From: Pedobacter planticolens
Lineage (GTDB): Bacteria; Bacteroidota; Bacteroidia; Sphingobacteriales; Sphingobacteriaceae
Direction: 5' to 3'
DNA: 64,000 bases
Assembly: GCF_014172375.1 (NCBI RefSeq)
Contig: NZ_WNXD01000001.1
Span: forward strand, 1,860,001-1,924,000
Shown here: piece by piece, positions 1 through 64,000 of the stretch
Numbering within the stretch: position 1 is the stretch's first letter
Layout of the letters: each line of letters starts with the position of its first letter
The notes under the pieces: generated by a model
What the model was told of the DNA's origin: nothing
Seen by the model: the letters and a program-made list of their open reading frames with translations, nothing else
The model's database searches: none
Translations under genes and position numbers: made by a program

Positions 1-177
1 ATACAAGCGATTACCACATTTCAATATCCTTGGCACAAAGGCGTAGATGTTGGCCATGTTAATTTACATACAGCTGCTGGCGTTATCCATTTCAAATACG
101 GCAATTATACCGAGATTAAAAAGTTGGTTAATTATTGGTTGTATCAAATAGAAAGTGGTAGTGAGGAATGGATGTAA
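1..177 (+). CDS. PH domain (bPH2/YdbT-like) protein, C-terminal fragment
   Basis: The reading frame is open from base 1 and ends in TAA at 175-177, giving the last 58 residues of a protein that starts outside the window. The visible part has the pattern of a bacterial PH (bPH2, formerly DUF304) domain end: a strand with VGHVNLHTAAG, a second short strand, then a helix ending LYQIESGSEEWM. A closing YxxESxxxxWM is, from memory, common in Bacteroidota PH-domain membrane proteins of the YdbS/YdbT type. Those proteins are membrane anchored and poorly understood. The assignment rests on this short tail, so it is tentative. Confidence 0.6.
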   Translation: MQAITTFQYPWHKGVDVGHVNLHTAAGVIHFKYGNYTEIKKLVNYWLYQIESGSEEWM

Positions 178-214
178 GGCGATAATACGAAAATATTTTT
201 CCTAGATTTATAAT

Positions 215-664
215 ATGGAAGGTTTTATCATTAGAGGAGAGGGTGGTTTAATTTCTTTATCATTTGAAAAAGTATTTGGTTTTCCAGAAACGACTAGTTA
301 TTTGGGTGGATATGATTTACAGGCATCAATAACAATTAAATCAAGTTGTTTTGAGGTGAAATCAACCATGTATACCTCAACTGGCGAAATTTATTTATTT
401 TTTGATCAACTTAAAAATTGTAATGAAAGATTAGATGGAACAGCTAAATTTGCCTCTTACGAAGGAGATTTAGAATTTTTAGCTGCATTTGATCATGCTA
501 CTGGTCATGTTTCTATAAAAGGTTTTTTCACTGAACACGAATTTAGCAACTGTTTAAATTTTGAGTTCAGTTCAGATCAAACATTTATGACTACAACTAT
601 TAAAGAACTCCAAATTCTATTTCAAAAGTATGGAGATGTGAAAGGATTAAGTCTTAATAGATAA
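215..664 (+). CDS. hypothetical protein, WapI-immunity-like beta protein
   Basis: A 149-residue soluble protein with no signal peptide or membrane segment. It is rich in alternating strands (residues 5-20, 35-65, 75-110) and ends in a helix around residues 125-145. The segment GGYD..ASITIKSSCFEVKS..YTSTGEIY resembles small immunity-type proteins annotated as WapI family in contact-dependent toxin systems; I make this link from pattern memory only. No toxin gene is adjacent. It lies 37 bases after the PH-domain gene and 149 bases before pcrA. Product function is unknown. Confidence 0.55.
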   Translation: MEGFIIRGEGGLISLSFEKVFGFPETTSYLGGYDLQASITIKSSCFEVKSTMYTSTGEIYLFFDQLKNCNERLDGTAKFASYEGDLEFLAAFDHATGHVSIKGFFTEHEFSNCLNFEFSSDQTFMTTTIKELQILFQKYGDVKGLSLNR

Positions 665-783
665 TAATCCTCAATTATCTATTAGACTTCTACCTTTGTT
701 TTCCAAAAACATCAAGGCCATACGCTGTGCAATTATACACAATCTATTTACCAACACCTTTTCATAACAGCGCATAAATTTCT

Positions 784-791
784 TATTTTTG
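784..791 (+). promoter_or_regulatory. candidate -7 promoter box for pcrA
   Basis: TATTTTTG fits the Bacteroidota -7 consensus TAnnTTTG and lies 22 bases before the TTG start of pcrA. No convincing -33 TTG is seen at the usual distance, so only the -7 half is supported. Confidence 0.35.
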
Positions 792-813
792 AGTTTCAAA
801 AGAAGGAACGGAT

Positions 814-3099
814 TTGGATTATTTAGCAGGATTAAACCCACAACAAAGAGCAGCAGTAGAAAACACACAAGGACCAGTAATGATTGTTGCTGGTGCAGGT
901 TCGGGCAAAACGAGGGTTATTACGTACAGGGTTGCGCATTTAATAGAAAAAGGCGTTGATGCGTTTAATATTTTAGTACTCACATTTACCAACAAAGCCA
1001 GTAAAGATATGCGTGAGCGTATTGGAAAAGTGGTTGGTAGTGAGGCTAAAAACATTTGGATGGGGACTTTCCACTCTGTTTTTGCAAAAATTTTACGTGT
1101 AGAGGCCGAGAAAATCGGTTATCCGAGCAACTTTACCATTTACGATACTGATGATAGCAAAAGTTTAATTCGTTCGATATTAAAAGAGATGCAATTAGAT
1201 GATAAATTGTATGCTGCAAACGTGGTTTATAATCGAATTTCATCTGCTAAAAACAACTTGGTTTCTGCATCAGAATATTTAGAAAACAGTCAAATTCAAG
1301 CTGAAGATGCTGGAAATAAACGTCCTCTTTTAGGGTTGATTTACGAAACATATGCTAAACGTTGTTACAAAGCTGGCGCAATGGATTTTGACGATTTGTT
1401 GTTTAAAACTAATGTTTTACTGAAAAACCATCCCGATGTTTTAAATAAATACCAACATAAGTTTAAGTATTTAATGGTTGATGAGTATCAGGATACTAAC
1501 TTTTCTCAATACACCATTGTTAAAAAATTGGCTGCAGCGCATCAAAACATTTGTGTAGTTGGTGACGATGCACAAAGTATTTATGCTTTCCGTGGGGCAA
1601 ATATTCAGAATATTTTAAATTTTGAACGCGATTACCCTGATTTGAAAGTTTACAAATTGGAACAAAATTATCGTTCTACGCAAAATATAGTGGAAGTTGC
1701 CAATAGCATTATCGCTAATAATAAAAATCAATTAGAGAAAAATGTATTTTCTGATAACGAAAAAGGCGACAGAATTAAAGTTTCGAGGGCTTTTTCTGAT
1801 AACGAAGAAGGTAAATTAGTTGCCGAAGCTATTGTGCAAGACCGAGCAAATAGCGGATTAAAATACCATGATTTCGCTATTTTATACCGTACCAATGCTC
1901 AAAGTAGAGCAATGGAGGAAGCTTTGCGCAAACTGAATGTGCCCTATAAAATTTATGGTGGTTTGTCATTTTATCAACGTAAGGAGATTAAAGATTTAAT
2001 TGCGTATTTCCGTTTAACTTTTAATCCGGCAGATGAAGAAGCAATAAAACGTGTAATTAACTATCCTCGTCGTGGTTTAGGTGATACAACCGTAGAGAAA
2101 ATATCAGCCGCAGCAGACCAACATGATGTGACGATGTGGCAAGTGATTTGCAATCCGCAGCAGTATATTCAGGGCAGAATTGCAAATCAGTTGAATGATT
2201 TTGCAGTTATGATACAAAGTTTTGCAGCTGAATCTAAAAAATTAGATGCATACGAAACTGCTTTATATATTGCACAACATTCGGGAATTTTAAAGGAATT
2301 ACATACTGATGATAGCGTTGAAGGTCGTTCTCGTTATGAAAATATACAAGAATTATTGAACGGGATTAAGGAATTTGCAGAGCGAGAAGATATTGAAGAT
2401 AGAAGTTTAGCGATTTTTATGCAAGACATCGCTTTGCTGACCAATGATGATAACGATAAAAACAAAGATGCAGATACGGTTTCCTTAATGACCATTCACT
2501 CTGCCAAAGGTTTAGAGTTTAAAAATGTATTTATTGTTGGATTGGAAGAAAACCTCTTCCCTTCTCAAATGTCTTTAACTTCAAGGACAGATTTAGAGGA
2601 AGAACGTAGGTTATTTTACGTAGCCATTACTCGGGCAGAGAAGAAATTAACGATTACATACGCTACTTCTCGTTACCGTTGGGGAACATTAACTTCTTGT
2701 GAACCAAGTCGTTTTATTAATGAAATTAATCCTTCTTATTTAGAATTAGAGGTTGTAAAACCTGCAAAAAGTAATTTCGGAGAAAATAGTTTTGATGGTG
2801 AGCGTAAAACTTGGAGTCAACAACGTGAGTTTACTCCAAAACCTACAACAAGCACAACTACAATTAGACCAAAAACGACTTCTATTTTACCAAAAGCGCA
2901 TGTACCAACTCCTGGTTTTGCTCCAAATGCATCAAATGAGTTTCAAAATGGAATGGATGTAGAGCATGAAAAATTTGGCTTTGGAAAAATTGTAAACTTA
3001 GAAGGTACTTTACCAGATGTGAAAGCGACTGTGTTTTTTCAGGGATTGGGTAATAAACAGTTGTTATTGAAATTTGCGAAATTGAGAATTGTTAAATAA
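814..3099 (+). CDS. pcrA: ATP-dependent DNA helicase PcrA/UvrD
   Basis: Superfamily 1A 3'-5' DNA helicase of 761 residues, used in nucleotide excision repair and in clearing replication and recombination intermediates. Seen in the protein: Walker A GAGSGKT at 27-33, motif II DEYQD at 223-227, motif III GDDAQSIYAFRGA, motif IV QNYRST, and motif V/VI MTIHSAKGLEF and RRLFYVAITRA. The last 50 residues (EHEKFGFGKIVNLEG..) form the PcrA-type Tudor-like RNA polymerase-binding domain. The start is TTG at 814, supported by the purine-rich AAGAAGGAACGGA just upstream and by the conserved N-terminus LNPQQRAAVE; no in-frame ATG precedes it. UvrD and PcrA names are used interchangeably in this phylum. Confidence 0.95.
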   Translation: MDYLAGLNPQQRAAVENTQGPVMIVAGAGSGKTRVITYRVAHLIEKGVDAFNILVLTFTNKASKDMRERIGKVVGSEAKNIWMGTFHSVFAKILRVEAEKIGYPSNFTIYDTDDSKSLIRSILKEMQLDDKLYAANVVYNRISSAKNNLVSASEYLENSQIQAEDAGNKRPLLGLIYETYAKRCYKAGAMDFDDLLFKTNVLLKNHPDVLNKYQHKFKYLMVDEYQDTNFSQYTIVKKLAAAHQNICVVGDDAQSIYAFRGANIQNILNFERDYPDLKVYKLEQNYRSTQNIVEVANSIIANNKNQLEKNVFSDNEKGDRIKVSRAFSDNEEGKLVAEAIVQDRANSGLKYHDFAILYRTNAQSRAMEEALRKLNVPYKIYGGLSFYQRKEIKDLIAYFRLTFNPADEEAIKRVINYPRRGLGDTTVEKISAAADQHDVTMWQVICNPQQYIQGRIANQLNDFAVMIQSFAAESKKLDAYETALYIAQHSGILKELHTDDSVEGRSRYENIQELLNGIKEFAEREDIEDRSLAIFMQDIALLTNDDNDKNKDADTVSLMTIHSAKGLEFKNVFIVGLEENLFPSQMSLTSRTDLEEERRLFYVAITRAEKKLTITYATSRYRWGTLTSCEPSRFINEINPSYLELEVVKPAKSNFGENSFDGERKTWSQQREFTPKPTTSTTTIRPKTTSILPKAHVPTPGFAPNASNEFQNGMDVEHEKFGFGKIVNLEGTLPDVKATVFFQGLGNKQLLLKFAKLRIVK

Positions 3100-3116
3100 A
3101 GATTTAAAAAGTAATT

Positions 3117-3188
3117 AACCACAAAAGGCACAATAGAAAACAAAAACTAGTATTATTAATTTTGTGACCTTTTGTTTCTTTTGTGGTT
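3117..3188. repeat. AACCACAAAAG..CTTTTGTGGTT inverted repeat
   Basis: Perfect 11-base arms (3117-3127 and 3178-3188) around an A/T-rich centre. The element belongs to the same loose family as the AACCACATAG palindromes at 22039-22099 and 51241-51399. It follows the pcrA stop and could act as a transcription stop in either direction. Confidence 0.6.
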
Positions 3189-3214
3189 CGATTCGATTTT
3201 AACAATTAATTACA

Positions 3215-3222
3215 TATCTTTG
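3215..3222 (+). promoter_or_regulatory. candidate -7 promoter box for DUF4290-murA
   Basis: TATCTTTG matches TAnnTTTG. If used it would give a leader of about 140 bases before the ATG at 3369. No matching -33 element is evident. Confidence 0.3.
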
Positions 3223-3368
3223 AAGCATTAAGGGCTTCAGCATTTCGATGAATTCTTAACCAAAATTTCTTATTAAAATATCGCTCTGGTTTTTCAACCA
3301 CGTATTTTTTGTTTTGGTTATTTCATAATGTGCCCAACAATAACTATTTTCAACACTAAATTTATTCA

Positions 3369-4049
3369 ATGAATTTCGATTATAATACAACTCGTAGCGA
3401 CTTAATTTTGGCGGAGTATGGTCGTAATGTACAAAACATGGTGAAGTACATTATAGATTTACCGACTAAAGAAGAACGCAATAAATATGCACAAGCAGTA
3501 ATAGATTTGATGGGTTTTTTAAATCCGCACCTGCGTGATGTTGCAGATTTTAAACATAAATTATGGGATCATTTGCACATCATATCTGATTTTAAGATTG
3601 ATGTAGATAGCCCATATCCAAAACCGAATCCAGAAGCAGCGCAATTTAAGCCAGCACATATTGGTTATCCCCAACAAAAAATTAGGTATAAACATTATGG
3701 TAAAACTGTAGAAAAACTGATTGAGAAAACGATTGAGGAAGAAAATCCTGAACGTAAATCAGCTATGGTACAGGGCATTGCTAACTTTATGAAAATGGCT
3801 TATGTGCAATGGAACAAAGACAATGTTTCTGATGAGGTGATTTTTAAAAATTTGCGTGAACTTTCTGGAGGTAATTTAGAACTCGACGAAAATGTAAACT
3901 TGCAAAAAGTTGAGTTTAGACCTCAAGTAAATAGACCAAGTAATAATAATCGTGGTCGAAACAACAACAATAAAGGGCGCCAAAATAATAACAACAATAA
4001 TAATGGTGGGCGCCAACAGAGAAATAATAACCCTAAACAAAGACATTAA
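3369..4049 (+). CDS. DUF4290 domain-containing protein
   Basis: A 226-residue cytoplasmic protein. Residues 1-180 match the Bacteroidota DUF4290 family, recognised from the start MNFDYNTTRSDLILAEYGRN and the segment LNPHLRDVADFKHKLWDHL. The last about 35 residues are a low-complexity tail of Asn, Arg, Gly and Gln with several RNNN/GRQ units, likely disordered. It is 41 bases upstream of murA on the same strand, an arrangement that suggests an operon and a role near cell-wall precursor synthesis. The molecular function is not known. Confidence 0.85.
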   Translation: MNFDYNTTRSDLILAEYGRNVQNMVKYIIDLPTKEERNKYAQAVIDLMGFLNPHLRDVADFKHKLWDHLHIISDFKIDVDSPYPKPNPEAAQFKPAHIGYPQQKIRYKHYGKTVEKLIEKTIEEENPERKSAMVQGIANFMKMAYVQWNKDNVSDEVIFKNLRELSGGNLELDENVNLQKVEFRPQVNRPSNNNRGRNNNNKGRQNNNNNNNGGRQQRNNNPKQRH

Positions 4050-4090
4050 TCCAATTCTATCGTTATTATTAACGAGATAAATACAACCAA

Positions 4091-5416
4091 ATGAATGCAT
4101 TCGAAATTATAGGTGGCAAAAAATTAAAAGGTGAAATCACTCCGCAAGGGGCGAAAAATGAAGCACTGCAAATTCTATCTGCTGTTTTATTAACCGACCA
4201 AAAAATTACCATTAGCAATATTCCAGATATTAAAGATGTAAACAAACTGATTGAATTATTAGGAGATTTAGGGGTACTAGTTGAACGTATCAACAAAGAC
4301 ACCTATACTTTTGAAGCTAAAGATATCAATCTAGATTTTTTCGAATCTGATGTTTTTAAAGCTAAAGGTGGCGGTTTACGTGGTTCTATCATGATTGTTG
4401 GACCACTATTGGCTCGTTTTGGCAAGGCTGCAATTCCTAAACCAGGTGGTGATAAAATTGGTCGTCGTCGTTTAGATACACACTTTATTGGCTTTGAAAA
4501 ATTAGGTGCAAAATTTGTTTACGATAGCAAAAAAGCATTTTTTAATGTTGATGCGACTAATTTAAGAGGTGCTTACATTTTATTAGATGAAGCATCGGTG
4601 ACAGGAACTGCAAACATTGTGATGGCTGCTGTTTTGGCTAAAGGAACTACAACGATTTATAATGCTGCTTGCGAGCCATATTTACAGCAATTATGTAAAA
4701 TGCTTAACCGTATGGGCGCAAAAATATCTGGTATTGGCTCTAATTTATTGACTATTGAAGGCGTTACTAAATTAGGCGGAACCGAACATAGAATGTTACC
4801 AGATATGATTGAAATCGGTTCTTTCATCGGTTTGGCTGCCATGACAGAGTCTGAAATTACTATCAAAAATGTATGTTATGATGAGTTGGGTGTTATTCCT
4901 GAAGTTTTCAAAAAACTGGGAATTAAACTAGAGCGCAGAGGCGATGACATTTACATTCCATCTCAAAAACATTATGAAATAGATACTTTTATTGATGGTT
5001 CTATTTTAACCATTGCCGATTCTCCTTGGCCGGGATTTACTCCAGATTTATTGAGTATTGTTTTAGTTGTGGCTACTCAAGCTAAAGGAAATGTATTGAT
5101 CCATCAGAAAATGTTCGAAAGTCGTTTGTTTTTTGTAGATAAATTGATAGATATGGGTGCGCAAATCATTTTATGTGATCCACACCGTGCTACAGTAAAT
5201 GGGATTAATAAGAAATATCAGCTTCGTGGAATTAGCATGACTTCTCCAGATATTCGTGCTGGTGTTTCCTTATTAATTGCCGCTTTATCTGCTGAAGGAA
5301 CATCAACAATTTATAATATTGAGCAAATTGAGCGTGGCTATCAAGATATAGACATTCGTTTACGTGCTTTAGGTGCGCAAATTAAACGCGTAGAAGGTTC
5401 TGGCCCAAGCCATTAA
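4091..5416 (+). CDS. murA: UDP-N-acetylglucosamine 1-carboxyvinyltransferase
   Basis: Transfers enolpyruvate from PEP to UDP-GlcNAc, the first committed step of peptidoglycan synthesis, in the cytoplasm. The 441-residue length and two-lobed EPSP-synthase fold fit MurA; recognisable are KNEALQILSA near residue 22, RGSIMIVGPLLARFG at 97-111, and PDLLSIVLVVATQAKG in the C-terminal lobe. The catalytic loop reads PGGDKIGRRRLDTH: the residue equivalent to E. coli Cys115 is Asp121 (codon 4451-4453). Asp at this site is known to keep activity and give fosfomycin resistance in other bacteria. The gene follows DUF4290 and ends before a clear terminator. Confidence 0.96.
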   Translation: MNAFEIIGGKKLKGEITPQGAKNEALQILSAVLLTDQKITISNIPDIKDVNKLIELLGDLGVLVERINKDTYTFEAKDINLDFFESDVFKAKGGGLRGSIMIVGPLLARFGKAAIPKPGGDKIGRRRLDTHFIGFEKLGAKFVYDSKKAFFNVDATNLRGAYILLDEASVTGTANIVMAAVLAKGTTTIYNAACEPYLQQLCKMLNRMGAKISGIGSNLLTIEGVTKLGGTEHRMLPDMIEIGSFIGLAAMTESEITIKNVCYDELGVIPEVFKKLGIKLERRGDDIYIPSQKHYEIDTFIDGSILTIADSPWPGFTPDLLSIVLVVATQAKGNVLIHQKMFESRLFFVDKLIDMGAQIILCDPHRATVNGINKKYQLRGISMTSPDIRAGVSLLIAALSAEGTSTIYNIEQIERGYQDIDIRLRALGAQIKRVEGSGPSH

Positions 5417-5446
5417 AAGGTTTTGGATTTAAAAAAACAATTACAT

Positions 5447-5484
5447 AAAAACGCCTGGGTAACAATTTACTCAGGCGTTTTTTT
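5447..5484 (+). terminator. rho-independent terminator after murA
   Basis: AAACGCCTG pairs with CAGGCGTTT across a loop of about 13 bases and is followed by a T run ending at 5484. It sits 30 bases after the murA stop. Confidence 0.8.
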
Positions 5485-5491
5485 ATGGCTT

Positions 5492-5585
5492 ATCGTCATT
5501 GCGAGTCTCCGATTTTTCATCGGGACGAAGCAATCTTTCTAATCATGAAAGATTGCTTCGTCGCTGTGCTTCTCGCAATGACGAA
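5492..5585. repeat. CGTCATTGCGAG mirror element, copy 1
   Basis: About 94 bases with complementary ends (CGTCATTGCGAG and CTCGCAATGACG), an inner stem GACGAAGCAATCTTTC / GAAAGATTGCTTCGTC, and the loop TAATCAT. A second copy lies at 30941-31032, with the loop in the opposite orientation. It fills the gap between the murA terminator and the cbs stop codon. Confidence 0.8.
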
Positions 5586-5597
5586 CGTTTTAGAACT

Positions 5598-6959
5598 CTA
5601 TCCCCTTATCGCGTTAATAATATCGTACTGCGTAATAATTTCAAATTTACCATCTTCTAATTCGACTAAAACAGCACTATTTTCTTTATTAATTAAAGTT
5701 GAAATTCTATCTATTGACGTATTTAAATCTACAAATGGGAAAGTTGCACTCATGATTTCGTTTACAGGAGCAGATTTCAAACTTGGATTTTCAAGCAATG
5801 CTTTTAAAATATCGCCTTCAGCCAATTTACCTACCAACATCCCTTTTTGCGTTACTGGGATTTGCGAAATGTTAAGCGTATTCATGGTGTTAATTGCTTC
5901 AAGGATTGTTTTTTCACAATCTATCGTTACAATTTCTGAAAGTTCTTTTTTAGCAATGATAGTTCTAGCTGTTAACTTTTCATCTTTTAAGAAACCACGT
6001 TCTCGCAACCAATCTTCGTTATACATTTTGCCCATATAACGACTTCCATGATCATGGAATATAACCACAACCACATCTTCTGGCTTTAATTTATCTTTTA
6101 ACTGCAATAAACCGGCAATCGCTGAACCTGCAGAATTACCTGCAAAAATCCCTTCTTTACGAGCAATATCGCGAGTCATTAAAGCAGCATCTTTATCTGT
6201 TACTTTTTCAAAAAGGTCAATCACATCGAAGTTTACATTTTGAGGTAAAAAATCTTCTCCAATACCTTCGGTGATGTACGGATAAATCTCATCCTTATCT
6301 AAAATTCCAGTTTCTTTATACTTTTTAAAAACTGAACCATAGGTGTCAATTCCCCAAACTTTAATATTTGGATTTTGTTCTTTCAAGTATTTTCCTGTTC
6401 CAGAAATTGTGCCTCCAGTACCTACACCAACCACCAAATGAGTTATTTTACCTTCTGTTTGTTTCCAAATTTCTGGTCCTGTTTGTTCATAATGCGCCTG
6501 GCTATTTGATAAATTATCGTATTGATTTGGTTTCCAAGAATTTGGCACTTCACGCTCTAAACGCGATGAAACAGAATAATAAGAACGAGGATCTTCGGGC
6601 TCAACATTTGTTGGACAAACAATTACTTCGGCACCAAATGCACGTAAAGCATCAACTTTTTCTTTTGATTGTTTATCTGTTGTGGTAAAAATACATTTGT
6701 AACCTTTAATGATGGCAGCCATTGCCAAACCCATGCCTGTATTACCTGATGTACCTTCAATTATTGTTCCGCCTGGTCTTAATTTGCCGCTTTTCTCAGC
6801 ATCTTCAATCATTTTTACCGCCATGCGGTCTTTAATCGAATTACCAGGATTAGTTGTTTCAATTTTAGCTAAAACCGTAGCCGGAATTTCTTTAGTAATG
6901 TTATTTAATTTAACTAATGGTGTATTACCAATCGTTTCGAGAATATTATTATACCACAT
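5598..6959 (-). CDS. cystathionine beta-synthase with C-terminal CBS pair
   Basis: PLP-dependent fold type II enzyme of 453 residues that condenses serine (or O-acetylserine) with homocysteine or sulfide in cysteine/transsulfuration metabolism. ILETIGNTPLVKL starts the catalytic domain, Lys43 in NPGNSIKDR is the PLP Schiff-base lysine, EGTSGNTG is the phosphate/substrate loop, and GVGTGGTISGTGKYLKE binds the cofactor phosphate. Residues about 325-453 are two CBS domains, as in cystathionine beta-synthase rather than plain CysK. The ATG at 6959 is preferred to a TTG at 6974, because a promoter-like box lies between them. It may work with the metZ-like enzyme at 40485-41648. Confidence 0.88.
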   Translation of the reverse strand: MWYNNILETIGNTPLVKLNNITKEIPATVLAKIETTNPGNSIKDRMAVKMIEDAEKSGKLRPGGTIIEGTSGNTGMGLAMAAIIKGYKCIFTTTDKQSKEKVDALRAFGAEVIVCPTNVEPEDPRSYYSVSSRLEREVPNSWKPNQYDNLSNSQAHYEQTGPEIWKQTEGKITHLVVGVGTGGTISGTGKYLKEQNPNIKVWGIDTYGSVFKKYKETGILDKDEIYPYITEGIGEDFLPQNVNFDVIDLFEKVTDKDAALMTRDIARKEGIFAGNSAGSAIAGLLQLKDKLKPEDVVVVIFHDHGSRYMGKMYNEDWLRERGFLKDEKLTARTIIAKKELSEIVTIDCEKTILEAINTMNTLNISQIPVTQKGMLVGKLAEGDILKALLENPSLKSAPVNEIMSATFPFVDLNTSIDRISTLINKENSAVLVELEDGKFEIITQYDIINAIRG

Positions 6960-6963
6960 GTTA

Positions 6964-6971
6964 CAAAAGTA
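6964..6971 (-). promoter_or_regulatory. candidate -7 promoter box directly before cbs ATG
   Basis: On the minus strand TACTTTTG fits TAnnTTTG and is separated from the ATG at 6959 by only four bases (TAAC). A TTG lies about 22 bases further upstream, near the expected -33 position. If used, the transcript would be leaderless or nearly so. Confidence 0.4.
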
Positions 6972-7091
6972 CAAAATGGCAATACGAATTTTACAAATTA
7001 ATATTTATTAAAAACTAAATTCTGCAATTTAAAATTACAAAGAATATTATTCTATAATCTACCTATTAAGTATACTATAAATACTACAAAA

Positions 7092-8183
7092 TTAGGCGAG
7101 CTTATATATTTTACCAGGGAGTGAAATTAAAATCCCCTGCATTTCTAACGTAAGTAGTGCAATAACGAGTTTACTTTGTGGGAGATTTGTTTTTAAACTT
7201 AGTTCATCTACATGAATTGGATTGTCGCGTAGTATATTCACGATTTGCTGTTCATCTTTAGATAAATTAAATGGCAATTGTGATTGAACTTCAGTTTTCG
7301 TAGCCTGCTCATCATCCCAACCTAAATAATAAATTAAATCTTTTGGGTGATTAATTAATCCTGCCCTATTCGTTTTAATTAAGAAATTACACCCCTCAGA
7401 AAATTCATCATTCACTCTTCCTGGAAATGCATATACATCTTTATTGTAAGAATTGGCCAATTCTGCAGTAATTAAAGCCCCACCTTTTATAGATGCTTCA
7501 ACCACTACCGTTACATCAGAAATACCAGCAATAATTCGATTTCTTTTCGGGAAATTCTCCCGATCTGGATTTGTACCTGGCAAAAATTCGGTGAGCAAAC
7601 CACCATTATGCACCATTTTTTGGGTCAACTCTTTATGTACAGCCGGATAAATTCTATCCAAACCATGCCCTAATACACCAACGGTTGGCACTTCGAAGTT
7701 TAAACTTTCTTTATGGGCGGCTGCATCAATACCATGAGCTAATCCACTCATAATTACTACATCGTAAGGCTGCAAAATTTCTACCAATTGTTTACAAAGT
7801 AGCTTACCATAATTAGTTGCGTTTCTGGTGCCAACTATGCTTACAATTCTATGGTGATTTAAATTGGCAGTGCCTTTATAATAGAGCAATAATGGCGCAT
7901 CATAGCAATTTCTTAATCTTTTTGGATAATTATCATCCGCATAAAACAGAACCTCTATCTTATGTTTCTCTATAAAACTTAAATGTTCTTCGGCTTTTTG
8001 TATCGCATCGGTATGTAAAATAGCATTTGCTCTTATTTCTCCAATGCCTTCTATCTTTAAAATTTGTTCTTTAGTTGCTTTAAATACTGCTTCTGCACTT
8101 CCGAAGTGAATTAGGAGATTTTTGGAGAACATTGGTCCTACTCCTTTTATTAAACTTAAGGCTATTTTATGTACTAAACTCAT
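7092..8183 (-). CDS. dprA: DNA-processing protein DprA
   Basis: Cytoplasmic protein that binds incoming single-stranded DNA and loads RecA during natural transformation; 363 residues. The N-terminal helix-hairpin-helix region (residues about 8-60, KGVGPMFSKNLL and IEGIGEIRANAI) is followed by the Rossmann-like core with SIVGTRNATNYGK at 115-127 and SGLAHGIDAAAHK at 146-158, then GVLGHGLDRIYP and a C-terminal winged-helix-like domain (about 300-363). It is a single gene, divergent from blaI. Bacteroidota commonly keep dprA even where competence is undocumented. Confidence 0.95.
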   Translation of the reverse strand: MSLVHKIALSLIKGVGPMFSKNLLIHFGSAEAVFKATKEQILKIEGIGEIRANAILHTDAIQKAEEHLSFIEKHKIEVLFYADDNYPKRLRNCYDAPLLLYYKGTANLNHHRIVSIVGTRNATNYGKLLCKQLVEILQPYDVVIMSGLAHGIDAAAHKESLNFEVPTVGVLGHGLDRIYPAVHKELTQKMVHNGGLLTEFLPGTNPDRENFPKRNRIIAGISDVTVVVEASIKGGALITAELANSYNKDVYAFPGRVNDEFSEGCNFLIKTNRAGLINHPKDLIYYLGWDDEQATKTEVQSQLPFNLSKDEQQIVNILRDNPIHVDELSLKTNLPQSKLVIALLTLEMQGILISLPGKIYKLA

Positions 8184-8260
8184 TAAATCTAAAATAGATT
8201 CAAATACATCATTTATAAAGAGTTTAATTTTAATAAACTATAAATCAGCTATTTAAAATT

Positions 8261-8299
8261 AAACTACAAAAATAGTTTGTTAACTATAAAAATAGTAGT
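8261..8299 (+). promoter_or_regulatory. candidate BlaI-type operator pair
   Basis: Two ACTA..TAGT dyads lie side by side: AAACTA-N6-TAGTTT at 8261-8278 and ACTA-N6-TAGT within 8282-8299. They sit 31 bases before the blaI-like ATG. BlaI/MecI repressors bind TACA/TGTA-type dyads in their own promoters, so autoregulation is a fair inference. Confidence 0.45.
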
Positions 8300-8329
8300 A
8301 AATTTAATTAACCTTTAAGAAAATAAATA

Positions 8330-8698
8330 ATGAGAGAGTTAACAAAAGCGGAAGAACAGGTAATGCTTATCCTTTGGGAAATGAAGGAAGGCTTGGTTAA
8401 AGATGTGATTGATAAAATGGAACCTCTTAAACCTGCCTATAATACGGTATCGACTGTAATTAGGGTATTGGAAGGGAAAGGTTTTATTTCGCACAACGCA
8501 ATTGGCAATACACATATCTATTTTCCGCTTATTAGCGAAGAACAATACAAGCATTTTGCATTTGATAAGGTGATGAATAATTACTTTGAAAATAACTATC
8601 AGAGTTTAGTATCCTTTTTAGTGAAAGAAAAAAATATGGATATGGAAGAACTTGATGAATTAATTGCATTGGCAGAAAAACTTAAAAACAAGAAATAA
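8330..8698 (+). CDS. BlaI/MecI/CopY family repressor
   Basis: A 122-residue winged-helix regulator. The N-terminal half (TKAEEQVMLILWEMKEGLVKDVID then YNTVSTVIRVLEGKGFI) is the typical BlaI/MecI DNA-binding domain, and the C-terminal helices form the dimer interface (residues about 75-120). The gene overlaps the following M56 protease gene by one base (TAATG), so the two are translated together. In staphylococcal BlaI-BlaR1 the protease inactivates the repressor on sensing a signal; here the signal is unknown and no beta-lactamase is present nearby. The upstream dyads at 8261-8299 are likely its operator. Confidence 0.92.
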   Translation: MRELTKAEEQVMLILWEMKEGLVKDVIDKMEPLKPAYNTVSTVIRVLEGKGFISHNAIGNTHIYFPLISEEQYKHFAFDKVMNNYFENNYQSLVSFLVKEKNMDMEELDELIALAEKLKNKK

Positions 8699-10674
8699 TG
8701 GATTGGTTATATTATTTGCTCGAAGCAAATCTGTACTTGCTTATTTTTTACGGATTTTACCGTTTGTTTTTGCAAAACGAAACATTTTATAACAGCAATC
8801 GCTATTTTTTGCTGTTAAGTAGTGTAACGGCTTTTACATTACCTATACTACAATTAGGTTTTCTAAAACCTACACCGATAATAAATAACATTCTGTTTCC
8901 ACCACCAATACCGTATGGTGAAGAAATTGTTACAGCAATACCAACTACTACCCCAGCAGTAGAAACATTCAATTTCACAGACTACCTCTATCCTATTTAC
9001 CTGTTTATCGTACTTTGTTTTGCGCTCAAATTAATTTTTAGCCTTTCAAAAATAATTAGCATTTGGTTAAAGGCTAAAAAAGCCAAGACTGGAAATGTTA
9101 CACTAATAGAATTGAATGAACAAACAACAGCTTTTTCATTTTTCAATCTTTTATTTATTCATCCGCATCTGGCAGAAAAAGAAACTGTTTTAAATCACGA
9201 AATGGTGCATATAAAACAGAAACATAGTTTAGATATCTTATTCTTTGAAGTTTTACAGATGATTTGCTGGTTCAATCCGATTATCTATTTCATTAAAAAA
9301 GACATTAAACTGTTGCACGAGTACATTGCTGATGAGTTGAGCACTAATTCTGGTTTACAAAAACACGAATATGCGATGTTCCTCATCGAAAACTCTTTTG
9401 GCATTGTACCCACCCCTCTTACAAATCAAATTTTCAATCAATCAATATTAAAAAGGAGAATTAACATGTTAAACAAAAAAAGAACGGCAGGCTGGGCTAG
9501 GCTCAGGTTGCTGCTAGCGCTCCCCTTAGTCGGAGCAATGCTTTGTGCCTCTACAATGGCATTTACAAAAGATTATGGTTATGTAGATTTGCTTCCGGAG
9601 AAAAGTAAAGCTGTAGCGCCAGTCCAAGAAAATCCAACAGTAAAAGACATCAAAAAACAAAATCCAAAGGTTCAAAACATTAAAAGAGATCAAGTTAAAT
9701 TTCCGCCACCGATAGTTATGCTTTATTCTAAGGATAAGTTTTATGTACGATATGGTAGAGACAAAACAACAGGAAAACCTGTTTTGCGTGAACGAAAATA
9801 TATTTTAATTAATGGAAAAGCAGTAAAGGACATCACAACCTTTTATGGTGTTTATAATGCTGATAATGTAAAATATTTTGCCAAAAATGAGGCAATTGCT
9901 AAATATGGTGTAAATGGCCAATATGGTGCAGTTGAAATTACGGGAAAAGATATTAAATACTTTACTCAAATAACATTACCACCTCCTCCACCTAAGCAAG
10001 ACCAAATTAAATTCCCTCCACCAATTGTAAAGCCTGATGGAAAAAATGTGAAAAGACCACCTGCAGTTGAGCCACCTCCACCAGGTTACAAACCTAAAAC
10101 AGATCAAATTAAGTTTCCTCCACCTGTTGTGATGCCAGATAATCAAACAAGTTTTCATCCAAGAAATGCATATAAACACGATGGAAAAACATATATCCCA
10201 ATCGAGGTTGATAAAAGATATATTGTAATTAATGGAGAAGCTGTAAAGGACAATAGTAAATTTTGGGGTGTTACAAATACAGAAACCATAACTTTCTTAA
10301 GTGTAAATCAAGCCATGAAAGTTTATGGAAATGATGGGAAAAATGGAGCTGTTGAAATTACAGGAGCAAATATTAAATATTCAGCAGCCTTAACTGGAGC
10401 TCCACCGTTTTATGGAAAACTAACGTTAAATCGTTCTGCTGGAGATTTATTGAAAATTCCAGATTCTGATGCTGCTCTAAAAACTTTAACAGTTTACAAT
10501 AGCAAAAATGCAATTGTTTACAACACTACTGATTATTCAGATAATTGGGATGGAAAAACCGGGAATTATCAGAAAAATGATGGTGTAAAAATTCCCGCAG
10601 GAATTTACACTTACTTTATGAAAATTGATGGTAAACCATTCGCCAACAAAAGAGGACAAATCACTATTAAATAA
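8698..10674 (+). CDS. M56 (BlaR1-like) membrane peptidase with plug-like repeats and CHU_C-like end
   Basis: A 658-residue inner-membrane metalloprotease sensor. Membrane segments lie near residues 5-23, 37-55, 97-118 and 265-288. The zinc site HEMVH is at 167-171, with a downstream HEYIADE (207-213) offering the third ligand. After the last membrane segment there are three near-identical proline motifs (DQIKFPPPIV type) and two repeats ending YGxxGxxGAVEITG, resembling degenerate TonB-receptor plug pieces. The last 75 residues look like a gliding-motility C-terminal (CHU_C) domain, with NWDGKTGN and IPAGIYTYFMKIDG. It is coupled to the BlaI-like gene and its stop directly abuts that of convergent rsmG. 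Confidence 0.88.
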   Translation: MDWLYYLLEANLYLLIFYGFYRLFLQNETFYNSNRYFLLLSSVTAFTLPILQLGFLKPTPIINNILFPPPIPYGEEIVTAIPTTTPAVETFNFTDYLYPIYLFIVLCFALKLIFSLSKIISIWLKAKKAKTGNVTLIELNEQTTAFSFFNLLFIHPHLAEKETVLNHEMVHIKQKHSLDILFFEVLQMICWFNPIIYFIKKDIKLLHEYIADELSTNSGLQKHEYAMFLIENSFGIVPTPLTNQIFNQSILKRRINMLNKKRTAGWARLRLLLALPLVGAMLCASTMAFTKDYGYVDLLPEKSKAVAPVQENPTVKDIKKQNPKVQNIKRDQVKFPPPIVMLYSKDKFYVRYGRDKTTGKPVLRERKYILINGKAVKDITTFYGVYNADNVKYFAKNEAIAKYGVNGQYGAVEITGKDIKYFTQITLPPPPPKQDQIKFPPPIVKPDGKNVKRPPAVEPPPPGYKPKTDQIKFPPPVVMPDNQTSFHPRNAYKHDGKTYIPIEVDKRYIVINGEAVKDNSKFWGVTNTETITFLSVNQAMKVYGNDGKNGAVEITGANIKYSAALTGAPPFYGKLTLNRSAGDLLKIPDSDAALKTLTVYNSKNAIVYNTTDYSDNWDGKTGNYQKNDGVKIPAGIYTYFMKIDGKPFANKRGQITIK

Positions 10675-11310
10675 CTATTGTGGTATATAAACCACAAACT
10701 TAGTATCAAAAAATTCCTCCTCAAAATAAGCTGAAAGCGGATACAACTCTGCTTTCAGTTTACTTTCTTTAATCTCTTCAGTTAAATCACCTCCTTTTAA
10801 ATAGAGAATCCCATTTGATATGGCATTCTTATTTTCTTTGGCAAACTTTCCACGTATCCATGGATAAAAATCTATTAAACGAGTAACCGCCCTAGAAACC
10901 ACAAAATTATACTTATCGGTTATTTGCTCTGCTCTTAAATGGCTTGCTTTTACGTTCTGCAAACCTAAAGCTGCAGCAACTTCTGTAACTACTTTAATCT
11001 TTTTTCCAATAGAATCTACCAAATGGAAATCAGTTTCTGGAAATAAAATAGCTAAGGGAATACCTGGAAAACCACCTCCAGTACCTACATCTAAAACCCT
11101 CTCACCTGCTTTAAAGCTGCAAAATTTAGCAATAGCTAATGAATGTAAAATATGGCGTTCATATAACTCATCAATATCTTTTCTAGAAATAACATTGATT
11201 TGCGCATTCCAAAAACTATACAAATCGTATAATTGCGCAAACTGAGCAATTTGCTGTGCTGTTAAATCTTTAAAGTATTTTAAAATGATATCAGGTTTAA
11301 TTTCAGACAT
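10675..11310 (-). CDS. rsmG: 16S rRNA (guanine(527)-N7)-methyltransferase RsmG
   Basis: Methylates G527 of 16S rRNA using SAM; 211 residues, normal for RsmG/GidB. The SAM-binding loop VLDVGTGGGFPGIPLA is at 72-87, preceded by the family-typical ERHILHSLAIAKF at 51-63 and followed by VDSIGKKIKVV and VVSRAVTRL. It follows the glycosyltransferase gene on the same strand with a 39-base gap made of the ATGAACTAATGAACC repeat. There is no gap at all between its stop and that of the convergent M56 gene. Confidence 0.96.
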   Translation of the reverse strand: MSEIKPDIILKYFKDLTAQQIAQFAQLYDLYSFWNAQINVISRKDIDELYERHILHSLAIAKFCSFKAGERVLDVGTGGGFPGIPLAILFPETDFHLVDSIGKKIKVVTEVAAALGLQNVKASHLRAEQITDKYNFVVSRAVTRLIDFYPWIRGKFAKENKNAISNGILYLKGGDLTEEIKESKLKAELYPLSAYFEEEFFDTKFVVYIPQ

Positions 11311-11349
11311 AATGAGATGAACTAATGAACCAATAAGCTAATGAACCAA

Positions 11350-12471
11350 CTATTTCCACTGTACTTTTTTAACAAATATAGATAGAATGGCATTAAACAC
11401 TAAAAAAACAAATAAAATGATATCTAATATGGGAAACCACCAGCTTAATTCGCCATAATTTAAACGTTTTAATAAGCGAGGATAAATGAAACTTCTAATG
11501 AAAATACTTAATGCAAATACACCTAAAGCGATATAAAGAGTTTCAGGAAAACATAACAATGCAATACCAAAGACATAAAACAAAAACTGAACAATAATCT
11601 GCAAGGAAAGTATAAACTGATGTTTCGATTTGTAAAGTTTACCCGCACCAAAATGTCTTTTCTTTTGTCTTAAATACTCAATAAATGTGGCTTTAGGCTC
11701 ACTCCAAACTTGAGTTTCTTTATTAATTCTGATTTTTGTATTGCTCCTATTTGCATTTGCATTTACGAAAAGATCATCATCCCCCGATGGGATATGCATG
11801 TGCGCTGCAAAACCTTTACTTTTAAAGAATAGTGATTTTTTGTACGCCATATTTCGACCTACGCCCATGTACGGCATTCCTTTTAGGGCAAATGAAAGAT
11901 AATTTACCGCGGTAAAAAATGTTTCGAAACGAATTAAGCTATTTAACAATCCTCGTTTTTTAAAATATGGAGAATAACCTAATACTATTTCTATGGTCTC
12001 ATCTTCAGGTTGTTGCATACCCATTAACCAATTTGGCGAAGCTGGTTCACAATCTGCATCGGTAAAAACCAACCATTCATAACTTGCAGCCTTAATTCCC
12101 ATTGTTACTGCAAATTTTTTACCCGCAATAAATTTTTCTCCATCAGCAACAGAAACTACTTTAAGCCTCTCATATTTCTTTGCAAACTCTTTTAAAATGT
12201 CGGCTGTGCCATCCCAAGAACGGTCATTAACTACAATAACCTCAAAATTTGGATAATCTTGTTGAAGAATAGTTGGTAAATATGTTTTTAAGTTTTCTGC
12301 TTCATTACGGGCACAAATAACCACACTAATGGGATTTTTAGCCTCTTCAGGAATAGAATCAACCTTAACCAAAGCCAATTTCAAATGAACAAACAAGCTA
12401 AAATAAAGCTGAACAAGAAAGCAAAAAGCTAATGCGCCGAGTAGGCAAATCTCTAATAAATTTAATTCCAC
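11350..12471 (-). CDS. family 2 glycosyltransferase, membrane bound
   Basis: A 373-residue GT2 enzyme with one N-terminal membrane segment (residues about 6-28), a GT-A domain (PISVVICARNEAENL at 47-61, VNDRSWDGT at 81-89, metal-binding FTDADCEP at 136-143), and three C-terminal membrane segments (about 285-310, 312-330, 345-368). GDDDLFVNANA and KKRHFGAGKLYK occupy the acceptor and QxxRW-like region, where the usual QxxRW is replaced by QKKRHFG. It probably elongates a cell-surface glycan or modifies a lipid; the substrate cannot be read from sequence. Operon with rsmG is likely. Confidence 0.87.
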   Translation of the reverse strand: MELNLLEICLLGALAFCFLVQLYFSLFVHLKLALVKVDSIPEEAKNPISVVICARNEAENLKTYLPTILQQDYPNFEVIVVNDRSWDGTADILKEFAKKYERLKVVSVADGEKFIAGKKFAVTMGIKAASYEWLVFTDADCEPASPNWLMGMQQPEDETIEIVLGYSPYFKKRGLLNSLIRFETFFTAVNYLSFALKGMPYMGVGRNMAYKKSLFFKSKGFAAHMHIPSGDDDLFVNANANRSNTKIRINKETQVWSEPKATFIEYLRQKKRHFGAGKLYKSKHQFILSLQIIVQFLFYVFGIALLCFPETLYIALGVFALSIFIRSFIYPRLLKRLNYGELSWWFPILDIILFVFLVFNAILSIFVKKVQWK

Positions 12472-12539
12472 GATGTATTTTTGAAAGCTAGCAAATCTCT
12501 CATTTTTAATCTGTAATGTGGCTTTATGTTGATAATTTT

Positions 12540-12618
12540 TTGTTATTCATCATTCGTTGTTCGTTATTCGTCTTCATCTGTGCAATAAACAACGAGGAAC
12601 GAGAAACGAATAACGATT
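12540..12618. repeat. TTCGTTATTCGT / ACGAATAACG imperfect palindrome
   Basis: The left half (GTTATTCATCATTCGTTGTTCGTTATTCG) is roughly complementary to the right half (AACAACGAGGAACGAGAAACGAATAACG). The element sits between the divergent glycosyltransferase and tgt genes, just before the tgt -7 box. Confidence 0.55.
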
Positions 12619-12626
12619 ATTCTTGC

Positions 12627-12634
12627 TATTTTTG
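12627..12634 (+). promoter_or_regulatory. candidate -7 promoter box for tgt
   Basis: TATTTTTG fits TAnnTTTG and ends 28 bases before the tgt ATG. No good -33 element is seen. Confidence 0.4.
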
Positions 12635-12662
12635 ACAGATTTTTGAAGAGGATATAACACAT

Positions 12663-13793
12663 ATGAAATTTACTTTACAGGCTAACGACCCATTATCAAA
12701 AGCCAGAGCAGGAACAGTTACAACTGCGCATGGCGATATTAAGACACCAATTTTTATGCCTGTAGGTACTGCCGGAACTGTAAAAGCGGTACACCAAAGA
12801 GAATTAAAAGAAGACATTAAAGCGCAGATAATTTTAGGAAACACCTATCATTTATACCTCAGACCAGGGTTAGATATTATAGAACCAGCAGGTGGTTTAC
12901 ATAAGTTTATTGGCTGGGATAAACCTATTTTAACCGATAGCGGTGGTTATCAGGTGTATTCTTTAAGCAAAGTGCGTAAAATTAAAGAAGAAGGCGTTAC
13001 TTTTCGTTCACATATAGATGGTTCAAAACATTTGTTTACACCAGAATATGCAATGGATATTCAGCGTACAATTGGCGCAGATATTATTATGGCTTTCGAT
13101 GAATGTACGCCATATCCTTGCGATTATAAGTACGCCGCCAACTCTATTAACATGACTCACAGATGGTTAAAGCGTTGCTGCCATCGTTTTGATACGACTG
13201 AACCGAAATATGGATTTGATCAAACGCTTTTCCCTATTGTACAAGGTTCAGTTTATAAAGATTTACGTGTAAAATCTGCTGAATTTATAGCTTCAATGGG
13301 TCGTGAAGGGAATGCAATTGGCGGTTTATCTGTTGGTGAACCAGCCGAAGAAATGTACGGAATGACGGAAGTTGTATGCGATATTTTACCTGCGGATAAG
13401 CCCAGATATTTAATGGGTGTTGGTACGCCAATTAATATTTTAGAGAATATTGCGCTTGGTGTAGATATGTTTGATTGCGTAATGCCAACTAGAAATGCTC
13501 GTAACGGAATGCTTTTTACCCGAAACGGGATGATTAACATTACCAACAAAAAATGGGCGAATGATTTTTCACCAATTGATGCTGAAAGTGATTTACATGC
13601 AGATCAAGTATATTCTAAGGCTTATTTAAGACACTTAATGCACTCTAAAGAAATGCTGGGCTCACAAATTGCTACGCTCCATAATCTGCATTTTTATTTA
13701 TGGTTAGTGAATGAAGCTCGAGAAAAAATCATTTCAGGAGAGTTTTACGCTTGGAAGAATAAAATGGTGACTATATTAGGTAATAAATTGTAA
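12663..13793 (+). CDS. tgt: queuine/preQ1 tRNA-ribosyltransferase
   Basis: Exchanges guanine-34 for preQ1 in GUN-anticodon tRNAs; 376 residues. Seen: the substrate-site TDSGGYQVYSL at 91-101, IVQGSVY, LSVGEP, and the catalytic stretch GVDMFDCVMPTRNARNG beginning at 266, which holds the nucleophilic Asp. The usual zinc motif CxCxxC is absent: the aligned residues are Ser309, Leu311 and Asp314, while the fourth ligand His340 (ATLHNLHFY) remains. The rest of the C-terminal region (YSKAYLRHL) is well kept, so this is not a decayed gene. It directly abuts lptF/G (TAA then ATG) and probably heads that operon. Confidence 0.95.
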   Translation: MKFTLQANDPLSKARAGTVTTAHGDIKTPIFMPVGTAGTVKAVHQRELKEDIKAQIILGNTYHLYLRPGLDIIEPAGGLHKFIGWDKPILTDSGGYQVYSLSKVRKIKEEGVTFRSHIDGSKHLFTPEYAMDIQRTIGADIIMAFDECTPYPCDYKYAANSINMTHRWLKRCCHRFDTTEPKYGFDQTLFPIVQGSVYKDLRVKSAEFIASMGREGNAIGGLSVGEPAEEMYGMTEVVCDILPADKPRYLMGVGTPINILENIALGVDMFDCVMPTRNARNGMLFTRNGMINITNKKWANDFSPIDAESDLHADQVYSKAYLRHLMHSKEMLGSQIATLHNLHFYLWLVNEAREKIISGEFYAWKNKMVTILGNKL

Positions 13794-14897
13794 ATGAATT
13801 ACATCAAGCAGCGGTTAAAGATTATTGATAGCTTTATTATAGGCAAATACTTAGGCACATTTGTGTATACCTTGGTTTTGTTTGTAATTATCATTGTGAT
13901 ATTTGATCTTTCTGAAAAATTGGATGATTTTTTGGAAAAGGATATGACGATTTGGGAAACCATTACTCAATATTATGCGGGTTCTATTCCGTTTTATGTA
14001 AACATGCTGTCGCCGTTGATTAATTTTATTGCGGTTATATTTTTTACGGCTAAAATGGCCGATCAAACTGAGATTGTACCTATTTTAAGTGGAGGAGTAA
14101 GTTTTAATCGCTTTTTAAGACCTTATTTTATCTCTGCATTTATCATTTTCTCTGTTAATTTATTGTCGAATTTATACATCCTCCCTTATACCAATAGGAT
14201 TAAAAATAAGTTTGAAAACGAGGTAGTGGATAAGGATAAAGCCTATACGAAGACGAATATCCACATGAAAATTGATAAGAATACTTATATCTATATTGAA
14301 AGTTTTGATAATAAAACGAATATAGGCTATCGTTTTTCTTTGGATAAATTTAATGGCGATATCCTTAAGAAAAAGTTAGTGGCTGATCAAATTGCGTATG
14401 ATTCCGTTAAAAAAGTATGGAAATTAAGCAATTATACAGTTAGAAATGTAGATGGGCTTAAGGAATCAATGGTTTACGGGTCTACTTTACAAAAAGACAC
14501 TATTTTAGATATGAAACCCGATGATTTTTCTGTTTATTCGAACGTTTTCGAAAGCATGAGCGGAAAAGAATTATCAGATAAGATTAAAAAAGAACGAACT
14601 AGAGGCTCTGGTATCATGAGCGATTTGTTGTTTGAACAATATAAACGATGGTTTCAGCCTTTATCAGCTTTTATATTAACCTTAATTGGCGTAGCGCTAT
14701 CCTCTCGTAAAGTGCGTGGCGGCGTAGGTTTACCACTCGGAATAGGCATTATTTTGAGTTTCGCCTACATTGTTTTTAATCAATTTGCTAAGATGTTTTC
14801 TACAAAAGGCGGTTTATCTCCATTATTAGCCGTATTGCTACCCACCATATTCTTTGGTCTTTTAGGGTTGTATTTACTTAGAAGAGCTCCAAAATAA
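13794..14897 (+). CDS. LptF/LptG family LPS-export permease
   Basis: A 367-residue inner-membrane permease of the YjgP/YjgQ family, part of the LptB2FG ABC exporter that extracts LPS from the inner membrane. Three membrane segments lie at the N-terminus (about 20-42, 65-90, 100-125), followed by a periplasmic jellyroll-like domain (about 140-270) and three more segments at the C-terminus. SGGVSFNRFLRPYFI is the typical cytoplasmic coupling segment. Its ATG follows the tgt stop without a gap. Bacteroidota often carry one LptF/G-like gene here; F or G cannot be told apart with confidence. Confidence 0.9.
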   Translation: MNYIKQRLKIIDSFIIGKYLGTFVYTLVLFVIIIVIFDLSEKLDDFLEKDMTIWETITQYYAGSIPFYVNMLSPLINFIAVIFFTAKMADQTEIVPILSGGVSFNRFLRPYFISAFIIFSVNLLSNLYILPYTNRIKNKFENEVVDKDKAYTKTNIHMKIDKNTYIYIESFDNKTNIGYRFSLDKFNGDILKKKLVADQIAYDSVKKVWKLSNYTVRNVDGLKESMVYGSTLQKDTILDMKPDDFSVYSNVFESMSGKELSDKIKKERTRGSGIMSDLLFEQYKRWFQPLSAFILTLIGVALSSRKVRGGVGLPLGIGIILSFAYIVFNQFAKMFSTKGGLSPLLAVLLPTIFFGLLGLYLLRRAPK

Positions 14898-14898
14898 G

Positions 14899-15792
14899 AT
14901 GAAAACTGATGTCAAACCCAACGAAAACAGAAATCTCCTTATACTACACCTAACCGTTTTTATTTGGGGATTTACAGGCATTCTAGGCGCATTAATTTCT
15001 ATAGATGCGGTACAAATGGTCTGGTATCGTGTTTTAATAGCTAGCATAAGCCTATTCGCTTATTTTATGCTGAGCAAAACCAGTATTAAAATAAGCAGAA
15101 AACAATTTCTCCAGTTTTTCTTTACAGGAAGCATTGTTGCTTTGCATTGGATTTTCTTTTTCCATTCTATTAAAGTAGCTAATGTATCGGTTAGCTTAAT
15201 CTGTTTATCATCTGTAACCTTGTTTATTGCAATTTTAGAGCCTATTATTAAAAAACAAAACATTTCTAAAGGCGATATCTTCGTCGGTTTATTAATCATT
15301 TTAGGCATTTACCTTATCTTTAAATTTGAAACTAAATACACCGTAGGGATAATTTTCGGACTTTGTTCTGCAGTAGCAGCAAGCTTCTTTTCTACCATAA
15401 ATTCAACATTAGTACAGAAAACAAGTCCGAGCATAATAGGCTTTTACGAAATGGCTGGTGCATTTTTCTGGATTACCGTCTATCGTTTATTTGATAATAG
15501 CTTATTAACTGAAAGCTTCAATTTAAGCGCAATGGATTGGTTTTATCTCATCGTTTTAGGTACCGTTTGTACAGCTTTAGCTTATGTAGCTGGTGTAGGT
15601 GTAATGCGTACCTTATCTGCCTTTAGAGTGGCATTAATTACCAATTTAGAACCTGTATATGGCATTGCTTTAGCCTTTCTTTTGTTTGGAAGTAAAGAAC
15701 ATATGACTTCTGGTTTTTACTTAGGTTCGCTGTTAATTTTGGCTGCAGTGTTCTTGTATCCGATCTATAAAAAGCGCAAAAATCAGAGTTAA
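14899..15792 (+). CDS. EamA/DMT family transporter
   Basis: A 297-residue protein with ten predicted membrane segments arranged as two EamA repeats (residues about 10-140 and 150-290). Typical signatures are the helix with FIWGFTGILG near the N-terminus, and GTVCTALAYVAGVGVMRTLSAFRVALITNLEPVYG in the second repeat. It starts one base after the lptF/G stop, so it shares the tgt transcript. Such proteins export or import small metabolites; the substrate is unknown. Confidence 0.88.
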   Translation: MKTDVKPNENRNLLILHLTVFIWGFTGILGALISIDAVQMVWYRVLIASISLFAYFMLSKTSIKISRKQFLQFFFTGSIVALHWIFFFHSIKVANVSVSLICLSSVTLFIAILEPIIKKQNISKGDIFVGLLIILGIYLIFKFETKYTVGIIFGLCSAVAASFFSTINSTLVQKTSPSIIGFYEMAGAFFWITVYRLFDNSLLTESFNLSAMDWFYLIVLGTVCTALAYVAGVGVMRTLSAFRVALITNLEPVYGIALAFLLFGSKEHMTSGFYLGSLLILAAVFLYPIYKKRKNQS

Positions 15793-15842
15793 TAGCTGCC
15801 TCGATTCGATTATTTCAATTAAAATAAGTTCTCCTCTACGCA

Positions 15843-15930
15843 CTCGTCATTCCCAACTCGATTGGGAATCGTAATGCAATAAGAGGCTTTTTTACGCATT
15901 ACGATTCCCGTTTTCACGGGAATGACGAGC
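15843..15930. repeat. CGTCATTCCC mirror element
   Basis: Two imperfect hairpins (CATTCCCAACTCGATTGGGAAT and ATTCCCGTTTTCACGGGAAT) placed head to head around ATGCAATAAGAGGC..GCAT. The ends are CTCGTCATTCCC and GGGAATGACGAG. Related copies lie at 15962-16049, 28715-28833, 32473-32509, 32704-32740 and 58425-58510. Confidence 0.8.
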
Positions 15931-15961
15931 AGGAATCAAAGCTACCTACCTCAACTCAATG

Positions 15962-16049
15962 CATCATTCCTAACATGATTGGAAACCCTAATACAATAAG
16001 AGGCTTTTTTTTACGCTTTACGATTCCCGTTTTCACGGGAATGACGAGC
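15962..16049. repeat. CGTCATTCCC mirror element, diverged copy
   Basis: The right half is nearly identical to the copy ending at 15930, including AATAAGAGGC and the hairpin TTCCCGTTTTCACGGGAA. The left half has decayed (CATCATTCCTAACATGATTGGAAA). Confidence 0.75.
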
Positions 16050-16589
16050 AAAAATCAAAGCTGATAACCCAACTCCTACTAGGGTAGGGGATACGATTTT
16101 CACATCAAAAACAAGGCTTAAAAACAGCTCATTTCTCCTTACAATTTCACTCCTAAAAACGGATAGAAAAGTAATCCATTCCCTCTCTTATTTACCTCCT
16201 AAATCTGGAGTGTAAAAGAGGTGTAAAAGCATCTATAAAACCCTTGATATTTACCTTATTTCCTTCACAAAATCGTGTTATTCTATTTCGTTTTAACTAA
16301 CAAAAATGCATACATCTTTAAAAAGTAGCAGAAAATTTTTGCTTTAAAATCAACATAAATAGTGTATCTTAACATCAACAAATTACGGAGATAGCACATA
16401 AGATGAAAATCTCCGTTTAACGCTCTTAATCACTTAATTTTTACATAAATAGTAGTTAATAGTGTTAATTATATAAAACACATAATAAATTAAAAATCAA
16501 TACATTAAAATATTTAACATAAAGTAATAAATAATTTAAAGTAAGGATTTAAAAAATTATAAAACTAACAATTTTAGCATCATCCTTAA

Positions 16590-19400
16590 ATGAACATAAA
16601 TAAACAGTATATAAAATTGAAAATCAGTATTTTAAATATAGTATTATTAAGTTTTATTTCAGTTAGTAGTTTTGGGCAAATTTTCGACAGTGAACAAAAC
16701 CCACTTAGTGTAAAATGGAGACAAATTAACAGCAATGGCTTCACACTCATCTACCCTACCGAGTTAGAAAAAGAAGCACAAAGAATGGCAAATACCATCG
16801 GCCATATTTACCCCCAAGTTGGACAAAGTTTAAACCGTCAAAAAACAAGCATTCCAATCGTGTTTCAAAACCGCGGAACACTAGCAAATGGCTTCGTTCA
16901 ATTGGCTCCAAAAAAGGTGCAATTTTACACCACTCCTCCGCAGCAATTTGATAGTCAAGATTGGTTAAATAATTTAGCTGTTCATGAGCTTAGACATGTG
17001 GCGCAGTTCGACAAAATTACTGGTGGCAAAGCACACCCTTTTCCAGAAGAAATTTATTTCGCCTACATGGGCTTAAGCATCCCGACTTGGTTTTTTGAAG
17101 GCGACGCCGTAAGCACCGAAACTTCATTAACAAATGTTGGTCGCGGTAGGCAGCCTTCATGGATCATGCCTTTTCGTACTTCGCTACTCAGTGGAAAAAA
17201 GTTCTCGTACTCAAAAGCGTATTTCGGATCAAACAAAGATCAAACGCCCGGCTATTATCAAATGGGATATTTAATGGTTTCGAGCCTTAGAAAAGAATTT
17301 GGCAAAAATATTGTAGATAGTCTACTCACAGCTATTCATGATCGCCCACTTAGATTATATCCTTTTTCTCAAAGTTTAAAAGAGTTTACAGGAAATACGA
17401 CTAGAAAATATTATTTAAAAACAGCTACCCAACTCGAAAACGACTGGAAAAAGCAAGATGAATTAAATAAGAGCGAAAATTACAAGAGCTTAAATCGCCC
17501 TGCGAAATATGCCAGCAGTTATTTTTTACCCACTGAATTAGCGAACCAACAAATACTAGCTTTAAAGCAAACTAAAGCAGAAACCGCAGCTTTTGTGGTG
17601 ATTGATGAGGATAAAAACGAAAAAGAACTTATTAAAATCGGCTATCAGGAGCAACCTTGGTTTAGTTATGGCAATGGCATCTTGGTTTGGGACGAGATAC
17701 GATTTGACCCACGTTATAAACAAAGAAGCTACAGCGTAATTTGCATGTATGATTTTGCTTCAAAAACAAAAAGACAATTAACTTTTAAAACTAGGCTCTT
17801 CTCTCCTGCTCTTTCTGGCGATGGAAAAAAAATAATTGCTGTACAAATCGATTTAAGCAATCGAAGTAATTTGGTAGCGCTTGATCCGCAAACTGGAAAA
17901 ATTACAACAAACTATCCAAATCCTGAAAATTTAATCCTACAAACTCCTGCGTTGAGTACAGATGGTTCTCAACTATGTTGGACTAGCATAAATGAGAAAG
18001 GAAAATCGCTTTGGCTAAAAGATAAAACTGGAAAAACAACCCAATTAATATCCGAAACAAATCAGCAATTAAGTAGGCCAGTATTTATTGGCGAGGAGAT
18101 TGCATTTAACGCGTCTCTAAACGGAATTGACAACATTTATAACGTTAGCCCTATCAGCAAAAAAATAACGGCGCTAACAGCCGCAAAATACGGTGCTTTT
18201 AATCCGAGCTTATCTGCCGATGGCAAATCAATCCTCTTTAACAATTACCAGTTAATGGGCTATGAAATTGCAAAAACGCCTTTATCGCCTAAAGAAATTC
18301 AAGAAAATCACTTTGTATACTTTGGCGCAGCAGCGGAAAAACAAGAAAACACGGTCAACGTTTTTAAAAACATTCCCGATAGCACTTACCAATCTAAATC
18401 TTATCAACCCTTAGCTCATCTTTTTAATTTCCATAGCCTAAGTCCGACAATAGATGAAGATGATAGATTAGGTTTACTATTAAAATCTAATGATTTATTA
18501 AACATTTTCGATTTTTCGGCAGGCATTAACTATTACAGCGATTTAAGAAAAGTAGCCTACACCGCTGGCTTTAGCTATAAAAGTTTATATCCTATTTTAA
18601 GCACAACTTTTACTAACCGACCTCGAACTGCTTTTTACAGATTAGGGAATGCGATAAATCAAGCAAATTGGCGGGAAAACTATCTTGATATAAAAGCGAC
18701 AGTACCGCTTAGTTTTAGTACCTACCATCGCAATTATGGCTTTTTGGCAGAAATAGGCGCAAGTTACACACAACGAAATTTTGCACCAAAAGAAGCTTTG
18801 CTTTTTAACAAAACCATTAAATTCCCGATGAATTATAAACTAGGTTTTAGTCATAGTGTACGGGCTGCAGAACGAGATGTAGCTCCAAAATGGGCGCAAA
18901 TTATTAATTTAAGTTATTATAATCAGCCTTTCGATAAGCGGTTAACTGGCGACTTATTTGCTTTTGAAAGCGCATTCTATTTCCCTGGCATTGCTAAAAA
19001 TCATTCTTTTATGGCAAGTTTTGACTATCAAGAAAGTAGTGGCATTTTAAAATTTAATAATGAGATTAATACCGTTTATGGCTATGGACAAATTAATGCT
19101 AAAAGCGAATTAAGAAATACGTTATTGCTGAATTATCGCTTTCCATTTGCTTTCCCCGATGCAGAAATTGGCTCTTTAGCCTACATCAGAAACCTTAGAG
19201 GTGGAATTTTTAGTCATTATGAAAACATTGGTACGGAAACAAACTTAACACAACCTAAAACTTTTGGCTTCGAATTGCGTAGTAGTATAAACCTGTTGCG
19301 TTACCAGCCCGTAGTTGATTTAGGCGCAAGAGTGGTATTTGTTAATAAAATCTACAATCAAAATCCTATCTTAGAATTACTTTTTAACTACAGTTTTTAA
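16590..19400 (+). CDS. large secreted protein: peptidase-MA-like domain, beta-propeller and outer-membrane barrel-like end
   Basis: A 936-residue exported protein (hydrophobic signal segment about 12-29, ending SFGQ). Residues 115-180 carry a gluzincin-like pattern, HELRH at 132-136 and WFFEGDA with Glu170, suggesting a metallopeptidase-MA-type active site. Residues about 300-580 look like a TolB/PD40 six-bladed propeller (repeats such as LFSPALSGDGKKI, PALSTDGSQLCWTS, PSLSADGKSILF). The last 300 residues have alternating aromatic strands ending LLFNYSF, as in an outer-membrane barrel. Likely an outer-membrane protein of Bacteroidota; proteolytic activity is only inferred. Confidence 0.75.
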   Translation: MNINKQYIKLKISILNIVLLSFISVSSFGQIFDSEQNPLSVKWRQINSNGFTLIYPTELEKEAQRMANTIGHIYPQVGQSLNRQKTSIPIVFQNRGTLANGFVQLAPKKVQFYTTPPQQFDSQDWLNNLAVHELRHVAQFDKITGGKAHPFPEEIYFAYMGLSIPTWFFEGDAVSTETSLTNVGRGRQPSWIMPFRTSLLSGKKFSYSKAYFGSNKDQTPGYYQMGYLMVSSLRKEFGKNIVDSLLTAIHDRPLRLYPFSQSLKEFTGNTTRKYYLKTATQLENDWKKQDELNKSENYKSLNRPAKYASSYFLPTELANQQILALKQTKAETAAFVVIDEDKNEKELIKIGYQEQPWFSYGNGILVWDEIRFDPRYKQRSYSVICMYDFASKTKRQLTFKTRLFSPALSGDGKKIIAVQIDLSNRSNLVALDPQTGKITTNYPNPENLILQTPALSTDGSQLCWTSINEKGKSLWLKDKTGKTTQLISETNQQLSRPVFIGEEIAFNASLNGIDNIYNVSPISKKITALTAAKYGAFNPSLSADGKSILFNNYQLMGYEIAKTPLSPKEIQENHFVYFGAAAEKQENTVNVFKNIPDSTYQSKSYQPLAHLFNFHSLSPTIDEDDRLGLLLKSNDLLNIFDFSAGINYYSDLRKVAYTAGFSYKSLYPILSTTFTNRPRTAFYRLGNAINQANWRENYLDIKATVPLSFSTYHRNYGFLAEIGASYTQRNFAPKEALLFNKTIKFPMNYKLGFSHSVRAAERDVAPKWAQIINLSYYNQPFDKRLTGDLFAFESAFYFPGIAKNHSFMASFDYQESSGILKFNNEINTVYGYGQINAKSELRNTLLLNYRFPFAFPDAEIGSLAYIRNLRGGIFSHYENIGTETNLTQPKTFGFELRSSINLLRYQPVVDLGARVVFVNKIYNQNPILELLFNYSF

Positions 19401-19437
19401 CGCCAAAATCTCCCAAAGGGGAATTATTTAAAATAAA

Positions 19438-19719
19438 ATGAAAGCAAAAACTATTTTCATCATTGCCATTACTGCCCTTTTAACCATTTTCTTAATGATA
19501 AATAGCGACCCAGTGGAGTTTAATTTCATTATTGGCGCTCCTATCCCCATTTCAAAACTCATTGTAATTGGCATTTGCATCATCATTGGCTTTATTTTGG
19601 GTTTTTTAGCTGGCAGACCACGAAAAACAGTAAGTAGTTATGATCAAGAGATTGAAAAACATCAATCAAGTGAAAGTAAATCGACGTTAAGCGACGAGGA
19701 TAGGGATTATATTAGCTGA
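19438..19719 (+). CDS. LapA/DUF1049-like small membrane protein
   Basis: A 93-residue protein with two membrane segments (about 5-21 and 40-60) and a polar C-terminal tail. The pattern of a short first segment, NSDPVEFNFIIGAPIPISKLIVIG and GFILGFLAGRPRK is that of the lipopolysaccharide-assembly-protein-A (DUF1049) domain. In proteobacteria LapA-like proteins help regulate LPS synthesis; a similar role here is inference. It follows the 16590-19400 gene by 37 bases and may be cotranscribed. Confidence 0.75.
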   Translation: MKAKTIFIIAITALLTIFLMINSDPVEFNFIIGAPIPISKLIVIGICIIIGFILGFLAGRPRKTVSSYDQEIEKHQSSESKSTLSDEDRDYIS

Positions 19720-20536
19720 GCGGTTAGGCTTGTCCATTAATAATTTTTCTCTTAAAATCAATTATTGTATTCTTCGGTCGTTACCTTATCTAACCAAACT
19801 GTTTCAATTGATTTGACTTGCTAATTTATTCTGATTTACATCAGTAGCTAGTAGAAGCAGCTTTAACTAAGAGCCAACGCATGAGCTTACCTTAACTCTT
19901 GGCAGCCGAAAGGTCAAATTTTGTTTTCCTTGATGAAAAAATAACCAACGAGATCAAGTCAGGAACGATGCTACCACACTTAAGACTTATACATGGCCCG
20001 CCGCTCCTATCTGCATTAAGCTCTTTTGGGCATTGGCAAAATGAGAGAACTAAATATTAGCCCAGAACAATGCCTTTTGTGAAGGTCTTCTTCGAGTCTC
20101 CTTCGGGACTTGCTCGAGAAAAGGGGCATTTTCTCGAGCATGACTCGAACAAGACCTTAACAAGACCTAATGAAATGGATATTTTTTAACCTATATCCTA
20201 GCTTGCTCTAGTAGCAGTTGATTGTGCTATAATCTTAAGTTTTTCAGACAAACTCATACCGCTTCTTTAACGTTTTTAAAAAACGCTCAAAAACCCCAGC
20301 ATAATGCACCTTTAAAACCGATAGCCCACATTTTTATAGCGATAAAGGAATTGCATTAGAGCCGTATCTTCTAGGTTATCTAATAGGTAGAACTGTGTTG
20401 GTGCAGTAGCCGACCTGATGAAAAAGAGGGTATGTGCTGCATGTGGCTCAAATACTTGCCCATTTACACTAAAATTGTTAAATAGAATAGAAATGCCTTA
20501 ACATTTTGGTATCTTGAATTACAATTACAAAAAACT
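19720..20536. other. 0.8-kb gene-poor stretch, possible relics
   Basis: No complete gene is seen. Two short open stretches (about 19893-20058, ending ALSSFGHWQNERTKY, and about 20305-20410, with SDKGIALEPYLLGYLIG) lack plausible starts and may be gene remnants or chance. Base composition is less A/T rich than in neighbouring gaps. The clearest structure is the hairpin at 20082-20158. Confidence 0.5.
20082..20158. repeat. 77-nt two-tier stem-loop
   Basis: Outer arms AAGGTCTTCTTCGAGTC (20082-20098) and GACTCGAACAAGACCTT (20142-20158) pair with a single mismatch. Inner arms GCTCGAGAAAA (20112-20122) and TTTTCTCGAGC (20129-20139) pair perfectly around GGGGCA. No T run follows, so a simple terminator is unlikely. 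Confidence 0.7.
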
Positions 20537-20950
20537 ATGTGGAAATTATATGCTGTCCTTTCTGCGGTTTTTGCTGCTGCAACTGCCATTCTAGCTAAGA
20601 TTGGAATTAAAGGCATTAACGGGAACATCGCGACAGCTATTCGTACTATTGTTATTCTTTTTATTGCATGGGGAATTGTTTTAGCTAGTGGCGAAATACG
20701 TGAACTTAAAACGTTAACCAAAAACAATTTAATTTTCTTAGCCTTATCAGGAGTTGCCACAGGTTTATCATGGATATTTTATTTTAAGGCCTTAGAAACT
20801 GGCAATGTGTCTAAAGTTGCACCAATAGATAAACTAAGTGTGGCAATTGCCTTAGGTCTTGCTTTTTTAATTTTAAAAGAACCTATTGATGCCAAAACAT
20901 TGGTAGGTGCCCTATTGGTGGTTGCAGGTAGTATTATTATCATTTTATAA
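20537..20950 (+). CDS. half-size EamA family membrane protein
   Basis: A 137-residue protein with five predicted membrane segments, equal to one EamA repeat: VLSAVFAAATAILAKIGIKGI at the start, GVATGLSWIFYFKALETGNVSKVAPIDKLSVAIAL in the middle, and LIGA-like LVGALLVVAGSIIIIL at the end. This one-repeat form is known in the DMT superfamily and must dimerise, probably with dual topology. The charged loop residues are few, as expected for such proteins. It stands alone between the gene-poor stretch and the YncE-like gene. Substrate unknown. Confidence 0.88.
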   Translation: MWKLYAVLSAVFAAATAILAKIGIKGINGNIATAIRTIVILFIAWGIVLASGEIRELKTLTKNNLIFLALSGVATGLSWIFYFKALETGNVSKVAPIDKLSVAIALGLAFLILKEPIDAKTLVGALLVVAGSIIIIL

Positions 20951-21019
20951 TCACACTGATTTAAAACTAACTACAGGATTACTACAGAGTGTTTGATTTT
21001 ATTTATAAAAAGATAAATC

Positions 21020-22024
21020 ATGAAACATAACATTCTTACACTGGCGCTGTTAATGAGTTTAAGCGCTGCTAGTTTTGCTCAACAAAAAACTGGTCTTCAT
21101 ATTGTACAAACCCATAAAATACAAAGTGATGGCGGTTGGGATTATCTTACCATTGATCAAAAAAATAATAACTTATATGTTTCACATGGCAACCAGGTTA
21201 ACATTCTTAATAAAAATACTGGCGATTCAACTGGTGTAATTCATAATACCATGGGTGTACATGGAATTGCTATTGCCACTCCTTTTGAAAAAGGATATAC
21301 GAGTAATGGAAGAGCAGGAACGTGTACAGTTTTTGATTTAAGCACTTCATCGGTAATAGGTCAAGTTACGGTAGGGCAAAATCCAGATGCTACTTTTTTT
21401 GATGATTTCTCTAAAAAGGTAATCGTTTTTAACGGCAAAAGTTTAGATGCAAGTATTATCGATCCGCAAACAGATAAAGTAGTGGCAACAATCCCGTTAG
21501 GAGGAAAACCAGAAGCTGGTGTATCTGATGGCAAAGGGAAAATATATGTAAATATTGAAGATACCGGAGAAATTGTATGTTTTGATGCGACTACTTTTAA
21601 GGTTTTATCGAGGTATAAACTTAAAGGTGGCGAAGAACCTAGTGGTTTAGCTATTGATAGAACAACATCACGGTTATTTACAGTTTGCGCAAACAAAGTG
21701 ATGCTTATTTTAGATGCTAAAACAGGCAGACAAGTTTCAACTTTACCCATTGGGGATGGTTGTGATGGTGTGGTATTCGACCCTATCTTAAAAACTGTAT
21801 ACAGCTCTAATGGCGAAGGAACTATTACTGTGGTTAAGGAAGTAACTGCCGACAAATTTGTGGTACAAGAAACTATTGCAACTAAAAGTGGTGCCAGAAC
21901 AATTGCATTAGATGCCGTTACTCATCATCTTTTCTTGCCTACCGCAGAGTTTGAAAAAGCTACAGGAACAGGGCGTCCGAAAAGAGTATCAGGAAGTTTC
22001 CAAATTCTTGAAATAGGAAAATAG
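21020..22024 (+). CDS. YncE-like beta-propeller protein, exported
   Basis: A 334-residue periplasmic protein with a clear signal peptide (MKHNILTLALLMSLSAASFAQQ, cleavage near residue 20). The rest is a seven-bladed YVTN-type propeller: repeats include WDYLTIDQKNNNLYVSHGN, GQVTVGQNPDATFFD, DPQTDKVVATIPLGGKPE and DAKTGRQVSTLPIGDGCDG. YncE-like proteins bind ligands or DNA in vitro but have no settled role. No enzyme motif is visible. The gene is monocistronic, followed by a palindrome at 22039-22099 shared with the convergent RND gene. Confidence 0.88.
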   Translation: MKHNILTLALLMSLSAASFAQQKTGLHIVQTHKIQSDGGWDYLTIDQKNNNLYVSHGNQVNILNKNTGDSTGVIHNTMGVHGIAIATPFEKGYTSNGRAGTCTVFDLSTSSVIGQVTVGQNPDATFFDDFSKKVIVFNGKSLDASIIDPQTDKVVATIPLGGKPEAGVSDGKGKIYVNIEDTGEIVCFDATTFKVLSRYKLKGGEEPSGLAIDRTTSRLFTVCANKVMLILDAKTGRQVSTLPIGDGCDGVVFDPILKTVYSSNGEGTITVVKEVTADKFVVQETIATKSGARTIALDAVTHHLFLPTAEFEKATGTGRPKRVSGSFQILEIGK

Positions 22025-22038
22025 CAGATTTATTTTTT

Positions 22039-22099
22039 AACCACATAGAAACATAGCTAATGTGTATTACAACTATGTTATCTATGTTTCTATGTGGTA
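22039..22099. repeat. AACCACATAG..CTATGTGGTT palindrome between convergent genes
   Basis: AACCACATAGAAACATAG pairs with CTATGTTTCTATGTGGTA with one end mismatch. The right arm overlaps the last codons of the RND permease gene and supplies its TAG stop. It may terminate both convergent transcripts. Confidence 0.75.
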
Positions 22100-25000
22100 A
22101 TCTCTTTACGATAAAACTTCCGAATTAAGCTTGGCAACACAATCAATAAAAGCGGTAGTGCAATAATAAACCCACCTATTACCGAAATGGCTAATGGCTG
22201 ATGCAATTGCGCTCCTGCACCAATACCAAGAGCCAATGGCATTAAAGCTATAATTGCACCTAAAGCCGTCATCAGTTTTGGTCTTAATCGTGTAGAAATA
22301 GCAAAAGTAATCGCATCATCTACACTTTTTTCATGTAGGGATTCCTTAAACTGCAAGAATGTGAAAATGGCATTCTCACCAATAATCCCTACAATCATTA
22401 TTAAACCTGTATAGCTACCTACATTGAGCGGTGTATGAGTAATAAACAAGGCTAAATAACTACCTGATATACCTAACACAGCAATTAAAAGTATTAAAAA
22501 TGCAATTTTAAAATCCTTAAACAGGAATAATATCACACTAAAAACTAATAAACTAGAGGCAATTAGAATGGTCAACAATTCAGAGAAAGATTGTTGTTGT
22601 TCTTTGTACGCACCACCATATTCGATATGATAACCAGAGGGCAAATTGATTTTAGCAGTTACCGCAGCCTGAATAGCTGCCATGGCACTGCCTAAATCTC
22701 TATTATCTAGTCTTGCGGTAACCACGCCAATTGATTGTAGGTTTTCGCGTTCAACTTCTGCGTTTCCAGATTTGATTTCGACTTTTGCTAAGTTCTGAAT
22801 TGGAATTGCTCTTCCATCTGGTAAAAAGATTTTAAGACTACTTACATCGGCTACGCCAAAACTCTTACTATTTGGATACACCATACGGATGGGAGAAAGT
22901 TGTTGCGTATCGTACAAATTGCCAATTAAATTACCTTGCATAGCGGTTTGTACTTGCATTTGAAAACTTTCTGGCGTTATTCCATATTGGGCTAAGGTGT
23001 TAAAGTTTGGCAAAATGTTTATGGTTGGACCAGAAAGTATAATGCCATCAAATACATCGGCGGTTCCGTTAATATGTGTAACCACATCAGAAACTTTTCT
23101 TGATAGTTCTTGTAATTTTTCTTGATCATTCCCAAAGATCTTCACTTCAATTGGCTGCGTAGAACTCATTAAATCGCCAAGCATATCTCCTATTACCTGA
23201 CCAAAATCTACAATTAATGCAGGCTGCGTACTTTCTACATGTTTTCGTATTTCTGCAATTACATCATCGGTACTTTTACTCCTATTGTGCTTCAATTGAA
23301 TCAAGTAATCGCCAGTATTGGGTTCAGTAATAAAGAAACCCATTTGCGTTCCTGTTCTTCGAGAATATGCTTCTACTTCTGGTATTTTAACCAATTCTTT
23401 CTCTACTTCTCTTAATATTCTATCCGTTTCTGCTAAGGAAGTTCCGGGCGGTGTGGCATAATCTAACACAATACTCCCTTCATCCATTTCTGGCAAAAAA
23501 CCAGTTTCTAATCGTGGAAACACAAAAACAATTGAAACAATAAGCAGTACAATAAATATAAAGCTGATGTAGCTACGCTGGAAAAAATAACCCACCCATT
23601 TTTGAGATTTAACCTCATGTACTATGGGTTTTACATTGGAGGTATTTTGTTTTGAGTTTTTAGTGAGTAGTAAATAAACAACAGGCAAAGCCATCCAGGT
23701 GACAAAGAATGAGCAAACCAAAGTAATAATCATGGTGTTGGTCATTACCTGAAAATAAGAACCAGCAACACCTGTCATCAATACAAATGGAATAAAAATA
23801 ACAATGGTACTAATAGATGAGCCCAACATAGCTGGGAAAAGGTAATTAATCGCCTTGCTTAATAGATTTACCGTTGGCTCTTCGGGATGTTCCTCATGCG
23901 TTCGGTGAATTTGCTCAACAACTACAATTGCATCATCTATAATTAAGCCAATAGCCGCAGCAATAGCGCCTAAAGTCATGATGTTTAAAGAATAACCGAT
24001 AAAATATAAAGCAATTACCGTTAAACAAAGTGTAATTGGGATGGTGATGAGTATGGTAGTACTTGCTTTTAGCGATCTTAAGAAAATAATGGCGACAATA
24101 ATGGCTAGCGCCAATCCAATCCAAAGGCTATCTCTTACACTTTTAACAGATTCATTTACAAAATCTGCTTGTACATAATAAGGTTTAATTAGTACTCCGG
24201 CAGGTAAAATACTTTTCAGTTTACCAACTTTAAGCGACATCTCTTTAGAAAGATCAACCAAGTTGGCATTAGGCTGTTTAATAACCGCTATTAAAATTCC
24301 ATCCTTTCCGTTGGCATTAATTCGGGTGTACTCTACACTTTCCTGTATTTTTACTGTGGCTACATCTTTAAACTTAACAATTCTGTTTCCTCTCCTAGTG
24401 AGCACTAATTCTTCTAAATCAGCTTTGCTTTTAACTGTTGCATCTGTTACCGATAAGTACAAATAGTTAAATTCGGAAACGTAACCGTTAGATTTAATAA
24501 AATTAGTTTGACTTAAGGTGGTATTAATCTGTTCGGGAGAAACACCCAATACCTGCATTTTTTGAGGATCGAGTTCTATCCAATATTCTTTGGTTTTCCC
24601 GCCAATCACTCTAATTTCAGAAACGCCATCTACTTGAGATAAAAAAGGTTTAACGGTGAAGTCTGCTATCTTTTTTAATTCTACTGCCGATTTAGTATGA
24701 CTTTCTAAACTGTATCCACTTACAGGCAAAATAGATGGATTCATTTTCTCGACAGAAATATTTACTCCGGCAGGTAATGATGCGGTTATTTTTGCTATTT
24801 GCGCTTCAATTCTCTGTTGGCTTAAATCAATATCGGCACCTGGATTCATGTAAGCAGATAATTCACAACTTCCTCTGCTTGTTGTACTTCTTACCAATTG
24901 AAGGTCTGGTACTTGTTTTACTGCATTCTCTAATGGCCGAGTTACGGTGAGCACCATTTTATCAACAGGTTGCAACTCTGCCTCTGCAATAATTTTTATT

Positions 25001-25125
25001 TTAGGGAAAGTAATTTCAGGAAATAATGATGTTTTTAACTGCTCAAAAGAATACACACCGCCCAATAAGACAATAACGAGTACAGCTAGGATAGGGTTTT
25101 TATGGGAGATGAAAAAACTCTTCAT
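22090..25125 (-). CDS. RND efflux permease (AcrB/HAE1-like)
   Basis: A 1011-residue inner-membrane proton-driven pump. The first membrane helix is followed by the porter-domain start LKTSLFPEITFPKIKI; TM4 carries GLIIDDAIVVVEQIHRTHEE with the Asp-Asp pair of the proton relay typical of the HAE1 drug-exporter type rather than metal pumps. The second half repeats the fold with GYHIEYGGAYKEQQQSF and TM10-12 regions such as MIVGIIGENAIFTF and RLRPKLMTALGAI. It overlaps the MFP gene by one base (TAATG). The TolC-MFP-RND order forms a complete tripartite pump; substrates are unknown. Confidence 0.93.
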   Translation of the reverse strand: MKSFFISHKNPILAVLVIVLLGGVYSFEQLKTSLFPEITFPKIKIIAEAELQPVDKMVLTVTRPLENAVKQVPDLQLVRSTTSRGSCELSAYMNPGADIDLSQQRIEAQIAKITASLPAGVNISVEKMNPSILPVSGYSLESHTKSAVELKKIADFTVKPFLSQVDGVSEIRVIGGKTKEYWIELDPQKMQVLGVSPEQINTTLSQTNFIKSNGYVSEFNYLYLSVTDATVKSKADLEELVLTRRGNRIVKFKDVATVKIQESVEYTRINANGKDGILIAVIKQPNANLVDLSKEMSLKVGKLKSILPAGVLIKPYYVQADFVNESVKSVRDSLWIGLALAIIVAIIFLRSLKASTTILITIPITLCLTVIALYFIGYSLNIMTLGAIAAAIGLIIDDAIVVVEQIHRTHEEHPEEPTVNLLSKAINYLFPAMLGSSISTIVIFIPFVLMTGVAGSYFQVMTNTMIITLVCSFFVTWMALPVVYLLLTKNSKQNTSNVKPIVHEVKSQKWVGYFFQRSYISFIFIVLLIVSIVFVFPRLETGFLPEMDEGSIVLDYATPPGTSLAETDRILREVEKELVKIPEVEAYSRRTGTQMGFFITEPNTGDYLIQLKHNRSKSTDDVIAEIRKHVESTQPALIVDFGQVIGDMLGDLMSSTQPIEVKIFGNDQEKLQELSRKVSDVVTHINGTADVFDGIILSGPTINILPNFNTLAQYGITPESFQMQVQTAMQGNLIGNLYDTQQLSPIRMVYPNSKSFGVADVSSLKIFLPDGRAIPIQNLAKVEIKSGNAEVERENLQSIGVVTARLDNRDLGSAMAAIQAAVTAKINLPSGYHIEYGGAYKEQQQSFSELLTILIASSLLVFSVILFLFKDFKIAFLILLIAVLGISGSYLALFITHTPLNVGSYTGLIMIVGIIGENAIFTFLQFKESLHEKSVDDAITFAISTRLRPKLMTALGAIIALMPLALGIGAGAQLHQPLAISVIGGFIIALPLLLIVLPSLIRKFYRKEITT

Positions 25126-26051
25126 TATTTCAAAATTTTAACTTTCGCAGTATCTGCAATGCCATAATTCCCACTAGTTATAATTCTATCCTTTTTATCA
25201 AACTTAGGCGTAATTACTTCTATCAAACTGTTGTTTTCAATGCCTTTTGTAACGTTAACTTTTACAGCTGTAGAATCATTTATCATTTTCATTACCCAAA
25301 ACTCGTCTTCTGTTTCATTTGCTAGCACAGCTGATTTTGGCAATACTTGCGCATTTGGATGATTAAGTTTAGTCAACCTAACTTTTGCAATTAAGCCTTC
25401 GGGGATAAGATTACCAGCATTTACTTTAATGATATAACGTTGGGTTTGCGCTAAAGAATCAACTGCTGGCATTGTTCCAGCAAGAACACCATTCATTTTT
25501 TGTCCATCGGGTAATTCGATTTGCAAATTGTGATTACTTTTAATCAGTTGGGTATATTCATACGGAAGATCTAATAAAAACACCAAACTGTTTCGGTTGC
25601 TGATGGTTGCCAAAGCCTCTCCATCTTGCACATAATCTCCTTTTTGATGATTAACCTGAACAATCAACCCAGATTGTGCGGCACGAATGTTAGAAATACC
25701 AGAAAACTTTAAATCTGGATCTAGTTTATTTACACTGTTGCCAATTGCCTTTGCTTCTTTAGTAATTAAGCTAAACAGAGTTTGCCCGCTACTTACTTGT
25801 TTGCCCGTTTGTGCATTTGCAGTTAGCACATATCCGTTAATATTTGCTTTAACAAAGCTTTTTTCTAGGTAGGCAGAAACAGCTGTTACTTCAACCGATT
25901 CGGTTAACGAACTATCACTTATTGTAGTTACTTGAACAGGTGTAATTGGATCTGGTGCTTCTTCAGATTCGGTATTGGCTGCAGGCTGACAAGAAGCAAG
26001 AACGAGTAAACTAAATGCACCAAACGCTAAAATTTTAAAATACCTATCCAT
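25125..26051 (-). CDS. RND periplasmic adaptor (MFP) lipoprotein
   Basis: A 308-residue membrane-fusion protein that links the RND pump to the TolC channel. The signal ends in the lipobox LLVLASC, with Cys21 as the lipid-anchored residue. Residues 55-150 hold the biotinyl-lipoyl-like halves (VKANINGYVLTANAQTGKQVSSGQTLFS and NIRAAQSGLIVQVNHQKGDYVQDGEALATI) with little coiled coil between them, and the beta-barrel and membrane-proximal domains follow. It is short for the family. It lies one base after the TolC gene and overlaps the RND start, so the three are one operon. Confidence 0.92.
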   Translation of the reverse strand: MDRYFKILAFGAFSLLVLASCQPAANTESEEAPDPITPVQVTTISDSSLTESVEVTAVSAYLEKSFVKANINGYVLTANAQTGKQVSSGQTLFSLITKEAKAIGNSVNKLDPDLKFSGISNIRAAQSGLIVQVNHQKGDYVQDGEALATISNRNSLVFLLDLPYEYTQLIKSNHNLQIELPDGQKMNGVLAGTMPAVDSLAQTQRYIIKVNAGNLIPEGLIAKVRLTKLNHPNAQVLPKSAVLANETEDEFWVMKMINDSTAVKVNVTKGIENNSLIEVITPKFDKKDRIITSGNYGIADTAKVKILK

Positions 26052-26052
26052 G

Positions 26053-27339
26053 TTATTTATTCCAGTAATTAAATTGATTAATTAATTTCAGACGATTAAT
26101 ATTAGTTTGCCTGAGCAGGTTTTGTGCAGCCATGTAATTGTTAATAGCGATAATGTAATCTGCCACTTTCACATCTCCTGTATGCAATAATTTACTATTC
26201 ACATCTATTAAACCTTTTGCGAACCTAATTTGCTCGTTAATTTGTGCAGATAATTGATCTGTATTGCTGATCTGTTTAGAGAGCATATACAATTGTTGTT
26301 TTTGCTGGCGGATGAAGAAATCTTTATACGTGCTTGCCGTAAGTGTTGAGAAACCTAATTTATCGTATTGCATTTTCTTTTGATGGCCATCATAAATAGG
26401 AATAGACAACGTGAAGCCCACACTTGCACCAAAGTTTTTATAGGGTTGCAGTATAAATGAAGAATTATAACCGCTATTGGCGTAAACACCTAGCTTTGGT
26501 TTATAATTTAAATCGATAGCTTGCTTTTGGTTGATGTATTTAAGGCTATCAATATCAAATCTTTTGGTAAAAAAATCATTCTCTGTCAGTAAAACTGGAT
26601 TTTTTAATGTTGGCTCTGCTAAAACAGCTACGGTTGTATCTGTAATTCCTGCTAAGTAATTAAGCATTGCATAATCGCTTTGATATTGAAGTTCGGCTTG
26701 CTTTAAAGTTAACTGCTGTTGTTGCAACGTCACCAGAAAAGTAAGGTATTCTGATTGTTTATAGATATTATTCCTAGTTAGTTCTTTTAATAAAGTCTCT
26801 TCCTTTTTTAATAGTGTAAAAACGTTTTTATTAAAATTCACATCTTGCTGACTTGCATAAACTGCAATGTATTGATCTGTTATTGATTTATTTAAATCGA
26901 ATGTAGAAAGCTCTCCCGCATATTTAATAGAATCGCTTTGTAGCTTTATACCTTGTAACTGATTACTAATTTTCTTCTTGTTTAGCAGATCATAATTTAC
27001 GTTTAGTAATGCTTCTAAAACTTGACCATTAGATAGCGCTTCATCATACCCGTAGCCTTTAATTATAGGTGCATACATTCCGGCAGAGCTTGCAGTAACT
27101 TGTGGTTTTGCAGTGGCTAAAACAAGTAAGCTATCAATTTTAAGCGCTTGCTTTTGGTTTTTGTAGTCTTTTAAGGTTGGACTAGATTTAACCGCTTCTT
27201 GAAGAAAATAATCGATATTTCGAGTAGGATTTTGCGCCTTTATTGCTGAAGGCAAAAGCATTGCAATGCAACAGATGATTAGAAATTCTTTAAAAATTAT
27301 CCAATTACGCATTTTACGAATAGCAAATAAATATCTCAT
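26053..27339 (-). CDS. TolC family outer-membrane efflux protein
   Basis: A 428-residue outer-membrane channel. A signal peptide occupies about residues 15-36 (LLPSAIKAQ), followed by two OEP repeats rich in long helices (Q/K/L-rich stretches about 120-215 and 320-410) and the typical strand PYKNFGASVGFTLSIPIYDGHQKKMQ. It is first in the tripartite pump operon. The ATG at 27339 gives a long leader; an internal ATG (residue 10) would give a more standard signal peptide, so the start is uncertain by about nine codons. Confidence 0.9.
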   Translation of the reverse strand: MRYLFAIRKMRNWIIFKEFLIICCIAMLLPSAIKAQNPTRNIDYFLQEAVKSSPTLKDYKNQKQALKIDSLLVLATAKPQVTASSAGMYAPIIKGYGYDEALSNGQVLEALLNVNYDLLNKKKISNQLQGIKLQSDSIKYAGELSTFDLNKSITDQYIAVYASQQDVNFNKNVFTLLKKEETLLKELTRNNIYKQSEYLTFLVTLQQQQLTLKQAELQYQSDYAMLNYLAGITDTTVAVLAEPTLKNPVLLTENDFFTKRFDIDSLKYINQKQAIDLNYKPKLGVYANSGYNSSFILQPYKNFGASVGFTLSIPIYDGHQKKMQYDKLGFSTLTASTYKDFFIRQQKQQLYMLSKQISNTDQLSAQINEQIRFAKGLIDVNSKLLHTGDVKVADYIIAINNYMAAQNLLRQTNINRLKLINQFNYWNK

Positions 27340-27385
27340 TTAGCTACAAATTAGCTATCAAATATGGAGCAAATCTGTAGTTACG

Positions 27386-28180
27386 TTAAAAAGTATAGCT
27401 CGCCATTAATCCATTTGCCCCCTCTTGTCTATAAGGCATTACCGATAAATTTGTAATATCTTTCTTAGTAAATATTCTTTTTAGATGAGGATAAATTAGG
27501 TATGAAAGCTTAGTAGAGACGATACCGAACCCTGCTCCCGCTACCACATCGCTAAACCAATGTTTGTTGTTATACATTCTAAGTGTTCCCGTTGCTGTTG
27601 CAACAAAATATCCTGCGTAGCCAATCCATGGCGATTTATATTTAAACTCTTGGTATAGAAATTCTGCGGATGCAAAAGCCGATGCCGTATGACCAGATGG
27701 GAAAGAATTATTGCCCGATTCATCTGGTCTTAATCGATGCACACCTTGTTTTACAAAATGAGTAGAAAGGCCCATTATTGCTGCTGAAGTTACATATAAC
27801 ATTGAAGCATCAAATAGATTATGCCGTCCTTTTACCCCTGCAAAGTTAAGTCCCCATACAGCAATTGCTGGTGCAAACTGCGCATAGTCATCAACATGAG
27901 CAGCAAACTGTGGGTGATCTTCTTGTAATTCATACCGAGTACTTACATCCAACTCCTTCAATGCGCCATGATTATACACTGCAGCAAAACCATACCCAAT
28001 TAAAACTGCTGGCGCAATAAAATGAACTGCCCTAAACCTTTCGGGCTTAATTTCTGCTGTAATATTTTTAATGGCTATCGGATTTAGCCTCACATTTGAA
28101 GTAGTATCTTGCTGTTGAGCAAAACAAGTAGTTGCTATACAAATTAACAGCAAAAACCCTATTGCATTTTTTAAACCCAT
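27386..28180 (-). CDS. PAP2 family phosphatase
   Basis: A 264-residue membrane-associated acid phosphatase, of the class that acts on undecaprenyl diphosphate or phosphatidyl phosphates. An N-terminal signal (about 1-22, ending CFAQQ) is followed by the PAP2 motifs KQGVHRLRP (Lys144, Arg151), PSGH at 161-164 and R201-x5-H207-x3-D211, all intact. The catalytic core therefore faces the periplasm. It lies between the PepSY-like gene (10 bases upstream) and the TolC gene (46 bases downstream), all minus strand, hinting at a shared envelope function with the pump. Confidence 0.92.
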   Translation of the reverse strand: MGLKNAIGFLLLICIATTCFAQQQDTTSNVRLNPIAIKNITAEIKPERFRAVHFIAPAVLIGYGFAAVYNHGALKELDVSTRYELQEDHPQFAAHVDDYAQFAPAIAVWGLNFAGVKGRHNLFDASMLYVTSAAIMGLSTHFVKQGVHRLRPDESGNNSFPSGHTASAFASAEFLYQEFKYKSPWIGYAGYFVATATGTLRMYNNKHWFSDVVAGAGFGIVSTKLSYLIYPHLKRIFTKKDITNLSVMPYRQEGANGLMASYTF

Positions 28181-28190
28181 TTAAACTCCC

Positions 28191-28598
28191 TTATTTTTTA
28201 ACTGGATTTCCTTTTGCATCAAACAAAAGATCTTTACCATTTACCTCTGCCTCATAAATCACAGTACCATCTGCTTTGGTTATTTTAGCAGCTTCAGTAA
28301 TTTTTTGACCTTTCAATTTCATTTTAACTGCATCTGGAAATTCAGCAACTTTAATTTCAGTTTCGGTTTCAGTTACTACACCGTTTGCAGTATAAACTTC
28401 AGAAGTTTCTTTACCGTTTAATTTAAATTCCGCTTCATAATTTGTCTCTTCTTTTGTCCAGCTCACTTTTGTAGAAACATGATTTTTAGCGAAAGCAGAT
28501 GTTACTGCTGCTGGCACTTTACTTGCATTTAGTTTTTGTGCATAGCTTGCTGACACTACAAAGCCTAGCATTAATAGTACTACTATTATTTTTTTCAT
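28191..28598 (-). CDS. PepSY-like domain protein, exported
   Basis: A 135-residue periplasmic protein with a signal peptide (MKKIIVVLLMLGFVVSASYAQ). The mature part has the Bacteroidota PepSY-like (DUF2874) layout: VPAAVTSAFAKNH then TKEETNYEAEFKLNGKE, repeated as FPDAVKMKLKGQKITEAAKITKADG and YEAEVNGKDLLFDAKGNPVKK. Such proteins often sit beside two-component sensors and are thought to modulate them or proteases; here the sensor kinase gene lies 330 bases upstream. It probably starts the transcript that continues into the PAP2 gene. Confidence 0.88.
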   Translation of the reverse strand: MKKIIVVLLMLGFVVSASYAQKLNASKVPAAVTSAFAKNHVSTKVSWTKEETNYEAEFKLNGKETSEVYTANGVVTETETEIKVAEFPDAVKMKLKGQKITEAAKITKADGTVIYEAEVNGKDLLFDAKGNPVKK

Positions 28599-28714
28599 GA
28601 TTATAGAATTTTACATAAAGTTAATTTTCAATTCTATAGTAATTCTGTAGCTGACTTACTTGCTAACCTGAATTCGGTTATTTTATTTTAAATTAAATAA
28701 TAGATTCCTTCTAC

Positions 28715-28833
28715 GCTCGTCATTCCCGTGAAAACGGGAATCGTAATGCGGTTGCAAGTATATTACCGACTACCGCATTACGTTTCCCAGTCAAGCTGGG
28801 AATGACGTGCCAATCGAGTTGGGAATGACGAGC
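28715..28833. repeat. CGTCATTCCC mirror element, long copy
   Basis: Starts GCTCGTCATTCCCGTGAAAA and contains GGGAATCGTAATGCGG, then TACCGCATTACG and the hairpin CCCAGTCAAGCTGGG, followed by an extra half unit (CGAGTTGGGAATGACGAGC). It fills most of the 330-base gap between the PepSY-like and kinase genes; nothing else is seen there. Confidence 0.8.
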
Positions 28834-28927
28834 AAGATTCCACTTAGCTACAGGACAGAAAGACGACCGTTCATACAAAAAGCCCTATAGATTTTTCTAA
28901 AACATATTATTAGTCGAACTCAGGTTA

Positions 28928-30175
28928 CTAAAAATGAATGGTAAAAGAATGCTTTTCATTATGATAGGCATACGCTATCGTGAAACCGTATAGTGCACAA
29001 ATTTGCTTTGAAATGGCTAAGCCTAACCCTAATCCTTCTGATGGAGCTGATTTAGAAAACCGTTCAAAAAGCTGATCATTTAAACCAACATCTTTACCAG
29101 TGTTAATTAGCTGTAATGAGTTTTTTTGCAATATAATTTCAATAGTTCCTCCGGTGTGATTGTGCCTAACTGCATTACTAAAAAGATTGTTCATGAGTAT
29201 ATCTGCTAAATATCTACTCATTTTTAATTGACAGGCATCTAATTGCTTAATTAGTTGAAGTTCATCTTTTTCAAAAAGCTCTTGAAACTGCCTAATCTTA
29301 CTTTCCAGCAATTCTTTCATGTCAATATCTTGCAAATCAGGAATAAGGTTGTTTTCTATTTTAGCCAGCAGTAATAACGATTGATTAAGCCTTGATAAAC
29401 GACCAACTCCTTGGTAAATATCTTCGAGCAATGCGCCTTGTTGTTTGGTGAAGGATTCGGTTTGCAGCAAAGAATCTAATTTAGAATTGATCACAGCAAG
29501 CGGTGTCATCATTTCATGCGAAGCATTATCTGTAAAACTTTTTAGTTCTTTATAATCTTGTTGAACCCGAGCTGCCATCGCGATAGCAGAATCATTTAGC
29601 TCATTAAATTCATCAATTTTAGTTGGCTCCCTATTAATTTTACCCATTCTCGATACTTCATAGGTTTTCATCTGATTTAAGAGCGTATAAAATGGTTTCC
29701 ATAATCTATTCAATACAAAGCGATTAATTAAGATTAAGCTGATTAGCAAAAAGCAGGTTATACCAAGGGTGATGAATAAAATTATCCGCACTAAATCTTC
29801 TGATTCAACTCTTGATTTTGTTATGGTAACTATATATTTTTTCCCGTTTAGGTTAACAGTCGTAATTAAACTCCTGCCAGGTTCAACTTCCTGTTCTTTT
29901 GCATTATAATAGGTAGTATAGCTAAACTCTCTAGGCTCATTATTGTTTCCTGCATCTTTATAATGAACTTGTTGATCTATATAACTAGCGGGTAGCGGAA
30001 GTTTTTGATAGGTTTTTACATATTGATTAATTTCATTTTCCTCAACCGCTAAATCTTTGTCCAATTTTTCAGTTAATATAAAATGGATAACCACGTAGTA
30101 GATAACTCCGGTAATTATTAAAACAACCAGAGAGGTAAGAATATTTACCTGATTATATCTACTTGATAATTTCAT
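28928..30175 (-). CDS. sensor histidine kinase
   Basis: A 415-residue inner-membrane kinase with two membrane segments (about 11-33 and 130-151) around a periplasmic sensor domain of about 95 residues. After a HAMP-like linker, the dimerisation domain has the H-box DNASHEMMTPLAVIN with His220; the ATPase domain shows NNLFSNAVRHN (N box) and SEGLGLGLAISKQI (G2 box). The start ATG overlaps the response-regulator stop by four bases (ATGA), so the pair is translated together. The signal is unknown; the nearby efflux and phosphatase genes are plausible targets. Confidence 0.94.
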   Translation of the reverse strand: MKLSSRYNQVNILTSLVVLIITGVIYYVVIHFILTEKLDKDLAVEENEINQYVKTYQKLPLPASYIDQQVHYKDAGNNNEPREFSYTTYYNAKEQEVEPGRSLITTVNLNGKKYIVTITKSRVESEDLVRIILFITLGITCFLLISLILINRFVLNRLWKPFYTLLNQMKTYEVSRMGKINREPTKIDEFNELNDSAIAMAARVQQDYKELKSFTDNASHEMMTPLAVINSKLDSLLQTESFTKQQGALLEDIYQGVGRLSRLNQSLLLLAKIENNLIPDLQDIDMKELLESKIRQFQELFEKDELQLIKQLDACQLKMSRYLADILMNNLFSNAVRHNHTGGTIEIILQKNSLQLINTGKDVGLNDQLFERFSKSAPSEGLGLGLAISKQICALYGFTIAYAYHNEKHSFTIHF

Positions 30176-30849
30176 GCAGCTCCAAATTTATAACCAATAC
30201 CATACACAGAATGAAGATAATCCTTTCCGCCTGCTTCCATTAATTTCTTACGGAGATTTTTAATATGTGTATAGATAAAATCGAAATCATTAGCAATATC
30301 CATTTCATCGCCCCATAAATGTTCGGCCATTGCATTTTTAGTTACTACTTTACCTTTATTTGATAGGAAATAAACCAATAAATCAAATTCCTTTCTGGTT
30401 AAGGTTACTAGTTGTCCATTAACAGTTGTTTGCATGGCAAAAACATCAACATTAATCTCGTTAAATACAATCACATTATTTCCATCAAAATTTTTGCGAC
30501 GAACAATAGCACTTACTCTCGCTTTTAACTCAGATAAATGAAAGGGTTTAACCAGATAATCATCAGCTCCTAAATCCAGCCCTGCTAATTTATCGTCTAA
30601 AGAATGTCGAGCAGAAATAATTAGCACACCATCTTTTTTCTTTAGGCTTTTAAGTTCTCCTAGCAAATTTAAGCCTTCCCCATCAGGCAATCCTAAATCT
30701 AAAAGAATACAATCGTAACTATAAAGGGCAATTTTTTCAGATGCAGTTCTATAATTTGTTGCATACTCACACACATTCCCTTCCTCGGTAAAGTAAGTTA
30801 ATATACTATCTAAAAGCGCCTGCTCATCTTCTATAATTAAAATTTTCAT
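30172..30849 (-). CDS. OmpR/PhoB-type response regulator
   Basis: A 225-residue transcription factor. The receiver domain has acidic residues Glu8 and Asp9, the phospho-acceptor Asp51 (ILLDLGLPDGEG), Ser79 and Lys101 (DYLVKPFHLSEL). Residues 130-225 are the winged-helix DNA-binding domain (LTRKEFDLLVYFLSNKGKVVTK, IKNLRKKLMEAG, SVYGIGYKF). It precedes and overlaps the kinase gene. Gene order regulator then kinase is usual for QseB/PhoP-like pairs. Confidence 0.95.
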   Translation of the reverse strand: MKILIIEDEQALLDSILTYFTEEGNVCEYATNYRTASEKIALYSYDCILLDLGLPDGEGLNLLGELKSLKKKDGVLIISARHSLDDKLAGLDLGADDYLVKPFHLSELKARVSAIVRRKNFDGNNVIVFNEINVDVFAMQTTVNGQLVTLTRKEFDLLVYFLSNKGKVVTKNAMAEHLWGDEMDIANDFDFIYTHIKNLRKKLMEAGGKDYLHSVYGIGYKFGAA

Positions 30850-30940
30850 GCTATATAAAGTAATGAAATTTATATGTAAATGCCCAATACAATACCGAGA
30901 TACTTCTTTTTAACCTCAACCCGATTAATAATAGAGCTGC

Positions 30941-31032
30941 TCGTCATTGCGAGTCTCCGGTTTTTCATCGGGACGAAGCAATCTTTCATGATTAGAAAGA
31001 TTGCTTCGTCGCTGTGCTTCTCGCACTGACGA
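30941..31032. repeat. CGTCATTGCGAG mirror element, copy 2 with inverted loop
   Basis: Same flanks as the copy at 5492-5585 (CGTCATTGCGAGTCTCCG.., ..GCTTCGTCGCTGTGCTTCTCG). The central segment between the CTTT/AAAG arms is CATGATTAG here and CTAATCATG in copy 1, exact reverse complements. The right end has one change (CTCGCACTGACG). Confidence 0.8.
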
Positions 31033-31090
31033 TTTGACTATATAACAACTATCATTTTTGTCAAGTTATTAATCGAACTCAGGTTTTTAA

Positions 31091-31681
31091 TTAAGGAACC
31101 TGCAACAGTCTCTTAATATTTTCTTCTTTTTTAGGTTGAAGATTTACTTGGGCGTAAGGTGTAAAATACTGATGAAACTGAAGCATCTCCCAGTTTATGC
31201 CATCCCACTGTTTTTGGGTGTAAGTAAGACCGATGATTTCTTCCCATTCTTTTTTTAGTGCTGTAGCAAAATCTGAGTATCGCTCAGAAGAAAAATGATA
31301 GAAATCAGCATCGCAAACTACCATTTCTATTAAGTTTGCAGGATTCTGAGGATACCTAGTTGCTAAAATACAAGAGCTAACATCTGCTATTTTCTCATTT
31401 GCTATGCCTAAACCGGCTAAAAATTGTGTGGCAATTTCTATACTAACCAGTTCGTGATCTTTATACACGTCTATATAACCAGTATCATGAAACCAGGCTG
31501 CGAGCATAACAATCTCCATCTCTTCTGTTGTTAAACCAGATTGAGAACCTATTTCTTGTGCCGCAGTAACCACATAACTGGTATGTAATGCATTATGAAA
31601 ATAAAGTTGTGGACTTAATTTCTCTTTAAAAAGCTCTGTTACAAACTGACTAACTGCTACAATTAAATCTTTAAAATCCAT
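31091..31681 (-). CDS. HD domain protein
   Basis: A 196-residue cytoplasmic protein of the HD metal-dependent phosphohydrolase superfamily. The metal-binding pattern is visible: His33 in HNALHTSYVV, WFHDTGYID with His65-Asp66, and Asp in VVCDADFYHFS near residue 125. There is no RelA/SpoT synthetase part or GGDEF/EAL partner domain. Substrate unknown; nucleotide hydrolysis is the usual guess for this class. It stands alone, with a mirror repeat after its stop. Confidence 0.82.
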   Translation of the reverse strand: MDFKDLIVAVSQFVTELFKEKLSPQLYFHNALHTSYVVTAAQEIGSQSGLTTEEMEIVMLAAWFHDTGYIDVYKDHELVSIEIATQFLAGLGIANEKIADVSSCILATRYPQNPANLIEMVVCDADFYHFSSERYSDFATALKKEWEEIIGLTYTQKQWDGINWEMLQFHQYFTPYAQVNLQPKKEENIKRLLQVP

Positions 31682-32135
31682 AGTCCTTCTTCTCGGTACA
31701 AGATTAAAGATGAAATCTGTAGAGATGTTGAAGTATGCTAAAATGTGTCGTCATGCTGCTTATCTAAGCATCTTTTAAAGGTCTTCGACAAGTTAATTTT
31801 CTAGGGCGTAAGGTATGCAAAGCAAATCACCTTAATGTAAATGAAAGGATTTGACCAGTATTGATAGTAAATGAGACTTTTGAGACTAATTGAGACTTTT
31901 TTGATAGTATTTATTGGATGCCTAATTACATTATTTTCTTCATAAAGCGCCATAACAGGTTTTAAAAGGCTTTTTTCTAATTTATATTTTCATTTTGCAT
32001 GACAAAAAAAGAACATTTCCCGACAGGAAAAGGGTATTTCTTATCGTATTATGTCAATCATTTACTCTACTTGAGACATTTCTTATCATATTATGGTTAA
32101 AATATGGCGTATTATATCAACCATTTAACAGACAA

Positions 32136-32162
32136 CGTCCATTGTTTGTCGTACAATGGACG
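32136..32162. repeat. perfect 10-bp hairpin
   Basis: CGTCCATTGT (32136-32145) and ACAATGGACG (32153-32162) around TTGTCGT. Neighbouring sequence repeats ATATTATGTCAA-like words on both sides. Confidence 0.7.
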
Positions 32163-32427
32163 TAATATGTCAACAATTTCCATTTTCTGACATATTATTA
32201 GAAATGTACACCATTAAAATTCGGGTTAGCCTTATCAAAATTTACTTTGTCAATCTTTTTTTTAGCTAGTCAAAGTTTGAAGAGGCTTATTTGAAGAAGT
32301 TTATAAGCATAAAACCTAAGCTCGTCGTCATGCTGAATTTATTTCAGCATCTTTCATGTCATAAAGACCCTGAAATAAATTCAGGGTGACGAACGTTCAT
32401 ATCAAACTCAGGTTTATAAGTTAGTAA

Positions 32428-32458
32428 ACTTTGTCAATCTGTAAAAGATTGACAAAGT
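32428..32458. repeat. perfect 13-bp hairpin, module copy 1
   Basis: ACTTTGTCAATCT and AGATTGACAAAGT around GTAAA. The identical hairpin recurs at 32659-32689, and a half CGTCATTCCC element follows both. Confidence 0.8.
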
Positions 32459-32600
32459 AGATAGGATTTACTATCGCATTACGATTCCCAATCAAGTTGG
32501 GAATGACGCAACCAAGGCAGGGTTGACAAACAATATCCATTGTATGTGATACAATTAGAAATTTACACCATTAAAATTCAATTTTAAATTTGTCAAGGTT

Positions 32601-32633
32601 ACTTTGACAATCTTTTTTTTAGATTGTCAAAGT
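32601..32633. repeat. perfect 13-bp hairpin with T7 loop
   Basis: ACTTTGACAATCT and AGATTGTCAAAGT around a run of seven T. An imperfect version lies at about 32249-32281. The T run is in the loop, so it is not a standard terminator. Confidence 0.75.
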
Positions 32634-32658
32634 TTGAATAGGCCTATAAGGTTAATAA

Positions 32659-32689
32659 ACTTTGTCAATCTGTAAAAGATTGACAAAGT
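32659..32689. repeat. perfect 13-bp hairpin, module copy 2
   Basis: The same 31 bases as at 32428-32458, with the same flanks (TAAACT.. and ..AGTAGATAGGATTTAC). Confidence 0.8.
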
Positions 32690-32772
32690 AGATAGGATTT
32701 ACAAGCGCATTACGATTCCCAGTCAAGCTGGGAATGACGCAATCAAGTCTGAACTGACAAGCAATAACCAAT

Positions 32773-33657
32773 TTAAAACCTACCTCTTACATTAATTTCA
32801 AATGTACCGTTGGTATAATTATTTAAAGATGAAGTTTGTGTAGTGTACGAACCATTAATTAGGTATTTGCGTTTGTAATCCATCCCTAAACCAAAGCTTG
32901 CACTTTTAGAACTGTGATACATCGCCATTAAAAGAACCTGTTTATTGGCTATAGCAAATTGCGAACCTGCATCCCAAACATTATCAAAACCTTTTATGCC
33001 TCTGTATACTACTTTGGGTTCTATTTCTACGCCATCCATACCTGCACTAATTTCTAGTTTATAGCTTAAGGCTGTATAAAATGTCGTTACATCCGCCAGT
33101 TTAATTTCATCCCGTTTAAATAAGGTTTTTAGATTAGGCAAAACGCCTTCTAGTTTAAAACTGTTTGTGGTGTAAGCTAAACCAAAATCGCCATCTATAT
33201 AGGTTTTGCGTTCGTTGTATTCTGCAGCTAAAGGATCATTCGAATTACCTACAATATCATTATTAGATAACCGTTGGTTCATAAAACCTAAGGACAGACC
33301 AAAATGCAACTGCTGGTTATCACCATTTAAGGGCAAATGATAGGCATACGTACCTACCACCCTAGTCTGGCGTTGTAGACCTGCTTTATCTAAATTAACG
33401 TTTAAACCCAATCCTACCTTGTTTGTGCTGTAATCTGCCGTTAGGCTTTGCTGAACAGGTGAGCCAGGCACATTGCTCCACAACTTACGGTAAGATAAGT
33501 TTGCGCTTAGCCCTTTTGTCTCTCCAGCAAATGCTGGATTACCCAAATAGGTATTGATATAATATTGCGATGAAAGCGGAATTAGTTGCGCTTTTGCTGT
33601 TGATATGGTTAGGAGCATGGCAACCGAACCAAAAATTATGTTAAGTAATGATTTCAT
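32773..33657 (-). CDS. PorP/SprF family type IX secretion membrane protein
   Basis: A 294-residue outer-membrane protein. The signal peptide (about 1-23, ending STAKAQ) is followed by the family pattern LIPLSSQYYINTYLGNPAFAGETKGLSANLSYRKLWSNVPGSPV, where PorP/SprF proteins read NP(A)xAG and yR.qW..vpG.p. The rest is made of alternating strands ending INVRGRF, a barrel. SprF-like proteins are needed to display a specific type B T9SS substrate, usually encoded just upstream. Here the upstream neighbour is the 1523-residue adhesin, one base away. Confidence 0.93.
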   Translation of the reverse strand: MKSLLNIIFGSVAMLLTISTAKAQLIPLSSQYYINTYLGNPAFAGETKGLSANLSYRKLWSNVPGSPVQQSLTADYSTNKVGLGLNVNLDKAGLQRQTRVVGTYAYHLPLNGDNQQLHFGLSLGFMNQRLSNNDIVGNSNDPLAAEYNERKTYIDGDFGLAYTTNSFKLEGVLPNLKTLFKRDEIKLADVTTFYTALSYKLEISAGMDGVEIEPKVVYRGIKGFDNVWDAGSQFAIANKQVLLMAMYHSSKSASFGLGMDYKRKYLINGSYTTQTSSLNNYTNGTFEINVRGRF

Positions 33658-33658
33658 C

Positions 33659-36600
33659 TTATTGTTGTCTAATCAAAGTGATAAATCCTTTTTGTTTTAA
33701 TTTGTCAGTACCAAAATCTATGACGAAATAATAGGTTCCTTCGGCTAAAGCATTACCATTATAGGTTCCATCCCAAGTATTGCTATAACCTTTTTTGGTG
33801 TACAGGATTTTGCCAGAAGCATTAAATATGGTTACCATATTGTTGGGGTACATATCAATGTTTTTAACCACCCAAAAATCATTTATCCCATCACCATTTG
33901 GTGTTAAAAGATTAGGCGTTGTTATGGCTTGGAAATCGTTTCTAACTTCTACACTAAAACTTTGCGATTGACTACAATTACTTGCATTGCTTGCAGTAAC
34001 CATATATATAGTACTTTCTGTTGGTCTTACAGTAAGGACCGCAGAATTTTGACCAGAGATAATCCCATTTGCATTGCTCCAAGTATAGATAGTACCTCCA
34101 CTGGCAGTTAACACTAAAGTTTCGCCTTTACTAATGCTATTACCATTGCTACTACTGATGCTCACTTGTGGAAGTGCATTAATAGTTAATGTTCCATTGA
34201 CGTATGTAAATGTATAATTTGTAGCTAATCCGCCCGTTGGCGTTAATACATAATTGCCACTTGGCGAATTACTCGTTGCAGTTGTACTTATAGTTGGTTT
34301 AGTACTTAAGCTATTTGCATTATCGGTGTTTTTAAAGCCTGCATAGGTTAGACTAAAAGTAGGCAAGCCGCTACTTTGGCAAATTTGTTTGTTATCTGCA
34401 GTAACAGTTAATGCAGCTTTGCTAATGCTTAAATTAGCAGCATTGTAGGTTATCGTGTAATTCGCACCTGCAGATAATGTATTTTGATTAATTGTATAAT
34501 TCCCTGCATTCTCACCTACTGTTCTACTTAAACTTCCTGTAATTACATCTGCACCAACTAATCCTGTTGAAACGTAGGTTAAAGTTGGATCCGCATCGCC
34601 GTACACCTTGTTTTTGGCAGCAGCGCTGATGGTCAACACTTTGTTGATGATAGTTAAATTAGCAGCATTGTAAGTTATCGTATAATTCGCACCAGCGGAT
34701 AAAGAACCTTGATTAATACTGTAATTCCCTACATTCTCACCTGCTGTTCTACTTAAATTTCCTGTAATTACATCTGTTCCTACTAATCCTGTTGAGGTAA
34801 AGGTTAAAGTTGGATCGACATCGCCGTATACTTTGTTTTTGGCAGCAGCAGTTATGGTCAGTATTTTGTTGGTGATAGTTAAATTAGCAGCGTTATAAGT
34901 TATCGTATAATTCGCACCTGCGGATAATGTATTTTGATTAATTACATAATTACCTACATTCTCACCTGTTGATCTACTTAAACTTCCTGTGGTAGCATCT
35001 GCACCAACTAATCCTGTTGAGGTAAAGGTTAAAGTTGGATCGACATCGCCGTATGCTTTGTTTTTGGCAGTAGCCGTAATAGTTAATGCTTTTGGAGTAA
35101 TGGTTAAAGATTGTTGTACACTACTATTTTCATAATTAGAATTACCCGTTTGATTAGCCGTGATTAATGTGCTTCCTGCTTTAAGAATATGAGCCGTATT
35201 CCCTGTAATCGCAACAACTGTTGGATCAATTGCAGTATAAGTAATTGTTAACCCTGCCGATGATTGCGTAGCACCAAGTGTAAAATCTGCATCACCATAG
35301 GTTTTGGCAGCAATTGTACCAAAAACAATAGACTGGCTACCTTTTGCCACAGTTATACTAAAATTAGCCGTAGCTGTATTAAAACAAGTTTGATCTGTAG
35401 CCTTAATGCTGAAATTATATACACCAGCAGTAGTTGGTGTACCCGATAACACACCATTTGTTGCAAGCGTAATACCAGGAGGAAGTACATCTGTACTACT
35501 GTAGAGATATGTACCACTTGCACCAGTAGCCGTAATGGTTTGTTGATAATTAATAGCAACAGTTGCAGCACTTAATGTTGCTCCTGAAAGTGCAACAGCA
35601 CTAGGTTCTGTTAGGGTGAACGTTTTTGTGGTTTGGCATAAATTGGCATCTTTTATCGTTACCGTATATGTACCTGCACTTAATCCACTTGCTATTGCTC
35701 CTGTTCCGCCAGACGGTGCCCAAGAATAAGTATATGATCCAGTCCCGCCAGATGGGGTTACGGTTGCCGTTCCATTCGTACCTCCATTACAAGTTACATT
35801 TGTTTGTGAAGTAGTTGCCATAATGGCATTTGGTTCGGTTATGGTAACGCTTTTTGTAATCAGGCATAGATTAGCATCTTTTATGGTTACCGTATATGTC
35901 CCCGCAGCTAGTCCAGTTGCAGTAGCTACAGTTCCACCAGATGGAGCCCATGAATAGGTATAAGCTCCAGTTCCACCAGATGGGTTTGCCGTTGCCGAAC
36001 CATTAGTACCACCATTGCAAGTTACATCAGTTTGTGAAGTAGTTGCTGTAATAGCACTTGGCTGTGTTATAGTAAAATTCTTAACTATAGAACATCCATT
36101 ACTAGAAGTTATTGTTACACTATAATTTCCAGCACTTAAGCCTGTAGCTGTAGCGGCATTACCACCAGATGGAGACCAAACATAGGTAAAAGGCCCAGGA
36201 GCCCCAGATGGAACAACAGTTGCAGTACCTGTATTCGAACCATTACACAAAACATTTGTTTGCGACTGGGTAGCGGTTAATGTATTTGTACTAGTTATTG
36301 TGAAATTTTTGGTCAGTATGCATCCATTGGCATCAGTAACAGTTACTGAATAATTACCTGCTGTAAGCCCAGTTGCTAAAGAAGCACTACCACCAGATGG
36401 TAACCAAGAATAAGTATACGAACCTGATCCGCCAGTAACAGTAACAGATGCTTGCCCAAACGATAAACAAGTTGCATTGATCTGGCTGGTTGTAGCGGTT
36501 AAAACTGCCGGTTGATTAATTGTGAAATTTTTAGTAGTTATACATCCTTTGGCGTCGGTAATAAGTACCGAATAATTCCCTACAGTTAGCCCAGTTGCTG

Positions 36601-38230
36601 TAGCAGCAGTTCCACCAGAGGGCGACCATAAATAGGTATAACCAGCTGTACCACCAGAAGCTGAAACACTTGCCGTCCCAGTTGCGCCACCATTACATAA
36701 TACATCTGTTTTTGATGTTGTAGCAGTTAAAAAAGTAGGTTCGGTAATGGTAACACTTTGTGTAGTTTGACATAGGTTTGCATCTTTTATAGTTACCGTA
36801 TATGTGCCAGCTGCTAGTCCGCTTGCCGTTGCAGCTGTTCCGCCAGATGGTGCCCATACGTATGTATAAGCACCTGTACCTCCTGTAACATTTACTGTTG
36901 CCGAACCATTAGTACCGCCATTGCAACTTACATTAGTTTGGGCACCAGTTGTAGCAATTAAAGCTGAAGGTTCGGTTATAGTAATGTTTTTACTAATTTC
37001 TGAGCCGTTGGCATCTCTAATGGTACAAGTATAAGTACCAGCGCTTAATCCACTTGCATTTGCCGCCGTTCCACCAGATGGCGACCACACGTAGGTATAA
37101 GGAGTAGCCCCACCACTTGCAGTTACTGAAGCTGTTGCGTTACTGCCACCATTACAAGATACATTAGTTTGAGTTGTTGTAGCATCTAGTGTCGCATCGA
37201 TTGTATAGGTAAAAATTTTGGCAGACGGGAGAGCACAGGCTAGCTCATACGTAATAATTATTTGCCCTGTCCCATTTTGAAATCCCTGTGTATGTGTTAC
37301 CGCAGTAGCCAACGAAGCAGTATAACTGCTACCACCACCTCCGCCACCATAAGCTGCGCCACCACCACCATAATAACCACCACCACCACCACCAGAGGCG
37401 GTACCAGCCCCGCCAGCATTACCGCCTACACCTAATATCCCTGCTGTTGCAGGAGAGGTTCCTGCTGCTCCTCCTGCAGATTGAGTTCCTCCTTGCCCTA
37501 CAGCTGTACCTGTTTGATTACCACATTGAAATCCAGTTCCACCAATCAAACCACCACCGACCCCTCCAGGCTCAGCATTCGTACTACAATTATTTCCACC
37601 ACCACCACCACCACCGGCAACAACAATCCTGTCAGTTAATGCCACTCCTCCTATTCTGATATCAGAGGCACCACCACCACTAGGTTGCGCAATACCACCA
37701 CCGCCATTTCCACCGCCATTGTAGCCAATACCCCCTACAAAAATATATAGCGTTTGTCCAGCAGTAACTGGATAGTCAGCCACAACCCTTCCCCCATTCC
37801 CTCCCAAGTCATCTGGTTTTGTACCTGGTTGATTATAAATACCATCTCCCCCTTTTGACCCTCTTACATCTACCTTGATACTTGTAACTCCAGCGGGGAC
37901 AACAAATGTTTGCATTGCCCCTGTATAACTGAATGTCTGATTGGCTTCAAACTTAGGTGTAACCGTTATTGATGCTATTATTGAATTCGTTCCAGCATTT
38001 GTGGCATTAAAAGAAGGAAGATTTCCCGTACCATTTGCCGCCAAACCTATGCCTGGATTAGAATTAGTCCATGAGTAGATTACGTTTGAAGCTGAACTTG
38101 TAAAATTAACAGGAGCTGTAGTGGCTCCATTAATGGCTCTCTCATTTTGAGGCTGATTCATTGGTGGGCATTGTGTATAACCATATTTAGCTACAATACA
38201 TAACACTAAAATCAATAGTAAATTCTTCAT
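33659..38230 (-). CDS. giant SprB-repeat/MBG adhesin with type B T9SS C-terminal domain
   Basis: A 1523-residue secreted surface protein. In order: signal peptide (1-19), a PKD-like segment (about 30-95), a glycine-rich domain (about 100-335, runs of GGGG), seven SprB repeats of about 75 residues (each with a TxxxCNGG start and TGLxAGxYxVxIxDxxxC end), an Ig-like domain (PPGITLATNGVLSGTPTTAG), four MBG-type repeats of which three are near-identical, then a gliding-motility C-terminal domain (LTPNGDGINDFW.., TWDGTYNGNALAEGTYYFVI). The end marks it as a type B T9SS cargo. Likely a surface adhesin or gliding-motility filament. It is cotranscribed with porP/sprF. Confidence 0.93.
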   Translation of the reverse strand: MKNLLLILVLCIVAKYGYTQCPPMNQPQNERAINGATTAPVNFTSSASNVIYSWTNSNPGIGLAANGTGNLPSFNATNAGTNSIIASITVTPKFEANQTFSYTGAMQTFVVPAGVTSIKVDVRGSKGGDGIYNQPGTKPDDLGGNGGRVVADYPVTAGQTLYIFVGGIGYNGGGNGGGGIAQPSGGGASDIRIGGVALTDRIVVAGGGGGGGNNCSTNAEPGGVGGGLIGGTGFQCGNQTGTAVGQGGTQSAGGAAGTSPATAGILGVGGNAGGAGTASGGGGGGYYGGGGAAYGGGGGGSSYTASLATAVTHTQGFQNGTGQIIITYELACALPSAKIFTYTIDATLDATTTQTNVSCNGGSNATASVTASGGATPYTYVWSPSGGTAANASGLSAGTYTCTIRDANGSEISKNITITEPSALIATTGAQTNVSCNGGTNGSATVNVTGGTGAYTYVWAPSGGTAATASGLAAGTYTVTIKDANLCQTTQSVTITEPTFLTATTSKTDVLCNGGATGTASVSASGGTAGYTYLWSPSGGTAATATGLTVGNYSVLITDAKGCITTKNFTINQPAVLTATTSQINATCLSFGQASVTVTGGSGSYTYSWLPSGGSASLATGLTAGNYSVTVTDANGCILTKNFTITSTNTLTATQSQTNVLCNGSNTGTATVVPSGAPGPFTYVWSPSGGNAATATGLSAGNYSVTITSSNGCSIVKNFTITQPSAITATTSQTDVTCNGGTNGSATANPSGGTGAYTYSWAPSGGTVATATGLAAGTYTVTIKDANLCLITKSVTITEPNAIMATTSQTNVTCNGGTNGTATVTPSGGTGSYTYSWAPSGGTGAIASGLSAGTYTVTIKDANLCQTTKTFTLTEPSAVALSGATLSAATVAINYQQTITATGASGTYLYSSTDVLPPGITLATNGVLSGTPTTAGVYNFSIKATDQTCFNTATANFSITVAKGSQSIVFGTIAAKTYGDADFTLGATQSSAGLTITYTAIDPTVVAITGNTAHILKAGSTLITANQTGNSNYENSSVQQSLTITPKALTITATAKNKAYGDVDPTLTFTSTGLVGADATTGSLSRSTGENVGNYVINQNTLSAGANYTITYNAANLTITNKILTITAAAKNKVYGDVDPTLTFTSTGLVGTDVITGNLSRTAGENVGNYSINQGSLSAGANYTITYNAANLTIINKVLTISAAAKNKVYGDADPTLTYVSTGLVGADVITGSLSRTVGENAGNYTINQNTLSAGANYTITYNAANLSISKAALTVTADNKQICQSSGLPTFSLTYAGFKNTDNANSLSTKPTISTTATSNSPSGNYVLTPTGGLATNYTFTYVNGTLTINALPQVSISSSNGNSISKGETLVLTASGGTIYTWSNANGIISGQNSAVLTVRPTESTIYMVTASNASNCSQSQSFSVEVRNDFQAITTPNLLTPNGDGINDFWVVKNIDMYPNNMVTIFNASGKILYTKKGYSNTWDGTYNGNALAEGTYYFVIDFGTDKLKQKGFITLIRQQ

Positions 38231-38278
38231 ATTGGGAACGTTAATTATTGGATATTTTACAATAGATAAAACATAAAT

Positions 38279-38389
38279 CTAAATTTGTGCTACACGGTAA
38301 GAAAAGTACAACCAGATTAAAATCATTAGGCATATTGATACTAGAATGATGATAATGGGAATAATTGGTTTTCCTTTAGGCTTTTGCAT
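38279..38389 (-). CDS. candidate small membrane protein (36 residues)
   Basis: A short frame on the minus strand from ATG at 38389 to TAG at 38279-38281, 49 bases before the adhesin gene. It starts MQKPKGKPIIP, followed by one strongly hydrophobic helix (IIIILVSICLMILIWLYF) and ends SYRVAQI: a positive N-terminus, one helix and a short tail. The composition is that of a real small membrane protein, but there is no family match I can name and no clear ribosome-binding site. Confidence 0.4.
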   Translation of the reverse strand: MQKPKGKPIIPIIIILVSICLMILIWLYFSYRVAQI

Positions 38390-38573
38390 AACCAAATCTG
38401 CATTTAACTAGTAAGCAACACAAGGATTTAGGGCGGACAAAAAAGCGGACAAGGTTAGTTCATTAGCTCAATTGTTCATTGGTTCAATGGTTATTATTCA
38501 AGTTTGAACTGAAAACTGAAACAATTAACTGGAAATTGAAGATTGTTAACTGAGAATTGTAAACTGAAAACTG
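38390..38573. repeat. TTCATTGGTTCA and AACTGAAAACTG runs
   Basis: Holds TTCATTAGCTCAATTGTTCATTGGTTC at about 38460-38487, then degenerate AACTGAAAACTG / GTTAACTG words up to the stop of the TPR gene. Similar AACTGTTAACT words recur at about 40460-40485 after metZ. Confidence 0.5.
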
Positions 38574-40343
38574 TTAACCGTATACTGAATTTAAGCTACA
38601 GATATACTCTTCGAGTGTTTGCCCTTCGGGGATGGCGATACGCTGTTTTAAACGACGTTTGCTTCGGGTAACACTTTCTTTGCTGATCCCCAACATACTG
38701 GCCATTTGTCTATCGCTAAGTTGTAGACAAATTAAGCTGGCCAATCTTTCTTCGGCTGGGTTAATATGGGTAATAAGTGATTCTAAACGAACAAAAAAGC
38801 CAGGATAGGCATTGGAAACCATTTCTTTAAATTTTTCCCATTCTCTATCGGTAACCAGCACATAGTTTAGCAAAGTAGTGCTTATATTTTTTTCTTCTGC
38901 ATCGGTAGCATGAGATTTGAGCGCCTTATTTAAGGAATAAATCAGCCTATCTTTTTCTAAAATATTTTTACTAAAAGCAATTACTTGTTCACGTGCTTCT
39001 AACATTTGCTTTTCGGTTTCTTTTTGCTTTCTCAATTGTTCTTCTTGTCTATAGTTAGCTCGAATACTAGCTCTACTATAAATTAATATTGCAATTATGG
39101 TTAGCAAAATGATACCTATTAAAATAAAATTCCGGAGCAATTTTTCGCGACTAAGTTTGTTATTGGTTTCATCGTAATTACCCTGCAAGTTATCAAAAGC
39201 CATTTGTGAACTTAGTCTATCTAATTTGCTAGCATTAATTTCTGCAGTTTGCTTCTCCTTTAACTTCTGGTAGCGATTATTGTATACTTGTGCGCTATCG
39301 GGTTGACGTAGATATAGGTAACTCTCTGCAATTCCTTTCAACGCACTAATCTGTTCATTTTCATCATTTCCTTTTATAGCATACCGCAAAGCCGATTTCC
39401 ATTTACTATTGGCCAATTCATAATTATAATGCTTAAAATCAACTTCAGCCAATATATTTTGTGCAATGGCAGCATTATTTAGCATCTTATTTTCTATACC
39501 TACATTAAGTTGTTCCTTTACTAAAGGTAAGCCTTGTGCTTCCTTTCCTTGCATTATAAAGGCATGGCCAATATTTCCTCTTGCTATACCCAACCATAAT
39601 TTTTGAAATGCTGGCGAAGGATCAGGCTTTTTAGTAAGCGTGTCAATTATCTGTTGATAAAAATAAATGGAACTGTCGCATTTACCCAATTTGAGGTAAG
39701 AAGCTCCAATCATATCTAATTGAAAAAGATACACTCTGGGATCCCATTTTTTCACGTCTACATTTTTAAAAGTGAGGCATTCTCTACCAAATGAAATGCT
39801 CTCCTTATAGTCTTTAGTATGAAACAGTGCATAACTGATATTAAAGAAACGATTATGTACAAATGAAAAATGTTGGAAGCCAATCTTTCGCTGTAGCTCA
39901 ACTGCTTTTAAATTATACAACAGAAAATTGCTTGGTTTACCCAAATTCAGCTGTGCAAATAATGCATATAATTCTGCTTTAAGTTGATTGTCTTTTAGAC
40001 TATGTGCGATTTCTATTGCTTTAGCCAGCAGGTTATAATCGGCATGGGTTACGGGTTTACCATACTCTTGCCTACCCAAAATATCATACATTAATATTCT
40101 TACTTTCAACCGATCATCTGGATGTTTATCTAGCCAAGCATATAATGCTTTTCTCTTTCTTTGAAATTTACTACTGTCGCTTCTAACCTTTAATTCTTCA
40201 TAGGTTTTTTCAGCGAGATGAGTTTGCGACGTATCTGTTACTTGCCATGCGGTTATTAGGTGCTTTATTTCGATATCTTGTGCTTTTACTTTAAAGAAAA
40301 GTACTTGCATAAAAATAATAGCAATTAAAGAGAGCCGCATCAA
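38574..40343 (-). CDS. TPR membrane protein with C-terminal helix-turn-helix
   Basis: A 589-residue protein: signal peptide (about 1-21), a periplasmic TPR-like region (about 85-370, with SYLKLGKCDSSIYFYQQIID and ESYLYLRQPDSAQVYNNRY), one membrane helix near residue 410 (NFILIGIILLTIIAILIYSR), a coiled-coil stretch rich in Lys/Glu/Gln, and a C-terminal LuxR-type HTH (ERLASLICLQLSDRQMASMLGISKESVTRSKRRLKQR). This Bacteroidota architecture suggests a membrane-tethered transcription regulator. Its place beside the T9SS adhesin operon makes that operon a likely target. Confidence 0.82.
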   Translation of the reverse strand: MMRLSLIAIIFMQVLFFKVKAQDIEIKHLITAWQVTDTSQTHLAEKTYEELKVRSDSSKFQRKRKALYAWLDKHPDDRLKVRILMYDILGRQEYGKPVTHADYNLLAKAIEIAHSLKDNQLKAELYALFAQLNLGKPSNFLLYNLKAVELQRKIGFQHFSFVHNRFFNISYALFHTKDYKESISFGRECLTFKNVDVKKWDPRVYLFQLDMIGASYLKLGKCDSSIYFYQQIIDTLTKKPDPSPAFQKLWLGIARGNIGHAFIMQGKEAQGLPLVKEQLNVGIENKMLNNAAIAQNILAEVDFKHYNYELANSKWKSALRYAIKGNDENEQISALKGIAESYLYLRQPDSAQVYNNRYQKLKEKQTAEINASKLDRLSSQMAFDNLQGNYDETNNKLSREKLLRNFILIGIILLTIIAILIYSRASIRANYRQEEQLRKQKETEKQMLEAREQVIAFSKNILEKDRLIYSLNKALKSHATDAEEKNISTTLLNYVLVTDREWEKFKEMVSNAYPGFFVRLESLITHINPAEERLASLICLQLSDRQMASMLGISKESVTRSKRRLKQRIAIPEGQTLEEYICSLNSVYG

Positions 40344-40412
40344 GAATGTAAATTAGGGATGTTTTACACGAAAATACTGATAAATATCAGTAAACGACAA
40401 GGTGAATACACA

Positions 40413-40445
40413 AAAAAAGAGTAAACTTTTAGGTTTACTCTTTTT
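40413..40445 (-). terminator. terminator after metZ-like gene
   Basis: AAAAAGAGTAAAC pairs with GTTTACTCTTTTT around a short loop. On the minus strand it is followed by a T run. It lies 40 bases after the stop of the gene at 40485-41648. Confidence 0.75.
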
Positions 40446-40484
40446 GCAATTTTGAATTCTAAACTGTTAATTGAGAACTGTTAA

Positions 40485-41648
40485 CTAGGCTAACGCATCT
40501 TCAATATCTTTCAAAATATCATTAATATGTTCTAAACCGATAGAAAGACGAATAGAACCTTGTTCTATACCAACTTCTAAACGTTGTTCTTCTGTTAGTT
40601 TACTGTGTGTACTTGTTGCTGGGTGCGTAGCGATTGAACGCGTATCAGCCAAGTTTGCAGAGATCGAAAACATTTTCAGTCCGTCCATAAATTTACGAGC
40701 GCCATCAATTCCTCCTTGTACCACTATAGTAACAATACCTCCACCTTGTGTCATTTGCTTTTTAGCAATTTCATATTGAGGATGTGATTTTAAGAATGGA
40801 TATTTTACCAATTTAATTTTCGGATGTTTTTCTAAATATTCGGCAACTTTTAAGGCATTCTCGCAATGGCGATCCATACGAACTGCTAACGTTTCTAAGC
40901 TTTTAGATAATATCCAAGCATTAAACGGTGATAAAGATGGTCCACTATGACGAGCAAACGCAATAATATCAGCTATTAAAACTTTACTACCTAAAATAAT
41001 ACCACCAAGCACACGACCTTGTCCGTCAATATATTTTGTTGCCGAGTGAATAGAAATATCAGCGCCTAATTTAATAGGCTGTTGTAAATAAGGAGTTGCA
41101 AAACAGTTATCAACTACAAATAAAACGTTATGTTTTTTTGCTAAACCAGCTAAAAATTCTAAATCAATAATATCAATACCAGGATTTGAAGGTGTTTCTA
41201 CAAAAATCATTTTGGTATTCGGTTTAATCAACCCTTCCCAATCTTGAGGTTTGTCTAAGTCGGCATAATCAAAAGTAACACCCCATTTAGCAAATACAGT
41301 AGTTAATAATTGGTGCGTTGAGCCAAAAACCGAACGACTTGAAACAATATGATCACCGCTTTTTAGAAATGCTCCAAAAGTGGTAAAGATGGAAGCCATT
41401 CCAGTAGCTGTAGCAAAACCATCTTCTGCTCCTTCTAGCAAGCACATTTTTTCTATAAACTCCGAAGTGTTTGGATTAGAATAGCGGCTATAAACGTTTC
41501 CCTTCTTTTCATTAGCAAATAAGGCACGCATCTCTTCAGCATCATCAAATTTATAACTTGAGGTAAGGTAAATAGCTGAAGAATGTTCTTTATGGCTGCT
41601 TCTTTCTATTTGAGAGCGGATTGCAATGGTTTCAAAATTTTCGGACAT
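40485..41648 (-). CDS. metZ: trans-sulfuration PLP enzyme, O-succinylhomoserine sulfhydrylase-like
   Basis: A 387-residue Cys/Met-metabolism PLP enzyme. The PLP lysine is Lys205 in SIHSATKYIDGQGRVLGG, Asp180 (VVDNCFATPYLQQP) contacts the pyridine nitrogen, and YSRYSNPN (53-60) binds the phosphate from the neighbouring subunit. Family members make homocysteine from activated homoserine plus sulfide, or cystathionine from cysteine. The GQGRVLGG and SPFNAWILSKSLETL stretches are typical of MetZ, but MetB/MetY cannot be excluded by eye. With the cbs gene at 5598-6959 it covers sulfur transfer between cysteine and homocysteine. Confidence 0.88.
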   Translation of the reverse strand: MSENFETIAIRSQIERSSHKEHSSAIYLTSSYKFDDAEEMRALFANEKKGNVYSRYSNPNTSEFIEKMCLLEGAEDGFATATGMASIFTTFGAFLKSGDHIVSSRSVFGSTHQLLTTVFAKWGVTFDYADLDKPQDWEGLIKPNTKMIFVETPSNPGIDIIDLEFLAGLAKKHNVLFVVDNCFATPYLQQPIKLGADISIHSATKYIDGQGRVLGGIILGSKVLIADIIAFARHSGPSLSPFNAWILSKSLETLAVRMDRHCENALKVAEYLEKHPKIKLVKYPFLKSHPQYEIAKKQMTQGGGIVTIVVQGGIDGARKFMDGLKMFSISANLADTRSIATHPATSTHSKLTEEQRLEVGIEQGSIRLSIGLEHINDILKDIEDALA

Positions 41649-41719
41649 GATATGGTTTATTTGTTCATTACTATTATTGGTTCAATAGTAATGTCTTTTG
41701 CGTAAAGCAGTTTATTAAT

Positions 41720-42136
41720 CTATTTATTAATTGTATAGGTAAAGTTTATTGTTGCAGAGCGACCTAAAATGTTTGAAACAGAGCAATATTTTTCAAATGT
41801 CATTTGTAAAGCTCGTTCTACTTTTGTTGTGCTTAAATCGCCAAATAAATCAAAGTGAATATTAATTACGTCAAAAATTGGCGGCATTTCTTCGTCTCTT
41901 CTTGTGGCTTTGATACTAATTTTAATATCATTTAAAGGTTCTTTTTGCTTGGTTAACACGTTCACCACATCAATGCCGCTACAACCACCTAAACCAACAA
42001 GCAAAGTTTCCATTGGTCTAAAGCCTTTTCCTTCGCCTCCAATTGCTGGCTTTGCATCTAACTCAACCTTAAATCCAGCTTCGTTACTTGCTTCAAAATT
42101 AAATTTCCCGCTTTTGCGGATTAGATTTATTTCCAT
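41720..42136 (-). CDS. OsmC family protein
   Basis: A 138-residue cytoplasmic protein of the OsmC/Ohr/YhfA fold, many of which reduce organic peroxides with two cysteines. Cys52 lies in LVGLGGCSGIDVVNVLTKQ and Cys118 in FEKYCSVSNILGRSA, the two expected positions. The overall pattern is closer to the YhfA-like OsmC branch than to Ohr. It lies 71 bases after the metZ-like gene's start on the same strand direction, so the two may be linked. Confidence 0.9.
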   Translation of the reverse strand: MEINLIRKSGKFNFEASNEAGFKVELDAKPAIGGEGKGFRPMETLLVGLGGCSGIDVVNVLTKQKEPLNDIKISIKATRRDEEMPPIFDVINIHFDLFGDLSTTKVERALQMTFEKYCSVSNILGRSATINFTYTINK

Positions 42137-42142
42137 TCCTTT

Positions 42143-42172
42143 AGTACAAAGTATTTAGTAATTAGTATTTAG
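42143..42172. repeat. 30-bp AGTACAAAGTATTTAGTA element, copy 1
   Basis: The reverse complement of this 30-base stretch matches 49791-49820 at 29 of 30 positions. Both copies lie just upstream of a gene (OsmC here, HMG-CoA lyase there), in the same orientation relative to that gene. Confidence 0.75.
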
Positions 42173-42212
42173 ATATGAGCCGCTTTGATCTTTCAGCTTT
42201 TATCTTTTTGCT

Positions 42213-43016
42213 TTAAATTCCATAAAAAACCTGATTCTCTTTTTCTAATTCAGAAAGTTGAATTGGTTTTTCGAAAATGGCGAAAACAGATGAACCGCTA
42301 CCACTCATTAGCGCAAATGTAGCACCTGCAGCATAAAGCTTTGTTTTTATTTCGTCAATTTGCGGATATTTTGCAAAAACTGAAGTTTCAAAATCATTCA
42401 CAATCTTATCTCTCCACTCATTCAAAGGCAAATGTATCAATTCTTTTAGGGAAATTAAAGGCTGCTTTACTTTTACATTCGCATAAGCTTCGGCAGTTGA
42501 AACATGCACAGGAGGTTTTACCAACACTATAAAGTAAGCTGATAAATCAATTTCTATATCTTCAAATTCATCGCCTTTGGCAAATGCATAAGCTGGTTTA
42601 TTTTCAATGAAAAAAGCACAATCTGCGCCTAAATTTCTAGCATAGCTTTGCATTTTTTCAATTGACAAACCCAATTTAAACTTATCATTTACGAGTTTAA
42701 TTAAAAATGCTGCATCTGCCGAACCACCGCCTAAACCTGCACCTACTGGAATATTTTTCAATAAAACGATTTGCTGATTTGGCAAATTAAAATCAGTTTG
42801 TAATTGTTTAAATGCTTTTAAGCAAATATTATCATCGGCTTTGCCAGGAATATCAATACCTTTTATAATACAACTGGTTTCTTCAGCATCAATTAATTCT
42901 ACTACATCATATAACTTAACTGGATAAAAAACAGTTTGAAGGTTATGGTAGCCATCATCTCGTTTTTCAGTTAAGAACAAGCCTAAATTTAGTTTAGCGT
43001 TAGCAAATGATAGCAT
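42213..43016 (-). CDS. ispE: 4-diphosphocytidyl-2-C-methyl-D-erythritol kinase
   Basis: Phosphorylates CDP-methylerythritol in the non-mevalonate isoprenoid pathway; 267 residues, a GHMP kinase. Seen: N-terminal AKLNLGLFLTEKRDDGYHNLQTVFYPV (residues 7-33) with substrate-binding Lys8, the ATP loop PVGAGLGGGSADAAF at 90-104, and the C-terminal FALMSGSGSSVFAIFE. The MEP pathway is the expected isoprenoid route in this phylum. It stands alone between OsmC and the divergent thyA gene. Confidence 0.95.
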   Translation of the reverse strand: MLSFANAKLNLGLFLTEKRDDGYHNLQTVFYPVKLYDVVELIDAEETSCIIKGIDIPGKADDNICLKAFKQLQTDFNLPNQQIVLLKNIPVGAGLGGGSADAAFLIKLVNDKFKLGLSIEKMQSYARNLGADCAFFIENKPAYAFAKGDEFEDIEIDLSAYFIVLVKPPVHVSTAEAYANVKVKQPLISLKELIHLPLNEWRDKIVNDFETSVFAKYPQIDEIKTKLYAAGATFALMSGSGSSVFAIFEKPIQLSELEKENQVFYGI

Positions 43017-43188
43017 TATTATTTTTATTTTGTCATCCTGAGCCTGTCAAAGCATAGAATTACGATTTTTGGGTGTGTGATTTGAAAGTAAACCCTATTG
43101 CAAACATACAAATTGTAAATTATTTATAAATAGTTGGAAAAACTCCACAATGTGGAAAAAACATAAAACGTACAGACTTTAAAATTTT

Positions 43189-43196
43189 TAGTTTTG
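43189..43196 (+). promoter_or_regulatory. candidate -7 promoter box for thyA
   Basis: TAGTTTTG fits TAnnTTTG and ends 31 bases before the thyA ATG. A small dyad CCACAATGTGG lies 35 bases further upstream. Confidence 0.4.
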
Positions 43197-43227
43197 TAAT
43201 AGGATTTTTCTTCCTCCTTAAAATAAG

Positions 43228-44022
43228 ATGAAACAATATTTAGATTTAATGCAACATGTGCTAGATCATGGCACACAAAAGCACGACCGCACAGGAACAG
43301 GAACGATTAGTGTTTTTGGTTATCAAATGCGTTTTAATTTGCAAGATGGTTTCCCGATGGTTACGACCAAAAAATTGCACTTAAAATCTATTATACACGA
43401 ATTAATTTGGTTTTTAAGTGGCGATACAAACATTAAGTACTTAAAAGATAATGGTGTAAAAATTTGGGATGAATGGGCGGATGAAAATGGGAACTTAGGC
43501 CCTGTTTATGGTTCGCAATGGCGCAGTTGGCCAAAACCAGATGGAGAGAAAATTGATCAGATTACTCAAATCATCAATACCATAAAGAACAACCCCGATT
43601 CGAGAAGAATAATTGTTTCTGCTTGGAATGTTGCCGAAATAGAAAACATGGCCTTACCTCCTTGCCATGCTTTTTTTCAGTTTTACGTAGCAGACGGCAA
43701 ATTAAGTTGTCAATTATATCAACGCAGTGCGGATATATTTTTAGGCGTACCTTTTAATATTGCTTCTTATGCACTATTAACTATGATGGTAGCACAAGTT
43801 TGCGATTTGCAATATGGCGATTTCATCCACACACTTGGCGATGCGCATTTATACAACAACCATATCGAGCAAGCCAATTTGCAATTGAGTAGAGATACTA
43901 AAGCCTTACCTCAAATGCATATTAATCCGGCCATAAAAAACATCTTCGATTTTAAATTTGAAGATTTTACTTTGGAGAATTACGATCCACATCCACATAT
44001 TAAAGGGGTAGTGGCGGTTTAG
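43228..44022 (+). CDS. thyA: thymidylate synthase
   Basis: Makes dTMP from dUMP with methylene-tetrahydrofolate; 264 residues, the same length as E. coli ThyA. The catalytic Cys146 is in [12 protein letters not shown], the dUMP phosphate-binding Arg pair is in [10 protein letters not shown] (125-134), RTGTG lies at 21-25, and [10 protein letters not shown] is near residue 203. folA, which recycles its dihydrofolate product, follows after one intervening gene, so a folate operon interrupted by an inserted gene is likely. Confidence 0.98.
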
Positions 44023-44060
44023 TTAGTTCATTAGTATCATTGGTTCATTAGTATAGCTAA
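44022..44060. repeat. TTCATTAGT/TTGGTTCATTAG run
   Basis: AGTTAGTTCATTAGTATCATTGGTTCATTAGTATAG lies right after thyA. Related runs are at 11313-11345, 38460-38487, 44483-44518, 49755-49772 and 54874-55019. Confidence 0.6.
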
Positions 44061-44110
44061 TTGATCATACACAGTTTATATCATCCCTAAGAAGATTTAA
44101 ACAAAAAACA

Positions 44111-44485
44111 ATGAGCTACAATAGAATTGAGGATTTAGAAGTTTATATGCTGGCAGAAGAATTTTCCAATGAGGTTTGGGATGTTGCCGCTAAATGGGAT
44201 TATTTTGCAAAAGACACTGTTGGCAAACAGGTTTATAGGTGTGCTGATTCAATAAGTGCGAACATTGCTGAAGGATATGGTCGCTTCCACTTTAAAGAAA
44301 ACAAAAATTTCTGCTATTATAGCAGAGGATCAATCTTAGAAACTAAATCATTTCTAAGAAAAATGAAACACAGAAGCTTGGTTACAAGTGAAGGATATGA
44401 GAATTTATTCAATAAATTAGAAATTATTCACATCAAGCTTAATGCTTATATAAAGTTTATTGGAAAAAGATCGGTAATCGATTGA
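44111..44485 (+). CDS. four-helix bundle protein (23S rRNA intervening-sequence type)
   Basis: A 124-residue all-helical cytoplasmic protein of the S23 family. Matching features are LEVYMLAEEFSNEVWDVAAKW at the start, the hallmark ADSISANIAEGYGR (about 51-64), and FLRKMKHRSLV with the closing helix. Homologues are found in 23S rRNA intervening sequences and, as Avd, with diversity-generating retroelements; most are free-standing with unknown role. No reverse transcriptase or variable repeat is seen here. It sits between thyA and folA, with TTCATTAG-type runs on both sides. Confidence 0.9.
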   Translation: MSYNRIEDLEVYMLAEEFSNEVWDVAAKWDYFAKDTVGKQVYRCADSISANIAEGYGRFHFKENKNFCYYSRGSILETKSFLRKMKHRSLVTSEGYENLFNKLEIIHIKLNAYIKFIGKRSVID

Positions 44486-44518
44486 ACCAATGAACAATTG
44501 AACTAATGAACCAATGAA
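44483..44518. repeat. ATGAACCAATGAACAATTG run abutting folA start
   Basis: TTGAACCAATGAACAATTGAACTAATGAACCAATGAACA carries three in-phase-looking ATGAAC words; the last supplies the folA ATG at 44514. It is the reverse orientation of the run at 44022-44060. Confidence 0.6.
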
Positions 44519-45002
44519 CAAAGTAACCATAGTAGTAGCCATTTCAGAAAACAATGCCATTGGTAAAGACAACCAATTGTTATGGTATTTACCTGCCGAT
44601 TTAAAGCATTTTAAAGAAATCACCACTGGTGGTACTATCATTATGGGGCGCAAAACTTACGATTCGATAGGCAAACCATTACCTAATAGAAGAAATATTG
44701 TAATTACACGTAAAACAGATTTAGAAATTGCAGGTGTAGAAGTCGTAAATAGTTTACAAGAAGCATTATCACTTTGTGAGCAAGAAAAAGAAGTATTTAT
44801 TATTGGCGGTGCTGAGATTTATAAACATGCTTTAGTATTTACCAATCGGATATATTTAACAACCGTTCATCAAAGTTATGAGGCCGATGCCTTTTTTCCA
44901 GAACTAACTGATAATGAATGGGAAGAAATCAATCAAGAATATAACGAAGCTGACGAAAAAAATAATGTAGCTTACACTTTTTCAACATTAGAACGCAAAT
45001 AG
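44514..45002 (+). CDS. folA: dihydrofolate reductase
   Basis: Reduces dihydrofolate with NADPH; 162 residues. Recognised from VVAISENNAIGKDNQLLWYLPADLKHFKEIT with catalytic Asp29, TGGTIIMGRKTYDSIGKPLPNRRNIVITR (NADPH site) and VFIIGGAEIYKHAL. Start ATG at 44514 is the last of several ATGAAC words in a repeat run; it is chosen because the conserved N-terminus (NKVTIVVAIS) begins there. It completes the thymidylate cycle with thyA upstream. Confidence 0.96.
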   Translation: MNKVTIVVAISENNAIGKDNQLLWYLPADLKHFKEITTGGTIIMGRKTYDSIGKPLPNRRNIVITRKTDLEIAGVEVVNSLQEALSLCEQEKEVFIIGGAEIYKHALVFTNRIYLTTVHQSYEADAFFPELTDNEWEEINQEYNEADEKNNVAYTFSTLERK

Positions 45003-45055
45003 CGAAATTTCCTTAATAAAATTTCAATAAGATACCTATTATTTAAAAAAATAAT

Positions 45056-45063
45056 TAGATTTG
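45056..45063 (+). promoter_or_regulatory. candidate -7 promoter box for secDF
   Basis: TAGATTTG fits TAnnTTTG and lies 50 bases before the secDF ATG. No clear -33 element. Confidence 0.4.
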
Positions 45064-45113
45064 CCGACTTGTTTAAAAACAGCATACTATAGAAAAAAAT
45101 AATTTACAAACAA

Positions 45114-48074
45114 ATGCAAGGTAAAGGTTTTATTAAATTTATGGCAATACTATTAGGTATTGTCTGTCTGTATTCTCTCTCATTTAATCTAGTTACTTAT
45201 AACGTAGAAAAAGATGCCAAAGCTTATGCTAAAGGCGATGTGGCGAAAGAAAAAGCGTATCTGGATTCGATGGCTACTGTAGCTGTTTATCCTGGTTTAG
45301 GGCTAACGTATCAACAAGTAAAAGGTAAAGAGATTAACCTTGGACTTGATTTAAAAGGCGGAATGAATGTTACGATGGAGATTTCGTTGGCTGAGCTGAC
45401 TAAATCTTTAGCTGGTAATACTGCTGATGCTAACTTTAATCAGGCAATACAAAACGCACAAACTCAAATGAACGCTGGTGGAAAAGATTTCATCACTTTG
45501 TTTGTTAATGAATACGAAAAACTTGCACCTAACGGGAAATTAGCAGATTTCTTCTCTAATCAAGATAATGCTAGTCAGTTAAAAGCTAACGCAAGCAACG
45601 ATGACGTTAAAAAATTCTTATCTAAAGAAGGTACTAGTGCAATAGATCGTTCATTTACTATTTTACGTAGTCGTATTGATGGTTTTGGTGTTGTTGCACC
45701 TAACATGCAAAAACAAGAAGGTTCTAACAGGATCTTTATTGAAATGCCAGGTGTGCAAGACAAAGAACGTGTTCGTAAATTATTACAAGGTTCTGCTGAA
45801 TTACAATTTTGGCAAGTTTATCAAAACGAAGAAGTTGTTAATATTTTAGAGAACATTAACAAAACACTTGCACTTACTATAAAAGACACTACAGCTGTTG
45901 CTACTGCTAAACCTGCTGATACCGCAGCGAAAGGTAGTAAATTAGCTAATTTGACTAAAGGTGCTACTGTAAAAGATACTTCAGCAACTGCTCAAAAAGC
46001 AGAAGCAACTAAAACTAATCCTTTATTTTCGCTATTAAGTATTCCAACATATACTGCAGAAAATGGTCAACCAGCTTTACGCCCAGGACCAGTTGTAGGT
46101 TGGACTTTACAAAAAGATACTGCTAAAGTAAAAGCATTTTTTGCTAGACCAGAAATTAAGTCATTAATTCCAGGCACCATGAAATTCATGTGGAGCTTGA
46201 AACCAATGGAAGGTAGCAAAGCATTTGAATTGTATGCTATTAAAGTTGCTTCCTTAGACGGAAGACCTGATTTAGGTGGCGAGGCGGTTTCTAACGCAAT
46301 GCAAGGGTACGATCAGAAAAACAGACCAGAAGTAACCATGTACATGAACAGCGATGGTGCTGCGAAATGGAAAAAAATTACTGCTGATGCATCTGCTGAT
46401 CCTAACAATAAAAAAGCAATTGCTATTGTATTAGATAACACGGTTTATTCTGCACCAACTGTACAAAATGAAATTCCGAATGGTGTATCTTCTATTTCTG
46501 GTAGTTTTACCTTAGAAGACACTAAAGATTTAGCTAACATTTTAAAAGCTGGTAAATTACCTGCTCCTGCTAAAATCGTTTCAGATTTCGTGGTAGGTCC
46601 TTCATTGGGTCAACAAGCAATTGATAGCGGTTTATCATCATTTGTAATTGCATTCGTTGTAATTCTAGCATTTATGGCTTTCTATTACAATAAAGCTGGA
46701 TGGGTAGCCAACCTTTCGTTATTAATTAACTTATTCTTTATTATGGGAGTGCTAGCTGCGTTTGGAGCTGTACTTACCCTGCCTGGTATTGCTGGTATCG
46801 TATTAACAATTGGTTTATCAGTAGATGCGAACATTCTAATTTTTGAACGTGTACGAGAGGAACTCGCCCATGGCAAAAATACAGCAGTTGCAATTAAAGA
46901 AGGTTTTAAACATGCAATGCCTTCAATTATTGACTCGAACGTTACCTTATTTATCTTAGGTATTATCCTATTCATCTTCGGTACAGGTCCTGTTCAAGGT
47001 TTTGCTACTACATTATGTGTGGGTATTGTAACTTCATTATTTGCAGCAGTTTTAATCTCTCGTGTAATTTTTGAAGGTTTATTAAGCAAAAAAGCAACTA
47101 TCTCTTTTGATAATAGCATGACTAGAAATGCATTTAAAAATATTGCTTTCAACTTCGTGGGACATAGAAAGTTATATTATGTTATTTCTTCTGTAATTAT
47201 TCTTGCAGGTATTGGTTTTTACATTAAAAATGATGGCTTAAACCTAGGTGTAGATTTTAAAGGTGGTAGAACTTACATGGTTAAGTTCGACAGAAAAATG
47301 AACACTGAAGAGGTGACTAAGAAATTGGTTGCTAACTTTGAAAACGAAGAAGCTTTAGTAAAAACTGCTGGAACTGATAACTCATTAAAAATTACAACTC
47401 CTTACCACATTACAGATCAAGATCCTAATGCTGATAAAATTGTTGAAAATGCATTAAGAAAAGGATTAACAGAAACTGGAGCTAAGTTTGAAATTGGAAG
47501 TTCTCAAAAAGTAACACCAACTATTGCGAGTGATATTATTTACGGAGCTTACGGAGCAATCTTATTCTCTTGTATTGTAATGTTTATTTACATCTTGGTA
47601 CGTTTTAGAAAATGGCAATATGGTTTAGGTGCGGTTATCGCATTATTCCATGATGTGTTATTGGTAATTTCATTATATACTATTTTAGACGGTGTATTGC
47701 CTTTCCCATTAGAAATTGGACAAGATTTTATTGCAGCTATTTTAACGGTAATGGGTTACACCATGACAGAAACTGTAGTTGTGTTTGACCGTATTCGTGA
47801 GAAATTAGGTGAAGCTGGTAAAACTGATGTATATGGTGAAGAACGTAATACATTAATTAACTTCGCACTGAACAGTACATTAAGTCGTACCATTTTAACT
47901 TCATTAACTGTATTTTTTGTGTTAATGGTTATCTTCGTATTTGGTGGAGATAGTATCCGCGGATTTATATTTGCCTTATTAATTGGTCGTATTATCGGTA
48001 CATATTCATCACTTTGTATCTCTACACCAATTGTAATTGATTTATCTAAAAAACACGCAGATCCTGTTAAATAG
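45114..48074 (+). CDS. secDF: protein translocase subunit SecDF (fused)
   Basis: A 986-residue inner-membrane protein that uses proton motive force to help Sec-exported proteins leave the translocon. The SecD half (about 1-670) has the first helix, LGLDLKGGMNVTMEISL, a large periplasmic P1 region with FGVVAPNMQKQEGSNRIFIEMPGV, and the TM block SVDANILIFERVREELAHGKN. The SecF half (about 685-986) has LGVDFKGGRTYMVKFD and MGYTMTETVVVFDRIREKLGE, with the proton-relay Asp residues. The P1 region holds an Ala/Lys/Thr-rich insertion (about 262-305) that looks disordered. A strong terminator follows. Confidence 0.97.
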   Translation: MQGKGFIKFMAILLGIVCLYSLSFNLVTYNVEKDAKAYAKGDVAKEKAYLDSMATVAVYPGLGLTYQQVKGKEINLGLDLKGGMNVTMEISLAELTKSLAGNTADANFNQAIQNAQTQMNAGGKDFITLFVNEYEKLAPNGKLADFFSNQDNASQLKANASNDDVKKFLSKEGTSAIDRSFTILRSRIDGFGVVAPNMQKQEGSNRIFIEMPGVQDKERVRKLLQGSAELQFWQVYQNEEVVNILENINKTLALTIKDTTAVATAKPADTAAKGSKLANLTKGATVKDTSATAQKAEATKTNPLFSLLSIPTYTAENGQPALRPGPVVGWTLQKDTAKVKAFFARPEIKSLIPGTMKFMWSLKPMEGSKAFELYAIKVASLDGRPDLGGEAVSNAMQGYDQKNRPEVTMYMNSDGAAKWKKITADASADPNNKKAIAIVLDNTVYSAPTVQNEIPNGVSSISGSFTLEDTKDLANILKAGKLPAPAKIVSDFVVGPSLGQQAIDSGLSSFVIAFVVILAFMAFYYNKAGWVANLSLLINLFFIMGVLAAFGAVLTLPGIAGIVLTIGLSVDANILIFERVREELAHGKNTAVAIKEGFKHAMPSIIDSNVTLFILGIILFIFGTGPVQGFATTLCVGIVTSLFAAVLISRVIFEGLLSKKATISFDNSMTRNAFKNIAFNFVGHRKLYYVISSVIILAGIGFYIKNDGLNLGVDFKGGRTYMVKFDRKMNTEEVTKKLVANFENEEALVKTAGTDNSLKITTPYHITDQDPNADKIVENALRKGLTETGAKFEIGSSQKVTPTIASDIIYGAYGAILFSCIVMFIYILVRFRKWQYGLGAVIALFHDVLLVISLYTILDGVLPFPLEIGQDFIAAILTVMGYTMTETVVVFDRIREKLGEAGKTDVYGEERNTLINFALNSTLSRTILTSLTVFFVLMVIFVFGGDSIRGFIFALLIGRIIGTYSSLCISTPIVIDLSKKHADPVK

Positions 48075-48095
48075 ATTTTAATTCTCATAAAATAT

Positions 48096-48126
48096 AAGGG
48101 TCTCAAAATTTGAGACCCTTTTTTTT
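48096..48126 (+). terminator. rho-independent terminator after secDF
   Basis: A perfect 12-bp stem AAGGGTCTCAAA / TTTGAGACCCTT around one base, followed by six T. It sits 22 bases after the stop. Confidence 0.9.
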
Positions 48127-48144
48127 GTTTTAAAACTCCCATAT

Positions 48145-48345
48145 TACCACGAAGAACATGGAGAAAATCACAGAGAAAATAGAGAAGTTGAAGGTTATAA
48201 AAACTAAAAACTCCATGTTCTCTGCGTTAAAATCTAAACCACAAAGAACATAGAGAAAACCACGAAGAACACAGAGAAATTGAAGACCATAAATCTAAAA
48301 GCTTAAAACTCCATGTTCTCTGTGCAAACTCAGCGAACTCAGTGT
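48145..48345. repeat. ACCACGAAGAACATGGAG / CTCCATGTTCTCTG repeat
   Basis: Words ACCACGAAGAACAT.GAGAAA and CACAGAGAAA occur twice each on the left (about 48145-48185 and 48239-48285), each followed by its near complement CTCCATGTTCTCTG (about 48211-48224 and 48309-48322). Two tandem mirror units fill most of the 378-base gap between secDF and the NADH dehydrogenase gene. Confidence 0.65.
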
Positions 48346-48409
48346 TTAAAAAACCGTTCGGTAAAACACCAACCGAAAGTTAATTAGGGTGAGGTTCTCA
48401 ATAACTTCC

Positions 48410-48417
48410 TATATTTG
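48410..48417 (+). promoter_or_regulatory. candidate -7 promoter box for NDH-2
   Basis: TATATTTG fits TAnnTTTG and ends 35 bases before the ATG at 48453. Confidence 0.4.
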
Positions 48418-48452
48418 TTAAACTAATTGATAGGTTCATTAGTTGTTCTACT

Positions 48453-49757
48453 ATGGAAAACGGAAAGCAAAAAATAGTTATTGTTGGTGGAGGTTTTGGC
48501 GGTATAGAATTAGCTAAAAAACTTCGAAATAAAAACGTTGATGTTGTTATACTCGATAAACACAATTACCACACGTTTCAACCCCTGTTGTATCAAGTTG
48601 CAAGTGGAGGTTTAGAGGCAGATTCTATCGCTTTTCCAATCCGCAAAATATTTAAAGGACAAAAAAATCTAACTTTCAGAGTTACGGAAGTAGCTAAAGT
48701 AATCCCCGAAGAGAATAAGTTATTAACTACCATTGGAGCAATTCATTACGATCATTTAGTTATCGCAACCGGTTCAACTAGTAATTTTTTTGGTCAGGCA
48801 GAAATAGAACAAAATGCAATGCCGATGAAATCTATTCCAGAAGCATTAAATCTGCGTAGCTTAATTTTACAAAATCTAGAAGCCTCCTTAATTGCAAATG
48901 ATGATCAAACTGAAAAAGAATTATTAAATTTTGTAGTGGTTGGTGGCGGACCAACTGGTGTAGAAACTGCTGGCGCCCTTGCCGAACTTAAAAAACATGT
49001 ACTTAAAAACGATTATCCAGAACTGGATATTCATAAGGTAAATATTTATTTAATTGAAGGATCGCCTGAATTGTTGGGTTCTATGTCTGTAAAAGCACAA
49101 GAAAAGTCCAAAGAATTTTTAGAAGAACTGGGCGTAACCGTACTTACCGAAACGAGGGTAAAAAGCTACGACGGCAGAGTAATTTCATTAATTGATGGAA
49201 GATCTATCCCCTCTTCTACTGTAATTTGGAGTGCTGGGGTTAAAGGTGTAGTGTTAGATGGTTTAAAAGCCGAAAGTGTGGTACGAGGTAATCGTCTAAA
49301 AGTAGATATCATTAACAGAGTTGAAGGTTATCAGAATATTTATGCCATTGGCGATGTTGCCGCAATGATTACTGATGAAACGCCAAACGGACACCCTGGA
49401 GTTGCGCCTGTAGCGATACAACAAGGAAAATTATTAGCTAAAAACCTCATCAATCTTATTGAAAATAAACCAATTGAAGCTTTTAAGTATTTTGATAAAG
49501 GCGCAATGGCAACGGTTGGTAGAAACAGAGCAGTTGTAGATATTAATAAAATCCATTTTCAGGGTGTATTTGCTTGGTTTACGTGGATGTTTGTGCACTT
49601 AATGACCTTAGTTGGTTTCAGAAATAAACTCGTTGTTTTTGTAAATTGGGTTTGGAGTTATTTTAGTTATGATAGAGGTACACGATTGATTATTAGGCCT
49701 TTTAAAAAGTCGGAAAGTCCGGAAGACGGAAAGTCCGAAAGTTCAGCAGTTCATTAA
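48453..49757 (+). CDS. type II NADH:quinone oxidoreductase (NDH-2)
   Basis: A 434-residue flavoprotein that oxidises NADH and reduces quinone at the inner face of the membrane without pumping protons. The FAD-binding GGGFGGIE lies at 12-19, the NAD-binding GGGPTGVETAGALAEL around 172-187, and the FAD-contact YAIGDVAA and PGVAPVAIQQGKLLAKNL follow. The C-terminal FAWFTWMFVHLMTLVGFRNK is the amphipathic membrane anchor. The last 16 residues (from KKSESPEDGKSE) come from a GGAAAGTCCGGAAGACGG-type repeat and are probably not part of the fold. Confidence 0.93.
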   Translation: MENGKQKIVIVGGGFGGIELAKKLRNKNVDVVILDKHNYHTFQPLLYQVASGGLEADSIAFPIRKIFKGQKNLTFRVTEVAKVIPEENKLLTTIGAIHYDHLVIATGSTSNFFGQAEIEQNAMPMKSIPEALNLRSLILQNLEASLIANDDQTEKELLNFVVVGGGPTGVETAGALAELKKHVLKNDYPELDIHKVNIYLIEGSPELLGSMSVKAQEKSKEFLEELGVTVLTETRVKSYDGRVISLIDGRSIPSSTVIWSAGVKGVVLDGLKAESVVRGNRLKVDIINRVEGYQNIYAIGDVAAMITDETPNGHPGVAPVAIQQGKLLAKNLINLIENKPIEAFKYFDKGAMATVGRNRAVVDINKIHFQGVFAWFTWMFVHLMTLVGFRNKLVVFVNWVWSYFSYDRGTRLIIRPFKKSESPEDGKSESSAVH

Positions 49758-49790
49758 TCATTGGTTCATTTGCCTAGGCGAACAACAAAT

Positions 49791-49820
49791 CTAAATACTA
49801 ACTACTAAATACTTTGTACT
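49791..49820. repeat. 30-bp element, copy 2
   Basis: CTAAATACTAACTACTAAAT then ACTTTGTACT; the inverse of the copy at 42143-42172 with one mismatch. It ends eight bases before the HMG-CoA lyase ATG. Confidence 0.75.
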
Positions 49821-49828
49821 AAGAAAAA

Positions 49829-50674
49829 ATGAAATTAATAGAATGCCCTCGTGATGCCATGCAAGGTTTACACGATTTTATTCCGACAGCCTTAAAAGCA
49901 GAATACATTAATCTTTTATTGCAAGTAGGTTTTGACACCATTGATTTTGGAAGCTTTGTTTCTCCAAAAGCTATTCCGCAATTGCGAGATACAGCAGAAG
50001 TTTTAGCACAATTAGATTTAAGTACAACTAAATCTAAACTATTAGCTATTGTAGCAAATTTAAGAGGAGTTGAAGCAGCTGTTCAGCACCAGCAAATTAC
50101 ATATCTCGGATTTCCTTTTTCTATATCAGAAACCTTTCAGCAGCGGAATACAAATTCAAGTATTGCTCAATCTTTAAACACAGTTGAAGAAATGCTTAAT
50201 CTGTGTGATAAACATCGAAAAACAGCTGTGGTTTATTTATCAATGGGTTTTGGTAATCCTTATGGGGATGAATGGAATGTAGAGATTATAGAAAAATGGG
50301 CTGATGAATTGATAAATAAAGGCGTAAAAATACTTTCTCTAGCAGATACTACTGGTGTTTCTACACCAGAAAAAATTGAAACCATTTTACCTGCATTACT
50401 AAAGAAATTCGATCAAACAGAAATTGGTATTCATTTGCATAGCACTCCTTTTACTCGATTAGAGAAAATTGAAGCTGCCTATAAAACGGGTTGTACTCGT
50501 TTTGATAGTGCGTTAAAAGGTTTTGGTGGTTGTCCAATGGCAGCAGATGATTTAACAGGAAATATGGCTACAGAAGATTTAATCTACTATCTACAAAGCA
50601 AAGGTGAAGATTTAGGTTTAAATATGGACAAATGGCAAGAAGCGATGTTATTGTCATCCAAAGTGTTTAATTGA
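49829..50674 (+). CDS. hydroxymethylglutaryl-CoA lyase
   Basis: A 281-residue TIM-barrel lyase of the HMGL-like family that splits HMG-CoA to acetoacetate and acetyl-CoA in leucine degradation. Metal and substrate residues are visible: ECPRDAMQG (Asp9; the usual form is PRDGxQ), HLHS with His202 and His204, and the signature Cys235 in GFGGCPMAADDLTGN. The substitution of Gly by Ala in RDG (RDAMQG) is mild. It stands alone, with no leucine-degradation partners in this window. Confidence 0.9.
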   Translation: MKLIECPRDAMQGLHDFIPTALKAEYINLLLQVGFDTIDFGSFVSPKAIPQLRDTAEVLAQLDLSTTKSKLLAIVANLRGVEAAVQHQQITYLGFPFSISETFQQRNTNSSIAQSLNTVEEMLNLCDKHRKTAVVYLSMGFGNPYGDEWNVEIIEKWADELINKGVKILSLADTTGVSTPEKIETILPALLKKFDQTEIGIHLHSTPFTRLEKIEAAYKTGCTRFDSALKGFGGCPMAADDLTGNMATEDLIYYLQSKGEDLGLNMDKWQEAMLLSSKVFN

Positions 50675-50691
50675 GTGTAAGGTATTTCTAT

Positions 50692-51108
50692 CTATTCTTG
50701 AGCATATGTTTTTAGATCATAGAAACTGCCTAAAAAAATCCTATTATTTCTTTTTACATTCCCTTTTCCTGAATTATAAATAGTGATTATATAGTTATAT
50801 GTACTTCCAGATAGACCTGAAAGTGCATCTATTGTAAATACTGTTTTCTCACTTTCCTGAATGTATTTTACATCGTACTTTATTATTTTATAAAACTGAT
50901 TATCGCTGTACTCAGACTTATCTGTAAGTACCAGATGCGATAGCATTTTATCCGTAAAAGAAAAACTATAGTACTCGTTGCAGGTGGCTTCTTTTCCTTC
51001 CTCTGTTTCATATCTATCGCCACGGAAGGCAATACCTTTTAAATTAGCAAATTGTGCGAAAGCTGTATTGCAGAATACTGCAATGATGAGCGTTAATAAA
51101 AATTTCAT
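50692..51108 (-). CDS. hypothetical exported protein
   Basis: A 138-residue protein with a signal peptide (MKFLLTLIIAVFCNTAFAQ, cleavage near 19). The mature part is rich in beta strands and Tyr/Lys/Ser (YSFSFTDKMLSHLVLTDKSEYS, FYKIIKYDVKYIQESEKTVFTID, YNYIITIYNSGKGNVKRN), reminiscent of small periplasmic proteins of Bacteroidota. No family is recognised. It is convergent with the HMG-CoA lyase gene, 17 bases apart. Confidence 0.72.
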   Translation of the reverse strand: MKFLLTLIIAVFCNTAFAQFANLKGIAFRGDRYETEEGKEATCNEYYSFSFTDKMLSHLVLTDKSEYSDNQFYKIIKYDVKYIQESEKTVFTIDALSGLSGSTYNYIITIYNSGKGNVKRNNRIFLGSFYDLKTYAQE

Positions 51109-51240
51109 AACAGTTGTTTTAGTTAATTATCTTATACTAAATATAACTACTAGAAAACAACTAACAAATTTTCAGAGGTAAAATCTTATTGTTTAGCCAA
51201 TGAAGCGATTTTGTAATTCCTAGAAACTGTTTAAAAATGA

Positions 51241-51399
51241 AACCACATAGGCACATAGGGTATTTAACTTGTGGGATAGGAAGATAAATTTGCTAACACC
51301 TGCCTGCCGGCAGGCAGGTAGCCTTTATGTGCCTATTGCAATGCCTTTAGGCATTCTATGAGGTCTTGGCTTTCATAAAAACTATGTGCCTATGTGGTT
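51241..51399. repeat. AACCACATAGGCACATAG palindrome with inner CTGCCGGCAG hairpin
   Basis: Perfect 18-bp arms at 51241-51258 and 51382-51399. The interior holds CCTGCCTGCCGGCAGGCAGG (51299-51318), itself a perfect 20-base palindrome, and an imperfect ATGCCTTTAGGCAT hairpin. It occupies the 371-base gap before the KOW-like gene. Confidence 0.85.
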
Positions 51400-51480
51400 A
51401 TGTTAATTTTGAGTGAAATTTAGGCAGCTTCCCAGTAAATCGAGTATATTTAAGAAAGATGAAATCTAAATTAATTTAAA

Positions 51481-51657
51481 ATGGATAAAAAAGTAATCGA
51501 TGGAGCTTCTTGCAATGTAGTAGCTGGTACACATGCAGGCAAATCGGGTGTAATTAGGGATATTAACACTAGTAAAACTGGGCATTTAACCATCACAGTA
51601 GTACAAGAAAATGGTGTTAGATTTAAAACGCTAGCAAAAAATGTAGCTGTGGTTTAG
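51481..51657 (+). CDS. small KOW-motif-like protein
   Basis: A 58-residue frame from ATG at 51481 to TAG at 51655-51657. Residues 9-25 (ASCNVVAGTHAGKSGVIRDI) match the KOW motif: a V..G.h.GK.G.v pattern as in ribosomal L24 and NusG, followed by two more strands (HLTITVVQENGVRFKTLAKNVAVV). It is too short to be L24. Free-standing KOW proteins of this size are known in Bacteroidota and may bind RNA. An AAATTTAAAATGG context gives A-rich translation initiation. Confidence 0.7.
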   Translation: MDKKVIDGASCNVVAGTHAGKSGVIRDINTSKTGHLTITVVQENGVRFKTLAKNVAVV

Positions 51658-51723
51658 CTCTTGCTTGCAAAATAGCTGAAAAGAATATCTTAATCTTTCT
51701 TAAATCCTTACTATTAAAAAGTC

Positions 51724-52149
51724 CTAAACCTTTTTCACCATTTTAAAATGCTGAATACCCGCCTCTTCAAACTGATCACCTTCTGCAACAAAACCAAATT
51801 TAGCATATAAACTCATGGCATCTAATTGAGCATTTAAATAAATATAGCTAGCATCAGAAGGTAAATCATCCAACGCAGTTGCAATTAAAGCTCTCCCCAC
51901 TCCTTGCCCTCTAAACTCTTTCAACACAGCAAAACGTTCTAATTTATAGCCGTTATCTGTTTTTCGCCAACGACAAGCTCCACAAGGTTGATGATCTGAT
52001 AACGCTAAAAAATGAATAGAAACATCCTCATTTTCCCATTCTAATTCAGGCGGACAATTCTGTTCATCCACAAAAACTATTTTACGAATGGCAAAAACTT
52101 TTTCTAACTCTTCTTTAGTGGTCGCTTTTTGTACTTGAAGTGTGTCCAT
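51724..52149 (-). CDS. GNAT family N-acetyltransferase (ElaA/YjcF-like)
   Basis: A 141-residue acetyltransferase. Residues 10-40 (ATTKEELEKVFAIRKIVFVDEQNCPPELEWE) are the N-terminal helix region typical of the YjcF/ElaA branch; the acetyl-CoA site is LERFAVLKEFRGQGVGRALIATAL (V/I-x-x-x-x-R/Q-G-x-G/A pattern) near residue 70-93. Substrate unknown. Its start overlaps the end of the upstream membrane-protein gene by 35 bases, so translation of the two is probably coupled. Confidence 0.88.
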   Translation of the reverse strand: MDTLQVQKATTKEELEKVFAIRKIVFVDEQNCPPELEWENEDVSIHFLALSDHQPCGACRWRKTDNGYKLERFAVLKEFRGQGVGRALIATALDDLPSDASYIYLNAQLDAMSLYAKFGFVAEGDQFEEAGIQHFKMVKKV

Positions 52150-52630
52150 TTTTTCTTTCTTTTTTAGTGCCTTTAATTTTTGTGAGTTTTAATTCGTTCA
52201 ATTCTTCCGCTACATCTATAGAGTGCGAGCAATGTATATCCGTTTCTTTCTTCGCTAATTTAGCTATTGTTACATAAAACTTATGCAACTGATCTAGTTC
52301 TGCTTCGGTTAAATCTTCAATATCAACCATTCTATTACTGGCATGTTCATGTGCTGCAATTAATTCGTTCAGCTTTAATTGAATGGCCTTACTATCTTTA
52401 TTTTGAGATTTTTGAATTAAAAAAACCATTAAAAACGTAATAATAGTTGTCCCTGTATTAATTACCAATTGCCAAGTCTCCGAATAATCAAATACTGGAC
52501 CTGTTAATGCCCATAAAATTACGATGGCTGTTGCTGCTAAAAAAGCATAAGAACTTCCTGTAAATCGCGTTGCGGCATTCGCAAAGTTTTCAAATAAATT
52601 AGTGTTCTTTTTTTTGCTTTTCATTTTCAA
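52115..52630 (-). CDS. low-affinity iron permease family protein
   Basis: A 171-residue protein with two membrane segments (about 28-47 and 56-76): NAATRFTGSSYAFLAATAIVILWALTGP then FDYSETWQLVINTGTTIITFLMVFLIQKSQNKDSKAIQLKLNELI. This is the hallmark of the bacterial branch of the low-affinity iron permease (Fet4-like) family. The C-terminal part is helical and charged (about 80-160). Iron transport by these short bacterial forms is not well shown. It overlaps the following acetyltransferase gene. Confidence 0.9.
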   Translation of the reverse strand: MKMKSKKKNTNLFENFANAATRFTGSSYAFLAATAIVILWALTGPVFDYSETWQLVINTGTTIITFLMVFLIQKSQNKDSKAIQLKLNELIAAHEHASNRMVDIEDLTEAELDQLHKFYVTIAKLAKKETDIHCSHSIDVAEELNELKLTKIKGTKKERKNGHTSSTKSDH

Positions 52631-52678
52631 CTATTAATTTATACTCAGTTGGCGAATATTAATTGATTATTAATGCCA

Positions 52679-52714
52679 CAAAAAAGCGTAACAAGTTATT
52701 TATCCTGTTACGCT
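52679..52714 (-). terminator. rho-independent terminator after fbaA
   Basis: AGCGTAACA pairs with TGTTACGCT around a 12-base loop; on the minus strand the stem is followed by six T. It is 47 bases after the fbaA stop. Confidence 0.8.
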
Positions 52715-52760
52715 CCTCTGTCTTAAAACAATTAAGTTTAAGAAAATGTTTGCAATCGTT

Positions 52761-53840
52761 TTACAATTTATCGTTTGCGTTAATGCAGTTTAAATCTTCA
52801 AAAGCGCCAGTTAAACGTTTCACAAATTCTTCCTCGCCTTTGCGTAACCAAACACGTGGATCATAATATTTTTTATTTGGTTTGTCATCTCCATCCGGAT
52901 TACCAATTTGACCTTGCAAAAATGCTTCGTTCGCTTTGTAGTAATCTAAAATACCTTGCCAAAATGCCCATTGCATATCTGTATCAATATTCATTTTAAT
53001 TGCTCCGTAAGAAATTGCTTCTCTAATTTCTTCTTGTGAAGAACCAGAACCACCATGGAATACAAAATTGATTGGTTTCTCTGCAGTTAAGCTATATTTT
53101 TCTTTGATAAAATCTTGAGAGTTCTTCAAAATGATTGGTTGTAATTTCACGTTACCTGGTTTATACACACCATGTACGTTACCAAAAGCAGCTGCAATGG
53201 TAAAACGATCACTCACTTTACTCAATTCATCATACGCATAAGCAACTTCACTTGGCTGCGTATATAACTTAGAGCTATCTACATCGCTATTATCAACACC
53301 ATCTTCTTCACCACCAGTTACGCCTAATTCAATTTCAATGGTCATGCCCATTTTGTTCATGCGTTTAAAGTATTCTACACAAACTTCCATGTTTTCTTCA
53401 ATTGGTTCTTCAGAAAGATCCAACATGTGCGATGAAAATAAAGGTTTACCTGTTTCAGCAAAGAATTTCTCACCATGTGTTAAAAGGCCATCAATCCAAG
53501 GTAATAATTTTTTAGCAGCATGATCTGTGTGTAAAACCACAGCAACACCATAATGCTCTGCTAATAAATGCACATGCTTAGCTGCAGAAACCGCACCTAA
53601 CACGCAAGCATTTAAGTTATCATTATTTAATGTTTTACCTGCGTAAAACTGTGCACCTCCATTAGAAAGTTGAATCATTACAGGAGAATTTACTGCTTTT
53701 GCAGTTTCCATTACCGCATTAATAGTATTGGTTCCTGTAACATTTACCGCTGGTAATGCAAACTGATGTTTCTTAGCCTGTTCAAATAATTCCTGAACGG
53801 CTGCTCCGTAAATTACGCCTTTATAGCCTTTTAAACTCAT
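52761..53840 (-). CDS. fbaA: class II fructose-bisphosphate aldolase
   Basis: Zinc-dependent aldolase of glycolysis and gluconeogenesis; 359 residues, typical of the long E. coli FbaA type. Seen: FALPAVNVTGTNTINAVMETA at 27-47, the metal-binding HTDHAAKK with His104 and His107 around Asp106, EIELGVTGGEEDGVDN, FGNVHGVYKPGNVKL and FVFHGGSGSSQEEI with the third zinc His. The C-terminal YYDPRVWLRKGEE fits this branch. Monocistronic, ended by a good terminator. Confidence 0.97.
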   Translation of the reverse strand: MSLKGYKGVIYGAAVQELFEQAKKHQFALPAVNVTGTNTINAVMETAKAVNSPVMIQLSNGGAQFYAGKTLNNDNLNACVLGAVSAAKHVHLLAEHYGVAVVLHTDHAAKKLLPWIDGLLTHGEKFFAETGKPLFSSHMLDLSEEPIEENMEVCVEYFKRMNKMGMTIEIELGVTGGEEDGVDNSDVDSSKLYTQPSEVAYAYDELSKVSDRFTIAAAFGNVHGVYKPGNVKLQPIILKNSQDFIKEKYSLTAEKPINFVFHGGSGSSQEEIREAISYGAIKMNIDTDMQWAFWQGILDYYKANEAFLQGQIGNPDGDDKPNKKYYDPRVWLRKGEEEFVKRLTGAFEDLNCINANDKL

Positions 53841-54026
53841 TTCTATTTAAATTTGATATGTCGAAGTTATGAAAAAAATTAAGAAAACAACAATTTTTAC
53901 CTAAGTGTACTTTTTACAATAACTATGGTTAGTTTTATAACAATTGTTGTAAAACACTTCATCAAAAACACATGTCATTGTTAAATAATTTTTTGTTTCT
54001 TTGTACTCGCATTTTTAACTAGTAAC

Positions 54027-54872
54027 ATGGCTTGGTTTAAGAGAGAAAAAAAAGGTATCAGCACCACTACCGAAGAAAAGAAAGAAGCACCAGATGGCTT
54101 GTGGAATAAGTGCCCAAATTGTAAAAAAGCATTGCATAGTGCCGATTTAATAGAAAACAAATACGTTTGTCACTATTGCGATTATCATTTACGCATAGGT
54201 TCTAAAGAATATTTTCAGGTTCTTTTTGACGATAATAAATTTACCGAATTGTTTGCCAACCTAACTTCTGGCGACCCGTTACAATTTAACGATAACAAAC
54301 CTTATACAGAGAGAATAGTTGAAAGTCAGGCCAAAACAGGCTTAAAAGATGCTATTCGTGCTGCTCATGGTAAAGTTGATGGTCAGGAATTAATGGTTGC
54401 CTGTATGGATTTCGCTTTTATTGGCGGTTCTATGGGTTCGGTAGTTGGCGAAAAAATTGCTCGTTCTATCGATTATAGCATCAAAAACAAAGTGCCATTT
54501 TTAATGATTTCTAAATCGGGCGGTGCTCGTATGATGGAAGCTGCATTTTCTTTAATGCAAATGGCAAAAACATCGGCTAAACTAGCTTTGTTAGCTCAAG
54601 CTAAAATCCCTTATATTTCTTTATTAACTGACCCTACAACTGGTGGTGTTACCGCATCTTATGCCATGTTGGGCGATATTAATATTGCAGAACCTGGTGC
54701 GTTAATCGGCTTTGCCGGACCACGAGTAATTAAAGAAACGATAAAGAAAGATCTTCCAAAAGGATTTCAAACTTCTGAATTTGTATTAGAGCATGGCTTT
54801 TTAGATTTTATTGTTGATAGAAGACAAATGAAAGCTAAATTGGCTAGTTTCTTGAAGATGATGAAGAATTAA
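54027..54872 (+). CDS. accD: acetyl-CoA carboxylase carboxyltransferase subunit beta
   Basis: The beta subunit of the carboxyltransferase that makes malonyl-CoA for fatty-acid synthesis; 281 residues. The N-terminal zinc ribbon is complete (Cys29, Cys32, Cys48, Cys51), and the crotonase-type core shows [49 protein letters not shown] and [34 protein letters not shown]. Forms a complex with AccA, which is not in this window. A terminator lies about 160 bases downstream, after a repeat run. Confidence 0.97.
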
Positions 54873-54873
54873 A

Positions 54874-55019
54874 TAGTTCATTAGTCATTTGTTCAATAGT
54901 TCATTGGGCAGGTTGTCTAACTAATGACACGAGTGAATTAATTAGTTCAATGGCTCATTTGTTCATTAGGCAAAATGTCAAACTAATGAACAAATGATAC
55001 TAATGACACCAATGAACTA
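54874..55019. repeat. TTCATTAGTTCATT mirror run
   Basis: The left part holds GTTCATTAGTCATTTGTTCAATAGTTCATTGG-type words; the right part their complements (CTAATGAACAAATGATACTAATGACACCAATGAAC). It is the largest member of the family listed at 44022-44060 and, by pairing, could form a long stem between accD and its terminator. Confidence 0.65.
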
Positions 55020-55030
55020 ATCATATTTAG

Positions 55031-55074
55031 AAAAGCAGGGCTTGAAATTCTTAGGAATGTCAGCCCTGCTTTTT
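55031..55074 (+). terminator. rho-independent terminator after accD
   Basis: AAAAGCAGGGCT pairs with AGCCCTGCTTTT around about 20 bases, and a T run is formed by the end of the stem. Confidence 0.75.
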
Positions 55075-55154
55075 GCTTTACTTCGTGTTCGCTCCAATCA
55101 GGTTTAGGTTACGCAGGCTTTTATAGCTATTTAAGGTTTCTTGCAAACGTAAAA

Positions 55155-55200
55155 AACATTTAATAATCGGATATTAAACGGTTATATTCGTTTATAAATG
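55155..55200 (+). repeat. 46-bp direct repeat, copy 1
   Basis: Starts AACATTTAATAATCGGATAT and ends TTCGTTTATAAATG. All 46 bases are identical to 58589-58634. A third, weaker relative (TTTATAAATACTTAATATCCGATTAAG) is at about 56274-56300. Each lies 68-77 bases before a hypothetical gene. Confidence 0.85.
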
Positions 55201-55267
55201 CTTAATATGCTATTAAGAAGTGCCAAGCAGGAAGTTACCAGTAATTTTAACGATATAACAAGATAAA

Positions 55268-56026
55268 TTGGAAACCATAGACTATAACTCTTTTGCTAAG
55301 AAATGTGTTGATGACTTAAAAAGTCTGCAAGACAGATTTCAAGAAGAATATGACTTGAACTGGTATGAAAATTGGTTTTACAACCAAGCGACAGGGTTGC
55401 TTACTTTTTCAAGCAATGAGGTAGAACTTAACTTTAAATATTTTGAAGTAGGTAGCTTTTCAGAAAAATTAAACACTTGGATGTGGTCTTGGGACAATGA
55501 CGACACTCTTGACAATGTAAAAGAGAAGACTAAACTCATAAAACGATTTGGACAAAGGTCTAATTTTTCAAGACTTACAAACGGCTGTTTTCAAAGTGAT
55601 GAATTCGAAGCGTGGGAGTTTACTGCCATTGCAACCAAAGTTACAAATGGTATTGGCGTTTACAGACCCGTTAACCACGAACAACTTCAAATATTTTTGG
55701 TCATAACAGAATTTGTTGACAATGAAGTTGCACAAAATATTAAAGACAAATATGTCCAATGCGATATTCATGAATATAAAAGAATAGCATTTGTTTGTCA
55801 GCATCTAAATCACACATCCAAAATAGGATTTGAAGAAGCATTTGAAACTTCTGAGGACATGGAGCTTATGGAGGAGGAGGATTTTCAAGCTTGGTGTAAC
55901 GAGTGTGAAGTCGTTCGACTAAAAGAAGGAGAATGGAATGACAAGTCAATGGAGTTCTCTGGAATAAAGTTGGTTTGCGAGAAATGTTATTTTGAAATGA
56001 AAGAACTAAACCTTGGGCACAGATAA
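55268..56026 (+). CDS. hypothetical protein with C-terminal zinc-ribbon-like cysteines
   Basis: A 252-residue cytoplasmic protein not assigned to a named family. It is acidic and rich in aromatic residues (WYENWFYNQ, NTWMWSWDNDD). The C-terminal third has CQH at about 177, then WCNECEV (about 211) and CEKCYFEM (about 239), a CxxC..CxxC pair likely to bind zinc. The start is TTG at 55268; no ATG is available near the conserved-looking N-terminus. It is the first of the single hypothetical genes in the 55-63 kb accessory strip, preceded by the 46-bp direct repeat. Confidence 0.7.
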   Translation: METIDYNSFAKKCVDDLKSLQDRFQEEYDLNWYENWFYNQATGLLTFSSNEVELNFKYFEVGSFSEKLNTWMWSWDNDDTLDNVKEKTKLIKRFGQRSNFSRLTNGCFQSDEFEAWEFTAIATKVTNGIGVYRPVNHEQLQIFLVITEFVDNEVAQNIKDKYVQCDIHEYKRIAFVCQHLNHTSKIGFEEAFETSEDMELMEEEDFQAWCNECEVVRLKEGEWNDKSMEFSGIKLVCEKCYFEMKELNLGHR

Positions 56027-56028
56027 CT

Positions 56029-56056
56029 ACCACTAATAGTGCCTTGGCAAGTGCGG
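56029..56056 (+). other. cassette-end-like motif after 55268 gene
   Basis: ACCACTAATAGTGCCTTGGCAAGTGCGG follows three bases after the stop codon. It resembles the motifs at 56839-56870 (CGCTAACAGCAGGTTT..TTGCAGGCG) and 61911-61944 (GGTAATAGCGGTTTTGCAAAATTG), each at the 3' end of a gene. Confidence 0.4.
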
Positions 56057-56115
56057 AAAATCCTTCTCCAACCTTTCCAATCTTTTAGTAATTTTAGCTT
56101 AACCTACCCACTCTA

Positions 56116-56264
56116 GCGCAAGCGTCTCGCTTGTGCTACAACATATCAATTTATGTTGTCTAAAATCCTATATTTAATTAATGAGTGTGAAATATAAGAT
56201 AGGGATATTAAATTGATTAGTTAAAGTTATTTTTTATATTTAGTCACAAGCGAGACGCTTGCGC
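56116..56264. repeat. 20-bp perfect inverted repeat GCGCAAGCGTCTCGCTTGTG
   Basis: Left arm 56116-56135 and right arm 56245-56264 are exact reverse complements, 109 bases apart. The right arm belongs to the 54-bp repeat also found at 59498-59551. The whole 318-base gap before the next gene shows no frame. Confidence 0.85.
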
Positions 56265-56273
56265 CAGACTGGG
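56220..56273 (+). repeat. 54-bp direct repeat, copy 1
   Basis: Starts GTTAAAGTTATTTTTT and ends GACGCTTGCGCCAGACTGGG; 52 of 54 bases match 59498-59551. Both lie upstream of hypothetical genes in the accessory strip. Confidence 0.85.
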
Positions 56274-56344
56274 GTTTATAAATACTTAATATCCGATTAA
56301 GTAGCACCAATCTAGAAGGCTAAAACGAAATTCGTCTATAAATA

Positions 56345-56827
56345 ATGAAAATATCGACATTGCTATTATTTATTTTTCTTTTCAGCTTCTCTGGAATTTA
56401 TGGACAGACAAGAATTATTTATGAAAAAGTAATAGACGAGCATCTAGAAACAATACCAGCTGTATGGATTCAAAATTCTGATTCTATTATTTTAGCTAAA
56501 ACCGACCTTCAAGGAAAATTTAAAGTCGAAATTTCTTTAAAAGAGACTAAATTAATAGTTAGCGGGCTTGGCTATGAATGGACAACTATACAATTACCAC
56601 AGGAATGTGGAAATTTAGAAATCATATTGCTTTTAAGTTCGACCTATGATTTTATGTCATTTAGAAAAATTGATAGGCAAAGAAGAAAGCAGTTTAAAAA
56701 ATTAACTTTTCTCCATAATGAGGCATACAAAAAAGGTCTCTTCTTAAATATGGAACCTTGTTATAAACAGGAATTTATTCCGATAAGATCTAGATCAAAT
56801 AAATTTAGAAAGGATAAACAAAATTAA
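56345..56827 (+). CDS. hypothetical exported protein with carboxypeptidase-regulatory-like domain
   Basis: A 160-residue protein with a signal peptide (MKISTLLLFIFLFSFSGIYGQ). Residues 22-95 have the CarboxypepD_reg-like layout common in Bacteroidota surface proteins: IYEKVIDEHLETIPAVWIQNSDSIILAKTDLQGKFKVEI then LIVSGLGYEWTTIQL. The last 50 residues are basic (RKIDRQRRKQFKKL.., RSRSNKFRKDKQN). No catalytic part is present, so it is probably a short surface or periplasmic protein. It ends ahead of a strong bidirectional terminator. Confidence 0.72.
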   Translation: MKISTLLLFIFLFSFSGIYGQTRIIYEKVIDEHLETIPAVWIQNSDSIILAKTDLQGKFKVEISLKETKLIVSGLGYEWTTIQLPQECGNLEIILLLSSTYDFMSFRKIDRQRRKQFKKLTFLHNEAYKKGLFLNMEPCYKQEFIPIRSRSNKFRKDKQN

Positions 56828-56838
56828 TAAAAGCCCAA

Positions 56839-56870
56839 CCGCTAACAGCAGGTTTAAAAAATTGCAGGCG
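56839..56870 (+). other. cassette-end-like motif after 56345 gene
   Basis: CCGCTAACAGCAGGTTT..AAAAATTGCAGGCG, 12 bases after the stop codon, preceded by GCCCAAC. See the entry at 56029-56056 for the family. Similarity is partial. Confidence 0.4.
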
Positions 56871-56927
56871 AAGTACGCTCACAATCACGGCTAAACTTTA
56901 TCCCTTCTACATCCTCAAGCAAACTTA

Positions 56928-56965
56928 AAAAGCCATTCTAACCTAAATTAGAATGGCTTTTGTTT
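56928..56965. terminator. bidirectional terminator between convergent genes
   Basis: A perfect 14-bp stem AAAAGCCATTCTAA / TTAGAATGGCTTTT around six bases, with A and T tracts on both sides. It serves the gene ending at 56827 (+) and the gene ending at 56986 (-). Confidence 0.85.
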
Positions 56966-56985
56966 TACATTAACCTAAGTATTTT

Positions 56986-57594
56986 TTATAAGATAAAGCT
57001 TTTAAGTATATCGCTGTATATACGTTCATTTGCACTTCCAGCGGCTATAACCCGAAATTCATATTCTAATCCGCTAGTTAATGGTTGTAACAGCACTGCG
57101 CTTTTTGTTGAGAGAAAGTTAGTCCATGCTTCAGTACCTACCACACGATACTCATATTGATACATCCCAGCACCTTTAATTTTAGTCAATTTTACAGTAG
57201 CCATACCCTTTTCCATAGATTTTGCACTAAAACCAGTAGGTTTTGGTAAAATTCCAACCGGATTAACTGCTTTTGATAAACTAAAACCAGAGCTTAATAA
57301 AATTACTTCATTGTCATTACCATAAATCAATACATAATGAAATAATTTAATTAAAAGCGCTTCTAATTGTTCTCGTGCTTCGTTTTTCACTGCTATCTCT
57401 GATTTTCCACCATTTTCTGCATCACTTAATGCAGCGGTATAATCATTGTCTGCTGCCGTAATTTCGCCTAAAGACGGCACAGGTGTTGCAAAATATGCAT
57501 TCGCAGTCATGCTATTAATAATAAATTTGGCTTTGTTACTTAATTCTGTATCACTGTAACGGGAAAAGCTGGTTACAATTTTTGGTTTAGACAT
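56986..57594 (-). CDS. fibronectin type III-like domain protein
   Basis: A 202-residue protein without a signal peptide, from ATG at 57594 (preceded by seven A; another ATG at 57615 adds seven residues). Residues 1-110 are helical (FSRYSDTELSNKAKFIINSM, DYTAALSDAENGGKSEIAVKNEAREQLEALLIKLFHYV), and residues about 115-202 form an FN3-like domain (KGAGMYQYEYRVVGTEAWTNF, LTSGLEYEFRVIAAGSANERIYSDI). This arrangement recurs in Bacteroidota genomes with no known role. Its promoter region contains the 21-bp repeat array. Confidence 0.8.
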   Translation of the reverse strand: MSKPKIVTSFSRYSDTELSNKAKFIINSMTANAYFATPVPSLGEITAADNDYTAALSDAENGGKSEIAVKNEAREQLEALLIKLFHYVLIYGNDNEVILLSSGFSLSKAVNPVGILPKPTGFSAKSMEKGMATVKLTKIKGAGMYQYEYRVVGTEAWTNFLSTKSAVLLQPLTSGLEYEFRVIAAGSANERIYSDILKSFIL

Positions 57595-57727
57595 TTTTTT
57601 ATGTGTTAATACCATAGCGATCTTATGTTGTATCTCTAATTCATTTTAATAAGATAAGAGCTATACAAGCTATGGTTGGGTTTTTAAAAGATAGATTATT
57701 TAGTATTTATCAGCTTTAGCTATCCAA

Positions 57728-57992
57728 TTTGTTCATAAGCATTTTGCTTTTGTTCATAAGCATTTTGTTTTTGTTCATGAACATTTTGCTTTTGTTCATG
57801 AACATTTCCTTTTTGTTCATAAACATTTTGCCTTTGTTCATGAACATTTCTCTTTTGTTCATAAACATTTTGCTTTTGTTCATGAACATTTCTCTTTTGT
57901 TCATAAGCATTTTGCTTTTGTTCATGAACATTTCTCTTTTGTTCATAAACATTTTGCTTTTGTTCATGAACATTTCTCTTTTGTTCATGAAC
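57728..57992. repeat. 21-bp tandem array, 13 units
   Basis: Units start GTTCATRARC at 57731, 57752 and every 21 bases to 57983. Seven of 13 carry the perfect palindrome GTTCATGAAC; the others read GTTCATAAGC or GTTCATAAAC. Spacer words are ATTTTGCTTTT or ATTTCTCTTTT, and the second half alternates as a 42-bp unit. The array is 134 bases upstream of the FN3-like gene. Both strands are open because 21 is a multiple of three; this is not taken as coding. Confidence 0.9.
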
Positions 57993-58424
57993 AATAAGCT
58001 GTTATGATCTTAAATTGGTAGGATTAAAAAAGCTAACATTGTATATGCGCTTTAAAACTAAGGGGGTAAACCTGCTTTTTGCTCAGGCAAGAGAACAACT
58101 ATAAATAATAGGTTCTTTTTAAGATTAAATTGGGCATCACTTACTTTTAACTCCATAGTTTTTGTTTTTTGCTTTACAGCAAGGTTTAATACAATACTAG
58201 AGGGATGATAAAAAGCAAGTGTTTATTGTTACTACAATTAATACCTTCTTTCTATTTCGAAAGTAAGTATTAAAATGAGTAAAACAAATTATTTATTTTG
58301 CAAGACATTAACTATCAGTTAATTAAGTTTACTTTAAAGAAATAAAGCGGGAGCAAATAGCAATAGACAAGGTTTTTTTAAAGTGTTAATTTTTGTTAAT
58401 GTTGCTTTTGGTTCTGTGCATGTC

Positions 58425-58510
58425 CGTCATTCCCGTGAAAACGGGAATCGTAAAGCGGTAAAAAGGCTTGCTAGCATTAAGATCCCCAATCAAGTTGGGA
58501 ATGACGAGCG
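58425..58510. repeat. CGTCATTCCC mirror element
   Basis: CGTCATTCCCGTGAAAACGG through a centre GTAAAGCGGTAAAAAGGCTTGC to CAAGTTGGGAATGACGAGC. Family described at 15843-15930. Confidence 0.8.
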
Positions 58511-58588
58511 TGTTATTAGAGTGTCGTCTTTGCAATCCCGATAGTTACCGGACAGATTTAGAAAGCAAAGGCTTGTTTCAAACGCAAT

Positions 58589-58634
58589 AACATTTAATAA
58601 TCGGATATTAAACGGTTATATTCGTTTATAAATG
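58589..58634 (+). repeat. 46-bp direct repeat, copy 2
   Basis: Identical to 55155-55200 in all 46 bases. It lies 77 bases before the next hypothetical gene. Confidence 0.85.
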
Positions 58635-58710
58635 TTTAAAACGGATAACTTGCGCCGTGTAGGGAGTTAGTGGCAATATTCAAAGACAGACAAACAATAA
58701 AGGGAAAGCA

Positions 58711-59190
58711 ATGAAAATAAATATTATAGCTTTATTAATACTCATTACAGGACAGACATTTGGACAAACAAGTCCCAAAGTCATTTTCTTTTACAAACCC
58801 TACACCAACAGTAGTGAGACAAATTTGTATCGAGACACATTAGTTAAGTTTGACTTTAAGACACAATATGAAAACATAGAAAATGCTGACATTGAAAAAG
58901 AAGTTCAAATCGCATTGTTACATAATGACTATAGAATAGTTGGAATAAGTGGTAATTCATACTTATATCCAGGACTTGAGGGCGGATACAAGACAAACAA
59001 AGACGGAACAAAAGCTTTTATAGGACTTGACCCAAAGTATAAGAGCTACATTAAAAAATATGGTTTCAAAGTTATTCAAGGAACAAGTGATTCTATGAAT
59101 CCGGACAACCCACCAATGCAAGGGGTTGCTTATGAATACGCTAAAAAATATAACTTGCTACTGTTAGAAAAAATGAAGACGAAGAAATAA
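58711..59190 (+). CDS. hypothetical exported protein
   Basis: A 159-residue protein with a signal peptide (MKINIIALLILITGQTFGQ). The mature part (SPKVIFFYKPYTNSSETNLYRDTL, ALLHNDYRIVGISGNSYLYPG, DPKYKSYIKKYGFKVIQGTSD) shows no motif I can name. It is rich in Tyr and Lys. Its sequence GGGAAAGCAATG gives a better Shine-Dalgarno-like context than most genes here, hinting at a different origin. Single gene in the accessory strip. Confidence 0.65.
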   Translation: MKINIIALLILITGQTFGQTSPKVIFFYKPYTNSSETNLYRDTLVKFDFKTQYENIENADIEKEVQIALLHNDYRIVGISGNSYLYPGLEGGYKTNKDGTKAFIGLDPKYKSYIKKYGFKVIQGTSDSMNPDNPPMQGVAYEYAKKYNLLLLEKMKTKK

Positions 59191-59257
59191 TTAGGCACAG
59201 CAAAGCTATATTTTATAATGAATTTCTAATCAGATGAACAATTAATAAGGACAATCA

Positions 59258-59455
59258 ATGAACAATCGACGCAAGCTTCCTCGCATTTTCTTCGTGATTA
59301 CTTTCTTTGGGGTCATGAACTTTTTAGCAATGTTAAGTAGCCCCGCTTGGGCAAACATCCGAGGAGTAGATGTTGTGCGCCTCATCGGTACAGGGATGTG
59401 CTTTGGAGCTGCAATCGTTTTTGTGGCATACTTTCTAGACGGTCGCTCATCCTGA
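59258..59455 (+). CDS. small membrane protein, hypothetical
   Basis: A 65-residue protein with two membrane segments (about 9-27 and 41-60): RKLPRIFFVITFFGVMNFLAML and VVRLIGTGMCFGAAIVFVAYFL, ending DGRSS. An AAGGACAATCAATG start region gives a clear ribosome-binding site, unusual for this genome. Codon use is distinctly more G+C rich (CGC, CTC, GGG) than that of its neighbours, so acquisition from another lineage is likely. No family known to me. Confidence 0.6.
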   Translation: MNNRRKLPRIFFVITFFGVMNFLAMLSSPAWANIRGVDVVRLIGTGMCFGAAIVFVAYFLDGRSS

Positions 59456-59497
59456 AGACTAGGAATTCTGCGCAACAATGTATTCCCTAACCTATCC

Positions 59498-59551
59498 GTT
59501 AAAGTTATTTTTCATATTTAGTCACAAGCGGGACGCTTGCGCCAGACTGGG
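59498..59551 (+). repeat. 54-bp direct repeat, copy 2
   Basis: Matches 56220-56273 at 52 of 54 positions. It follows the 65-residue gene and precedes the LRR gene. Confidence 0.85.
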
Positions 59552-59671
59552 CACCAGCAAGGCAAAACCTAAATCACCTTCGAGCCGATAGTCGTAGATT
59601 AAACGATAAAATCGATTCTTTTTAATAAACTTCAGTAAATTTAATACTAATTATCAACCAGAAAATCTTAG

Positions 59672-60376
59672 ATGAAATACATAATCGCAATCTTCTTAGC
59701 AACTTCGATATTTTACCAGTCTCAGGTTCTGACATTTAAAAATCAAGCTTTAAGAAATTCTATACTAAAGAAATACCCAGAAATTGATTTGAATAAAGAT
59801 GGAAAGATTCAAAAAAATGAAGCTGATAAAGTTAAAAAACTAAGTTTAATGGAAGAAAACTTACAGAATGTTGAAGATTTAAAATTCTTTAAAAACTTAG
59901 AAAGACTTGTGTTGACAACAAATAAGATTGAAAGGTTAAATTTTAATGGATTTAACTATTTAGAAGAACTTTATATCGCTAATAACAAGTTATCTGAACT
60001 GAATATAGCTAATATGCCCTCACTGAAATCTTTGGCGTGCGGACAAAATAACTTAACAAAAGTTTCAGTTAAAAATTGTCCAAGTCTTGAATCAATAAAC
60101 ATGATGAATAATCAAATTCAGAACCTAGACCTTTTTCCTTTTACAAAGCTCAAATACTTGGCAATACAAAACAATAAACTTTCCAGATTAGATATTTCAA
60201 AAAATCTTGAGCTTCAACAAATAATCATTAATGGGAACAGCATTAAACAGGTTGATATAACTAAAAACCTAAAATTGAAGATGAATAATCTTTATATAGA
60301 CAATAATGTGAAAATTCAAGGAACTGATGAACAAATGAAAAATTACAAAACAGCACCAAAAGTAATTCAGAACTAA
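59672..60376 (+). CDS. leucine-rich repeat protein with EF-hand-like loop, exported
   Basis: A 234-residue protein with a signal-like start (MKYIIAIFLATSIFYQS). Residues 39-50 (DLNKDGKIQKNE) are a textbook EF-hand/dockerin calcium loop. Residues about 55-215 are seven leucine-rich repeats of 21-22 residues (LERLVLTTNKIERLNFNGF, LEELYIANNKLSELNIANM, LKYLAIQNNKLSRLDISKN), of the internalin/bacterial type. Probably a secreted or surface binding protein. It has no T9SS or LPXTG anchor. Single gene in the accessory strip. Confidence 0.78.
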   Translation: MKYIIAIFLATSIFYQSQVLTFKNQALRNSILKKYPEIDLNKDGKIQKNEADKVKKLSLMEENLQNVEDLKFFKNLERLVLTTNKIERLNFNGFNYLEELYIANNKLSELNIANMPSLKSLACGQNNLTKVSVKNCPSLESINMMNNQIQNLDLFPFTKLKYLAIQNNKLSRLDISKNLELQQIIINGNSIKQVDITKNLKLKMNNLYIDNNVKIQGTDEQMKNYKTAPKVIQN

Positions 60377-60382
60377 TTAGCA

Positions 60383-60552
60383 CAAGGCTAGCGAGCGCCT
60401 GTGGCGTGTGAATAATATAAGGTTTTGTAAGCGATCCGGAGCATTAGAAATATAGTAGTACAGTAGATTACTTTTAGTGGAAAAGATACGATTGATATTG
60501 AGTATCTATAATATTTTAAAGGTACACGTCACAAACGTGCACCAGCAATAGG
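60383..60552 (+). repeat. 170-bp direct repeat, copy 1
   Basis: Runs from CAAGGCTAGCG to GTGCACCAGCAATAGG and includes GGAGCATTRGAAATATAGT and GGTACACGTCACARACGTGC, itself a near-palindrome. The second copy at 61231-61398 matches along its whole length with scattered differences. The two copies flank the lipoprotein gene at 60580-61203. Confidence 0.85.
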
Positions 60553-60579
60553 GCAACTCATAATGCCAAACCCAACGAA

Positions 60580-61203
60580 ATGAAACAACAAAAAATAAAG
60601 CGAGCTATTAATATTATAATTTTGAGCATCACTCTGTTAATTAGTGCTTGCGTTACAAACAAATATATCCCAATTAAGAAAAGAATAATTGAGTTTGACA
60701 CATTAACATTGTCGGATGTATTAGAGTCAGAAAAGAGAACAGGTTCGAAAGATATAACACCAAATCATTTAATTGGAATTGGAGAAGGAATTTATCCTAA
60801 CAAACATAAATTCATTCTAAATACACCAAGAACTTTTAAGATAAAAGAACTTCCAAGTTTAGAACTGGAAACCGAATATTTTTACACAAAAAATGACAGT
60901 TCAGTTAAAGTTATTCTTTATCAATGGGACTATCTGAAAAATGAAGAATTAGAAAATCAGAAGAGAGATCGATTAACTGAAAAAGTCGAAGTATTTCAAG
61001 ACAAATTTCATAAACTAAGGAAAGAATTAACAAATGAACTTGGCCTACCAGTACATAATAACATTGAACAAAATAATATATCCAGTGGAACATTTAGAGA
61101 TGGCATCAAATGGAAAAGTAGTAATGGACTGAATGCTTATTTATTTATGTTTGGCAATAATAACGGTTATAGACAAATAAGACTTGCCATTTATAAGGAA
61201 TAG
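60580..61203 (+). CDS. hypothetical lipoprotein
   Basis: A 207-residue protein with a lipoprotein signal (KRAINIIILSITLLISAC, Cys24). The mature part is mixed alpha/beta and basic (about 110-150, KNEELENQKRDRLTEKVEVFQDKFHKLRKELTNEL, a probable helix). No family is recognised. It is bracketed by two copies of a 170-bp direct repeat, so recombination between them could remove or duplicate the gene precisely. ACCCAACGAAATG precedes the start. Confidence 0.65.
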   Translation: MKQQKIKRAINIIILSITLLISACVTNKYIPIKKRIIEFDTLTLSDVLESEKRTGSKDITPNHLIGIGEGIYPNKHKFILNTPRTFKIKELPSLELETEYFYTKNDSSVKVILYQWDYLKNEELENQKRDRLTEKVEVFQDKFHKLRKELTNELGLPVHNNIEQNNISSGTFRDGIKWKSSNGLNAYLFMFGNNNGYRQIRLAIYKE

Positions 61204-61230
61204 CTTTTAATAGCATTGCGTGTAATTTCC

Positions 61231-61398
61231 CAAGGCTAGCGCACGCCTGTGGCATGTGAAATAATATAAACTTTGTAAGCTGCTCGGAGCATTGGAAATA
61301 TAGTGGATTAGATTACAGTTAGTGGAAAAGATAGGATTGATATTGATTATTTATAATATTTTAAAGGTACACGTCACAGACGTGCACCAGCAATAGGG
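61231..61398 (+). repeat. 170-bp direct repeat, copy 2
   Basis: Second copy of 60383-60552, starting CAAGGCTAGCGCACGCCTGT. It ends with CACCAGCAATAGGGAGTTACC and leads to the next gene after about 55 bases. Confidence 0.85.
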
Positions 61399-61454
61399 AG
61401 TTACCAGCAATGTTAATTGCCCCAACAAAAACAAACGATTAGAATTTACAACAA

Positions 61455-61889
61455 ATGGCAATTCAGCATAACAAATTACATCAAGATATAATAATTACAA
61501 CGGATAGCTTTTTTAATTCTATTTCATTTGACAAAGATGCTGAAAGTTGGATGTTTAATTTTAAGAATAACGTTTCCTTGTTTGCGGAGACACTTTGGCG
61601 AATTTTAAAAGATGGTCAAATAATTTTGGTTTCAGCAGACCAAGGACAACAATTTGGTTTACCAAAGCCTGTTGATGTAGTTATTGAACTTTCAAATTTG
61701 TTGGCAGGAGAAAAACTAACTGAAATTAAAATTAAAAAAAACACTGCGGACTTAGTTTTAACTTTGACAGGTAGTTTAGAAATAGAGGTTTTTATTTCCT
61801 CAGGGGGTTACGAATCTTACAGTTTGTACACCAACAATAGACGATATATAGGAATGGGAATGGGCGACATTGCAATTTTTAATACTTGA
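61455..61889 (+). CDS. hypothetical cytoplasmic protein
   Basis: A 144-residue protein with no signal or membrane segment. It is mostly beta strands (DIIITTDSFFNSISFDKDAES, KIKKNTADLVLTLTGSLEIEVFISSGGYESYSLYT) with one helix (VSLFAETLWRILKDG, 41-55). The fold type and size recall toxin-immunity or DUF6188-like proteins, but I cannot assign it. Single gene in the accessory strip, between the second 170-bp repeat and a cassette-end-like motif. Confidence 0.62.
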   Translation: MAIQHNKLHQDIIITTDSFFNSISFDKDAESWMFNFKNNVSLFAETLWRILKDGQIILVSADQGQQFGLPKPVDVVIELSNLLAGEKLTEIKIKKNTADLVLTLTGSLEIEVFISSGGYESYSLYTNNRRYIGMGMGDIAIFNT

Positions 61890-61910
61890 CAATAAATTAA
61901 AATGAAAAAT

Positions 61911-61944
61911 ACTGCTGGTAATAGCGGTTTTGCAAAATTGACAG
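61911..61944 (+). other. cassette-end-like motif after 61455 gene
   Basis: ACTGCTGGTAATAGCGGTTT then TGCAAAATTGACAG, 21 bases after the stop codon. A weak complement (AAGCTACAAAGCGCTATAAG) lies at about 62006-62025, before the next gene. It resembles the motifs at 56029-56056 and 56839-56870. Confidence 0.4.
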
Positions 61945-62073
61945 ACAATCTTCTTTCAAATGTTACACTGCATAATAATTCATCTTAACTGCCGCCATTC
62001 GCCAAGCTACAAAGCGCTATAAGCAAGCGTATGACAACGAATAAATCCACTTTAACCAAAACATCTACTTTTA

Positions 62074-62427
62074 ATGAATATTTTTAAAAATCTATTTAGA
62101 AGCTCAACAAATTCAAATCCTAAATACTTAACAGGACCTAGACCTAGACATGAACTAAATGTTCAAGGCGACTTTTATGTTGAAAAGGATTCTTGCACTT
62201 TATGTGGAGCGCCTGAAGTAGAGGCAATGGGCTTAATGGCACATTCTGCTGGAGGTTGTTATTTTATTAGACAACCTGAAACAGAAGAAGAAATAGAACA
62301 AGCAATAAATGCTATTGCTGTATCTTGTGTTTCAGCAGTTAGGTATGGTGGAACAGATCAAAAAATAATTAAAAGACTTTATGCTCTAAAGTTAGAATCG
62401 GAATGTGATTACATTATGCCTATCTAA
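62074..62427 (+). CDS. small ferredoxin-like or immunity-like protein
   Basis: A 117-residue soluble protein. The cysteines are CTLCGAPEVEAMGLMAH (about 44-60), GGCYFIRQP (about 65), VSC (about 89) and ESEC (about 111). NCBI-style annotation of relatives calls them ferredoxin from the CxxC pattern, but there is no CxxCxxCxxxC cluster, so iron-sulfur binding is doubtful. The acidic helix EEEIEQAINAIAVSCVSAVRYGG is notable. Function unknown. Confidence 0.62.
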   Translation: MNIFKNLFRSSTNSNPKYLTGPRPRHELNVQGDFYVEKDSCTLCGAPEVEAMGLMAHSAGGCYFIRQPETEEEIEQAINAIAVSCVSAVRYGGTDQKIIKRLYALKLESECDYIMPI

Positions 62428-62440
62428 CATATTTCATAAT

Positions 62441-63214
62441 ATGATCGAAAATAATAAATATTTAAAAAAGCTCAGGATTATAACATTTGCTTTTGGCATA
62501 ATAGCCATCTTAAGTAGCTATTCGCTATCTGTAACGACTTTTGCCTATGGAACTGGGGACAATACTCTGCTAATCCTTTTATTATATCCTATTCTAATTA
62601 TCTCTACTATTTTAATTATTGTGAAAGTAAGGTTCGGGTTCTATTTGACTTTGGCAACATCATTAATGTATTCAATCTTGCTAACTCAAGAAGTAGAAAA
62701 ATATATAATCTTCGATACTCAAAATATCATCTTGCTTCCCGTACTATTATTGCCTTATGTATGCTTTATAATTCTTATTTCGTTAACAATTATTTACTTG
62801 ACTGCAAATCTGAAATATTGGTTAAGATGGAGAACTGCATCAATGATATGTGCGGTTGGTTTTTTTATATTCATCATAATCGATGCTTACAGCAAGAACT
62901 ATAATGACACCATATTTATTGATGCAGAAATTGGCAATGGAGGTAATATAAAACTTAATTGCAAACCAGGTTTTGGAGATGCAAGGGTTTTTGTCATCAA
63001 TGTAGAGTCAAAATTGCTAGAAAAAGAAATAAAAGCAAACGGCGAATACTATCAAGGAAGCTATTTTCTTAGCAATACAAAAATTATAAAAAACTTTCGA
63101 TTCAATAAATTGAGATCAATAACAATAAAAAAGATTGGAAATCATAAGCTGTCGCAAGAACTCACGTGGAATAAAGAGAAATTAAAGGGAGAACTTGAAT
63201 TTCTATATCCATAA
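62441..63214 (+). CDS. hypothetical membrane protein
   Basis: A 257-residue protein with about five membrane segments in the first 150 residues (about 10-30, 42-60, 65-85, 95-120, 128-148), then a C-terminal soluble domain of beta strands (residues 160-257, with EIGNGGNIKLNCKPGFGDARVFVINVESKLL). ATG at 62441 is chosen; a GTG at 62405 would overlap the previous gene and add 12 residues without a signal. The gene follows 13 bases after the previous stop. No family recognised. Confidence 0.66.
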   Translation: MIENNKYLKKLRIITFAFGIIAILSSYSLSVTTFAYGTGDNTLLILLLYPILIISTILIIVKVRFGFYLTLATSLMYSILLTQEVEKYIIFDTQNIILLPVLLLPYVCFIILISLTIIYLTANLKYWLRWRTASMICAVGFFIFIIIDAYSKNYNDTIFIDAEIGNGGNIKLNCKPGFGDARVFVINVESKLLEKEIKANGEYYQGSYFLSNTKIIKNFRFNKLRSITIKKIGNHKLSQELTWNKEKLKGELEFLYP

Positions 63215-63415
63215 TCTTGACAACAGAAAGGTTAACGCTTAGGCAATTATCAACCAATGGTGGGCAAAATATTTTTGCTTTCTAAATCATGAAATTTAAC
63301 ATTAAAGAATTAAGATAAATTAAGACTTCATTCTTCTTCATTTCTTAATGTTTCAAAACTCTTTAAATTCTATTTAAACGAAAATCTTTATCTTAGTTCA
63401 TCAAAATATCCTGCT

Positions 63416-64000
63416 ATGAAAAACCTAATTCTGTCCGTATTTATATTTACCGTACTCTCTAGCTTTACCATCAATCGTTTACATAAAGATAAAGCAGTTA
63501 TTATTTGGCAACCCTCCCATCAAACCGATACAGGTGTAGATTTTAGTGAAGCAGCAACCTGTAATGCCATAGCTGAAGCTGCAATGGCTACCAAACCTAA
63601 ATTAAAAGAATATAAAGTTTGGAGTTTAAATCAGGAAGGTTTGCACCATAACAATGTAGGTAGCAACACGGTTATTGAACATACTTCTGCTATACTAGAT
63701 GGTAAAATTTCGGGCTATGCCTATGAGTTACAAGAAGCGAACAAGAAAAAACCTGATGTTTTTATTGCAGTTCATAACAACGGCGGCACAAAACGTCATG
63801 CCATTTGGGGTTTTATACATGAAGGTGATCCATATGAAGCAGAAAATAAAGAATTAGCAGCCAGATTAATTGCAGCAGTAAGTAGCGCTACCGATTTAGA
63901 AAACAGAGGAGTACAATTAGATAGCTCTACAGGGAGAAATGATTACACGTGTAAAACTACTGGCAAACGTGGTTTTTATAGCTTAGATGAAAATGTGAAT
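63416..64000 (+). CDS. Amidase_3-like N-acetylmuramoyl-L-alanine amidase, 5' part
   Basis: The frame starts at ATG 63416 and runs open off the right edge (195 codons). A signal peptide (MKNLILSVFIFTVLSSFTIN) is followed by the Amidase_3-type zinc scaffold: VIIWQPSHQTDTGVDFSEAAT with candidate ligands His and Glu (about 34 and 44), and PDVFIAVHNNGGTKRHAIWGFIHEG with the third His (about 119). The sequence of strands and the AVHNN word match peptidoglycan amidases, though P-S-H-Q replaces the usual D-P-G-H-G. It likely cuts cell-wall stem peptides. The catalytic Glu should lie beyond the edge. Confidence 0.75.
   Translation, partial: MKNLILSVFIFTVLSSFTINRLHKDKAVIIWQPSHQTDTGVDFSEAATCNAIAEAAMATKPKLKEYKVWSLNQEGLHHNNVGSNTVIEHTSAILDGKISGYAYELQEANKKKPDVFIAVHNNGGTKRHAIWGFIHEGDPYEAENKELAARLIAAVSSATDLENRGVQLDSSTGRNDYTCKTTGKRGFYSLDENVN

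What the first reader, a model, noticed from the sequence alone, without database searches (positions are those of the whole stretch)
57728..57992. Thirteen-unit 21-bp array around the palindrome GTTCATGAAC
Units are exactly 21 bases apart, two helical turns, so palindromes face the same side of DNA. Seven of 13 are perfect palindromes; a 42-bp alternation shows growth by doubling. It sits upstream of an FN3-like gene. It may be a multi-site binding array for a regulator, partition or chromosome-organising protein, or a phase-variable spacer.
Basis: seen in the sequence. Interest (0 to 1): 0.6.

Follow-up and report, generated by a model that had tools for sequence, protein, structure and literature searches.

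The report
Two-turn DNA arrays beside FN3 genes
A small FN3-domain protein gene of unknown function, found across the Bacteroidota phylum, almost always has just upstream an array of short DNA repeats spaced exactly two turns of the double helix; the letters of the repeat change completely from locus to locus but the spacing does not, which points to an undescribed gene-plus-DNA-array unit.

Summary
What is conserved is the architecture. Of 67 FN3-like homologues, 60 have 21 as the strongest repeat period in the 600 bp upstream (59 with z>3, against 33 of 897 random genes; Fisher 4e-61). Four have 22 and two have 20. Two families outside this class show it too. Unit sequences are unrelated between loci. 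In the closest species the array sits in the same slot between conserved flanks, but its unit has drifted to 12 of 21 identical bases. Period 22 forms one protein clade (99/99). The arrays are not coding, carry excess dyad symmetry (p 5e-6) and show no compensatory pairing. Gene-less arrays also occur; the one tested is absent in the sister species. Best explanation: a helically phased array of dyad sites for a cooperatively binding protein, inherited with the FN3-like gene. It works like iterons or plasmid centromeres but belongs to neither. Binder and function are unproven. I found no description in the open library.

The parts
57728..57993 (-). Array of 13 units, 21 bp each (two helical turns), 42-bp alternation, palindrome core GTTCATGAAC or its one- or two-base variants; upstream of the FN3-like gene
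   Evidence: period conserved upstream of homologues
56986..57594 (-). FN3-like gene, 202 aa (likely start ATG at 57594 by alignment; an in-frame ATG lies at 57615): N-terminal three-helix domain of unknown family, C-terminal FN3 domain
   Evidence: Pfam fn3 reaches 8 of 14 family members, not the window member itself; the N-terminal half has no known relative
57595..57727 (-). Non-coding gap between gene and array, conserved about 80% with P. boryungensis; contains an inverted repeat (ACCATAGC...GCTATGGT, about 57611-57677)
58011..58150 (+). Non-coding flank on the other side of the array, also found beside two gene-less arrays with the same unit (L037, L038; 71-78%)
58055..58408 (.). Non-coding stretch conserved at 80% in the syntenic P. 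boryungensis locus, showing that the array slot lies between two conserved flanks

Best explanation
[quoted passage not shown] It belongs with the FN3-like gene beside it as one inherited unit across the Bacteroidota. SHOWN: conserved place upstream of the gene; period held at 20-22 bp while the sequence turns over; not coding; excess dyad symmetry without compensatory pairing; period co-inherited with the protein clade; gene-less arrays elsewhere in the genome that carry the units of gene-linked ones. INFERRED: that a protein reads the array; that it is a dimer; that the FN3-like protein, or a factor that comes with it, is that protein (I give this about one in three); that the outcome is control of the FN3-like gene (autoregulation) or a DNA-organising complex.
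For: Lag 21 is the strongest period upstream of 60 of 67 homologues; 59 of 67 against 33 of 897 random genes with z>3, Fisher 4e-61; second detector 56 of 67 against 14 of 897; two families outside the class have it too. Four loci with 22 bp are one protein clade, 99/99, 0 of 500 shuffles, in genomes that also carry 21-bp paralogues. Nine gene-linked arrays have stops in every frame and periods 20 and 22 exist, so not coding. Reverse-complement self-match 0.53 against mirror control 0.47, 43 of 54 arrays, p 5e-6; 34% against 15% with perfect 5-bp arms. No covariation across the dyad, z -0.3, which fits double-stranded recognition better than hairpins. Arrays stay in phase over 10-20 units even when units are only about 40-60% identical. 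Same slot, same period, changed letters in the sister species.
Against: No binding, expression or footprint data. The N-terminal domain has no recognisable DNA-binding relative. Gene-less 21-bp arrays occur in a Pedobacter genome without any detectable family member, so the array is not strictly tied to this protein. Homogenisation of units could pass the period on without selection. No classic Bacteroidota promoter was found between array and gene (0 of 54). If a protein reads these arrays, its sequence specificity must change from locus to locus or be weak.
Confidence: 0.5

Rival explanations
1. Passive or selfish minisatellite: the locus carries an array that grows and homogenises by slippage and unequal exchange. 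Unit length is inherited passively, and copies with or without the gene spread as segmental or MITE-like duplicates.
For: Unit letters drift in concert between species. Gene-less copies share 140-280 bp of flank with gene-linked loci. A gene-less array is absent at the orthologous uvrA-fabV site. Arrays occur without the gene in G071.
Against: Periods confined to 20-22 bp over a phylum, strict phase in strongly diverged arrays, specific place upstream of one gene family, and kept at four orthologous gene-linked loci are not expected of a neutral repeat.
Confidence: 0.22
2. The array acts as RNA or single-stranded DNA: a transcribed leader with hairpins every 21 nt that controls the FN3-like mRNA or makes a small RNA.
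For: Palindromic units; inverted repeats also lie between array and gene, with apparently compensatory changes in Sphingobacterium; a gene-less copy ends in a terminator-like hairpin (L089).
Against: No covariation across the dyad within arrays; a fixed two-turn period is not needed for RNA hairpins; no Rfam match at gathering score in the window and only sub-threshold chance-like matches at other loci.
Confidence: 0.13
3. Phase-variable spacer: copy number changes by slippage and tunes the promoter of the FN3-like gene.
For: Nearly identical units and 42-bp blocks make slippage easy; array lengths differ between loci.
Against: The array ends a median of 216 bp from the ATG and no promoter was recognised; strongly diverged arrays such as L056 cannot slip easily yet keep the period. 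Strain data are lacking.
Confidence: 0.07
4. Coding sequence for a heptapeptide-repeat protein or leader peptide.
For: 21 is a multiple of 3 and many arrays, the window's included, are open in some frame.
Against: Stops in every frame of nine gene-linked arrays, no consistent purifying pN/pS, related loci with 20 or 22 bp.
Confidence: 0.03
5. Statically curved DNA: any unit repeated in phase with the helix adds up to a bend, and the bend is the function.
For: Predicted bend exceeds whole-sequence shuffles for many arrays (median p 0.065).
Against: Bend is not above column-permuted arrays that keep the period (median p 0.59), and G+C-rich arrays without A-tracts show little bend. The wedge parameters were recalled from memory.
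Confidence: 0.05

Closest known systems
F-plasmid centromere parS_F (sopC), bound by ParB
   Same: About a dozen head-to-tail repeats carrying inverted-repeat sites (twelve 43-bp repeats with ten 16-bp inverted repeats; PMC6238139) next to the gene of a small protein; period close to a whole number of helical turns.
   Different: There the site sequence is fixed and read by a helix-turn-helix ParB with a ParA partner. Here the sequence is free, the period is two turns, the gene encodes a helical + FN3 protein, there are up to eight or more loci per genome, and they are chromosomal.
Plasmid replication iterons (RepE, TrfA and similar; from general knowledge)
   Same: Direct repeats of about 17-22 bp at two-turn spacing near the gene of the binding protein; cooperative same-face binding.
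   Different: No Rep protein and no A+T-rich origin block identified; not on a plasmid; unit sequence not conserved among homologues; 10-20 units.
Par and toxin-antitoxin multi-operators read by ribbon-helix-helix proteins (ParR/parC, omega; from general knowledge)
   Same: Short symmetric sites repeated in helical register upstream of the gene of a small protein, with autoregulation as a likely outcome.
   Different: No ribbon-helix-helix match for this family by Pfam, PDB sequence or fold.
REP/BIME and MITE-like intergenic repeats
   Same: Dispersed palindromic intergenic repeats with gene-linked and gene-less copies.
   Different: Head-to-tail arrays of fixed two-turn period with locus-specific sequence; the partner gene is not a transposase.

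Membership tests
Plasmid iterons | Direct repeats of about 17-22 bp in helical register | tested here: met
   21 bp x 13; 20-22 bp in relatives
Plasmid iterons | Adjacent replication initiator gene | tested here: not met
   Neighbours are an FN3-like gene and ordinary chromosomal genes
Plasmid iterons | Located on a plasmid or replication origin | tested here: not met
   On a 2.1-Mb contig with synteny to another species; no plasmid match for array or protein
Par centromere (ParABS or ParMR) | Array of symmetric sites for a partition protein | tested here: inconclusive
   Dyad-symmetric units are present; binding unknown
Par centromere (ParABS or ParMR) | Adjacent ParA/ParB or ParM/ParR genes | tested here: not met
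   No such Pfam match among the neighbours scanned
CRISPR array | Repeats separated by unique spacers | tested here: not met
   Units are contiguous at 21 bp with no room for spacers
Phase-variable tandem repeat locus | Copy number differs between strains and changes expression | not testable with these tools
   One genome per species is held
Heptapeptide-repeat coding sequence | An open frame under purifying selection; period divisible by 3 | tested here: not met
FN3 domain proteins (C-terminal half of the neighbour) | FN3 beta-sandwich fold | tested here: met
   AlphaFold2 model and PDB fold hits E 4e-6; Pfam fn3 in 8 of 14 family members

The most novel reading that the evidence does not exclude
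A phylum-wide, undescribed two-part genetic system: each FN3-like protein (or a factor travelling with it) assembles on its own helically phased array, reading spacing and dyad symmetry rather than a fixed word. Gene-less arrays elsewhere in the chromosome are its further docking sites, so that each paralogue organises its own set of loci.
Probability: 0.3. Interest if true: 0.88.

Novelty: new variant of a known kind. Interest (0 to 1): 0.72.

Why it matters
A non-coding element whose spacing is conserved across a phylum while its letters are free is invisible to ordinary sequence searches, and it marks a gene family of unknown function present in up to eight or more copies per genome. If a protein reads the array by phase and symmetry, this would be an unusual mode of DNA recognition, with a ready natural series (20, 21 and 22 bp, the last in one protein clade) for testing it.

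Tried and rejected
Coding heptapeptide reading: looked convincing by eye in some arrays (L173, L180, L188), rejected by stops in all frames elsewhere, by pN/pS and by periods of 20 and 22. Static curvature: rejected as the selected property. Hairpin covariation: a first test with the best-pairing axis gave z 5.8 but was biased by that choice; with the axis chosen from column frequencies it vanished (z -0.3). A dinucleotide shuffle of single 21-mers was uninformative as a dyad null because of ties; replaced by genomic 21-mers and a mirror control. Ribbon-helix-helix guess for the N-terminus (basic amphipathic KxKIKLSL-like strand, mean net charge +2.6 in the first 14 aa): no support from Pfam, PDB sequences or folds; left as an idea. 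Mobile carriers: the protein was not found in viral contigs, plasmids or phages. Classic promoter TTG-N17-23-TANNTTTG between array and gene: 0 of 54. The idea that arrays depend on the gene in trans is contradicted by G071. A small-RNA reading of the right flank was weakened because its terminator-like hairpin is not kept in relatives (by eye). Literature searches found no description.

Full report
WHAT IS THERE. The window is C1:1860001-1924000 of a 4.06-Mb Pedobacter genome (own genome G000; the closest named relative found, P. boryungensis, is G016). At 57728-57993 lie 13 units with starts exactly 21 bp apart; seven are perfect GTTCATGAAC, three GTTCATAAAC and three GTTCATAAGC, with a 42-bp alternation. 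The neighbouring gene on the minus strand (56986-57594) encodes 202 aa: a three-helix N-terminal domain and a C-terminal FN3 fold. The genome holds 36 GTTCATGAAC sites, 31 of them in four arrays.

THE WORD IS NOT WHAT IS CONSERVED. The FN3-like gene has four paralogues in this genome, and each has its own array of period 21 or 42 just upstream, with unrelated units. In P. boryungensis the syntenic locus keeps both flanks at 80% identity and has an array in the same slot, but the unit is AATGCTGGTAAGCAATGGCTC against AATGTTCATGAACAAAAGCAA here, 12 of 21 identical, the other differences mostly transitions (unit comparison by eye). So the units of one locus evolve together and drift between species.

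THE ARCHITECTURE IS CONSERVED. Homologues of the protein were taken from named genomes (Pedobacter, Sphingobacterium, Flavobacterium, Chitinophagaceae) and from 395 genomes of the class. There, 98 genomes match at E 1e-5; 50 of them, by my count of the table, below 1e-18. Weaker matches are often the FN3 domain alone. Of 67 loci with enough upstream sequence, 60 have 21 as the strongest base lag, four 22, two 20 and one none. 59 of 67, against 33 of 897 upstream regions of random genes, pass lag 21 with z above 3 (Fisher p 4e-61). A second detector gives arrays in 56 of 67 against 14 of 897. The 67 include paralogues and a few close relatives, so they are not fully independent. Downstream regions mostly lack the signal. 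Three loci in two families outside the class (L219, L220, L231) also have 21-bp arrays. Units differ completely from locus to locus.

NOT CODING. Nine gene-linked arrays have stop codons in every frame of both strands, no open frame shows consistent purifying pN/pS, and related loci use 20 or 22 bp. The period is two helical turns, not seven codons.

PERIOD FOLLOWS THE PROTEIN. On a maximum-likelihood tree of the 67 proteins the four loci with 22-bp arrays form one clade (99/99; all bootstrap trees; 0 of 500 shuffles), although their units are unrelated and the same genomes (G213, G322) carry 21-bp paralogues. This ties array and gene into one inherited unit. By itself it does not prove that the protein reads the array, because linkage plus homogenisation of units would also pass the length on.

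SYMMETRY. Arrays resemble their reverse complement more than a mirror control (0.53 against 0.47, 43 of 54, p 5e-6), and unit consensuses have perfect 5-bp inverted arms in 34% of cases against 15% of random 21-mers (several arrays of the GTTCATGAAC family are in that set). Sixteen of 54 arrays alternate in two-unit steps, some with units in opposite orientation (L033, L205). There is no compensatory change across the dyad (z -0.3), which speaks for a dimeric reader of double-stranded DNA rather than for hairpins. Predicted static bend is not selected beyond what the phase gives.

GENE-LESS ARRAYS. In 464 kb sampled from the genome all long non-coding tandem arrays have period 21 or 42, roughly one per 77 kb. 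Most are not next to an FN3-like gene. Several share units or whole flanks with gene-linked arrays. At the one site compared (uvrA-fabV), P. boryungensis lacks the gene-less array, while all four orthologous gene-linked pairs compared have arrays in both species. G071, a Pedobacter with no detectable family member, still has 21-bp arrays; samples of G019, G064 and G008 have none, although the single FN3-like gene of G008 does have one (L047). So gene-less arrays do not strictly need the gene.

MECHANISM. The best-supported reading is a helically phased row of dyad sites for a cooperatively binding protein, upstream of the FN3-like gene (array end to ATG median 216 bp). It would work like the F-plasmid centromere, twelve 43-bp repeats with ten 16-bp inverted repeats (PMC6238139), or like iterons, without being a member of either: no Par or Rep genes, no plasmid match. 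Whether the FN3-like protein is the binder is open; its N-terminal domain has no recognisable DNA-binding relative.

NOVELTY. Six literature searches of an open-access library found no description; subscription papers and preprints are not covered. As a phased multi-site array it is a variant of a known kind. The coupling of a sequence-free, period-fixed array to an uncharacterised FN3-like protein over a phylum is, as far as I could check, new.

LIMITS. All evidence is computational. Array borders are set by autocorrelation thresholds and are uncertain by about a unit. Genome densities come from samples. Taxon names of most genomes are hidden. No strain-level comparison was possible. The contrast between kept gene-linked arrays and lost gene-less arrays rests on one gene-less site.

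Noticed in passing
window 31992-32120: A weak 21-bp periodic stretch whose letters (CATTTCCCGACAGGAAAAGGG) resemble another array family of this genome, the one beside paralogue L035.
   Followed up: no
window 58425-58505 and 15847-16062: A dispersed repeat of about 85 bp (TCATTCCCGTGAAAACGGGAATC...GGGAATGACGAGC) with several copies near the loci compared in this genome and in P. boryungensis; REP/MITE-like.
   Followed up: no
window 34429-36075: Large tandem repeats of 225-228 bp, a multiple of three in one case and so probably repeated protein domains.
   Followed up: no
L061, L062, L063 (Sphingobacterium), about 150-270 bp before the gene: A long inverted repeat (GGGGTAAAATTGTCCC...GGGACAATTTTACCCC) between array and FN3-like gene; the arms change together in L063.
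   Followed up: partly
L155:12206-12959 (Pedobacter G071): A 21-bp array of about 29 units between ordinary genes in a genome with no detectable FN3-like family member.
   Followed up: partly
L083:5868-6639 against L251:1248-1388: The uvrA-fabV intergenic region is about 770 bp with a 21-bp array in this genome and about 140 bp without one in P. boryungensis.
   Followed up: yes
L075:17541-18102: A 63-bp repeat, nearly nine copies, inside an open reading frame.
   Followed up: no
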